From contig JANLFW010000014.1 in NCBI GenBank assembly GCA_024653305.1, positions 1 to 37,656 of the forward strand: a stretch of 37,656 nucleotides of DNA, read 5' to 3'. A program made the position numbers and the translations under genes. This document shows, piece by piece, positions 1 through 37,656 of this stretch. The DNA is from Candidatus Acetothermia bacterium. GTDB taxonomy: Bacteria > Bipolaricaulota > Bipolaricaulia > Bipolaricaulales > Bipolaricaulaceae. Numbering within the stretch: position 1 is the first letter of the stretch; the number at the start of each line of letters is the position of its first letter. The notes under the pieces are model-generated. The model ran no database searches and was not told the origin of the DNA. It saw only the letters and a list, made by a program, of their open reading frames with translations.

Positions 1-2
1 CG

Positions 3-68
3 TGCGTCGCCTGCGGGTGCGGAGGGCTCTCCACAACCTACGGGACCGTCACTGTGCCAACACCGTAA
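3..68 (+). CDS. C-terminal end of an unidentified gene (clipped by the window)
   Basis: The third forward frame is open from the window edge to a TAA at 66-68 and would encode a tail that begins CVACGCGG and ends TVPTP. I do not recognise the protein. The frame is chosen because a good rho-independent terminator follows 25 bases after this stop, as expected for the end of a plus-strand transcription unit. The other two forward frames run to stops inside or beyond the terminator and repeats. Only about 21 residues are visible, so no function can be given. Confidence 0.4.
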   Translation, partial: CVACGCGGLSTTYGTVTVPTP

Positions 69-93
69 GGGAGCGCAAAATGGCCGATCGTTG

Positions 94-124
94 CGGGGCG
101 GGCTCAGACCCGCCCCGTTCTCTT
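94..124 (+). terminator. Rho-independent terminator
   Basis: A 9-bp GC stem (94-102 with 109-117) encloses a 6-base loop and is followed by TTCTCTT. It lies just after the plus-strand stop codon at 66-68 and probably ends that transcript. Confidence 0.6.
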
Positions 125-133
125 GGGAAGAGG

Positions 134-162
134 TTCCGTAGCGTCGCACCTTGTGTGCGACG
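134..162 (+). repeat. Dispersed hairpin repeat, copy 1
   Basis: The element begins TTCCGTAG and then forms a perfect 8-bp hairpin, arms 142-149 and 155-162, with a 5-base loop. It is one of six related copies in the first 3.9 kb. The GTAG prefix, the CGTC/GACG ends of the stem and the 5-base loop are kept, while the inner stem bases vary. Confidence 0.7.
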
Positions 163-173
163 AACGCGCGTGG

Positions 174-202
174 TTCCGTAGCGCCGGACCCCGTGTCCGA
201 CG
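174..202 (+). repeat. Dispersed hairpin repeat, copy 2
   Basis: Same layout and orientation as copy 1: TTCCGTAG prefix, arms 182-189 and 195-202, 5-base loop. One mismatch lies in the stem, and the inner stem bases differ from copy 1. Confidence 0.65.
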
Positions 203-224
203 CGAGATCGCCGGGGACGGACGG

Positions 225-250
225 CGTCGGGGATGAACCCCGACGCTACG
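225..250 (-). repeat. Dispersed hairpin repeat, copy 3 (inverted)
   Basis: Arms 225-232 and 238-245 pair perfectly around a 5-base loop, with the CTACG tag at 246-250, so this copy faces the other way from copies 1 and 2. It lies about 50 bases past the stop of the minus-strand phospholipase gene and could limit read-through. The stretch 1-301 holds no other gene I can support. Confidence 0.7.
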
Positions 251-301
251 AGACCTGGGAGACCGTCGAGGGCAGAACCACGCCGCGTCGCGGCCGCAGC
301 A

Positions 302-1135
302 TCACAGGAACGGCAACGCGGCCCGGGCCGCGATCCGGCCGGCCTCCACCGCCTCGGGGAGCCGGTTGAAGTCGAGGACGCCGATCGGGTCCACATCAGG
401 ATGGATCACCACCAGCCGCTCCCCCAGCCGCTCCCGGACCCGGGCCAGCTTCACATCCCGCAGCTCCTGGGCAGTGATGTCGTACGCCCGGAGCGCCATG
501 TCCACCAGCGTCCGCGGGACCTCCCCGAGCGGGGCGGACACGTCCACCGCCAACACCACCTCCGCCCCGAAGTCGGCCACCACGTCCACCGGTAGGTTGT
601 TCACCACGCCCCCATCGATCAGGTACCGCCCCCGCCACCGCACCGGGCCAAACACCCCGGGCAGGGCGGCGCTCGCCGCCACCCCCAGGTACACCGGACC
701 CCGGTCGATCCGGACCTCCTCCCCGGTGGCAAGATCCGCGGCCACGGCCACGAACGGGACCGGAAGGTCCTCGAACCGCTCACCCTTGCACAGGAGGCGC
801 AGGAACTCGAGCATCCGCGTGAGCCGCGGCGAGGCCTCTGCCTGCCACGGCCGGCCTCGAATCCGCTCCCATAGGGCTTCGGCCACCGCCTGCTCCAGCA
901 CCCGCCGGTAGGAGTCGGGCACGCCGAAGATCTGGTACAGGTCGAGGTGCTCGAGGACCCGCGCCAGCCGGGCGAGATCTTGCCCCACCGCGTACATCGC
1001 CCCCACCACCGCCCCCATGCTCGTCCCGGCCACGACGCCCGGCTCAAGGCCGGCCTCAAGGAGCTCCATGAGCACCCCGGCATGGGCGAACCCCCGCGCC
1101 CCCCCACCGCCCAACGCAATCCCCAGCTCGGCCAT
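302..1135 (-). CDS. Patatin-like phospholipase (RssA/NTE family)
   Basis: Predicted serine lipid hydrolase of 277 residues, the usual size for bacterial single-domain patatins. All family landmarks are seen: the glycine-rich oxyanion loop GGGGARG at residues 9-15, the nucleophile elbow G-T-S-M-G with Ser39, and the second catalytic residue Asp174 in an IDGG motif. Family members act as esterases or phospholipases on membrane lipids, through a Ser-Asp dyad rather than a triad. No signal peptide is seen, so it is probably cytoplasmic or peripheral. The ATG at 1135 puts the oxyanion loop at the normal distance from the N terminus. No strong ribosome site precedes it; a TAGGAT box lies 9 bases upstream. 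The gene stands alone, divergent from the glycosylase gene. The physiological substrate cannot be told from the sequence. Confidence 0.9.
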   Translation of the reverse strand: MAELGIALGGGGARGFAHAGVLMELLEAGLEPGVVAGTSMGAVVGAMYAVGQDLARLARVLEHLDLYQIFGVPDSYRRVLEQAVAEALWERIRGRPWQAEASPRLTRMLEFLRLLCKGERFEDLPVPFVAVAADLATGEEVRIDRGPVYLGVAASAALPGVFGPVRWRGRYLIDGGVVNNLPVDVVADFGAEVVLAVDVSAPLGEVPRTLVDMALRAYDITAQELRDVKLARVRERLGERLVVIHPDVDPIGVLDFNRLPEAVEAGRIAARAALPFL

Positions 1136-1181
1136 CCTGGGATCATCCTAACCCACGGGAAGCGGGGATGACCAACGGCAA

Positions 1182-1206
1182 CGTCGCCCATAAACGGCGA
1201 CGCTAC
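1182..1206 (-). repeat. Dispersed hairpin repeat, copy 4 (inverted)
   Basis: Arms 1182-1189 and 1195-1202 pair with one mismatch around a 5-base loop, followed by CTAC. It sits between the divergent phospholipase and glycosylase genes. An open frame from 1168 runs through it into the glycosylase, but that extension is repeat sequence and not part of the protein. Confidence 0.6.
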
Positions 1207-1254
1207 ACCTTTGGAAACAGTGCCCGGTCGGGTGGCGACCGCGCCCGCACCGGG

Positions 1255-1260
1255 GACAAT
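1255..1260 (+). promoter_or_regulatory. Possible -10 box, leaderless start of the glycosylase gene
   Basis: GACAAT (4 of 6 consensus bases) ends exactly 6 bases before the ATG at 1267, the spacing that places the transcription start on the start codon. It is the weakest of the set taken alone. Its support is that the same spacing recurs at stronger boxes in this window. Confidence 0.35.
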
Positions 1261-1266
1261 CCCGGC

Positions 1267-1953
1267 ATGGCGGACAGGACGCGCGATCGCCTGCTTGAGC
1301 TCTACCAGACCCTCCTCGCCGCCTACGGCCCGCAGGGATGGTGGCCGGGGGAGGGTCCGTTCGAGGTCGTGGTAGGGGCGGTCCTCACCCAGGCCACGTC
1401 ATGGCGCAACGTGGAACAGGCCCTCACCAACCTCAAGGCCGCCGGCGCCCTGTCCCCACAAGCAATGGCCAGCCTCCCCCCAGACGAACTCGCCGCCCTC
1501 CTCCGCCCGGCCGGGTTCTTCCGCCAAAAGGCCCGCCGCCTCGCCGGGTTGGTCGCCTGGATCGAGGGAACCGGTGGGCTCCCATCCGTCCTCCGCCTCC
1601 CCACCGCGGAGCTGCGCGCTTCACTCCTCGCCGTGCCCGGGATCGGCCCGGAGACGGCCGACTCCATCCTCCTCTACGCCGCCGGCCGCCCCGTGTTCGT
1701 GGTGGACGCCTACACCCGCCGCATCCTCCACCGCCTGGGGTTCCTCCCCCAAGAACATGCCCCCTACCCCGAGGTCGCCCGCCTGTTCACCGATCACCTG
1801 CCCCTGGACCCCGGGCTGTACGGCGAATACCACGCCCTCTTCGTCCGCCACGGGAAGGAACGGTGTCGGAAACGCCCCCGCTGCCCGGACTGCCCCGTGG
1901 CCGCGCAGTGCCCCTTCCCCTCTCCGGACAGCCCGCAGGGGACGAAACCCTAA
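1267..1953 (+). CDS. Endonuclease III-related DNA glycosylase (HhH-GPD, COG2231 type)
   Basis: Base-excision repair glycosylase of 228 residues. Seen: the family block around VGAVLTQATSW and NVEQAL near the N terminus, the helix-hairpin-helix VPGIGPETADSIL, the GPD loop VVDAYTRR with its catalytic Asp, and four C-terminal cysteines spaced C-x5-C-x2-C-x5-C for a 4Fe-4S cluster. Classical endonuclease III has Lys in the hairpin (GxGxKTA) and a C-x6-C first spacing. Here the Lys position is Glu, which suggests a glycosylase without strong lyase activity, as in MutY- and MagIII-like enzymes. Damage specificity is unknown. The start at 1267 is preferred over 1168, which would read through a repeat. 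A terminator for the opposite strand lies at the 3' end. Confidence 0.88.
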   Translation: MADRTRDRLLELYQTLLAAYGPQGWWPGEGPFEVVVGAVLTQATSWRNVEQALTNLKAAGALSPQAMASLPPDELAALLRPAGFFRQKARRLAGLVAWIEGTGGLPSVLRLPTAELRASLLAVPGIGPETADSILLYAAGRPVFVVDAYTRRILHRLGFLPQEHAPYPEVARLFTDHLPLDPGLYGEYHALFVRHGKERCRKRPRCPDCPVAAQCPFPSPDSPQGTKP

Positions 1954-1983
1954 AAAAACATGGGGGCGGGTTGCCCCGCCCCC
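1952..1983 (-). terminator. Terminator of the zinc-ribbon gene
   Basis: Read on the minus strand, a 9-bp GC stem (1983-1975 with 1970-1962) with a 4-base loop is followed by a run of seven T. It lies 10 bases after the stop codon of the LysW-like gene. It overlaps the stop codon region of the convergent glycosylase gene. Confidence 0.8.
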
Positions 1984-1992
1984 GCATGCGCT

Positions 1993-2166
1993 TCAGTAGA
2001 GGTCATCCCTTTGGTCGTATCCGACCTCCTCGAGTTCGAGGGGGTCTTCTTCGATGACCTCGAGGATCGCCCCACACTCCGGACAAGTTATGCGCTTGCC
2101 GTAAACCGCATCCGCCTTTCCCAGACGGATGTCCGCATCACAAACCGGGCAGTTGCCACTCGGCAT
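1993..2166 (-). CDS. LysW-like small zinc-ribbon protein (57 aa)
   Basis: Tiny acidic protein with two zinc-binding pairs, CPVC (residues 6-9) and CPEC (28-31), followed by an acidic stretch containing EVIEEDPLELEEV. The spacing and the DPLEL segment match LysW/ArgW, the carrier protein that holds the amino group of the growing lysine or ornithine precursor. Known carriers end in EDWGE and use the last Glu as attachment site. This one ends DQRDDLY, so either it works differently or it is a LysW-fold protein with another job. No lysX, lysZ or argJ-like partner is in the window. The start is secure: ATG preceded by GAGGTGA at good spacing, and the gene ends in a clear terminator. It is shorter than common ORF cut-offs and easy to miss. 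Confidence 0.75.
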   Translation of the reverse strand: MPSGNCPVCDADIRLGKADAVYGKRITCPECGAILEVIEEDPLELEEVGYDQRDDLY

Positions 2167-2217
2167 AGTTCACCTCGCATTCGCCTTGTCCCCGCTCCGG
2201 GACAAGGCGGGCTTGGC

Positions 2218-2430
2218 TCACCGGCCTACTTGGGCTTCCCCGGCTGCTTGGGCTTCGGGGACTTCCTCTCCTTTTCCTGAAGCAGCACGCTCCACCACCT
2301 CCTCGTCGCCGTCCCAGTTGGAACGACCGGGCGGAGCATAGGTCCCGTCAACGTAAAAGTCAATTCCCGTCGGCGGGACATTTGTCCCATCCTGTGGGCG
2401 CAGGCGGATATGATAAAACGCAAATGGCAT
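2218..2430 (-). CDS. Small hypothetical protein, possibly frameshifted
   Basis: An ATG frame of 70 codons lies upstream of the zinc-ribbon gene. Its first two thirds look protein-like (TNVPPTGIDFYVDGTYAPPG), with a V-P-x-T-G-I motif. Its last 20 or so codons have mostly A or T in third positions, which is odd for this GC-rich DNA. The neighbouring frame over the same end has strongly GC-rich third positions and encodes a lysine/proline-rich tail, KSPKPKQPGKPK. Either the gene changes frame near 2290, or only one part is real. No good ribosome site is seen. I do not recognise the family. Confidence 0.35.
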   Translation of the reverse strand: MPFAFYHIRLRPQDGTNVPPTGIDFYVDGTYAPPGRSNWDGDEEVVERAASGKGEEVPEAQAAGEAQVGR

Positions 2431-2434
2431 GGGA

Positions 2435-2440
2435 TAGAAT
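2435..2440 (+). promoter_or_regulatory. -10 box, leaderless start of the TauE-like gene
   Basis: TAGAAT ends 7 bases before the ATG at 2448 and there is no Shine-Dalgarno sequence. This favours 2448 over the in-frame ATG at 2424, which lies upstream of the box. Confidence 0.5.
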
Positions 2441-2447
2441 ACTCGCC

Positions 2448-3203
2448 ATGGTCTACCTCTTGTTAGCGCTGGCTGGTTGCGGTGTGGGCGGAGTGGCCTC
2501 GATGCTGGGGATCGGCGGGGGGCTGTTCATGGTGCCCCTGCTTCTCCTCGCCGGGCTCGTCCCGACGTCCCAGGAGGCGGTGGGGACAAGCATCGCCGCG
2601 GTGATGGTGACTGGGCTGTCGAGCACGGCCGCCTACCGCCGGAAACAGGTGACGAACTGGAAGGTGGGCCTGGCGATCATCCCCGGGGCGATGGCCGGCG
2701 GCTGGCTGGGGGCGTACGCGAGCCAGTGGCTGGCCTCGGGGTGGTTGGCGATGGCGTTCGGGTTGTTCCTCCTCTACCCGGCAGGGGTGCTGCTCCTCGG
2801 CCGCCAGCCCAAGGACCTGTTCTCCGGCCGGGGGCGAACGGCGGTGGGAGCGGTGGCCGTCCTGGCCGTGGGCCTGCTCGCGGGGACGGCGAGCGGTCTC
2901 TTTGGCATCGGGGGCGGGGTGATCATGGTCCCGGCCCTGACCCTGCTCGGCCTGGACATCGTCCCGGCGGTGGCCACGAGCCTGTTCGTGATGATCCCGT
3001 CCGCGGCCCTGGCCACTGTCCAGCACGCGCTGGCCGGGCACACCCACTGGGACCTGGCCCTGCCCCTCGTCGCGGGGATCGTCGTCGGAACCCAGTTCGG
3101 CCCCGCGCTCTCCACGCGCATGCCCGCGGTCTGGCTCAGGCGCCTGTTCGCGCTCCTGCTCCTGTACACCGCGGCCAACATGATCCGCCAGGGCCTCGGT
3201 TAG
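2448..3203 (+). CDS. TauE/SafE family membrane exporter
   Basis: Integral membrane protein of 251 residues, typical for this family of anion exporters linked to sulfite, sulfoacetate and other organosulfur or small carboxylate compounds. Seen: two homologous halves, each opening with a glycine-rich turn (MLGIGGGLFMVP near residue 20 and LFGIGGGVIMVP near 155), and seven to eight hydrophobic segments. The family fold is an inverted or tandem duplication of about four helices. Start 2448 is chosen because the -10 box TAGAAT lies just before it. The stop overlaps the stop of the convergent minus-strand gene at 3200. No sulfur-metabolism genes are nearby, so the substrate is unknown. Confidence 0.85.
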   Translation: MVYLLLALAGCGVGGVASMLGIGGGLFMVPLLLLAGLVPTSQEAVGTSIAAVMVTGLSSTAAYRRKQVTNWKVGLAIIPGAMAGGWLGAYASQWLASGWLAMAFGLFLLYPAGVLLLGRQPKDLFSGRGRTAVGAVAVLAVGLLAGTASGLFGIGGGVIMVPALTLLGLDIVPAVATSLFVMIPSAALATVQHALAGHTHWDLALPLVAGIVVGTQFGPALSTRMPAVWLRRLFALLLLYTAANMIRQGLG

Positions 3204-3547
3204 CCGGTCACCCGCAGGGCGTCGAGCACGATCCGCACCACCATCAGCACCCACCCCACCCCGACCAGGATCCAGATCACCTTGCGCGCCGCCTCCACGA
3301 TGCCGAACAGGAGGAGAATGCCGGTGAGCAAGCCGAGATAGCCCAGGGGGACGCCGAGATCCGCGCCCACCTCACGCCCGGCGGGCAGGATCAGGTTGAC
3401 GAGGCGGACGAGGGCACCCCCCAGGAGCTCGGCCGCCGATTGGATGAACGAGAGGAGCTTGTCCCCTACGTTCTCCGCTGTGGTCGGCTGCGCAAGCGCT
3501 GCCCACCCCCACACCGCAACCATGCCCAGCACCAGCCACCGTGCCAT
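3200..3547 (-). CDS. Small secreted or membrane protein (115 aa), unknown
   Basis: Begins with a signal-peptide-like stretch (charged start, hydrophobic core, end around ALAQ near residue 20). An amphipathic region follows, then two hydrophobic segments in the C-terminal half (around LGYLGLLTGILLLFGIV and IWILVGVGWVLMVV), so it is probably anchored in the inner membrane. I do not recognise a family. The start is supported by AAGGAGGTCACG just before the ATG at 3547; a longer frame upstream has no such support and crosses a terminator. Its TAA shares bases with the TAG of the convergent exporter gene (3200-3203), so neither gene has a 3' untranslated spacer. No function is proposed. Confidence 0.7.
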   Translation of the reverse strand: MARWLVLGMVAVWGWAALAQPTTAENVGDKLLSFIQSAAELLGGALVRLVNLILPAGREVGADLGVPLGYLGLLTGILLLFGIVEAARKVIWILVGVGWVLMVVRIVLDALRVTG

Positions 3548-3595
3548 CGTGACCTCCTTCGCCCTCACGGATAAACCATGATAAGCCGCACGCGC

Positions 3596-3628
3596 GGGAA
3601 ACAAAAAGCGCCGGGGCTTGCCCGACGC
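3596..3628 (-). terminator. Terminator between the two small minus-strand genes
   Basis: On the minus strand an 8-bp stem (3628-3621 with 3615-3608, one G-T pair) with a 5-base loop is followed by TTTTTGTTT. It lies 24 bases after the stop of the 52-residue gene and makes that gene a unit of its own. Confidence 0.75.
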
Positions 3629-3651
3629 AGGCATGGGATGTGGACAAAACG

Positions 3652-3810
3652 TCAGTCCTTGTCCTCCGCCTCCTCCACCGCATCCTCGATCTTCTCCAGG
3701 AGGTCGGAGATCCGCTCCAGGGCTGACTCCAGCTCCTCGCGCACGTGCGCGACCTCGGAGAGAAGCGGCTTCACCTTGTCGATGAGCTCTTTCTTCGTGA
3801 CGTAGGCCAT
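3652..3810 (-). CDS. Short coiled-coil protein (52 aa), unknown
   Basis: A single-gene unit: AAAGGAGGTG precedes the ATG at 3810, among the best ribosome sites in the window, and a T-run terminator follows the stop. The product is rich in Glu, Lys and Leu, with heptad-like spacing of Leu, Val and Ile through most of its length (VKPLLSEVAHVREELESAL and onward). It is predicted to be one long amphipathic helix forming a dimeric or higher coiled coil. There is no signal peptide and no cysteine. It is too short for most ORF lists. I do not recognise it; strong expression as a structural or regulatory helix is an inference from the ribosome site only. Confidence 0.7.
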   Translation of the reverse strand: MAYVTKKELIDKVKPLLSEVAHVREELESALERISDLLEKIEDAVEEAEDKD

Positions 3811-3848
3811 GGAACACCTCCTTTGCCCGGATTGTATGGGACAGATGG

Positions 3849-3874
3849 CGTCGGGGACAAGCTGCGCCGCTACG
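3849..3874 (-). repeat. Dispersed hairpin repeat, copy 5 (inverted, degenerate)
   Basis: It keeps the CGTCGGGG arm and the CTACG tag, but the second arm is damaged (CTGCGCCG). It faces copy 6 across a 10-base gap. Confidence 0.5.
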
Positions 3875-3884
3875 GAATGGGAAA

Positions 3885-3910
3885 CGTAGCGTCGGGGTTT
3901 ATCCCCGACG
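3885..3910 (+). repeat. Dispersed hairpin repeat, copy 6
   Basis: CGTAG tag, then a perfect 8-bp stem, arms 3890-3897 and 3903-3910, with a 5-base loop. It ends 3 bases from the stop of the phosphorylase gene, so it may serve as that gene's 3' hairpin. Confidence 0.7.
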
Positions 3911-3913
3911 GGC

Positions 3914-5218
3914 TCACCGGATCCGGGCGAGGACGAGGGGGCGGGGGGCGGGCCTTGCGGGCCCGATCGTGTACGCCGCGGCCACGAGGGCCGCCGCCTC
4001 CCGGGCCCGGTCCGGTCGGCCCACGTGGAGCCGGGCCAGGGCGTCCCCGGCCCGCACCTCGTCCCCCACCTTGGCCAGGAGCTCCACCCCCGCCCCCGGG
4101 TCCACGGCCTGGCCCTTCACCTCCCGCCCCGCCCCGAGGAGCCCGCACGCGAGGCCGATCGGGTGGGCGCGGAGGCCCGTCACGTACCCGGAGGCCGGGG
4201 CCCGGACCTCCACCACCTCCCGGGCCCTGGGCAGCCGCGCGGGGTCCTCGACCGCCCCCACGTCCCCCCCTTGGGCAGCCACGAGCTCCCGGAACTTCGC
4301 CCACGCCCTCCCGGCCGCGATCAGCCCGGCCAGCCGCGCCTGCGCCGCCTCGGGATCCTCGGCCTCCCCAGCCAGCACCAGGAGCTCCGCCCCCAGGGCG
4401 AGGGTCACCTCCCGCAGGTCCGCCGGGCCCCCGCCCCGCAGGACCTCGATCGCCTGCTTGACCTCCAGGGCGTTCCCCGCGGCCCGGCCCAAAGGCTCGT
4501 CCATCGCCGTGATCAGGGCGGCGAACTTCTTCCCAAGCCTATTCCCCACCCGCACGAGCGTCTCCGCAAGCCGCCGGGCGTCCTCCTCCGTGCGCATGAA
4601 CGCCCCGTCGCCGCACTTCACGTCCAGCACGATCGCGTCCGCCCCCCCGGCGAGCTTCTTGGACAGGACCGAACTGGCGATCAAGGGCAGGGAGGGCACG
4701 GTCCCGGTCACGTCCCGGAGCTCGTAGAGCATCCGGTCGGCGGGGACCACGTCCGCGGTGTGGTCGGCAACCACCGCCCCGATCCGCGCCGCCTGGGCGC
4801 GGATCTCCTCCGAGGAAAGCTCGGTGCGGAACCCGGGGATCGCCTCGAGCTTGTCGATCGTCCCCCCCGTGTGCCCCAGCGCCCGCCCGGAGAGCTTGGC
4901 CACCACGAGCCCCGCCGCGGCCAGCAGGGGGACGAGGACGAGGGTCACCGTGTCCCCCACCCCGCCCGTGGAGTGCTTGTCGGCCTTGACCCCCGGGACG
5001 CCGGACAGGTCAATCCGCTCCCCGCTTTCGGCCATGGCGGCGGTGAGGGCCACCGTCTCCTCCTCGCTCATCCCCCGGAAGTACACGGCCATGAGGAACG
5101 CCGCCATCTGGTAGTCGGGGACCCCCCCCGCCACGTACCCCCTCACGAGCCAGCGGATCTCCTCCGGGGAGAGCTCCCCCCCGTCCCGCTTCTTCTCGAT
5201 CAGGTCCACCGCCCGCAT
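3914..5218 (-). CDS. deoA: Pyrimidine-nucleoside (thymidine) phosphorylase
   Basis: Cytoplasmic salvage enzyme that splits thymidine, deoxyuridine or uridine with phosphate into base and (deoxy)ribose 1-phosphate. The 434-residue length is normal. Seen: the phosphate loop KHSTGGVGD near residue 80, SGRALGHTGGT near 110, LSKKLAGGADA near 185, VKCGDGAFM near 200, and a C-terminal domain with the barrel-sandwich pattern of this family (APASGYVTGLR). The ATG at 5218 lies 11 bases past the stop of the ATPase gene, so the two are probably co-transcribed from the ATPase promoter. The sequence cannot decide between thymidine-specific (deoA) and broad (pdp) activity. The BMP-type nucleoside importer and the pyr genes in the same window support a pyrimidine role. 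Confidence 0.93.
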   Translation of the reverse strand: MRAVDLIEKKRDGGELSPEEIRWLVRGYVAGGVPDYQMAAFLMAVYFRGMSEEETVALTAAMAESGERIDLSGVPGVKADKHSTGGVGDTVTLVLVPLLAAAGLVVAKLSGRALGHTGGTIDKLEAIPGFRTELSSEEIRAQAARIGAVVADHTADVVPADRMLYELRDVTGTVPSLPLIASSVLSKKLAGGADAIVLDVKCGDGAFMRTEEDARRLAETLVRVGNRLGKKFAALITAMDEPLGRAAGNALEVKQAIEVLRGGGPADLREVTLALGAELLVLAGEAEDPEAAQARLAGLIAAGRAWAKFRELVAAQGGDVGAVEDPARLPRAREVVEVRAPASGYVTGLRAHPIGLACGLLGAGREVKGQAVDPGAGVELLAKVGDEVRAGDALARLHVGRPDRAREAAALVAAAYTIGPARPAPRPLVLARIR

Positions 5219-5229
5219 CGCCCCGGATC

Positions 5230-6387
5230 CTACTCCACACCGGGCTGCCCGGTCACCAGCCCTGCCTGCGCCGCCCAGTGGGGGAAGAGCGGGTCGGCCA
5301 ACGTCCAGTCGCCGTTCCTCCTCTCCACGAGGCCCTCCCGCCGGAGGGCCTCCAGCGCGCGCTGGACGTGGGATGGGCTCTTCAGCCGGAAGCGGGCCAC
5401 CGTGTCCGCGGCGAAGGGGGACGCTCCCGGGCCGAGTTCCACCAGGGCCAGCAGGCACCGGCGCTGGTGGAGCGTCAGCCGCTCCCACAGGCGCCGGTAG
5501 TAGGCGTCGTGCCAGCCCACCACGGAGGCCAGGGCTTGGGCGAGGTCCGCGTCCCTGATCGGCCCGCCTCGGCCCCGCCCCTGGTCCCACAGCTCGTGGG
5601 CCACGGTCTGCACAAAATAGGGGTGGTCGTCCACCTGCCGGCACAGCTCGGCCGCTACATGGGGGGAGATGTCCATCTCCCCTTGGCGAAAGCCGTCGAC
5701 GATGAACGCGACGAAGTCCTGCCGCGGGATCTTGCCCAGGCGGAGCGGCCGGCCGAGGCGGAAGAACGGGGATCGTTCGGCCGCAAACAGCTCCTCCATC
5801 ATCGCGGTCTGGCTCCCGGCGAACACGTAGCTCACCCGGTCGTGCCCCTGAAACGCGGCCCGCAGCGCCCGCACAAGTCCCTCTCCGCCCAGCTCCATCA
5901 CCGCCGGGAACTCGTCGAACGCCACCGCCAAGCGCACCCCGAGCTCCTCTCCCACCCGCTGGGGCAGGTCCAACGCCTCGGCCAGGGTCGCCGGCTCGGC
6001 CAGACGCGGCGCATAGCCGAGCTCCACTTGGACCCGGCCTGCCGAGTCGAGGACGAGCCGGGGTTGGAGACGCGAGAGGAAGGTGCGCCCCCACCGCCGC
6101 ACCCGCTCCAGAGGGGACGCCGTCCCCTCCACCACCGCCGCGAGCAGAAGCTCGACGAAATCCTGAAGCGACAGCGCGCGGGAAACGTCAAGGTACACCG
6201 ACCGCTCGCCGGTGGGCAGGCGCCGAAACGCCTCCCGAACCAGGGAGGTCTTCCCGTACCGCCGCGGGGAGTACAGGAACACGTGCTCCCCGCTCCGGAA
6301 CGCGTCGTGGAGGGCTTGGATCTCCCCGCGGCGGTCCACAAACCGCTCCCCGGTCACCACCCCGCTGTAGCGAAACGGGTTGTCCAC
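5230..6387 (-). CDS. AAA-type ATPase with C-terminal winged helix
   Basis: A 385-residue ATPase of the archaeal-ATPase/ORC-like family that begins NPFRYSGVV. Seen: the Walker A variant SPRRYGKTSL near residue 37, Walker B VAFDEFPAV near 145, a sensor-like FAGSQ near 180, and a C-terminal winged-helix segment around SPSHVQRALEALRREG, which suggests DNA binding. Such proteins are common in archaea and deep-branching bacteria and mostly lack a known function; some act as STAND-like switches or accompany toxin systems, but no toxin partner is seen here. The GTG start is fixed by the family N terminus and by a TATAAT box ending 6 bases upstream, so the mRNA should be leaderless. A two-fold symmetric sequence covers the promoter. 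The deoA gene follows after 11 bases. Confidence 0.8.
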   Translation of the reverse strand: MDNPFRYSGVVTGERFVDRRGEIQALHDAFRSGEHVFLYSPRRYGKTSLVREAFRRLPTGERSVYLDVSRALSLQDFVELLLAAVVEGTASPLERVRRWGRTFLSRLQPRLVLDSAGRVQVELGYAPRLAEPATLAEALDLPQRVGEELGVRLAVAFDEFPAVMELGGEGLVRALRAAFQGHDRVSYVFAGSQTAMMEELFAAERSPFFRLGRPLRLGKIPRQDFVAFIVDGFRQGEMDISPHVAAELCRQVDDHPYFVQTVAHELWDQGRGRGGPIRDADLAQALASVVGWHDAYYRRLWERLTLHQRRCLLALVELGPGASPFAADTVARFRLKSPSHVQRALEALRREGLVERRNGDWTLADPLFPHWAAQAGLVTGQPGVE

Positions 6388-6390
6388 GGA

Positions 6391-6430
6391 CCGATTATAC
6401 AGGCCTGTGTAACACACGGTTGTATAACGG
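6391..6430 (-). promoter_or_regulatory. Leaderless promoter inside a palindromic operator
   Basis: TATAAT (6399-6394) ends 6 bases before the GTG start at 6387. The 40 bases have nested two-fold symmetry. The outer arms are CCG(A)TTATACA at 6391-6401 and TGTATAACGG at 6421-6430; the inner arms are TGTGT and ACACA around 6411. The symmetry suggests a dimeric repressor site, perhaps autoregulation by the winged-helix ATPase. That last step is inference. Confidence 0.55.
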
Positions 6431-6461
6431 CGGTGTGCCGTCCGGGACTTGAGGCTGTCCC

Positions 6462-7706
6462 TCACGCGAGCTTGGCCCGCAGGCGAGCGGAGAGGTAGTC
6501 GATCGCCCACACGAGGACCACGATGAGGATCATCACCATCCCCGCCTGGCGGTACTGCACGCCCCAGATGTAGTTGATGAGGCGCTGGCCGATCCCCCCG
6601 CCCCCCACCAGGCCCACCACGGTCGCCATGCGGATGTTGATGTCCCACCGGTACAGGGTGAAGCTGATGTAGGGGTTCACGATCTGGGGCACGACCGCGT
6701 ACCGCAGCACGGACAGGGGCCCGGCCCCGGTGGCGGTGACGGCCTCGATCGGCCCCTGGTCGATCGCCTCCAGGCGCTCGGCGTAGAGCTTCACGAGGTC
6801 CGCGATGGAGTGCACCCACAGGGCGAGGATCCCCGCGAACGGGGACCGCAGCGCGGTGACCCACACGAGGAAGATGATCGCCCAGATCACGGGTTCGATG
6901 GACCGGGCGATGCTCATCGCCCCGCGGATGACGGTGTAGATCGGGCGCCCAATGGGCCCCCGCATGAGGTTGCGGGCGGCGAGGAACGAGAGCGGGACCG
7001 CCACCACGACCGCGAACACGGTCGCCAGCACGGCCATGAACACGGTGACGATCATGTCCCGGCCGGCGTCGAGGAGGATCGACGTGTCGGGCCGGACCAA
7101 CGCGTACCAGAAGTCCACGGCCTGGCCGGCCTGGGTGAACAGGCGCCGGAGGGAGTCCCACGTCAGGGTCACCCCGAGCCCGGCGAGGAGGGTGACGGCG
7201 AGGAGCGCGGCCACGAACAGCCCGGCCGAGGTGCGGTACCAGGGGACGGGGGCCCCCGATGGCCGCTCCCGCTCCAGGGCCAGGCCCGACAGCCGCTCGT
7301 GGAGCGGGGGGGAGAACAGGAACCCGACCCCTGTCAGGCCGACGAGGTGCCAGAGGAGAACGTAGAGGAAACGCTTGTCCAGGGTCGCCTCCCCCGCCTG
7401 GGGGCGGAGCTGCCGACCCAGGGCCTTCTGGCCCCACGATCGGCCGAACCCTTCCCACACGCCCGCGCCCACCCCCACCCCGAACACCCACCACGGGACG
7501 AGGGCGTACGCCGTGGTCCCCAGCACGTACCAGGCGTAGGCGTAGGTGACGAGGATCCACAGCGTCGCCAGCCCCGCGGCGTCCAGGAGGAACACGGAGA
7601 GGTGCCTCCAGGCGGCCTCGGCCCGGCGGCCCACGGCGTCGGTGAGCCCCCGCCGCGTCGCCCACGCCGGCTGGGGGGACACGAACCCATCCGGGTAGCC
7701 CGTCAT
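6462..7706 (-). CDS. phnE: Phosphonate-type ABC permease with N-terminal RDD-like domain (second copy)
   Basis: Inner-membrane permease of 414 residues, against about 260-290 for ordinary PhnE. The C-terminal part (roughly residues 195-410) is a typical MetI/PhnE permease: a cytoplasmic EAA loop (GPIEAVTATGAGPLSVLRYA) and the family segment TLYRWDINIRMATVVGLVGG. The first 150 residues are extra and look like a worn RDD domain: LLDA in the first helix, SWGQKALGRQLRP in the loop, and LHERL near the end. The ATG overlaps the stop of the first permease as ATGA (7703-7706), so translation is coupled. It probably pairs with the first permease to form the channel. The substrate may be a phosphonate, phosphite or another phosphorus compound; no C-P lyase genes are present. 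Confidence 0.88.
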   Translation of the reverse strand: MTGYPDGFVSPQPAWATRRGLTDAVGRRAEAAWRHLSVFLLDAAGLATLWILVTYAYAWYVLGTTAYALVPWWVFGVGVGAGVWEGFGRSWGQKALGRQLRPQAGEATLDKRFLYVLLWHLVGLTGVGFLFSPPLHERLSGLALERERPSGAPVPWYRTSAGLFVAALLAVTLLAGLGVTLTWDSLRRLFTQAGQAVDFWYALVRPDTSILLDAGRDMIVTVFMAVLATVFAVVVAVPLSFLAARNLMRGPIGRPIYTVIRGAMSIARSIEPVIWAIIFLVWVTALRSPFAGILALWVHSIADLVKLYAERLEAIDQGPIEAVTATGAGPLSVLRYAVVPQIVNPYISFTLYRWDINIRMATVVGLVGGGGIGQRLINYIWGVQYRQAGMVMILIVVLVWAIDYLSARLRAKLA

Positions 7707-8977
7707 GCGATCCGCTCCCGGAGCCGACCGGAGATGTAGTCCATCGCCCACACCACGGCCACGATGACCATCACCACCGCCCCCACCTTGGGCCAGTCAC
7801 CCTGGTTCTTGTAGTAGAACAGCATGTCCCCGATCCCGCCCCCGCCCACGAGGGCGATCACCGTGGACATGCGCACGTTGATGTCCCACCGGTAGAGGGT
7901 GAACGCCCAGAAGCTGGGGAGGACCTGGGGGATCACGGCGTGGCGCACCACCTGGACCCGGCTGCCGCCGGCGGCCCACACCGCCTCCAGCGGCCCGGGG
8001 GACACCCCCTCCACCTGCTCGGAGTACAGCTTCCCCAGCGCGGCCACGGTGTGCACGGTGAGGGCCAGGATCCCCGCCAGCACCGTCCCGTACCCGACCC
8101 AGATCGCAAAAATGGACGCCCAGATGATCGTCTCGATGGACCGGAAGATGTTGAAGAACCCACGGACCACCCCGTAGGTGGCCCACCCCACGGGGCTGAA
8201 CCCCATCACGTTCCGCGCCCCCAAGAACGACAGGGGGAACGCCACGGCCGCGCCGAGGACCGTGGCCACAAGGGCCATGAACACCGTGACCACGGTCAGG
8301 TCCAGGATCGAGTAGCGCAGGGCCCGCAGCTCGAACACGGGGTCCGGGGCCGTGAAGTACCGGAAGTCCGGCCGGAGCATGTCCCGCCAGATCCGGCCGG
8401 CCTGGGAGGCACGTCGCACCAAGACCTGCACGTTGATCCCCACGATGAGCCATCCCACCCACAGGGTGAGGAGGCCGAGGATGAGGGACACCACGCCCCA
8501 CTGGGTGAGGAGGGCCCGGCGGCCGGGGCGCTCCGGGTCCGGGAGTGTGGGCTGCGGGGCCAGGCCCAGCCGGTCGTGGAGGGGCGCCTCCCCCCGGAGG
8601 AGCCACACCGGGGAGGCGAGGACGGACAGGTGCCACAGCGCGGCCCGCGCCACCCGGGCCCCGAGGCCGATCCGGCCCCCGTCCGGGCGGACCAGGGCCA
8701 CCCCGATCGCCCGCTGCCCCACGCTCCGCCCCAGCGACCGGGTCCACACCGCGAGCTCAAGCGTGGCCACAATCACCACCGGCCAGCCCCACGGGGGCAG
8801 GGTGAGCGTGCCCCACCAGTCGACGTGCACCGTGTACCAGTAGTAGTTGAGGAGGTACATGACGCAGTACGCCACGTACCCCCACACGGCCCAGTCCAGG
8901 AGGAACGAGAGGCCCCGCCGCGCCGGGGGCACCGCCCGGCCCCGCGGAGCTCCCACCTCACCCGGCTTGGCGGTCAC
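7703..8977 (-). CDS. phnE: Phosphonate-type ABC permease with N-terminal RDD domain (first copy)
   Basis: Permease of 424 residues. The N-terminal 150 or so residues match the RDD pattern better than in the second copy: LSFLLDWAVWG in the first helix, a second helix, then SLGRSVGQRAIGVALVRPDG with the usual Gly and basic residues, and LHDRLG closing the domain. A PhnE/MetI permease domain follows from about residue 200, with the coupling loop GPLEAVWAAGGSRVQVVRHA and TLYRWDINVRMSTVIALVGG. The GTG start overlaps the phnC stop as GTGA (8974-8977). The same unusual architecture in both permeases points to fusion followed by gene duplication. RDD domains are membrane modules of poorly known role, some tied to ion or small-molecule transport; here it may regulate or widen the channel. 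Confidence 0.9.
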   Translation of the reverse strand: MTAKPGEVGAPRGRAVPPARRGLSFLLDWAVWGYVAYCVMYLLNYYWYTVHVDWWGTLTLPPWGWPVVIVATLELAVWTRSLGRSVGQRAIGVALVRPDGGRIGLGARVARAALWHLSVLASPVWLLRGEAPLHDRLGLAPQPTLPDPERPGRRALLTQWGVVSLILGLLTLWVGWLIVGINVQVLVRRASQAGRIWRDMLRPDFRYFTAPDPVFELRALRYSILDLTVVTVFMALVATVLGAAVAFPLSFLGARNVMGFSPVGWATYGVVRGFFNIFRSIETIIWASIFAIWVGYGTVLAGILALTVHTVAALGKLYSEQVEGVSPGPLEAVWAAGGSRVQVVRHAVIPQVLPSFWAFTLYRWDINVRMSTVIALVGGGGIGDMLFYYKNQGDWPKVGAVVMVIVAVVWAMDYISGRLRERIA

Positions 8978-9747
8978 CGCACCTCGACTTCCTCGGCGTC
9001 CTCGCCGTAGATCTCCTTGAACTTCGCGTTGTCGATGGCCCCGGGCGGCCCGTCGAACACGAGCTGGCCGTCCTTGAGGGCGATGATCCGGGTGCCGTAG
9101 CGGCGGGCCAGGGACAGGAAGTGGAGGCTGGCGAGCACCGTGACCCCGTCCTCCCGGTTCATCTGCTCCAGGTACTGCATCACGGAGTGGGAGGTGGCCG
9201 GGTCGAGGGCGCTCACCGGCTCGTCGGCGAGGAGGAGCTGGGGGCCCTGCATCAGGGCCCGGGCGATCCCCACCCGCTGCCTCTGCCCTCCGGAGAGCTG
9301 GTCCACCCGCACGTACGCCTTGTCCCGCAACCCGACCCGCTCCAGGTTGGCGAGGGCCTTCTCCCGGTCGGCCTTGGGGAACCAGCCGAGGAGGGCCCGC
9401 CACCCGGGCAGGTACCCCAGCCGCCCCGTGAGGACGTTGCCGATCGCGGTGGAGCGGTCCACGAGGTTGAACTGCTGGAAGATCATCCCCACTTGGCGCC
9501 GGACGCGCCGCATCCGGGCCGGGGCCAGGCGCGTGACCTCCGTCCCATCGAGCCAGATCCTGCCTTTGGTGGGCTCGATGAGGCGGTTGATGCAGCGCAG
9601 GAGCGTGGACTTTCCCGAGCCGGAAAGGCCGATCACCACCAGGAACTCGCCCTTGTCCACGGTGAAGGAAAGGTCGCGCAGGGCGAGGACCTGGCCCCGC
9701 TCGTAGACCTTGGTCAGATGCTCAACGGCGAGGTAGGGGGTGCCCAT
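8974..9747 (-). CDS. phnC: Phosphonate-type ABC transporter ATPase
   Basis: ATPase of 257 residues that powers the PhnE permeases from the cytoplasmic face. Seen: Walker A GLSGSGKST near residue 41, Q-loop FQQFNLV, the PhnC-specific stretch RLGYLPGWRALLGWFP near residue 110, signature LSGGQRQR, Walker [14 protein letters not shown] and a switch His in LASLHFL. The PhnC-specific stretch supports assignment to this transporter family rather than to generic amino-acid ATPases. ATG at 9747. It follows phnD after a strong stem-loop and overlaps phnE by four bases. The order phnD-phnC-phnE-phnE is the standard one. Confidence 0.93.
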   Translation of the reverse strand: MGTPYLAVEHLTKVYERGQVLALRDLSFTVDKGEFLVVIGLSGSGKSTLLRCINRLIEPTKGRIWLDGTEVTRLAPARMRRVRRQVGMIFQQFNLVDRSTAIGNVLTGRLGYLPGWRALLGWFPKADREKALANLERVGLRDKAYVRVDQLSGGQRQRVGIARALMQGPQLLLADEPVSALDPATSHSVMQYLEQMNREDGVTVLASLHFLSLARRYGTRIIALKDGQLVFDGPPGAIDNAKFKEIYGEDAEEVEVR

Positions 9748-9761
9748 GGGAACGGGACAAC

Positions 9762-9792
9762 ACCGTGGGGGAGGTCATCCCTCCCCCACGGT
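9762..9792 (-). promoter_or_regulatory. Stem-loop between phnD and phnC
   Basis: A perfect 12-bp stem (9762-9773 with 9781-9792) with a 7-base loop lies just after the phnD stop. No T-run follows on the minus strand, so it is better read as a 3' stabiliser or partial attenuator that raises binding-protein level over the membrane parts. The BMP operon has a stem-loop in the same place. Confidence 0.65.
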
Positions 9793-9814
9793 TCGTCGCC
9801 ATGGTCCGGGGACC

Positions 9815-10831
9815 TTACTCCCGCGGCGGGTTGGGGAGCCCGACGAGGGCCCGGTACGTGTCGTAGTACGAGTCGTCAATGAGCTCGACGTCGGTCCACT
9901 CGTAGAAGTTGGGGTTGCTCCACAGCACGTTGCCCTCCGGGGAGCGGATGTGGGCGATGATCGCCGCGACGATCGCGTTCTCCACGCGAGTCGGGAACCC
10001 AGCGGAGAAGGCGATGCAGTCGTTGGGGAGCGGCCCGATCGTGGCCAGGACCCCGATCTTGCGGATGATCTCCTCCAGGGTCCCCATCCCCTCCACCTTG
10101 GACGCAGCGAGCCTCAGGTCCACGCAGTTGCCCTGCAGCTCGGGCGGGTACAGGTCGTTGTTCTCCCGGTCCCAGATCCACATCTCCGGGTCCATCCCGT
10201 AGTCCCACTTCGGGCCCTCATAGCCCGCGGGCGGCTCCGGCGGGGACCCGTACCCGGTGCAGAAGTCCCCCTGGCCCTTGAGGAGGGCGATCATGGAGTT
10301 CGTGTGGCCGCCGGACTTGACGACGCCACCCACCACGACCCCGTTCTCCTCGAAGAACCTCTTGGGGAACACGTACCCCGAGGTGGACCCCTCGTCGTTG
10401 TAGATCCAGATCTTGCCGTTCAGGTCCTGGACCGAGGTGTAGCCCTTGTCGCGCGGGACGTAGATGCTGGCGAAGTAGAACGAGTACCCCCGGCGCACCG
10501 CCGCCAGGCGGGCGTGGGCCCCGAAGTTCGTCTCCACGGAGATCCGGGCGTACTGGTCCGTGGTGGGGGTCCCCATCACGTTCCCCTCCGCCGCCTTGAA
10601 CGCCTCCACGAGGGCGGCGTAGTCCGGCATCACCCTCGGGATGATGTACAGGCCGGTCGCCTTGCCGATTGCCTCGGCGATCTGCTTCGCCGTGGCCTCG
10701 ATGACCTCGGCGCGGGTCGAGGGCGGGAACACCCAGATGATCGGGTTGTCCTTGGTCCCGAGCGCCTGGGCGAGCCCCGTCGCCCCGAGCGCCACCAAAC
10801 CCACAAGCGCGATCAACAAAGCCTTCCTCAC
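9815..10831 (-). CDS. phnD: PhnD-family solute-binding protein
   Basis: Periplasmic binding protein of 338 residues that delivers substrate to the PhnE channel. Seen: a signal peptide (RKALLIALVGLVALGATGLAQA, cut near residue 22), no lipobox Cys, and the family signature STSGYVFPKRFF near residue 155 where PhnD proteins place their phosphonate-contacting Ser residues. A GGHTNSMIALLKG segment lies downstream. The GTG start at 10831 is set by the SD AAGGAGG seven bases upstream. The promoter TATAAT at 10867-10862 gives a leader of about 25 bases, in contrast to the leaderless genes around it. PhnD relatives bind phosphonates, phosphite or hypophosphite; an insert with several Trp and Pro residues near 205-225 (GYEGPKWDYGMDPEMWIW) could change specificity. 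Confidence 0.88.
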   Translation of the reverse strand: MRKALLIALVGLVALGATGLAQALGTKDNPIIWVFPPSTRAEVIEATAKQIAEAIGKATGLYIIPRVMPDYAALVEAFKAAEGNVMGTPTTDQYARISVETNFGAHARLAAVRRGYSFYFASIYVPRDKGYTSVQDLNGKIWIYNDEGSTSGYVFPKRFFEENGVVVGGVVKSGGHTNSMIALLKGQGDFCTGYGSPPEPPAGYEGPKWDYGMDPEMWIWDRENNDLYPPELQGNCVDLRLAASKVEGMGTLEEIIRKIGVLATIGPLPNDCIAFSAGFPTRVENAIVAAIIAHIRSPEGNVLWSNPNFYEWTDVELIDDSYYDTYRALVGLPNPPRE

Positions 10832-10861
10832 ACCACCACCTCCTTGTAGGATCACACGACC

Positions 10862-10867
10862 ATTATA
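10862..10867 (-). promoter_or_regulatory. phn operon promoter (-10)
   Basis: TATAAT reads on the minus strand, 30 bases before the phnD GTG. No convincing -35 box is seen. The expected transcript start lies about 7 bases downstream, leaving room for the strong ribosome site. Confidence 0.55.
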
Positions 10868-10948
10868 CCCGTGTCGGGAGCCCCGGGGGCCCCCGGAAAG
10901 GCAGAAGCGACGCCGACCGTCCAAGGAAGGACACGGCTTCCGATTCCG

Positions 10949-11413
10949 TCATCCCCGCACCGGCGAGGTTAAAGACTCCACGGCCACACCGGCGCTTCGC
11001 AACATCTCCATCCCCAAAGCGTCGGGATAGCCCTCCTCGTAGACGATCCGGGCCACACCGGCGTTGATCAGCATCTTGGCGCAGATCGCGCACGGGGCAG
11101 TGGTGCAGTACAGGGTGGCCCCGGCCGTGGATACCCCATGCAGCGCCGCTTGAACGATGGCATTGGCCTCGGCGTGGGTGGCCCGGCACAGCTCGTGGCG
11201 CTCACCGCTTTTGACCCTGTTCTCCTCCCGCAGGCACCCCAGCTCCAGGCAGTGGGGAAGGCCACGCGGCGCCCCGTTGTACCCGGTGGAGATGATGTGC
11301 TTATCCTTGATCAACACCGCCCCCACCCTGCGGCGCAAACACGTGGACCGGCTGGACACGAGGCGGGAGAGCTGGATGAAGTACTCATCCCAAGTTGGCC
11401 TCTGGTCCGGCAT
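10949..11413 (-). CDS. comEB: dCMP deaminase (ComEB family)
   Basis: Zinc enzyme of 154 residues that converts dCMP to dUMP, the substrate of thymidylate synthase. Seen: the zinc/catalytic motif HAEANAI and the second zinc motif PCAICAK, plus the dCMP-deaminase-type central segment [12 protein letters not shown] that also carries Cys. The ATG at 11413 is preceded by TATAAT ending exactly 6 bases upstream and no ribosome site, so the mRNA should be leaderless. A longer frame adding five residues would start inside the promoter. It is divergent from thyX, which uses its product. Functionally it is a better partner for thyX than for the phn operon downstream, which has its own promoter. Confidence 0.92.
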
Positions 11414-11419
11414 GCCGCT

Positions 11420-11425
11420 ATTATA
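11420..11425 (-). promoter_or_regulatory. Leaderless -10 box of the dCMP deaminase gene
   Basis: A consensus TATAAT, preceded by TTG, lies 6 bases before the ATG at 11413. No -35 box is seen at the usual distance. Confidence 0.7.
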
Positions 11426-11480
11426 CAAGGCGTGCGGACTGAGGCGGGAGGCGCTTCACCCCTCACGGGAGGAAGAGGGC

Positions 11481-12176
11481 ATGGAAGTCAAGCTGATCGC
11501 TCTTACCCACTACCTGAATGGGGCTGGCCCGGAACAACTCCTGGAACGCGCGGGGCGGCTCTGCTACGGGAGCCTTACCTGCGATACCGCGAGGTTCGTC
11601 GGCGCCCGGGTGCGGGAAGGGCACCTCTCCTTGATCGAACACGCCACCGCCTCGTTCTACATCGGCGGGATCAGCCGCGCCACAAGCCACCAACTGGTCC
11701 GGCACAGGCTTGCTTCGTTCTCACAGAGAAGCCAACGGTACACAAGCGAGGAGAACGCCCGGTTCGTGGTGCCCCCTTCGATCGCCGCCCATGCGGAGGC
11801 ATCACGGGTGTACACGGCGTTCTTGGAACAAGCACGCCGGGCGTACAAGGAGCTCCGGGCCCTCGGGATACCCAAGGAGGACAGCAGGTTTGTGCTCCCG
11901 GCGGCCACGACCACGGAGCTCATCATGAGCTTCAACTTCCGGGAGGCGTTGCACATCTTCTCCTTGCGCATCAGCCCCAAGGCGCAGTGGGAGATCCGCG
12001 AGGTCGCAAGACGCATGCTGGAGGAGCTTTATCCGGTTGCCCCCGCTGTGTTCGGAGATCTCCGGGCCAAGCTCATGGCGGCCTACCCGCAGTTCTGGGA
12101 ACGCCCGGACGCGGGGGCCACCGAGGGGCCTCCATCTCGGGGGACTCTCCGCCCACGTCCCGGCTGCCGGGCTTGA
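11481..12176 (+). CDS. thyX: Flavin-dependent thymidylate synthase
   Basis: Methylates dUMP to dTMP with methylene-tetrahydrofolate, FAD and NADPH. The 231-residue length is normal. Seen: the ThyX motif RHRLASFSQRSQRY starting at residue 74, and the substrate-binding C-terminal half (ALHIFSLRISPKAQWEIR). No thyA is seen in the window. The ATG at 11481 follows GGGAGGAAGAGGGC, a good ribosome site; a longer upstream frame is antisense to the deaminase gene and is rejected. The last 30 or so residues (from about GATEGPP) are low-complexity and lie over the 3' end of the convergent pyrE gene, a 104-base overlap. Confidence 0.95.
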   Translation: MEVKLIALTHYLNGAGPEQLLERAGRLCYGSLTCDTARFVGARVREGHLSLIEHATASFYIGGISRATSHQLVRHRLASFSQRSQRYTSEENARFVVPPSIAAHAEASRVYTAFLEQARRAYKELRALGIPKEDSRFVLPAATTTELIMSFNFREALHIFSLRISPKAQWEIREVARRMLEELYPVAPAVFGDLRAKLMAAYPQFWERPDAGATEGPPSRGTLRPRPGCRA

Positions 12177-12732
12177 CGAGGGGAAGGCCGCGCCGACACA
12201 AGGGGCAGGCCTCCGGCGGATGGGTTTCGATGGCCATCTTGACCAGGGAGACGAGGGGAAGGGTGAGGTCGTCCTGGGCGCGGCGGTCCACGAGACAGGC
12301 CACCCCGACCACGTTCCCACCGCAGGCGCTCGCCACCGCGGCCACCTCCAGCGAAGAGCGGCCGGTGGTCACCACGTCCTCGGCGATGAGCACCCGTTCC
12401 CCGGGCGCGATCTGGAATCCCCGCCGCAACGTCATTCTCCCTTGTTCCCGTTCGGTGAAGAGGCCCCGCACGCCCAGCGCCCGCGCCAGCTCGTACGCCA
12501 CGATGATCCCCCCCAACGCCGGCCCCACCACCGCGTCCACCGCGCCCAGCGCCCGGACCTTTTCCGCGAGCGCCCGGCAGGCCCGCTCCGCGAGCGCCGG
12601 GTGCTGCAACAATCGCGCACACTGGATGTACCGCGGGGAATGCAGTCCCGAGGAGAGGAGGAAGTGGCCCTCGAGCAGGGCCCCGGCCTCCCGAAGCAGC
12701 CCTAACACCTGGTCACCGGTGAGCGCACCCAC
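12073..12732 (-). CDS. pyrE: Orotate phosphoribosyltransferase
   Basis: Joins orotate with PRPP to make OMP, the fifth step of de novo pyrimidine synthesis. It has 219 residues. Seen: the orotate/hood segment LLSSGLHSPRYIQCARLL near the N terminus and the PRPP loop VLIAEDVVTTGRSSLE (ED-x-V-T-T-G). A Cys-x2-Cys pair lies in EACPLCRRGLPL near the C terminus, as in thermophile-type PyrE proteins. The start is the GTG at 12732, with GGAGGAGATCC just upstream, lying inside the end of pyrD (20-base overlap). A longer ATG frame from 12852 would read through pyrD and is rejected. The last 25 or so residues after VKPGSR are low-complexity and overlap thyX on the other strand. Confidence 0.93.
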   Translation of the reverse strand: MGALTGDQVLGLLREAGALLEGHFLLSSGLHSPRYIQCARLLQHPALAERACRALAEKVRALGAVDAVVGPALGGIIVAYELARALGVRGLFTEREQGRMTLRRGFQIAPGERVLIAEDVVTTGRSSLEVAAVASACGGNVVGVACLVDRRAQDDLTLPLVSLVKMAIETHPPEACPLCRRGLPLVKPGSRDVGGESPEMEAPRWPPRPGVPRTAGRPP

Positions 12733-13609
12733 GGATCTCCTCCCAACTTCCGAGCCCACGCCCCTCCATGAACGCCCGTAGCCCCTCGACGATCCGCGGC
12801 CCGGCATAGGGGTCGATGAAGTTCGCCGTTCCGATCTGGACGGCGTGGGCACCGGCCATGATGAACTCCACCGCGTCCTCCCAGGTCGTGATCCCCCCGA
12901 TCCCCACCACCGGGATGTCCACCTCCCGGGAAAGCTCGTACACGATCCGCAGGGCGAGGGGCTTGATCGCCGGGCCGCTCATCCCCGCGACCACGTTCGC
13001 GAACACGGGCCTCCCGGTTCGGATGTCCACCGCAAGGGCGGGGAACGAGTTGGCCGCGCACACCGCCTCCGCCCCGGCTTCTTGGGCCGCTTGGGCCACG
13101 GCCACCAGCCCCGCCGGCGCCTCGGGGGGGAGCTTCGCCCACAGGGGCTTCCCACGGGCAGCGGCGCGGGCCCGACCCACGACCTCGGCGGTGGCCGCCG
13201 CGTCCCGTCCCGGCATCCCCTTCCCCGGCACGTTGGGGCAGGACAGGTTGAGCTCGATCGCGTCCACCGCGGACGAGGCCAGGGCCTGCACCACCTGTTC
13301 GTACTCCTCAGGGGACGCCCCCCACACGTTGGCGATCACCACCGCCCCGGTTCGCTTGAGCCGGGGGAGCTCCTCCCGGAGGAACGCCTCCACCCCGGGG
13401 TTCTCGAGGCCGATGGAGTTGAGGAGCCCGCAGGGCGTCTCCCACAGCCGGGGCGGCGGGTTCCCTGCCCGTGGCCGGAGGGTGAGGCCCTTGGTGCAGA
13501 TGGCCCCAAGCCGGGAGATGTCGTAGACCTCCCCGTATTCGGCCCCGAAACCGAAACAACCGGAAGCAGCCACAACCGGGTTGCCAAGCAGAACCCGCCC
13601 CACCCGCAC
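12713..13609 (-). CDS. pyrD: Dihydroorotate dehydrogenase catalytic subunit (class 1B)
   Basis: Oxidises dihydroorotate to orotate on FMN; 298 residues. Seen: the N-terminal FMN-binding block NPVVAASGCFG, substrate loop NSIGLENPG, the active-site NLSCPNVPG with Cys124 as general base (class 1 enzymes use Cys, class 2 use Ser), and FMN phosphate loops VVGIGGI and VQIGTANF. The pyrK gene next to it supplies the 2Fe-2S/FAD electron subunit, so this is the NAD-linked 1B form. GTG start 7 bases after the pyrK stop, with little ribosome site, so translational coupling is likely. Confidence 0.95.
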   Translation of the reverse strand: MRVGRVLLGNPVVAASGCFGFGAEYGEVYDISRLGAICTKGLTLRPRAGNPPPRLWETPCGLLNSIGLENPGVEAFLREELPRLKRTGAVVIANVWGASPEEYEQVVQALASSAVDAIELNLSCPNVPGKGMPGRDAAATAEVVGRARAAARGKPLWAKLPPEAPAGLVAVAQAAQEAGAEAVCAANSFPALAVDIRTGRPVFANVVAGMSGPAIKPLALRIVYELSREVDIPVVGIGGITTWEDAVEFIMAGAHAVQIGTANFIDPYAGPRIVEGLRAFMEGRGLGSWEEIRGCAHR

Positions 13610-13616
13610 CGAAAGG

Positions 13617-14351
13617 TCAGCCGTCCCAGATCACCTCCTCGGCCGGAAATGCGGGCCCGTCCCGGCACACCAGGCGGAACCCCCCCACCGTCCGCACCGC
13701 GCACCCCCGGCACGCCCCGACTCCACAGGCCATGCGCTCTTCCAGGAACACGTAGAGCGGTACCCCAGCCGAGCGACAGGCCTGCCACACCCGGTTGAGC
13801 ATCCCGTTCGGCCCGCACGCGTAGCACGCGTCGTACCCGTGGGGGCGGAAGATCTCGGTCACCACGCCCTTCTTCCCCCCGGCCCCCACCTCCGACGCCA
13901 CGTGCACCCGGGACGCTACCCCCTGAAACGAGGAAACCAGGAACGGCCGGTCGCGGAAGCCCAGAAAGGCGTCCACCTCCCCCGCGGTGCGGAACTCCTT
14001 GGCGGCGAGGTACAGGGGGGCGATCCCGGAACCCCCGCCCACCAGGGCCATCCGCCCTCCCCGCGGGCGCACGGGGGTCCCGAGCGGCCCAAACAGGGTC
14101 AGAGGATCCCCCGGCCTAAGTCCTGCCAGGCGCCGCGTCCCCTCACCCCGCACGAAGATGAGGAACGAGATGTGGTCCGACTCGCGGTCGAACACCGACA
14201 TCGGCCGGGAGAGCAAGGGATCACGCGGCCACGCCCGGAGGAGGTAGAACTGCCCGGGGGCGGCGGGGAAGTCCCCTTCGGCCCGCAGGAGGAACGCCCC
14301 CGGCCCCACCTCCTCGTTCGCCACCACCGGGACCGTGTTCAGGCAAGGCAC
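13617..14351 (-). CDS. pyrK: Dihydroorotate dehydrogenase electron-transfer subunit
   Basis: Carries FAD and a 2Fe-2S cluster and passes electrons from PyrD to NAD; 244 residues. Seen: the flavin-binding motif RPMSVFD near residue 50 (R-P-x-S), the NAD-binding GGGSGIAPL near 105, and the cluster ligands C-x4-C-x2-C-x11-C in the MACGVGACRGCAV region near the C terminus. The GTG start at 14351 overlaps the pyrF stop by 13 bases. The PyrK2PyrD2 complex is the known form. Its place directly before pyrD is typical of class 1B operons. Confidence 0.94.
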   Translation of the reverse strand: MPCLNTVPVVANEEVGPGAFLLRAEGDFPAAPGQFYLLRAWPRDPLLSRPMSVFDRESDHISFLIFVRGEGTRRLAGLRPGDPLTLFGPLGTPVRPRGGRMALVGGGSGIAPLYLAAKEFRTAGEVDAFLGFRDRPFLVSSFQGVASRVHVASEVGAGGKKGVVTEIFRPHGYDACYACGPNGMLNRVWQACRSAGVPLYVFLEERMACGVGACRGCAVRTVGGFRLVCRDGPAFPAEEVIWDG

Positions 14352-15187
14352 CGCGCGATCTCCTCCCGCATCCTAAGGACCGCCTCGCGGGCATGCTCGG
14401 CGAACCGGGCCCCGGGCTTGCCGCGGTGGGCCCCGATGATGGACCGCGACGCGGCGACCACGGCCCCCGTGCCGCCGACGAACGCCCGGGCCACCTCCTC
14501 GGCCTTCGCCCCCTGGGCGCCGTACCCGGGGACGAGGAGGAACAGCGATGGGAACTCCGCTCGCACCTCAGCAAGCTCGTCAGGGTAGGTGCCGCCCACC
14601 ACCCCGCCGATGGCGCTGAACCCCGATCTCCCCCGCAGTCCCTCCCCCCACCGGTGCACAAGCCCGGCCACGTGGAGGTACACCGGCCTTCCCCCACAGC
14701 GCAGGTCCTGGACGTCGCCCGCGGACGGGTTGGAGGTGCGGACAAGGACGAACAGGCCCTTGGCCCCGTCCTTGAGGTAGGGGAGAAACGGGCCCACCGC
14801 GTCGAACCCGAGGTACGGGTTCAACGTCACGAAGTCCGCCTCGAACTCCCCGCTCAGGTGGGCCGCGGCGTACATGGCGCTGGTCGTCCCGATGTCCCCG
14901 CGCTTCACGTCGCCGATCACGATGCCCCCCGCACCCCGGATGTGGCGCAAGGTTTCGGCGTAGCAGCGAAGCCCCTCGACCCCCATCGCCTCGTAGTGCG
15001 CGATCTGCACCTTGTAGCAGGCGACCACGTCCAGGGTGGCCTCCACGACCTCCTGGTTGAACCTCGTCACCGCCTCGGGGAGAGGCAGCCCCGCGAGCGA
15101 ACCCGGGATCAGATCCGGGGTTGGGTCCAGGCCCACGCACACCGGCCCCCGGGTGGCCACCGCCTCAGCCAACCGGTCGATGATCAT
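14339..15187 (-). CDS. pyrF: Orotidine 5'-phosphate decarboxylase (type 2)
   Basis: Decarboxylates OMP to UMP, the last de novo step. The 282 residues are typical for the longer type 2 (Mycobacterium/Myxococcus-like) enzymes; type 1 are about 230. Seen: VCVGLDPTPDLIP at the N terminus, the catalytic D-x-K-R-x-D set in GDVKRGDIGTTSAMY near residue 95, and the phosphate-binding LVPGYGAQG near 225. The ATG at 15187 has GGAGGGACGGGG upstream and lies inside the 3' end of pyrC (23-base overlap). Confidence 0.94.
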   Translation of the reverse strand: MIIDRLAEAVATRGPVCVGLDPTPDLIPGSLAGLPLPEAVTRFNQEVVEATLDVVACYKVQIAHYEAMGVEGLRCYAETLRHIRGAGGIVIGDVKRGDIGTTSAMYAAAHLSGEFEADFVTLNPYLGFDAVGPFLPYLKDGAKGLFVLVRTSNPSAGDVQDLRCGGRPVYLHVAGLVHRWGEGLRGRSGFSAIGGVVGGTYPDELAEVRAEFPSLFLLVPGYGAQGAKAEEVARAFVGGTGAVVAASRSIIGAHRGKPGARFAEHAREAVLRMREEIARCLA

Positions 15188-16385
15188 CCCCGTCCCTCCC
15201 CTTGACGCGCCCGGCGAGGAAGATCACGTCTCCCCGGTGCACCGTGGCCCAGACCTTCCCCCACAGCGTTTGCCCGAGAAGGGGGGTGTTCTTCCCCCGG
15301 GAGAAGAAGAAGTCCTCGGTCACGGTGAACGGCGCGTCCTCGAACAACACCACGTCCCCGTCCATCCCCACGGCGAGCCGCCCTTTGGGCACCCCCAGGA
15401 TGCGGGCCGGGGACAGGGACATGAGTCGGGACAGTTGGGAAAGGGCGATCTCCCCCTCCCGCACGAGATGGGTGAAGAGGAGCGGGAAGGCCGTCTCGAT
15501 GCCGGAGATCCCCGGGGCTCCCCGCCGCTTGTCCTCCGGAGTATGGGGGGCATGGTCGGTGGCCACCGCGTCGATCCGTCCCTCCCGGAGGGCCGAGAGG
15601 AGCCGTTTCCGGGCAGCTTCGTCGCACAGCGGGGGGTTCACCCGGTACTCCCCCTCCAGGCACAGGTGGTGGGGGGTGACCTCGCAGGTGGCCGCCACCC
15701 CGCGCGCCTTGGCCCACTCCACGAGCTCCACCGTCCCGGGGCTCGCCACGTGGGCGATGTGCACCCGACATCCGGTCCACCGGGCGAGCCAGAGGTCCCG
15801 TCCGGCCATCAGCTCCTCGGAGAGCCTTGGGTCCGCGATCCCCCTGGACTCGCAGTGGGAGAAGATGACCCGGCCCAAGGCGGCGGCCGCGCGAAACGCG
15901 GCCAGGGCCACCTCCGGCCGCTCCACCCCTCGGCCATCGTCGGAGAACGCCCACACGTGGGGAGCCAGCCCCTCCATGTCGGCGAGCTCCTCCCCAGCCA
16001 GGCCCTGGGTGATGGCCCCTACCGGGTACACCTCCACCACCGCATGCTCCTCGGCCTTCTTCCGCACGTACTGGGCAACCTCAGGCCGGTCACACGCCGG
16101 GCGGGTGTTGGCCATCACCGACACGGCCGTGTACCCGCCCTTGGCCGCGGCCCAGCTCCCGGTGAGGATGTCCTCTTTTTCAGACTGGCCCGGGTCCCGG
16201 AAGTGGGCGTGGAGGTCCACGAACGCCGGGAGCAGGGTCCGTCCCTCCCCGGCGAGCACCGGGACGCCCGGGGCGACCAACCCCTTCCCCATGGCCCAGA
16301 TGACCCCATCCCGCACGAGGAGGTCTCCGTACGACTCCCCCAGGGCGTCGACCAGCCGTACGTCCTTGATGAGGAGCGAGCTCAT
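15165..16385 (-). CDS. pyrC: Dihydroorotase (type I)
   Basis: Zinc enzyme that closes carbamoyl-aspartate to dihydroorotate; 406 residues, the length of type I (PyrC/allantoinase-like) rather than the 340-residue type II. Seen: the metal motif DLHAHFRDPG near residue 57, MANTRP near 92, FSHCES near 180, HIAHVAS near 212 and the catalytic ATDHAPH near 288. The ATG overlaps the pyrI stop as ATGA (16382-16385). In many bacteria type I PyrC binds PyrB to form a channelled complex; the operon context allows that here. Confidence 0.95.
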   Translation of the reverse strand: MSSLLIKDVRLVDALGESYGDLLVRDGVIWAMGKGLVAPGVPVLAGEGRTLLPAFVDLHAHFRDPGQSEKEDILTGSWAAAKGGYTAVSVMANTRPACDRPEVAQYVRKKAEEHAVVEVYPVGAITQGLAGEELADMEGLAPHVWAFSDDGRGVERPEVALAAFRAAAALGRVIFSHCESRGIADPRLSEELMAGRDLWLARWTGCRVHIAHVASPGTVELVEWAKARGVAATCEVTPHHLCLEGEYRVNPPLCDEAARKRLLSALREGRIDAVATDHAPHTPEDKRRGAPGISGIETAFPLLFTHLVREGEIALSQLSRLMSLSPARILGVPKGRLAVGMDGDVVLFEDAPFTVTEDFFFSRGKNTPLLGQTLWGKVWATVHRGDVIFLAGRVKGRDGDDHRPVG

Positions 16386-16804
16386 GCCTGCAGGCGTTCG
16401 CCGCAGTAGAAACAGGCGTATTCTTTCTTGTCGCGGTCAACCAGGGAGAACTTGGCCGGGGCGTAGGGCTCGGCGGACGTGATGCACCGGGGGTTCTTGC
16501 AGCGGAGGATCCCCTCCACCCGCTCGGGGAGGCCGAGCTTCACCTTGCGCACGACCTTGCCCCCCTCGATGTAGTTCACGGTGATGTTGGGGTCGAGCAA
16601 GCCGAGCATGGTAAGGTCCAGGTCCAACGCCTCGGCGATCTTGATCATGTCCTTGCGGCCCATCTTGGTGCTGGGCACGTTCATCAAGAGCGCCACCGAG
16701 TAGTCGGCCTCCCGCAGCCCCAACCGCTCGAAGATGGAAAACCCGGTTCCCGGTTGGATGTGGTCCAGCACGATCCCCCGTTGAATGGAGTCCACCCTCA
16801 ACAT
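16382..16804 (-). CDS. pyrI: Aspartate carbamoyltransferase regulatory subunit
   Basis: Binds the allosteric nucleotides (CTP/ATP in known members) and links PyrB trimers; 140 residues. Seen: N-terminal nucleotide domain with VDSIQRGIVLDHI and LLMNVPSTKMGRKD, and the zinc domain with four cysteines in two pairs, C-KNPR-C and C-FY-C, matching the zinc site of E. coli PyrI. The ATG at 16804 lies 7 bases inside pyrB and is preceded by GGGGTGAGG. It means flux into pyrimidines is probably controlled at the enzyme level by feedback, which may be why the operon has no leader region for attenuation. Confidence 0.95.
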   Translation of the reverse strand: MLRVDSIQRGIVLDHIQPGTGFSIFERLGLREADYSVALLMNVPSTKMGRKDMIKIAEALDLDLTMLGLLDPNITVNYIEGGKVVRKVKLGLPERVEGILRCKNPRCITSAEPYAPAKFSLVDRDKKEYACFYCGERLQA

Positions 16805-17742
16805 GGCCTCACCCCAAGCAGATAGGTGACGAGCGCCATCCGCACGAACATCCCCAGGCGGGCTTGCTGGAAGTACACCGCGCGGGGGTCGTCGTCCACC
16901 GCCGGGTGGATCTCCACCACCCGCGGCAAGGGGTGCATCACGATCAGGTCTTTCTTGGCCTGGACCAGCCTGTCCGGGGTCAGGACGAAAGAATCCCGCA
17001 GGCGTAGGTAGTCCTCTTCGTTGAAGAACCGCTCCCGTTGGATGCGGGTCATGTACAGGACGTCGGCCCGGGCCAATCCCCCTTCGAGGTCGGCCGTCTC
17101 CCACCACGTGATCCCCGGGTTGAGCGCCCGTACCTCCTCCTTCACCGCCTCGGGGAGGCGGAGCTCCACCGGGGAGATGAGGATAAGGTCGATCCCAGGA
17201 AAGCAGGCCAAGGCCTTGATGAGGGAGTGCACCGTTCGCCCGTACTTGAGGTCCCCGCACAAGGCCACGGAGAGCTCCTCGAGCCTTCCCTTGAACGATT
17301 GAATCGTGCACAGGTCGGTCAGGGTCTGGGTGGGATGCTCCCGGGCCCCGTCTCCGGCGTTGATCAGGGGAACCGAGGCGTACAGGGCGGCGAGCCTGGC
17401 CGCCCCTTCTTTGGGGTGGCGCAGAACCACGATGTCGGAGTAGGCGCACACGGTACGGATGGCGTCGGCGAGTCCCTCCCCTTTGGCGGCGGAGCTGGTG
17501 GCCGGGTCGGCCACGGTGAGGACCCTCCCGCCAAGCCTCTGCATGGCCGCCTCGAACGAAAGGCGGGTGCGGGTGCTGGGCTCGTAGAACAGGGTAACCA
17601 TGACCTTGCCGGCGCAGACGTCCTGCCACCGGGCGGGGGCGTCCATGATGTCGTGGGCAAGGGAGATCAGGGCGCGGTACTCTTCGGTAGAGAAGTCCAG
17701 CGCATCCACGAAGTGGCGCGGCCTCGCCTTAAGGGACGCCAT
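16798..17742 (-). CDS. pyrB: Aspartate carbamoyltransferase catalytic subunit
   Basis: Makes carbamoyl-aspartate from carbamoyl phosphate and aspartate; 314 residues. Seen: the carbamoyl-phosphate loop FYEPSTRTRLSFE near residue 52, HPTQTLTDL near 136, GDLKYGRTVHS near 163 and HPLPR near 270. It heads a tightly overlapped series, pyrB-I-C-F-K-D-E. No carA/carB is present, so carbamoyl phosphate is made elsewhere. The ATG is 9 bases after a TATAAT box, giving a 2-3 base leader; no ribosome site is seen. Confidence 0.96.
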   Translation of the reverse strand: MASLKARPRHFVDALDFSTEEYRALISLAHDIMDAPARWQDVCAGKVMVTLFYEPSTRTRLSFEAAMQRLGGRVLTVADPATSSAAKGEGLADAIRTVCAYSDIVVLRHPKEGAARLAALYASVPLINAGDGAREHPTQTLTDLCTIQSFKGRLEELSVALCGDLKYGRTVHSLIKALACFPGIDLILISPVELRLPEAVKEEVRALNPGITWWETADLEGGLARADVLYMTRIQRERFFNEEDYLRLRDSFVLTPDRLVQAKKDLIVMHPLPRVVEIHPAVDDDPRAVYFQQARLGMFVRMALVTYLLGVRPC

Positions 17743-17751
17743 TTGGCGCGG

Positions 17752-17779
17752 ATTATACGGGAGCGCCTGGGCAGGGCAA
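17752..17779 (-). promoter_or_regulatory. pyr operon promoter
   Basis: TTGCCC (17779-17774), a 16-base spacer and TATAAT (17757-17752) read on the minus strand, 9 bases before the pyrB ATG. The resulting leader of 2-3 bases leaves no room for a PyrR-type attenuator or a riboswitch. Confidence 0.65.
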
Positions 17780-17801
17780 ACATGCTGGGAGGCCTCTCAT
17801 C

Positions 17802-18695
17802 TCACTCCCGCTTGTACGGGACCCCGAGGGCCTTCGGGAAACGCACCCGGCCCACGACCCCCGACACCACAAGCAGGGTCACGATGTAGGGGAGCATGTC
17901 CACGAACTGCCACGGGATCGTCTTCGTGGGCAGGGTCTTGATCCACGTGGCCAGGCTCTGGAAGAAGCCGAAGATGAACCCGCCCACGAGCCCCAGGAGC
18001 GGGTTGAGGCCGGAGAATACCACCGTGGCCAGGGCGATGAACCCCCGGCCGGCGGACAGCTCCTTCGTCACCGACCCAAACCAGGCCACGGACATGTACG
18101 CCCCGGCGAGGCCGGCGAGCGCCCCCCCCACCGTAGTCGCGAGCAGCCGGATCAGGTTCACGTTGATCCCCGCTACGTCCGCCGCCTCGGGGTTCTCCCC
18201 CGCTGCCTTGAGGATGAGCCCCGCCCTCGTCCGGTTGAGGAAAAGGTGCGCCAAGAAGGGCACGACGAGGGCCACGAAGATGAGGGGGGAGAGGGCCCCC
18301 ATCGGCGTCCGCAGCTTGAGAAGCTGGGCCTCCGGCGGGACGGCGTGGAACCCAGGGGCCCCCAGCTTGATCAAACCAAACGCCACGAACCCCAACGCAA
18401 ACAGGTTGATCCCGATTCCGGCGATCATCTGGGTCCCCTTCCAGTACGTGCAGATCACGGAGAACACCAGGCCAAGGGCCAGCCCCACCGCCACGCCCGC
18501 CAGGAGGCCGACGATAGCCCCCCCCGCCTTCGCCCCGAGCACCCCCACAAAGGCGCTCGTGAGGAGAATCCCCTCCAGGCCAATATTGAACAGCCCCGCG
18601 GTCTCCCCGATGATCTCCCCCACCGCGGTCAGGGTGATGGGGACCATGGCGTGGAGGGAGATCCGCAGGAGGTCGAGGATGCTTGCCCAGTTCAT
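17802..18695 (-). CDS. BMP-family ABC importer permease 2
   Basis: Inner-membrane permease of 297 residues of the branched-chain/ribose permease superfamily, as in nucleoside importers (NupQ, YufQ). Seen: eight or more hydrophobic segments, the family block GLFNIGLEGILL near residue 35, and the coupling motif LKAAGENPEAADVAGINV near 175. The ATG overlaps the stop of permease 1 as ATGA. It is the last gene of the importer operon; pyrB starts 60 bases downstream from its own promoter. Substrate is probably a nucleoside, from family and context. Confidence 0.88.
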   Translation of the reverse strand: MNWASILDLLRISLHAMVPITLTAVGEIIGETAGLFNIGLEGILLTSAFVGVLGAKAGGAIVGLLAGVAVGLALGLVFSVICTYWKGTQMIAGIGINLFALGFVAFGLIKLGAPGFHAVPPEAQLLKLRTPMGALSPLIFVALVVPFLAHLFLNRTRAGLILKAAGENPEAADVAGINVNLIRLLATTVGGALAGLAGAYMSVAWFGSVTKELSAGRGFIALATVVFSGLNPLLGLVGGFIFGFFQSLATWIKTLPTKTIPWQFVDMLPYIVTLLVVSGVVGRVRFPKALGVPYKRE

Positions 18696-19831
18696 GCCGT
18701 CTCCTTCTTCGCCCGGGTGAAGCTCCCCACAAGCCCCCGCCCGGCTGCGGCCAGGGCGGGGAAGATCCGGATCAGCTCGGGAATCGCCATCGCCAGGACG
18801 ATCGCCCCCATGACGACCCGGATCATCTCCAAAGGCACGGGGTTGGCGCCGTAGAACTGCATCACCCGGCCCCCGGCGTTGAGGCCGCCGAAGAACAGGG
18901 CCGCGACGAGGATCCCAATCGGGTGGTTCCGGCCGACCATCGCCACCGCCATCCCGTCGAACCCCAGGTTCATGAGCTCCGGCAGCCCGCTGATGATGGC
19001 GTAGGTGGGCGGAAGGCCCATCGTCGTCGCCGCCCCGGCCAGGCCGGCCCCGATCCCCCCGAGCACGAAGCTGAGGAGGATCGTGCGCTTGATCGAGATC
19101 CCGCCGTACCGAGCCGCGGTGGGGTTGAGCCCCGCAGCCCGCATCTCGTAGCCCGTGGCCGTGTGCCAGAGGAGGAAGTAGACGAGGAGGGCAAACGCCA
19201 CGGCGAGGAACACGGAGTAGGACAGGTCCGTTCCCGCCACCAGGATCGGGAACCGCGCCGTGCGGGGCACGCTCACCGTCTTCTCGGCCCGCCTGGGATC
19301 CACGAGCACCTGGGCCACGAGGTAGAACACGAGAAAGCGGCTCATCCAGTTGAACATGATCGTGGAGATGACCTCGCTCACCCCCCGGGTGAGCTTGAGG
19401 AGGGCCGGCCCCAGGCTCCACAGGGCCCCGGCGATCCCGGCCAGGGCGATCCCCACGAGGAGGTGGAGGCCCGCGGGGAGCTTGAAGTAGGCCACCGTCA
19501 CCGCCGCCGCGGCCCCCACGTACATCTGGCCCTCGGCTCCGATGTTGAACATCCCCGCCCGCACGCAAATCGAGAACGTGAGCGCAGTGAGGATGAGGGG
19601 GACACCGCGGGCAATCGAGCTTGCGATCTCATAGCTTCCGCCGAATGCCCCCTTGAGGAGCGCCCAGTACGCGTGCCACGGCTCGTACCCCCAGATGTAC
19701 ATGAGCACCGCCCCCACGAGGAGCCCCAGGACCGCCGCGAGCACCGACTCCAGCGCCGGGTGGAGCCCGGAAAGCGTGCGGTGGGCCCCACGCAGGAGCC
19801 TTCCCCCCGGACGAACGTCCGCCCCCGTCAT
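18692..19831 (-). CDS. BMP-family ABC importer permease 1
   Basis: Permease of 379 residues, paralogue of permease 2 with a longer N terminus, as usual for NupP/YufP-type subunits. Seen: the shared block GMFNIGAEGQMYVGA near residue 90, the coupling motif MRAAGLNPTAARYGGISI near 235, and about ten hydrophobic segments. The ATG at 19831 overlaps the ATPase stop as ATGA (19828-19831). It should form the heterodimeric channel with permease 2. Confidence 0.88.
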   Translation of the reverse strand: MTGADVRPGGRLLRGAHRTLSGLHPALESVLAAVLGLLVGAVLMYIWGYEPWHAYWALLKGAFGGSYEIASSIARGVPLILTALTFSICVRAGMFNIGAEGQMYVGAAAAVTVAYFKLPAGLHLLVGIALAGIAGALWSLGPALLKLTRGVSEVISTIMFNWMSRFLVFYLVAQVLVDPRRAEKTVSVPRTARFPILVAGTDLSYSVFLAVAFALLVYFLLWHTATGYEMRAAGLNPTAARYGGISIKRTILLSFVLGGIGAGLAGAATTMGLPPTYAIISGLPELMNLGFDGMAVAMVGRNHPIGILVAALFFGGLNAGGRVMQFYGANPVPLEMIRVVMGAIVLAMAIPELIRIFPALAAAGRGLVGSFTRAKKETA

Positions 19832-21417
19832 CCCTTCACCCCCACTCCGCCCATGAGCATCCCGATCCTCTCCCGGTCCAGCTCCTCCGGCCGGGCCACG
19901 GTCATGAACCGTCCCTCGTACATGATCGCCACCCGGTCGGACAGGGCCAGCACCTCGTCCAGGTCCGCCGAAACAAGGAGGATGGCTCGCCCCCGGTCCC
20001 GCATCTCCACCAGCGTGTCCCGGATGTACTGCGCTGCGCCCACATCGAGCCCCCGCGTGGGCTGGAAGGCGATGACGATCGCCGGGTCCTTGGCGAGCTC
20101 CCGCCCCACGATGAGCTTCTGCTGGTTGCCGCCCGACAGGCTCTTGGCCGGGGCGGCTGGGCCCGTGGCCTGGATCTCGAACCGCTCCATGAGCGACCGC
20201 ACATGGGCGTTGATCCTCCTCCAGCGGAGGACCGACAGGGGCCCCCGAAACTCGTCCCACCGGTGCACCCCGAGGATCGCGTTCTCGGCCAGCGTGAACT
20301 GGAGGACCAGCCCCAGCACCCACCGGTCCTCGGGGATGTGGGCCACGCCGAGCTTGTAGATCTGGCGCGGGTCCAGGCCGAGGATGTTCTTCCCCTGGAT
20401 TGTCGCCGTGCCCGTGAGGGCCGGCCGGAGCCCGGTCAGGGCCTCCACAAGCTCGGTCTGACCGTTCCCCTCCACCCCGGCGATCCCGAAGATCTCCCCG
20501 GCGCGGACGTCGAACGAAAGGTCGTGCACGGCCACGGGTCTCGTGTCCCCAGCCACGGACAGGTTCTCCACGTGGAGGACCCCTGGCCCCTGGGACCCCG
20601 TTCGGGGCGCACTGTGGACGGGGATCTCTGCCGTGGAGAGCTCCACCGCCCGCCCCGCCCGGGCCTCCACCGCCTTCCCCACCATGAGCTGGGCCAGTTC
20701 CTCCTTCGTCACGTCCGCGGTCCGTACGTCGCCCACCACCATCCCCCGGCGGAGGACCACCACCCGGTCCGTGATCGAGCCCACCTCCTTCAGCTTGTGG
20801 GTGATGAGGACGATTGCCTTCCCCGCATCCCGCAGCCGCCCAAGGAGCTGGAACAGCTCGTCCACCTCGAGGGGGGTGAGGACGCTCGTGGGCTCGTCGA
20901 GGATGAGGAGGTCCACGTCCCGGGACAGGACCTTGAGGATCTCCACCCGCTGCTGCTCCCCCACGGCGAGCTTCTCCACCGGGACGTCGAGGGGAACCTT
21001 GAGCCCGCTTTCCTCCATCAGGGCCTCGAGCTTGGCCCGCGTGGCGGCCAACGTGAGGGGCGCGAGCGGCCGCTCGTGGGACAGGGCCACGTTCTCCACC
21101 GCGGTGAACGTTCCCACGAGGGCGAAGTGCTGGTGGACCATCCCGATCCCGAAGTCCAGGGCCTGGCGGGGGCTGGAGAAGCTGACCCGCCCCCGGGGGG
21201 AGACTACCCGGCCCCGGGTCGGGGGGAGAAGACCAGACAGGATCTTGGTGAGCGTTGTCTTGCCCGCCCCGTTCTCCCCGAGGAGGCCCACGATCTCCCC
21301 GGGGCGGAGCTCCACCGTCGCGTCGCGGACGGCGACCGTGCCATCGGAGTAGATCTTGGTGATCCGCTCCGCCCGGAGGAAGTACCCGTCACTGCGGGGG
21401 CGCGACGTTTCGGTCAT
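19828..21417 (-). CDS. BMP-family ABC importer ATPase (two domains)
   Basis: Duplicated ATPase of 529 residues that drives nucleoside-type import. First half: Walker A GLLGENGAGKTT near residue 45, Q-loop VHQHF, signature LAVGEQQR, Walker B LLILDEPTS. Second half: Walker A is degenerate (GVEGNGQTELV, with no GK-T/S) while the signature SGGNQQK remains; this asymmetry is the family norm for NupO/YufO and sugar importers such as RbsA. The ATG at 21417 lies 91 bases past the binding-protein stop, with a strong stem-loop between. Confidence 0.92.
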   Translation of the reverse strand: MTETSRPRSDGYFLRAERITKIYSDGTVAVRDATVELRPGEIVGLLGENGAGKTTLTKILSGLLPPTRGRVVSPRGRVSFSSPRQALDFGIGMVHQHFALVGTFTAVENVALSHERPLAPLTLAATRAKLEALMEESGLKVPLDVPVEKLAVGEQQRVEILKVLSRDVDLLILDEPTSVLTPLEVDELFQLLGRLRDAGKAIVLITHKLKEVGSITDRVVVLRRGMVVGDVRTADVTKEELAQLMVGKAVEARAGRAVELSTAEIPVHSAPRTGSQGPGVLHVENLSVAGDTRPVAVHDLSFDVRAGEIFGIAGVEGNGQTELVEALTGLRPALTGTATIQGKNILGLDPRQIYKLGVAHIPEDRWVLGLVLQFTLAENAILGVHRWDEFRGPLSVLRWRRINAHVRSLMERFEIQATGPAAPAKSLSGGNQQKLIVGRELAKDPAIVIAFQPTRGLDVGAAQYIRDTLVEMRDRGRAILLVSADLDEVLALSDRVAIMYEGRFMTVARPEELDRERIGMLMGGVGVKG

Positions 21418-21439
21418 GGGAGTGCCCTTGGTGACAGAA

Positions 21440-21476
21440 GACAGGGAGAGGGGAACGACGTTCCCCTCTCCCTGTC
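21440..21476 (-). promoter_or_regulatory. Stem-loop between binding protein and ATPase genes
   Basis: A perfect 17-bp stem (21440-21456 with 21460-21476) closes a 3-base loop. No T-run follows on the minus strand. Like the phnD-phnC hairpin, it probably protects the binding-protein message or dampens downstream transcription. Confidence 0.7.
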
Positions 21477-21507
21477 AGTCTAGTCCACGCTGTCCACCGC
21501 CGGGGCC

Positions 21508-22686
21508 CTACGGGGCGCCCAACGTGTACTTGGCGCGGACCGCCTGCATCTCGGCTACGGTGTCCGCGGTCGGGACCTGGATCGTCCCGTTGAGGATCCC
21601 GGCCTCAAGCTCATCGATCGCCGCCCAGATCCAGTCGGGGAGCGTGGCCCGGTTGGCCTGCCAGTTGAGGATCGTCTCGGCGATGTCCTCCGGCTTCAGG
21701 GCGCCTGCCTTCACCCCGAACTCGATGAACTCCAGGAGGTCGCCGTACTTGCTGATCCCCACGCCGCCCTCGGCGAGGCCCAGGCTCACGATGCCGCCTG
21801 TGAACGTCCCCTCGACCACGGCCTTCACCGCCATGTAGCACCCGGTGTCCACCCGCTTCATTCCGCTGGCCAGGCCGTGGAGGCCCTTGCCCATCCAGTC
21901 CTGGTTTGCGTCCACGCCGAAGTAGTACGGCGGTCCGGAGCGGGTCCCCCGGTTGCGGTGGTACTCCGTGATCGCCTCCAGGTCCCCGATCCCCAGCGGG
22001 CCCGCCACGTTGTACACCCCCACCGCGCCCTGGGCGAGCATGGCCTCGGTGGCCGCCTTCCCCAGCGCGATGTCGCTGAACGAGCCGGTGTACGTGTACA
22101 GCATCTCCACCTGGGCGGGCTTGCCCGTCACCGCGGCGTACTGCTTGTTCCCCCAGTCCATCCCGAACCGGAACCCGGCCTCGAAGTGGTACAGAACTGG
22201 GATCTCAATCCCCAGCACCACGCCGGCCTTGGGGTAGCCGTGGTGAGCGGCGGCCATTGCCGCCAGGGCCCCGATGAGGGCGCTCATCTCGTTCTCCCGG
22301 AACACGATGCTCATCACGTTGGGGGCGTCCACGACCGAGTCGATGATCGCGAACTTCTGGTTCGGGAACTCCGTCGCCGCCTGGGCGAGGGCGTCCCCGA
22401 GGAGGAACCCCACGCAGATGATGAGGTCGTACTCCCGCGTCCGGGCCAGGTTCCGCAGGTTCGGCAGGTAGTCGGCGGCCGTGGCGCTCTGGACCTCCAC
22501 CATCTCCAGGCCGAAGTCCTGGGCTGCCTGGTCCGTGCCCTTGAACCCCATGTCGTTGAACGAGAGGTCGCCTCGTCCGCCAACGTCCAGCACCACCGCT
22601 ACTTTGCCCTTCAGGGCCGGACCCGCAAACGCCGGCACCGCGAGCAACATCGCGGCCACCAGAACCCACATTCCCCACTTGCGCAC
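21508..22686 (-). CDS. BMP-family solute-binding protein (PnrA/Med-like)
   Basis: Periplasmic binding protein of 392 residues of the basic membrane protein family, whose studied members (PnrA, RfuA, BmpA relatives) bind purine or pyrimidine nucleosides or, in one case, riboflavin. Seen: signal peptide ending near AFAGPA around residue 22 without a lipobox Cys, the ligand-edge motif GDLSFNDMGFKG near 40, where family members place ring-contacting residues, and VYNVAGPLGIGDLEAI near 225. It starts with GTG at 22686 after GGGGTGATCC. The consensus promoter upstream is among the best in the window, fitting a well-expressed binding protein. Confidence 0.9.
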   Translation of the reverse strand: MRKWGMWVLVAAMLLAVPAFAGPALKGKVAVVLDVGGRGDLSFNDMGFKGTDQAAQDFGLEMVEVQSATAADYLPNLRNLARTREYDLIICVGFLLGDALAQAATEFPNQKFAIIDSVVDAPNVMSIVFRENEMSALIGALAAMAAAHHGYPKAGVVLGIEIPVLYHFEAGFRFGMDWGNKQYAAVTGKPAQVEMLYTYTGSFSDIALGKAATEAMLAQGAVGVYNVAGPLGIGDLEAITEYHRNRGTRSGPPYYFGVDANQDWMGKGLHGLASGMKRVDTGCYMAVKAVVEGTFTGGIVSLGLAEGGVGISKYGDLLEFIEFGVKAGALKPEDIAETILNWQANRATLPDWIWAAIDELEAGILNGTIQVPTADTVAEMQAVRAKYTLGAP

Positions 22687-22735
22687 CCTGGATCACCCCG
22701 TTTTCCCGGGGCCGAAAAGCCCCGTAGATTAAACT

Positions 22736-22764
22736 ATTCTAGCTAAGATGGGGTGTAGAGACAA
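22736..22764 (-). promoter_or_regulatory. BMP importer operon promoter
   Basis: TTGTCT (22764-22759), an exact 17-base spacer and TAGAAT (22741-22736), read on the minus strand. The leader is about 45 bases and contains a short GGGGC/GCCCC hairpin before the ribosome site. Its -35 box is 10 bases from the -10 box of the divergent gene, so the two promoters probably compete. Confidence 0.75.
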
Positions 22765-22773
22765 GGGACGTGT

Positions 22774-22779
22774 TAGAAT
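22774..22779 (+). promoter_or_regulatory. Leaderless -10 box of the secreted helical protein
   Basis: TAGAAT ends 8 bases before the ATG at 22788; no proper -35 box is seen. The expected leader is about 2 bases. Confidence 0.5.
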
Positions 22780-22787
22780 ATCGAGGG

Positions 22788-23489
22788 ATGCGGAGGTTTC
22801 TTTCGTTGATGATCGTGGCCGCCCTACCCCTGGGGGCGGGTGGTGGTGCCCAACCGACCCCGGCGCAGGTCGGCGCGGCGCTCGCTCTGCTCGTGGCCCG
22901 GTTCGCCCCGGCGGTCCTGTACGACCAACTCCACCTCGTCCTCGGCATGACCGGGCCCGATCCGGCGGCGGTCGATCAAGCCCTGAGCGACGCCCAGGCC
23001 ACGGCCGCCGCTTGGCAGGAGCGGCTTCGGGACGACCCGCACTGGCCCGCCACCAGGGAGGCCTTGGCCACCGTTCACGCGATGACCGTGGACATCCGGG
23101 TCGCCCTGGCTTCTCCAGCTCCCGACGCCCGCGAGGAGCTGCGGGCCCGGTTCGGCGAGCTTTGGACGACGCTGGACGCCCTGGGCGCGGCGGCGGCACG
23201 GGAAGCCCGGGAGATGGGCGAGGAATGGAGCTTTCACGCGGCGTCCCTCGCCCAGGGGACGCTCCTCGCCCCGTCGCCCCTGTACCTGCGGCTCCCCGTC
23301 CCGATCAAGGAGTACCTGGACCAGGAAAGGCCGGATTGGCTCCCTACGGAAGCCGGTGCTGCTTTGGACGTGCTCTTGGCGATGGCCAACTGTTGGCTGG
23401 CCGTCGAGGAAGAGGTGTCGGTCCGTCAGGCGGCGGACGCGCTGCTCGCGGCCTTGCTGGGGCTTAAGCGAGGCGGGGGAGGGCGGTAG
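22788..23489 (+). CDS. Secreted helical protein of unknown function (233 aa)
   Basis: Starts with a clear signal peptide (MRRFLSLMIVAALPLGAGGGAQ, cut near residue 22). The rest is Ala/Leu-rich and almost wholly helical, with two regular helical stretches (about 30-110 and 110-150) and a short loop rich in Pro and Leu near 165-185 (LLAPSPLYLRLPVPIKEY). One Cys is left after cleavage. No enzymatic motif or known family is recognised. It is divergent from the BMP binding-protein gene, and the two promoters overlap closely, which hints at shared control. The stop codon lies inside the loop of a GC hairpin. Confidence 0.7.
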   Translation: MRRFLSLMIVAALPLGAGGGAQPTPAQVGAALALLVARFAPAVLYDQLHLVLGMTGPDPAAVDQALSDAQATAAAWQERLRDDPHWPATREALATVHAMTVDIRVALASPAPDAREELRARFGELWTTLDALGAAAAREAREMGEEWSFHAASLAQGTLLAPSPLYLRLPVPIKEYLDQERPDWLPTEAGAALDVLLAMANCWLAVEEEVSVRQAADALLAALLGLKRGGGGR

Positions 23490-23500
23490 GCCCTCCCCCG
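23474..23500 (+). terminator. GC hairpin at the end of the secreted-protein gene
   Basis: An 11-bp perfect stem (23474-23484 with 23490-23500) with a 5-base loop holds the TAG stop (23487-23489). No T-run follows on either strand, so it may be a stabiliser rather than a true terminator. Confidence 0.45.
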
Positions 23501-23753
23501 GCGAGGAAAAAGGAGGCCATGCGAAGCGGCGCCTCGGCCGCGTGCTCGGCCGATTCGAACGGCAGCTCTCTTGGGCCGGATCCAACCTTGCTCCCCCGGT
23601 CCCTAGGGCCGGACACCCCCTGAGCCGGCACCACGCCCTTGAGCACGCGGCGATTCCCAACGGATATTGGCTCACACCGGGAGCAAACGAAAGGACGACG
23701 CGCACTGCCAGAGGGGGCATCGATCGCTTCGCCCGGGGACAAAAGCGACGAAC
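23501..23753. other. Intergenic stretch without a supported gene
   Basis: About 250 bases between convergent genes. The one feature of note is AAAGGAGG followed after three bases by an ATG at 23519, opening a 34-codon frame that ends at 23623. The peptide (MRSGASAACSADSNG...) has no recognisable character, and the frame is not otherwise supported. Several open frames cross the region on both strands, but none resembles a known protein. No RNA family is recognised. Confidence 0.4.
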
Positions 23754-24176
23754 TCAGTCGGGAAGCCGGGCGATGCGCCAGTAATCCCACACCGTGGTGA
23801 GCAGGCGGTCGAAGTCCTCGGGAGACCCGGGCTTGTTCAGGAACCCAGCCGCCCCCGAGTCGTACGCCCGCACCATCTCCTCCTCATCGGTGGAAACGGT
23901 GAGCACCACCACCGGGATCTTGCGCAGACGCTCGTCCCCCTTGATCGCCTCGAGGACTTCCATCCCCGACTTCTTGGGGAGCTTGAGGTCGAGGAGGATC
24001 AGGTTCGGTCGGGGGGCATCCGCGAATTTCCCCTTGCGAAACAGGAAGTTGAGCGCCTCGGCCCCATCCTTCGCCCAGTGAAGGTCGTAGCGCAGCCCTG
24101 CCTTTTCCAGCGAGCGGACTGAGCGCTCGATCAGCTCGTAGTCCATCTCATCGTCTTCCACCACCAGGATGGTCAT
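23754..24176 (-). CDS. Rcp1-like single-domain response regulator
   Basis: A receiver domain alone, 140 residues, with no output domain. Seen: acidic pocket VVEDDEMD at the N terminus, phospho-acceptor Asp in LILLDLKLPKKSG near residue 65, Thr in VVLTVS near 92 and Lys in FLNKPGS near 118. The pattern (APRPNLILLDLKLP, then a final tryptophan/tyrosine segment VWDYWRIARLP) is that of the Rcp1 group that serves phytochrome-type and related PAS kinases. Alternative start ATG 24194 would overlap the kinase gene by 11 bases; 24176 gives the usual family N terminus. The kinase gene directly upstream is the likely partner. Output must be through protein contact. Confidence 0.9.
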   Translation of the reverse strand: MTILVVEDDEMDYELIERSVRSLEKAGLRYDLHWAKDGAEALNFLFRKGKFADAPRPNLILLDLKLPKKSGMEVLEAIKGDERLRKIPVVVLTVSTDEEEMVRAYDSGAAGFLNKPGSPEDFDRLLTTVWDYWRIARLPD

Positions 24177-24183
24177 TCGCCGC

Positions 24184-26025
24184 TCAACGGGCATCGCTTT
24201 CCACCCCTTTTCTCGCGGGCACCTTCGGCAAAGTGAAGTAGAACGTGGTCCCGCTGCCCAGCTCGGACTCCGCCCAGATTCGCCCACCGTGTTCCTCCAC
24301 GATCCGGCGGCAGATCGCCAGGCCGGCCCCGGTGCCCTCTTTATTGGGATCAAGCTTCTCAAAGATCCCGAATATCTTTTCCAGGTACTGGGCTTCGATA
24401 CCAGGACCGTTGTCCCGCACATAGAAGAGGTACGTGCCCCCGGAATATCCCTTCCATCCCACTTCCACCACCGGCAAGGCCTTGTCGTTGAACTTGACCG
24501 CGTTCTGGATCAGGTTCGCAAACAACTCGCTGATCAGGGTCGGGACACCGTACACCACCGGCAGGTCCTCGGCCACCTGCAGGTTCACCCCCACCAGCAC
24601 CGATCCCAGGTCCTCCTTGGTCTCCTGGAGCAACCGGTGCAGATCCACCCCCTCGAACGAAACCGGGTCGATGCGGATGGTGGAGAAGTGCAGGAGATCG
24701 GTGATCAGCTTCTCCATCCGCAGGAGGCGGCCCTCCACCTTGAGGAGGTCCTCGCGCACCGCCTGGGGGAGCTCGCCATCGCAGCGGCGAAGGATCATCT
24801 GCACGTACCCGAGCGCGGTCAGGGCCGGCTTCCTGAGGTCGTGGGACACGGCGGAGTTGAACTCCTTGAGCTTGCGGTTCACCTCCTCGAGCCGCTCCTT
24901 TTGCTGGACCAGTTGCTCTTCCAGTCGCTTGAGCTCGGTGATGTCCGCGTAGTAGTCGATGCGCCCGCCCCGGTACCGCTCCGTCTCGATGGGGATGGAC
25001 CGGTACTGCAGGACCCGCTCCGCCCGGTTCGGGCCCGGCCGCACGCGCACGATGTACCCGTCGATCGGCTTACCTCCCCGGTACGCCTCCTGGACCCGGG
25101 CCAGGAACTCCTCCGGCGACTCCAGGACGCGCACGAACCGGTCCAGGGCCCGCCCGGCGGGGAGCCCGATCAGCCCGTCCCGGTCCAGCCCGAAGAACTC
25201 CCCCACCGCGCGGTTGGACCACAGCACGTGCCCCTGCCGGTCGACCAAGATCACCCCGAGGTCCAAGGTGTCGATCCCGTCTTCGATGAGGTGGCGGTAG
25301 CGCGCTTCCTCTTCGGCCAGCCGGCGTTCCAGGGCCACCACCTCGCCCCGATCCTGGGCCTCCATCACCGCCACCCGCCCGGTGACCCGCTTCGCCTGCA
25401 GCTCCACCGGGACGATCCGCTTCCCTTCGGACACGAACCGCAGCTCCACCGCCCGGAGCTCTCCCCGCTCGAACAGGGACTCCAGCTCCGCCTTGAACCG
25501 GCCGATGTCCTGCGGATGGACGTATTCGGTGAAGTGGAGGGACCGCTTGTGCGGCCACCCCAAAAGCTCGCGGGACTTGCGGTTGCGGCGGATCACGTTC
25601 CCTTCCCGATCCACCACGTGGATGATGTTCAGGGAGTTCTCGAAGATCTCCTCGCCGTAGCAGGCCTCCAGCCGGTGGTGGACCTCGCGCTTGACCGTGC
25701 GCCGCTGCCACAGGTGCCCAGCCATGCTGGCAATCAACGCCACCCCGAGGAGGAGAAGGCCGGTCACCACCCACAACACCAGCGGCTGCCTGAGCAGCCC
25801 GGGCAAGGCCAAAAGCAGGCTGGCTCCCAAGCCCACCGCCACCCCCAGCCACCCCAGGAGCAGGGCCGCCACCCCGAGGGCCACGGTGACCCCGAGGATG
25901 AACACCGTCGGCTCATGTCCCTGCTCTAGCCCCCACAGGACCAGGGCCACGGCGGCGTACACGGCAACGCTCACCCCGAGGTGAGCGCCCTTGAACCTGC
26001 GCCGTTCCCTCTTGCCCGAGACCAT
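24184..26025 (-). CDS. Membrane PAS-domain histidine kinase
   Basis: Sensor kinase of 613 residues. Order: a basic N terminus; four hydrophobic segments in about residues 15-105; a first PAS domain (about 118-215); a second PAS domain (about 235-355) ending in YYADITELKRLEEQL; a coiled-coil linker; a dimerisation/phosphoacceptor helix FNSAVSHDLRKPALTALGY with the His near 390; and an ATPase domain with N-box ANLIQNAVKFND, DNGPGIE and GTGAGLAI. The SHDLRKP form of the His box is that of phytochrome-like kinases, but no chromophore GAF domain is present, so the signal is unknown. A CATAGT box ends 6 bases before the ATG at 26025, a weak leaderless-type promoter. Crp-family gene upstream and Rcp1-like regulator downstream, all on one strand. 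Confidence 0.9.
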   Translation of the reverse strand: MVSGKRERRRFKGAHLGVSVAVYAAVALVLWGLEQGHEPTVFILGVTVALGVAALLLGWLGVAVGLGASLLLALPGLLRQPLVLWVVTGLLLLGVALIASMAGHLWQRRTVKREVHHRLEACYGEEIFENSLNIIHVVDREGNVIRRNRKSRELLGWPHKRSLHFTEYVHPQDIGRFKAELESLFERGELRAVELRFVSEGKRIVPVELQAKRVTGRVAVMEAQDRGEVVALERRLAEEEARYRHLIEDGIDTLDLGVILVDRQGHVLWSNRAVGEFFGLDRDGLIGLPAGRALDRFVRVLESPEEFLARVQEAYRGGKPIDGYIVRVRPGPNRAERVLQYRSIPIETERYRGGRIDYYADITELKRLEEQLVQQKERLEEVNRKLKEFNSAVSHDLRKPALTALGYVQMILRRCDGELPQAVREDLLKVEGRLLRMEKLITDLLHFSTIRIDPVSFEGVDLHRLLQETKEDLGSVLVGVNLQVAEDLPVVYGVPTLISELFANLIQNAVKFNDKALPVVEVGWKGYSGGTYLFYVRDNGPGIEAQYLEKIFGIFEKLDPNKEGTGAGLAICRRIVEEHGGRIWAESELGSGTTFYFTLPKVPARKGVESDAR

Positions 26026-26031
26026 CCTCAC

Positions 26032-26037
26032 ACTATG
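26032..26037 (-). promoter_or_regulatory. Possible leaderless -10 box of the kinase gene
   Basis: CATAGT (4 of 6 consensus bases) ends 6 bases before the ATG. Weak alone; noted because the spacing matches the stronger leaderless cases. GTGAGG between box and ATG could instead act as a ribosome site. Confidence 0.3.
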
Positions 26038-26105
26038 GCCGATTGTGGCCCCCCGGGCCAAGGACAGCCATCACCGCCGGCGAGGAAATTGTCGGCCGAT
26101 CTCGT

Positions 26106-26780
26106 TCAGATGATGATCGCCTCGTCCACCAGCACGGTGAAGGGCTCCATCAGCCGCTTGAGGTACTCCTCTTTGAGCACGGTGATGCGGCGGTTGTCGA
26201 TGGCGATGATGCCGCGGGATTCCAGCTCCCCGAGGGTGCGGATGGCGGTCTTGGAGGACACCCCGGCCATCTCCGCGAGCTCGGTGCGCGATAGCTCGAT
26301 CCCCAAGCGATCCAGCGCCAGGATGAGGCGAGCAAGCCGCTCCTTGCTCGACGCGTACGACCGCTCGGCAAGCTTGTTCTGGAACGCCTTCAGCTCCTGG
26401 GACAGGTACTCGTACAGGCGGAAGATGACCTTGGGATGGTGCTCGAGGAAGTAAAAGAAATCCCCGCGCTCCACGAACCCCACCGTGGATGGGACAAGGG
26501 TCTTGGCGTACGCGTTGTGGAGCCCCTTGTCGAACAGGGTCGTCTCGCCGACGAGGCCACCGGGCCCCACGATTTTGAGGATCTGGGACTTCCCCTTGGC
26601 GCTCCGCTTCACCAACTTCACCGCCCCGGAGAAGACGAGGTAGAAGCCGAACGCCGGGGCCCCTTCCATGAACAGGAGCTCCTCCGCCCCGTAGTCGATC
26701 TTCCGGACCGAACCCTCGAGCTTCCTCAGGTCCTCCGGCTTGAGGTCCGCGAACACGCGAAAGTCTTTGAGCTCTGCCAT
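26106..26780 (-). CDS. Crp/Fnr-family transcription regulator
   Basis: Regulator of 224 residues. Seen: cyclic-nucleotide-binding-type beta roll in the first half, with GGLVGETTLFD near residue 70 at the place of the phosphate-binding cassette, but without the full R-S-A of a cAMP binder; a dimer helix around FRLYEYLSQELKAFQNKLAE; and a C-terminal helix-turn-helix (LSRTELAEMAGVSSKTAIRTL) with a wing. No N-terminal Cys cluster, so not an Fnr iron-sulfur sensor. The effector is unknown. The ATG at 26780 follows GTGAGGGGG. The gene lies 80 bases before the kinase gene on the same strand; no terminator is seen between them, so they may be co-transcribed. Confidence 0.88.
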   Translation of the reverse strand: MAELKDFRVFADLKPEDLRKLEGSVRKIDYGAEELLFMEGAPAFGFYLVFSGAVKLVKRSAKGKSQILKIVGPGGLVGETTLFDKGLHNAYAKTLVPSTVGFVERGDFFYFLEHHPKVIFRLYEYLSQELKAFQNKLAERSYASSKERLARLILALDRLGIELSRTELAEMAGVSSKTAIRTLGELESRGIIAIDNRRITVLKEEYLKRLMEPFTVLVDEAIII

Positions 26781-26830
26781 CCCCCTCACCCGGGCGACAG
26801 TCTACGGATGCGCGGCAAGCCCGTCAAATC

Positions 26831-26858
26831 TTGACATGCCTCCACCCCCTCATAGAAT
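26831..26858 (+). promoter_or_regulatory. Promoter of the tRNA-Leu/gatA unit
   Basis: A consensus TTGACA (26831-26836), a 16-base spacer and TAGAAT (26853-26858). It is the strongest promoter in the window, as expected for a tRNA. The transcript should start near 26865, only about 4 bases before the mature tRNA. Confidence 0.85.
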
Positions 26859-26868
26859 TGGGTCTGCG

Positions 26869-26956
26869 GCCGGGGTGGCGGAATTGGCAGACGCGCTGGA
26901 CTCAGGATCCAGTGGGGTATTCACCCCCCGTGTGGGTTCAAGTCCCACCCCCGGCA
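26869..26956 (+). tRNA. tRNA-Leu (anticodon CAG)
   Basis: An 88-base class II tRNA. The acceptor stem GCCGGGG pairs with CCCCGGC (26949-26955), with discriminator A at 26956. Anticodon loop CTCAGGA lies in the GGACTCAGGATCC hairpin and reads CUG codons. A long variable arm (GGGGTATTCACCCC) and the T arm GTGGG-TTCAAGT-CCCAC are clear. CCA is not encoded; the next bases are CAA. The gatA start codon follows 3 bases after the discriminator. Confidence 0.97.
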
Positions 26957-26959
26957 CAA

Positions 26960-28363
26960 GTGACGTTGACCGAGGCCCGGGCCCAGCTGAGCACCCATGA
27001 GCTGACACTTCAGGAGGTCATCGCCGCGCTGTGGGAGCGGATCGCGGCCTGCGAGCCCACGGTGCGTGCGTTTCTCTCCCTGGCCGATCCCAACCGCCTG
27101 ATCGCCGACGGGGAACCGTTGAGCGGGCTTCCCCTGAGCGGGCTCCCCATCGCCATCAAGGACAACATCTGTGCCCGGGACCTTCCCACCACCTGCGGGT
27201 CACGGATGCTTGAGCGGTTCCGGTCCCCGTACGAGGCCACCGCGGTGGCCCGCCTCAGGAGCGCCGGGGCCCAGGTGCAGGGGAAGACGAACCTGGACGA
27301 GTTCGCGATGGGCTCGTCCACCGAGCACTCCGCGTTCGGCCCCACCCGCAACCCGCACGACCCGTCCCGCGTTCCTGGCGGCTCCTCGGGCGGGTCGGCG
27401 GCGGCGGTGGCGGCCGGGGAGGCGCTGGCCGCGTTGGGGAGCGACACCGGGGGTTCGGTGCGCCAGCCCGCTGCCCTGTGCGGGGTGGTGGGGCTGCGGC
27501 CCACGTACGGCCTCGTGTCCCGGTACGGCCTGGTCGCGTTCGCCTCCAGCCTGGACACAATCGGCCCCATCGCCGGCTGCGTCCGCGACGCTGCCCTCGT
27601 CCTGTCGCTCGTCGCCGGACACGATCCGCTGGACTCGACATCCCTCCCCGTGCCGCCCCACGACTACACCGCGGACTTGCGCCCGGACCTCCGCGGGGTA
27701 CGGATCGGGGTGCCCAAGGAGTACGTCCCGCGGGAGCTGGGGCCAGAGGCACTCGCCCTGGTCGAACGGTGGCGGGAGGTCGCCGAGGAACTGGGGGCGA
27801 AGGTGATGGACATCACCCTCCCGACCACGGAGTACGCCTTGCCCACGTACTACCTGATCGCCTCGGCCGAGGCGGCGGCCAACCTCGCCCGGTACGATGG
27901 GGTGCGGTACACCCTGCGCGAGGAGGGGGACCGGGTGGGGGCGATGATCGCGCTCAGCCGCGCCGTCGGGTTCGGTCCCGAGGTGAAGCGCAGGATCGCC
28001 CTGGGCACGTTCGCCCTGTCCGCCGGCTACTACGACCAGTACTACGGCAAGGCCCAGCGGGCGCGGACGCTCATCGCCCGTGACTTTGCGGGCGCGTTCG
28101 CCGAGGTGGACCTGATCCTCGGGCCGACCTCGCCCACCCCGGCGTTCAGGTTCGGGGAGAAGGAAGATCCGATCGCGATGTACCTCGCGGACGTGTTCAC
28201 GTTGCCCTCGGCCCTGGCCGGCCTCCCGGCGATCTCGATCCCGGGGGGGACCGTTGGCGGCCTTCCGTTTGGGCTCCAGCTCATTGGGCCGAGGCTTTCC
28301 GAGGAGCGGGTGCTTTCCGCTGCCCTCGCGTTCGAGGAAGCGCTCAACGGTTTGGGTTCGTAG
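26960..28363 (+). CDS. gatA: Aspartyl/glutamyl-tRNA amidotransferase subunit A
   Basis: Amidase subunit of GatCAB, which converts Glu-tRNA(Gln) or Asp-tRNA(Asn) to the amide form; 467 residues. Seen: the Ser-cisSer-Lys set with Lys67 in IAIKDNI, cis-Ser142 in PGGSSGGS and nucleophile Ser166 in DTGGSVRQP, spaced as in known GatA. gatB and gatC are not nearby. The reading frame can only start at the GTG 26960 or TTG 26966; an ATG at 26998 is out of frame. There is no ribosome site, because the DNA just upstream is the tRNA. The message is therefore probably made by tRNA 3' processing and begins with about 3 leader bases. The last codons and the TAG lie in a 9-bp repeat array. Confidence 0.95.
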   Translation: MTLTEARAQLSTHELTLQEVIAALWERIAACEPTVRAFLSLADPNRLIADGEPLSGLPLSGLPIAIKDNICARDLPTTCGSRMLERFRSPYEATAVARLRSAGAQVQGKTNLDEFAMGSSTEHSAFGPTRNPHDPSRVPGGSSGGSAAAVAAGEALAALGSDTGGSVRQPAALCGVVGLRPTYGLVSRYGLVAFASSLDTIGPIAGCVRDAALVLSLVAGHDPLDSTSLPVPPHDYTADLRPDLRGVRIGVPKEYVPRELGPEALALVERWREVAEELGAKVMDITLPTTEYALPTYYLIASAEAAANLARYDGVRYTLREEGDRVGAMIALSRAVGFGPEVKRRIALGTFALSAGYYDQYYGKAQRARTLIARDFAGAFAEVDLILGPTSPTPAFRFGEKEDPIAMYLADVFTLPSALAGLPAISIPGGTVGGLPFGLQLIGPRLSEERVLSAALAFEEALNGLGS

Positions 28364-28472
28364 GGTTCTTTGGGTTCGTGCGTTTCGCTGGGGCCGCCGG
28401 ATAGTCAGGTTGGAGCGCTCGCTGACGTGGTCCGCACCTGGACCCAATGAACCCTATCAACCCAAGAAACCC
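28354..28472. repeat. Element with inverted 9-bp GGGTT tandem arrays at both ends
   Basis: Left end: three 9-base units on the plus strand, GGGTTCGTA, GGGTTCTTT, GGGTTCGTG (28354-28380). Right end, on the minus strand: GGGTTTCTT, GGGTTGATA, GGGTTCATT and a final GGG (28472-28443). The 62 bases between hold a small GGTCC/GGACC hairpin and no gene. The gatA stop codon is within the left array. It lies between convergent gatA and mraY. Confidence 0.7.
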
Positions 28473-28478
28473 AAAGCT

Positions 28479-29483
28479 CTAATTCGCAATCCAGGCCAGC
28501 ACCCCCAGCAAGGCGAACGCTCCGGCCACGATCCACAGGCGGGCCACCACCTTCGGCTCCGGCCACTCCCGCCCGGGGAGGAGGTGGCGCCACGGGACGG
28601 ACCCGGCCTCGAGGTGGTGGTGAAGGGGGGACATCTTGAGGAGGCGCGTCCCGGTGAGCTTGTACGAGGCCACCTGGAGGATCACGGACAGCGTCTCCAC
28701 CACGAACAGACCCCCGAGGAGGGGGAGGAGGAACACCGCCCCCCCGGCGAAGGACACCCCGAACAGGAACCCACCGAGCCCCATGGACCCCACGTTCCCC
28801 AAAAACACGTGGGCCGGGTGGGCGTTGGCCCACAGGAACCCGGCCCCCGCCCCGATCCCGAGGAGGCATAAGCCCACGAGATCGGGCTTCCCCCCCACCA
28901 TGGGCAGGAGGCCGAGCAGGGCCAGGACCCACGCCCCGGTGGCGAGGCCGTCCAAGCCGTCGGTCAGGTTCACCGCGTTCGTGGTGGCCACGAACGCCAC
29001 GAGCACGAGGAGCAAGAGCGCCCACCAGGGAATGGCGGAGAGGGGCACCCGCACCGAGGAAAACGGGACGGCCAATTCGAGGCCACCGAGGAACGGGACC
29101 ATCGCGAACAAGGCCCCGCCCAGCGCGGCCTGGATGAGGAGCGTTTGGTGGGGGAAGAACCCGAGGGAAGCCCGGCGCCGCTGGGAGCGGAGGTCGTCGA
29201 GGAGGCCCATCCCGGCCCCGGCCCCGGTCGCGGCGAGGACGAACCCGGAGGCCCACGTCGGCCCACCGCCCGCACCCCACAGGACGCCGGCCCCGACCAG
29301 GATCGCCCCCAGCGGGACGATCCCCCCCATGGTCGGGGTGCCCGCCTTCTCGGCGTGTCGGGCCGGCCCCTCGGGGCGGACGTACTGGCCGACCCGGCCC
29401 CACCGGGCGAACGCGGAGCTCGCCCCCGCCACGGCCGGCACCATGACGAAGGCGAGGAGGAGGGCCAGGGTCAGCCCTTCCAC
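28479..29483 (-). CDS. mraY: Phospho-MurNAc-pentapeptide transferase
   Basis: Inner-membrane enzyme that puts phospho-MurNAc-pentapeptide onto undecaprenyl phosphate to make lipid I; about 334 residues with some ten hydrophobic helices. Seen: GTPTMGGI, the Asp pair in GLLDDLRSQ, NAVNLTDGLDGL, FLGNVGSMGLGG and the C-terminal LLKMSPLHHHLE. The block FLGNVGS normally reads MGDxGS, and its Asp is a catalytic metal ligand in studied enzymes; here it is Asn. The rest is well kept. GTG 29483 has AGGGGAG five bases upstream; GTG 29489 is possible. It overlaps the preceding gene by 13 bases. No other mur genes are in the window, so it is away from the usual dcw cluster. Confidence 0.9.
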   Translation of the reverse strand: MEGLTLALLLAFVMVPAVAGASSAFARWGRVGQYVRPEGPARHAEKAGTPTMGGIVPLGAILVGAGVLWGAGGGPTWASGFVLAATGAGAGMGLLDDLRSQRRRASLGFFPHQTLLIQAALGGALFAMVPFLGGLELAVPFSSVRVPLSAIPWWALLLLVLVAFVATTNAVNLTDGLDGLATGAWVLALLGLLPMVGGKPDLVGLCLLGIGAGAGFLWANAHPAHVFLGNVGSMGLGGFLFGVSFAGGAVFLLPLLGGLFVVETLSVILQVASYKLTGTRLLKMSPLHHHLEAGSVPWRHLLPGREWPEPKVVARLWIVAGAFALLGVLAWIAN

Positions 29484-30793
29484 CGCCACTCCCCTTCCGT
29501 GGAGAGAAGCGACCGCCGCACCGCGGCCGCCTCCCCACCGCCGAGCACGTGGGATACCGCCCGGAATAGATCATAGGCAGAAGTCAGGACCAACCGGTGG
29601 TCGCGGCAGCCGCGGCGGACCGCGTCCGTCCACTGCGGACCCCGCCGACGCGGGTCCAGACGCGGCTCGGCCAGGGCCAGGAGCATCCCCCGGAGCTCCC
29701 GGCCCCCGTCGGCCCGCAGCCGGTCGAGGTCGAGGAGGAGGGCACGGTGCTCCTCCGGCCCCACCGGGGAAAACAGCGCGAGGGCAACCCGCACCAAGAG
29801 GTCCCCATCCGGCGATGTGGCCGTAAACGATCCGGGACCCTCCACCGCAGGAGAACACGCGAACCCCAGGCGCGCGAGCGCGGCCCGGGCCGCGGCGGCC
29901 AACCCCTGGACCCCACGCGGGAACAGGAGGCCGCGCAGGGCATCGTAGCCCTCTCGGGCCGCGCGAAGCCCCTCCTCCCGCCGGGCGAGCCGCTCCCGCT
30001 CCCGGGCGAGCTCTCCCTCCTCCCGGCCCAGTTCCTCCTCCCCGGGCAAGCGGTACCCAGAAAGCCAATCCGGGGCCCCGGCCGCGAGCGGGGCCGAGGC
30101 CAGGGCCCCTAGCGCCGGGACCAGAAGCTCCCCGGCTTCGGCGGGATGGGCCCCGGGGAAGGCGGGCAGGAACACGATCCGGCCGGTCCCCACCGGCAGG
30201 TCCCACGCCGCCACGTCCCCGACCCGGGTGCGCGCCAACACCTGGCCGAACGCCTCCAGAGGGGCCCCCAAGCTCGCCGCGATCACCGCCTCGTAGCCGA
30301 GGGCTTGGAATGCCGAAAGGTACGGGTAGAGCGGGTGGGCCGCGTCCAGGTTGGTCACGTCCCGCCCCCGGCGGGGGAGGAACCGCAGCCCCTGGGAGAA
30401 GCCCAGATGGTGGGGCCCGGCGGTGAGGGAGACCCGCGGGAGGAACGCGTACCGATCGAGACGCCGTGGCGGGTTCCCGGCGATCTCCACCCCCTCCCCG
30501 GGAGGGCGCACCCGCACCCCCACGATCCCGCCCCCGCGGAAGAGGAGGTCCTCCAGCTCCTCCCGCCGGGCGGAACACAGGTTCTCCAGGGCCCGGGATA
30601 GCCCGAGGTCCCGCCCAGGGTACAGGCGCCAAATCCCATCGGGCTCCAGCGACGCCTGGTGAAGCCACAGCTCGGGCAACGGCTCGGGGTCGATCAGCAC
30701 CGCATCGAAGCTGGCCAGGGACTCGGCCGTGGGGAACTCGGCCCGCACCACCCCCGGCCCCTCGACCTCCCACCCCAGGGCCAGAACGCGCAT
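29471..30793 (-). CDS. Unknown protein with coiled coil and nuclease-like C-terminal region
   Basis: A 440-residue protein with no clear family. The first 260 residues look like an alpha/beta domain that resembles a ThuA or glutamine-amidotransferase-like fold by pattern (FDAVLIDPEP, FRGGGIVGVRV, VGTGRIVFLPAFPG), but no catalytic Cys-His pair is evident. A charged coiled coil follows (about residues 270-315, EEELGREEGELARERERL). The last 120 residues, from LARLGFACSPAV, recall restriction-endonuclease-like domains in which a DGDLLVRV strand takes the place of the usual D...ExK site, so it is probably inactive. The ATG at 30793 lies 8 bases after TACAAT, another leaderless-type start. It overlaps mraY and is divergent from ogt. 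Confidence 0.6.
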   Translation of the reverse strand: MRVLALGWEVEGPGVVRAEFPTAESLASFDAVLIDPEPLPELWLHQASLEPDGIWRLYPGRDLGLSRALENLCSARREELEDLLFRGGGIVGVRVRPPGEGVEIAGNPPRRLDRYAFLPRVSLTAGPHHLGFSQGLRFLPRRGRDVTNLDAAHPLYPYLSAFQALGYEAVIAASLGAPLEAFGQVLARTRVGDVAAWDLPVGTGRIVFLPAFPGAHPAEAGELLVPALGALASAPLAAGAPDWLSGYRLPGEEELGREEGELARERERLARREEGLRAAREGYDALRGLLFPRGVQGLAAAARAALARLGFACSPAVEGPGSFTATSPDGDLLVRVALALFSPVGPEEHRALLLDLDRLRADGGRELRGMLLALAEPRLDPRRRGPQWTDAVRRGCRDHRLVLTSAYDLFRAVSHVLGGGEAAAVRRSLLSTEGEWRWKG

Positions 30794-30801
30794 CGCGCGC
30801 C

Positions 30802-30807
30802 ATTGTA
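30802..30807 (-). promoter_or_regulatory. Leaderless -10 box of the coiled-coil protein gene
   Basis: TACAAT on the minus strand ends 8 bases before the ATG at 30793; no Shine-Dalgarno sequence lies between. A strong -35 box is not seen. Confidence 0.5.
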
Positions 30808-30876
30808 CGGGCGAACCCGAACCCGGCCAACGCCGCCTTGCCCGCCCTATCCCCGTCGATGTACGCTCCCCCCGCC

Positions 30877-31338
30877 ATGGGCTGGGGACGGGTCCGCACG
30901 GCATGGGGGGAGTTCTACGCCGCGGCCAACGCGCGCGGGATCGTGGCCCTGAGGTTCCCCGGGGAGTTTCCGCCGGAGCCTCCGTGCGTCCTCGCCCCGC
31001 TGGTGGACGCCCTCGCCCGCGAGCTCGCCGAGTACCTCGAGGGGGAACGCACCTCGTTCGACCTGCCGCTCGACCTCGTGGGGACACCGTTCCAGCGCAC
31101 AGTATGGATGGCCCTGCGGGAGGTCCCGTACGGGGCCACCGTCACCTACGGGGAGCTGGCGCGGCGGGTGGGGCGGCCTCGGGCGGCGCGGGCGGTGGGC
31201 CAAGCGGTGGGGGCGAACCCGATCCCGATCTTGATCCCCTGCCACCGCGTGGTCCCGCGGGCGGGGGGCGTGGGCGGGTTCGGCCCGGGGCCCCATTGGA
31301 AGGCCCGCCTCCTTGCGCTGGAAGGGGTGGTCCCGTGA
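30877..31338 (+). CDS. ogt: Methylated-DNA--protein-cysteine methyltransferase
   Basis: Suicide repair protein that takes the methyl group from O6-methylguanine onto its Cys; about 153 residues, with a short N-terminal domain. Seen: FQRTVWMALREVPYGATVTYGELA, with the DNA-binding helix-turn-helix residues (RAARAVGQAVGANP), and the active-site PCHRVV with Cys. The ATG at 30859 would add six residues (MYAPPA); neither start has a ribosome site, so the choice is open. It is divergent from the coiled-coil gene, and two short hairpins follow its stop. Confidence 0.92.
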   Translation: MGWGRVRTAWGEFYAAANARGIVALRFPGEFPPEPPCVLAPLVDALARELAEYLEGERTSFDLPLDLVGTPFQRTVWMALREVPYGATVTYGELARRVGRPRAARAVGQAVGANPIPILIPCHRVVPRAGGVGGFGPGPHWKARLLALEGVVP

Positions 31339-31373
31339 TTCGTGATCCGTACGTAAAATGGGTGACGGGTGAG

Positions 31374-31412
31374 GCGAACCCACGGTTCGCTGGCGAGGCG
31401 CGGAGCGCTCCG
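31374..31412. terminator. Two short hairpins between convergent ogt and lptB
   Basis: A 7-bp stem (31374-31380 with 31384-31390, 3-base loop) and a perfect 12-base palindrome (31401-31412). Neither is followed by a T-run. They fill the 100-base gap between the two stop codons, where no gene is seen. Confidence 0.4.
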
Positions 31413-31438
31413 AGGAACCACGTTCGGTGTCACGGCCT

Positions 31439-32155
31439 CTAAAGCGAGAACGCCTCGCCGAGGTAGGCGAGGCGGGCGTTGGGATCGGCCAAGATCTCCT
31501 CCGGCGTCCCCGCCGCGAGGAGCTTTCCGGCGTGGATGAGGTAGGCCCGGCCCGTGATCCGAAGCGTGTCGCGCACGTTGTGGTCACACACGGCGATCCC
31601 GATCCCGGTTGCGGCGAGCCTCCGCACCAGGGCGGCGAGCTCGGCCACGGTGAGCGGATCGACCCCGGAGAACGGCTCGTCGAGGAGGAGGAACGCTGGC
31701 TTGGTCACGAGAGCCCGGGCGGTCTCCACCTTGCGCCGCTCCCCGGCGGAGAGCTTCCCCACCGGCCGGTCCAGGAACCCCCCGAGCCCCAGCTCCTCCA
31801 CCACCTGGTCGACCCGCCCGTTCCAACGGAGCCTCGCCCCCTCCAGGGCCAGGCGCAGGTTCCCCGCCACCGTGGCCCGCAGGAACACCGACGGCTCCTG
31901 AGGGAGGTAGTGGATCCCCATCCGCGCCCGCCGGAAGAACGGGAGCCCCGTGATGTCCCGGCCGTCCAGCCGCACGGTCCCCTGGGTCGGCCGGAGGAAC
32001 CCGGCCAAGAGGTAGAACGTCGTGGTCTTGCCGGCCCCGTTGGGACCAAGGAGCCCGGTCACCTCCCCGGCCCGGAACGCGAGGGACAGGCCGTCCACCG
32101 CCCGCCGCCGGCCGAACGCGCGAACAAGCCCCTCGCCCTCAAGGATTCCGGACAA
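31439..32155 (-). CDS. lptB: Lipopolysaccharide export ATPase
   Basis: ATPase of the LptBFGC machine that pulls LPS from the inner membrane; 238 residues. Seen: Walker A LLGPNGAGKTTTFY near residue 35, the LptB-specific stretch MGIHYLPQEPSVF near 83, signature LSAGERRKVE, Walker B FLLLDEPFSGVDP and the switch CDHNVRDTL. The YLPQEPS and HNVRDTL blocks separate LptB from LivF-type ATPases. The start is a TTG at 32155, the only one that gives the family N terminus (SGILEGEGLVRAF); it lies 17 bases inside the end of the lptC-like gene. Together with lptC it shows a double-membrane cell with LPS-type lipids. Confidence 0.93.
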   Translation of the reverse strand: MSGILEGEGLVRAFGRRRAVDGLSLAFRAGEVTGLLGPNGAGKTTTFYLLAGFLRPTQGTVRLDGRDITGLPFFRRARMGIHYLPQEPSVFLRATVAGNLRLALEGARLRWNGRVDQVVEELGLGGFLDRPVGKLSAGERRKVETARALVTKPAFLLLDEPFSGVDPLTVAELAALVRRLAATGIGIAVCDHNVRDTLRITGRAYLIHAGKLLAAGTPEEILADPNARLAYLGEAFSL

Positions 32156-32728
32156 GATATGCCCCCCGCACGCTCAGCCGGCCCTCCCCCGGCCAGGCCG
32201 AGAGAGACCCCCCGACCAGCACCACCCCATGCCCAACCATGAACACCCGGGACGCCAGGAGGAGGCCGCCCTCGAACAGGTACCGCCCGTCGGCGAACTT
32301 CACCTCCCACCCGTCCAGGGTGGCCTGGACGTCCACGAGGTCGATGCCCTCGCCCAACGCCCAGCGGGCTTCGGCCGCGACGAGGGACATCCCCTCCCGC
32401 GTGGCGCGCAGGCCCACGAGGACCAGCCCCCCGGACCACTGGGCGAGGTCACAGGTAAAGGAGATCCCCTCCCCTTCGCCGGTCACATCCCCAACCAGGG
32501 TCCACGCCCGGCCAAACCGGTCGGCGCGGATGGCATGGGCGGCGATCACCACGGCTACCTCGCCCGCGTGGAACAGGCGCACCTCGACCCCCTCCCCTTC
32601 CCAGCCCTCGTCGGTGCGGGCGAGGTACGTCATGCGCACCTCCCACCGTGGCCGCCCGTCCACGTCGTACACGGTCAGCCATGGCGCCTCCACCTGCACC
32701 GGCTGAGCGGCGAGAGCGAGGGAGAAGA

Positions 32729-32753
<25 letters not shown>
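32139..32753 (-). CDS. lptC: LptC-like LPS export protein
   Basis: A 204-residue protein with a signal or anchor segment (PRFLVPLIFSLALAAQ) followed by repeating beta strands. Seen: the LptC-type opening VYDVDGRPRWEVRMTYLA and alternating short strands (VEVRLFHAGEVAVVIAAHA), fitting the jellyroll of LptC/LptA/OstA proteins. Family members bridge LPS from LptFG to LptA in the periplasm. The call rests on fold pattern and on position before lptB; sequence identity in this family is low. The ATG at 32753 overlaps the pyrG stop by 25 bases and has only a weak ribosome site, so translation is probably coupled. LptA or LptD are not in the window. Confidence 0.7.
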
Positions 32754-34330
<1,577 letters not shown>

Positions 34331-34337
34331 CGCTTCC

Positions 34338-34343
34338 ATTTTA
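34338..34343 (-). promoter_or_regulatory. Leaderless -10 box of pyrG
   Basis: TAAAAT on the minus strand ends 7 bases before the TTG start at 34330. The ATG at 34339 overlaps the box itself. Family N terminus and box agree on the TTG. Confidence 0.6.
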
Positions 34344-34374
34344 CCCCGGGCCCACCCCGATGCCGAACCGCAGG

Positions 34375-34402
34375 TTGCGTGCCCCCGATCGATGGCTATA
34401 AT
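34375..34402 (+). promoter_or_regulatory. secG operon promoter
   Basis: TTGCGT (34375-34380), a 16-base spacer and TATAAT (34397-34402). The transcript should start near 34409, just before the AGGAG ribosome site of secG. Back to back with the pyrG promoter. Confidence 0.65.
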
Positions 34403-34424
34403 GGGCGATCAGGAGCGTGATGGG

Positions 34425-34655
34425 ATGGCGATCATCAAAACAGCGCTTCAGGTCCTGTTTCTCCTTGACTGCCTGGCCCTCATGGTCTTGGTGCTCATCC
34501 AGATGTCGGAGCATGCCACGCTGGGCGGGGCGTTCGGCGCAGGGATGTCCGCCACCGTGTTCGGTCGGGATGTGACCCGGGATCCGAAGAAGCTGGCCAC
34601 CGGGGTCCTCGGCGGGGTGTTCCTCGGCCTCGGCCTGATCCTGACCATCCTATAG
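34425..34655 (+). CDS. secG: Protein translocase subunit SecG
   Basis: Small inner-membrane partner of SecYE; 76 residues with two hydrophobic helices. Seen: first helix ALQVLFLLDCLALMVLVLIQ, the family turn GGAFGAGMSATVFGRD with conserved Gly and Phe residues, and a second helix LATGVLGGVFLGLGLILTIL. The ATG at 34425 follows AGGAG nine bases upstream. It is the first gene of a plus-strand unit with two peptide-type ATPases and the ITPase gene. Confidence 0.88.
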   Translation: MAIIKTALQVLFLLDCLALMVLVLIQMSEHATLGGAFGAGMSATVFGRDVTRDPKKLATGVLGGVFLGLGLILTIL

Positions 34656-34664
34656 GGGGCCACG

Positions 34665-35645
34665 GTGCCGCTCGTTGAAGTTCGAGACCTCAAGACGTAC
34701 TTCTACACGGAAGACGGGGTGGTCAAGGCCGTCGACGGCGTCAGCTTCGCCATCGAGCCCGAGCAAACCCTGGGGGTGGTGGGGGAGTCCGGGTGCGGGA
34801 AGTCCGTGACCGCCCTGTCCATCATGGGCCTGGTGCCGATGCCCCCGGGCAAGATCGTGAGCGGGGCGATCGTCCTCAGGCGGGACGGGAAGAACGTGGA
34901 GCTCACCAAGCTCAACCCCAAGGGCAGGGAATACCGGGGCATCCGCGGCAAAGAGATCGCCATGATCTTCCAGGAGCCGATGACCTCCCTGAACCCGGTG
35001 TTCACCGTGGGCTACCAGATCATGGAGGCCATCATCCTCCACCAAAAGGTGTCCAAGAAGGAGGCCCGGGAAAAGGCGATCGAGATGCTCCGCCAAGTGG
35101 GGATCCCCCTCCCCGAGCAACGGGTGGACGAGTACCCCCACCAGCTCTCCGGCGGGATGCGGCAACGGGCGATGATCGCCATGGCCCTGTCCTGCAACCC
35201 GTCGCTCCTCATCGCCGACGAACCGACCACCGCCCTCGATGTCACCATCCAGGCCCAGGTCCTGGATCTCATGCGCGACCTGCAGAAGCGGTTCCGCACC
35301 GCGATCATGTTCATCACCCACAACCTGGGAGTGGTGGCGGAGATGTGCGACGAGGTGGTGGTGATGTACCTGGGGAAGGTGGTGGAACACGCCCCGGTGC
35401 GCCCCCTGTACCACGACCCCAAGCACCCCTACACCCAAGGGCTGCTCCACTCCATCCCTTCGCTCGCCACCAAGAAGAAGCGGCTGGAGCCGATCAAGGG
35501 GGTCGTGCCCGACCCGCTGGACGCGCCGCCCGGGTGCCCGTTCAACCCACGGTGTCCGCATGTGATGGAGATCTGCTCCCGAGAGATGCCCCCCCTCAAA
35601 GAGGTGGCCGAGGAGCATAAAGCTGCGTGCTGGCTGTACGCGTAG
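34665..35645 (+). CDS. oppD: Oligopeptide/dipeptide ABC transporter ATPase (OppD type)
   Basis: ATPase of 326 residues for a peptide, nickel or oligosaccharide importer. Seen: Walker [10 protein letters not shown] near residue 43, Q-loop [10 protein letters not shown], signature LSGGMRQR, Walker [13 protein letters not shown], switch His ITHNLGVV, and the C-terminal OppD/F domain with its Cys cluster ([15 protein letters not shown]...C) that binds an iron-sulfur cluster in some relatives. GTG at 34665, ten bases after the secG stop, with AGGGGG upstream. No binding protein or permease genes are beside it in the window; they must be elsewhere. Confidence 0.9.
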
Positions 35646-35654
35646 GGGGTGAAG

Positions 35655-36689
35655 ATGACCGCCGAGATGACAGAGGACAACATCCTGCTCCGGGTCAAGG
35701 GGCTCAAGAAGTACTTCCCGGTTCGGCGCGGCGTGCTCCGCCGGGTGGTGGGCTGGGTGAAGGCGGTGGACGATGTGGACCTGTTCATCCCCGCCGGGGA
35801 GACGCTGGGCCTCGTGGGGGAGTCCGGGTGCGGCAAGACCACGTGCAGCCGGGCCATCCTGCGCCTGGTGGAGCCCACCGCCGGGGAAGTGTGGTTCCGC
35901 TCCAAGACCCTGAACCAAGAGGTGGACATCGCCCGGACCGGCAAGCGCACCCTGAAGCTCCTCAGGCGGGAGATGCAGATCATCTTCCAGGACCCCTACT
36001 CCTCGCTGAACCCCCGCATGACGGTGGGGGACATCATCGGCGAGCCCCTCATCGTCCACCGGGTGGCCCGGGGCCGCGAGGTGCAAGAACGGGTGAAGGA
36101 GCTCCTGGAGGCGGTGGGGCTGAAGCCCGAGCACATGCGGCGCTATCCCCACGAGTTCTCCGGGGGCCAGCGGCAGCGCATCGGCATCGCCCGGGCGCTC
36201 GCGTTGGATCCCCAGCTCGTGGTGTGCGACGAGCCCGTGAGCGCCCTCGATGTGTCCATCCAAGCCCAGGTGCTGAACCTGCTCGAGGACCTCCAGGACC
36301 AGTTCAACCTCACGTACCTCTTCGTGGCCCATGACCTCTCGGTGGTGAAGCACATCTCGGACCGGGTGGCGGTGATGTACCTCGGGAAGATCGTGGAGCT
36401 CGCGGCTACCGAGATCCTGTTTACGAAGCCGCTTCACCCCTACACCGAGGCGCTGCTTTCCGCGGTGCCGGTGCCGGACCCGGACTACCAGGCGGAACGG
36501 ATCATCCTCCAGGGGGACGTGCCGAGCCCGGTCAACCCGCCCAAGGGCTGCTACTTCCACCCCCGCTGCCAGTACGCCAAGGAGATCTGCTCGCAAGAGA
36601 CGCCGAAGTTCAAGGACTACGGCGACAAGCACTTCGCCACCTGCCACTTCGCGTCCTCGCTTGCGCTGCGCGGCGTGAAGACGATGTGA
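35655..36689 (+). CDS. oppF: Oligopeptide/dipeptide ABC transporter ATPase (OppF type)
   Basis: Partner ATPase of 344 residues. Seen: the OppF N terminus [12 protein letters not shown] with an insert before the core, Walker [13 protein letters not shown] near residue 62, [15 protein letters not shown], signature FSGGQRQR, Walker [13 protein letters not shown] and switch VAHDLSVV, then the Cys-rich tail [15 protein letters not shown]. OppD and OppF act as a heterodimer. ATG at 35655 is favoured by AGGGGGTGA just upstream; GTG 35649 is possible. The stop overlaps the ITPase start (36686-36689). Confidence 0.9.
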
Positions 36690-37444
36690 AGGTCCTGATC
36701 GGGACGGGGAACCCCGGGAAACTCCGGGAGATCCGCGGCATCCTGGGCCACATCCCGGGGATCGTGTGGCTCACGCCCCACGAGATCCAGGTCCCTGAGG
36801 TCGCCGAAGAGGGGGGTACCTTCCACGCCAACGCGGTGGCCAAAGCCCGCACGCTTGCTCGCCTCACCGGCTACCCGACCCTGGCCGAGGACTCCGGCCT
36901 GGAGGTGGACGCCCTCGGCGGGGCACCCGGGGTCCGTTCGGCCCGGTTTGCTGGGGAAGACAAGGACCCCGCTGCGAACAACCGAAGGCTCCTTTCGCTC
37001 CTCGCGGGGGCCTCCGACCGGCGGGGCCGGTTCCGGACCGTGGCCGCCCTGGCCCTCCCGGACGGGCGGATCTGGACGGCCGAGGGCGTGCTCGAAGGCC
37101 GGATCGCGGATGCGCCGCGGGGCAGCGGCGGCTTCGGCTACGATCCTCTCTTCATCCCAGAAGGGGAGACGCGGACCCTGGCGGAGATGAGCCCTGAGGA
37201 GAAGAACGCGATCTCCCACCGCCGCCGGGCTCTCGCGGGCCTGCGTTCCGTCCTTTTGGCCCTGGCTCGCGGAGGGCCGCCGCCCACAGCTTCCACTCCG
37301 CAAGAAGGCGGCTCAGCGCACAGTACCCCTCCGGAATCGGGGCGAGAAGATGGCGGCAGGCGTTGTAAGCTAGGGCCCGACAACCCCCGCCGCAGAGGAA
37401 CCGGAACGGGCAATCACGGCACCCAGGGATATCGGCAACCGTGA
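36686..37444 (+). CDS. rdgB: dITP/XTP pyrophosphatase (RdgB/HAM1)
   Basis: House-cleaning enzyme that hydrolyses dITP, ITP and XTP to the monophosphates. Seen: [11 protein letters not shown] at the N terminus, [14 protein letters not shown] near residue 66, GGFGYDPLF near 148 and SHRRRAL near 178. The core ends near residue 195, the normal length; the remaining 57 residues are low-complexity (rich in Gly, Pro, Arg) and antisense to the SPASM gene. GTG start at 36686 overlaps the oppF stop by 4 bases. Confidence 0.93.
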
Positions 37445-37656
37445 CCCCTCGGATTTGTGCCAGGATCCCGGAGCCCTCGTAGATCGCGGCGAGAGGGCTC
37501 TCAGCGAGGCTTCCAGCCTTGAATTCCGGCCCCATGAGGCCTTGGCATGGGTATACCACCCCATCGGAACCTACGGCGATCACCCCAAATGCCGCACCAC
37601 ACCGATCCCGCCAGAGGGCGTCCATTCCACTCCAGGGATCGACCCCCTGCACGATG
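37152..37656 (-). CDS. C-terminal part of a radical-SAM/SPASM protein (clipped)
   Basis: The frame is open to the window edge, so the radical-SAM core lies outside. Seen: the SPASM pattern, with C-x17-C ending in SDGVVYPC, then C-x2-C-x5-C-x3-C in [14 protein letters not shown], and a later YCAL, ligands for auxiliary 4Fe-4S clusters. Such proteins modify peptides (RiPP maturases) or sulfatases (anaerobic sulfatase maturation); a mature-peptide gene, if any, is not in view. The last 40 or so residues are low-complexity and antisense to the ITPase tail. Function is open without the N-terminal part. Confidence 0.8.
   Translation of the reverse strand, partial: IVQGVDPWSGMDALWRDRCGAAFGVIAVGSDGVVYPCQGLMGPEFKAGSLAESPLAAIYEGSGILAQIRGVTVADIPGCRDCPFRFLCGGGCRALAYNACRHLLAPIPEGYCALSRLLAEWKLWAAALREPGPKGRNAGPREPGGGGRSRSSPQGSSPPGSASPLLG

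Follow-up and report, generated by a model that had tools for sequence, protein, structure and literature searches.

A lineage of Bipolaricaulota MraY proteins with both residues of a catalytic salt bridge replaced

The window analyzed here, a stretch of 37,656 nucleotides from a Candidatus Acetothermia bacterium (assembly GCA_024653305.1, contig JANLFW010000014.1, positions 1 to 37,656), carries an mraY gene at 28479-29489 of the minus strand, which starts with GTG and encodes a protein of 336 amino acids. MraY is an essential antibiotic target that makes the first membrane-bound building block of the cell wall. The window protein scored 205.2 bits against TIGR00445, the mraY equivalog model (cut-off 192.05), and matched both Pfam Glycos_transf_4 (PF00953) and MraY signature 1 (MraY_sig1), while with the WecA model it stayed below threshold (19.4 bits versus a cut-off of 326). 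When its AlphaFold2 model (pLDDT 82.4, pTM 0.87) was searched with Foldseek, the best 24 matches were MraY chains, with DPAGT1 next and E values down to 3e-15. The NMLAGFNGLE block of DPAGT1-like paralogues is absent, and the protein has NLTDGLDG instead (28947-28970, minus strand; N190, D193, and D196 of Aquifex aeolicus). The Asp98-Asp99 pair (29193-29198, minus strand; A. aeolicus D117-D118) and the HHH motif (28614-28622, minus strand; A. aeolicus H324-H326) are likewise kept, so that the DD, NLTDGLDG, and HHHLE blocks are intact, as the first-pass annotation of this DNA had stated. By likeness to DPAGT1 Asn185, N190 may serve as the second Mg2+ ligand. The window ORF is an MraY orthologue.

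The gene is flanked by two ORFs. Upstream, an ORF at 29471-31087 of the minus strand overlaps the start of mraY, and its real start probably lies inside the frame; it had no Pfam match and no significant match among solved structures. This upstream gene adjoins mraY in 36 of 38 loci of family f1 and 26 of 28 of family f9. On the other side, a gatA-type amidase gene (26831-28363, plus strand; PF01425, 484 bits) converges on mraY. The listed gatA ORF begins before the real gene does and overlaps a tRNA-Leu. It neighbors mraY in several families, those with the Asn-type and the Asp-type protein described below alike.

The block that usually reads MGDxGS is LGNVGS in the window MraY (...HPAHVFLGNVGSMGLGG...). 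Asn232, encoded by AAC at 28794-28796 of the minus strand, takes the place of the Mg2+-ligand Asp, which by alignment is D265 in A. aeolicus and D267 in Escherichia coli; codon and alignment together confirm the Asn that had first drawn attention to the locus. A DNA pattern that spells the Asn block has a single match in the window, against a chance expectation of 0. Compared with the solved MraY structures of the PNPT superfamily (A. aeolicus 4j72, E. coli 8g01, and Hydrogenivirga 9zno), the window protein is alike in fold and equivalog score and has DD, NxxNLTDGLDG, HHH, and 35 of 40 near-invariant positions in common with them. It differs from them at the Mg2+-ligand Asp, which is Asn, and at the salt-bridge Lys, which is Thr, and its gene lies outside the dcw cluster, as in the rest of the phylum. 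Because the Asp265 criterion marks the characterized catalytic site and not descent, we file the protein as an MraY variant and do not give it standard membership, its activity being predicted from sequence.

We searched 100 Acetothermia/Bipolaricaulota genomes, mostly fragmented drafts of mixed completeness, and obtained a match in 91. The resulting alignment comprised 90 MraY rows after removal of two duplicates (L004 and L005), and 89 of these were readable at position 265, with Asp in 63 and Asn in 26. The Asn rows represent 26 genomes from nine genera. One comes from a genome of the same genus as the window (94% identical), and another 24 belong to other genera. Within the family of the window, 24 rows from most of its genera (g1, g3, g4, g5, g7, g10, and g11) carry Asn; two outlying lineages, G066, whose sister G065 has Asp, and G078, account for the others. 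A tree calculated with the site masked needs four changes, and its well-supported branches force at least three origins of Asn in the phylum, while a single origin within the window's family was not rejected (p-AU 0.185). The change itself is a matter of one base, as seen in G065 (GAT) and its sister G066 (AAT), the latter with Lys133 kept. A separate observation concerns G088 (family f9), in which two different full-length Asp-type MraY genes lie on separate contigs (L122 and L126), through either duplication or contamination.

A column-by-column comparison of Asn-type with Asp-type rows revealed a second substitution, absent from the first-pass annotation. Thr116 of the window protein (ACG, 29142-29144, minus strand) stands where A. 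aeolicus has Lys133, which pairs with D265 in the salt bridge, and this residue separates the two types in the phylum alignment. Lys133 was found in all 62 readable Asp rows of the phylum; the 25 readable Asn rows had Thr in 19, Met in three, and Leu, Asn, and Lys in one each. We extended the comparison to a joint table of 172 rows, made up of the phylum rows, 78 MraY loci of other phyla, which are not a random sample, having been picked with peptide patterns and by likeness to the window protein, and four Asn-type genes from outside the phylum. Three rows were unreadable at 133. Residue 133 was basic in all 140 readable Asp265 rows (118 Lys and 22 Arg) and non-basic in 24 of 29 Asn265 rows (19 Thr, three Met, one Leu, and one Asn), the five exceptions all being Lys. 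Loss of Lys133 was thus seen only on an Asn265 background. An independent-pairs test gave two pairs in agreement, none against, and one without difference, too few for significance.

Most Lys133 residues in the phylum are encoded by AAG, from which Thr, Met, and Asn are each one base away. Arg is also one base from AAG and is common at 133 in Asp-type rows, yet it is absent among the 24 non-basic rows. Of 40 positions conserved at 97% or more in Asp-type rows, 35 were invariant in Asn-type rows. Substitutions in every or almost every Asn-type row were confined to 133 and 265; the other exceptions were window residues 111, 265 (A. aeolicus E298), and 294 (one Asp). E298, invariant in Asp-type rows, has given way to Met or Thr in eight rows of genus g4 in family f1 (rows L084-L092), all of them Asn-type. 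The two residues that pair in the active-site salt bridge have thus been lost together, in a pattern that a lineage shares. Arg101 occurs in 18 of the 19 Thr-type rows, but no row with Met, Leu, or Asn at 133 has it; a new Arg as a general stand-in for the lost Lys was therefore rejected, and Arg101 and His114 are candidate replacements in the Thr clade only.

We scanned 389 genomes, of which 100 belong to the phylum and 289 do not, with the DNA pattern of the Asn block. It matched 29 of them, 25 from the phylum and four others (G131, G147, G164, and G313). In its Asn or Asp version, the pattern recovered 163 of 168 known loci, the one Asn case missed in the phylum being G015. All four genes from outside the phylum encode full-length MraY and have murD nearby; their proteins share the Asp-to-Asn change with the window MraY but retain Lys133. 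Order-level searches around these four genomes (covering one, one, one, and five genomes) found no further Asn case. Since Asn alone is rare elsewhere and Lys loss was seen only on an Asn background, the character states, which are not dated events, suggest that Asn came first and the loss of Lys second, and the Asn/Lys forms are likely evolutionary intermediates. The first-pass annotation had asked whether Asn is conserved in relatives, which the phylum rows affirm, and had named many active Asn-bearing orthologues as grounds for giving up its reading. That objection is partly borne out: Asn is common in the phylum and occurs in 4 of 289 genomes outside it, though no natural Asn-type MraY is known to us to be active. 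Within the open-access literature searched, no paper on a natural Asn at MraY position 265 was found.

We then considered the genome in which the gene lies. The assembly comprises 1.59 Mb in 73 contigs and is 95% complete, and its one PF00953 protein is the window MraY. A second MraY- or WecA-type protein, proposed earlier as a check, was thus not found, with the proviso that at this completeness one could be missing. In four other genomes, all at least 92% complete (G001, G008, G010, and G016), the Asn-type MraY is likewise the sole PF00953 member. Contig 8 of the window's own genome carries murD-ftsW-murG-murC and ftsA-ftsZ, and one transpeptidase was also found; MurG scored 248.5 bits, just below its model cut-off, and the evidence for murG in G001 and G008 is partial or weak. 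No mraY was recognized among the ten ORFs scanned on contig 8. The first-pass annotation had offered a paralogue with another sugar or lipid substrate as one reading, which fits poorly with a sole PF00953 member that passes the mraY equivalog model, keeps the other motifs, and occurs together with murC, murD, murG, ftsW, and a transpeptidase. It was correct that the gene lies outside a dcw cluster, but this position is no sign of a paralogue, because murD was found in the flanks of none of the 90 phylum mraY loci (about 1.5-5 kb fetched, shorter at contig ends).

Those second PF00953 proteins of Asn-type genomes that we read carry NMLAGFNGLE and are DPAGT1-like. Neither Lys nor Asp is lost in them, which makes the change specific to MraY. 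Across the PF00953 paralogues of the phylum (20 loci, 19 readable), Lys was present in 19 of 19 and Asp in 18 of 19, which argues against an organism-wide change of metal use. Several Bipolaricaulota genomes (L174, L175, L178, and other f1 loci) have a DPAGT1-like NMLAGFNGLE protein besides MraY. In addition, a WecA-like paralogue (L184, G058:C26:72700-79300, minus strand) reads FLGNEGA, with Asn at the metal position and an unchanged Lys; the MraY of that genome is Asp-type. A phage origin was set aside because neither of two DNA pattern matches in viral contigs lay in a motif-bearing ORF of at least 100 amino acids, and plasmid relatives were limited to matches below 60% identity.

A crystal-structure paper describes a salt bridge between D265 and K133 in A. 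aeolicus MraY (PMC9768162); D265 coordinates Mg2+, and tunicamycin contacts K133 (PMC6606608). K121, K133, and D265 surround, together with Mg2+, the predicted site of the C55-P phosphate (PMC4790310). In human DPAGT1 (GPT), Asn185 and Asp252 hold Mg2+; Asp252Asn is reported to be 5-fold more active, which was put down to a more electropositive metal, while Lys125 mutants retained less than 2.2% (PMC6218659). Judged by motif and position, Lys125, Asp252, and Asn185 would correspond to K133, D265, and N190. Asp252Asn is then a laboratory-made equal of the natural change in the window MraY; DPAGT1, however, requires Lys125, and the window MraY has lost the matching Lys as well. Loss of Lys133 should therefore hurt unless something replaces it. 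Also against activity, mutation of D267 is reported to abolish it in E. coli, and D231N kept only a little in Bacillus subtilis (PMC4902027). The role of the Asp is itself disputed between a nucleophile in a two-step reaction and a Mg2+ ligand in a one-step reaction (PMC4902027, PMC4790310). The altered metal site proposed by the first-pass annotation gains support, as the substituted position is that of the Mg2+ ligand and the Lys that pairs with it is altered too.

Both substitutions, their conservation, and their coupling are present, and the rest of the site and the pathway are intact. For five close pairs, dN/dS was below 1 by both methods (NG86, about 0.46, 0.36, 0.34, 0.27, and 0.20), although the values of 0.27-0.46 in four of the five indicate only moderate constraint. 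We consider it probable that the window protein, the organism's only detected MraY, is a working enzyme with a charge-neutralized Mg2+/lipid-phosphate site.

An error of sequencing, assembly, or alignment would be one alternative, given that most of the compared phylum genomes are fragmented drafts of mixed completeness; it is refuted by the recurrence of Asn in 26 genomes over nine genera, which also rules out the miscalled codon that the first-pass annotation had named as a possible refutation, and by a 133 region that aligns gap-free next to conserved Gly127, and we regard its probability as negligible. A decaying or catalytically dead MraY, with lipid I made by another enzyme, would account for changes at two residues reported as important for catalysis (PMC6218659, PMC4902027), and some Asn-type relatives do have a second, DPAGT1-like PF00953 protein. 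Yet those second proteins bear NMLAGFNGLE and not the MraY motif, the window's own genome has no other PF00953 member, the Asn rows retain almost all of the other near-invariant residues, and dN/dS is below 1, so that a dead enzyme appears very unlikely.

The protein might instead be a functional transferase with a changed substrate, either a modified UDP-MurNAc peptide or another polyprenyl phosphate, with the two substitutions as part of the shift. The location of Lys133 at the lipid-phosphate site (PMC4790310) would agree with this, as would the departure of the Asn clade at further positions, among them 215, 176, and 101. However, HHH, NLTDGLDG, and the other near-invariant residues are unaltered, Asn-type and Asp-type species of one family have a common gene neighborhood, and Asn alone also arose in the four dcw-linked mraY genes of other phyla; we consider such a shift improbable. 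Selection of the pair by nucleoside antibiotics would explain the cause of the change and not its mechanism, and is compatible with a working MraY. D265 is contacted by tunicamycin, mureidomycin, and sphaerimicin, and K133 by tunicamycin (PMC6606608, PMC9768162), whereas paralogues in the same phylum keep Lys; we see little likelihood of this origin.

If the window protein is a working MraY, it would move phospho-MurNAc-pentapeptide from UDP to undecaprenyl phosphate and yield lipid I. Asn174 (A. aeolicus N190) and Asn232 would bind Mg2+ through their side-chain oxygens, together with the UDP diphosphate and water. One negative ligand short, the metal would exert a stronger polarizing effect on the phosphate, in line with the argument made for DPAGT1 D252N. 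Lys, left unpaired without its Asp partner, could become dispensable or unwelcome and be replaced, which would fit a single G-to-A change from Asp to Asn followed by the loss of Lys. More tentatively, and as a proposal that may well fail, a natural MraY lineage would work without the Mg2+-binding Asp and the phosphate-guiding Lys, the pair being dispensable if removed together. The Asp would then be no nucleophile, and the metal site would be retuned, possibly with another metal or pH optimum, and would escape inhibitors that engage both residues.

If the enzyme is active, the Asp cannot be an obligatory covalent nucleophile, and a natural, conserved Asn/Thr MraY that makes lipid I would, if true, settle the dispute against that role. 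As a ready-made double mutant, it would bear on why the E. coli and B. subtilis single mutants fail while DPAGT1 D252N gains activity, and the lineage seems to be a natural active-site experiment on how this antibiotic target works. A different departure from the active-site consensus was found in the MraY of G064 (L166, G064:C58:1-7300), which reads GLAADL for the expected GLxDDL; D117 is thus replaced by Ala, with D265 and K133 kept, in one genome where it may be an error.
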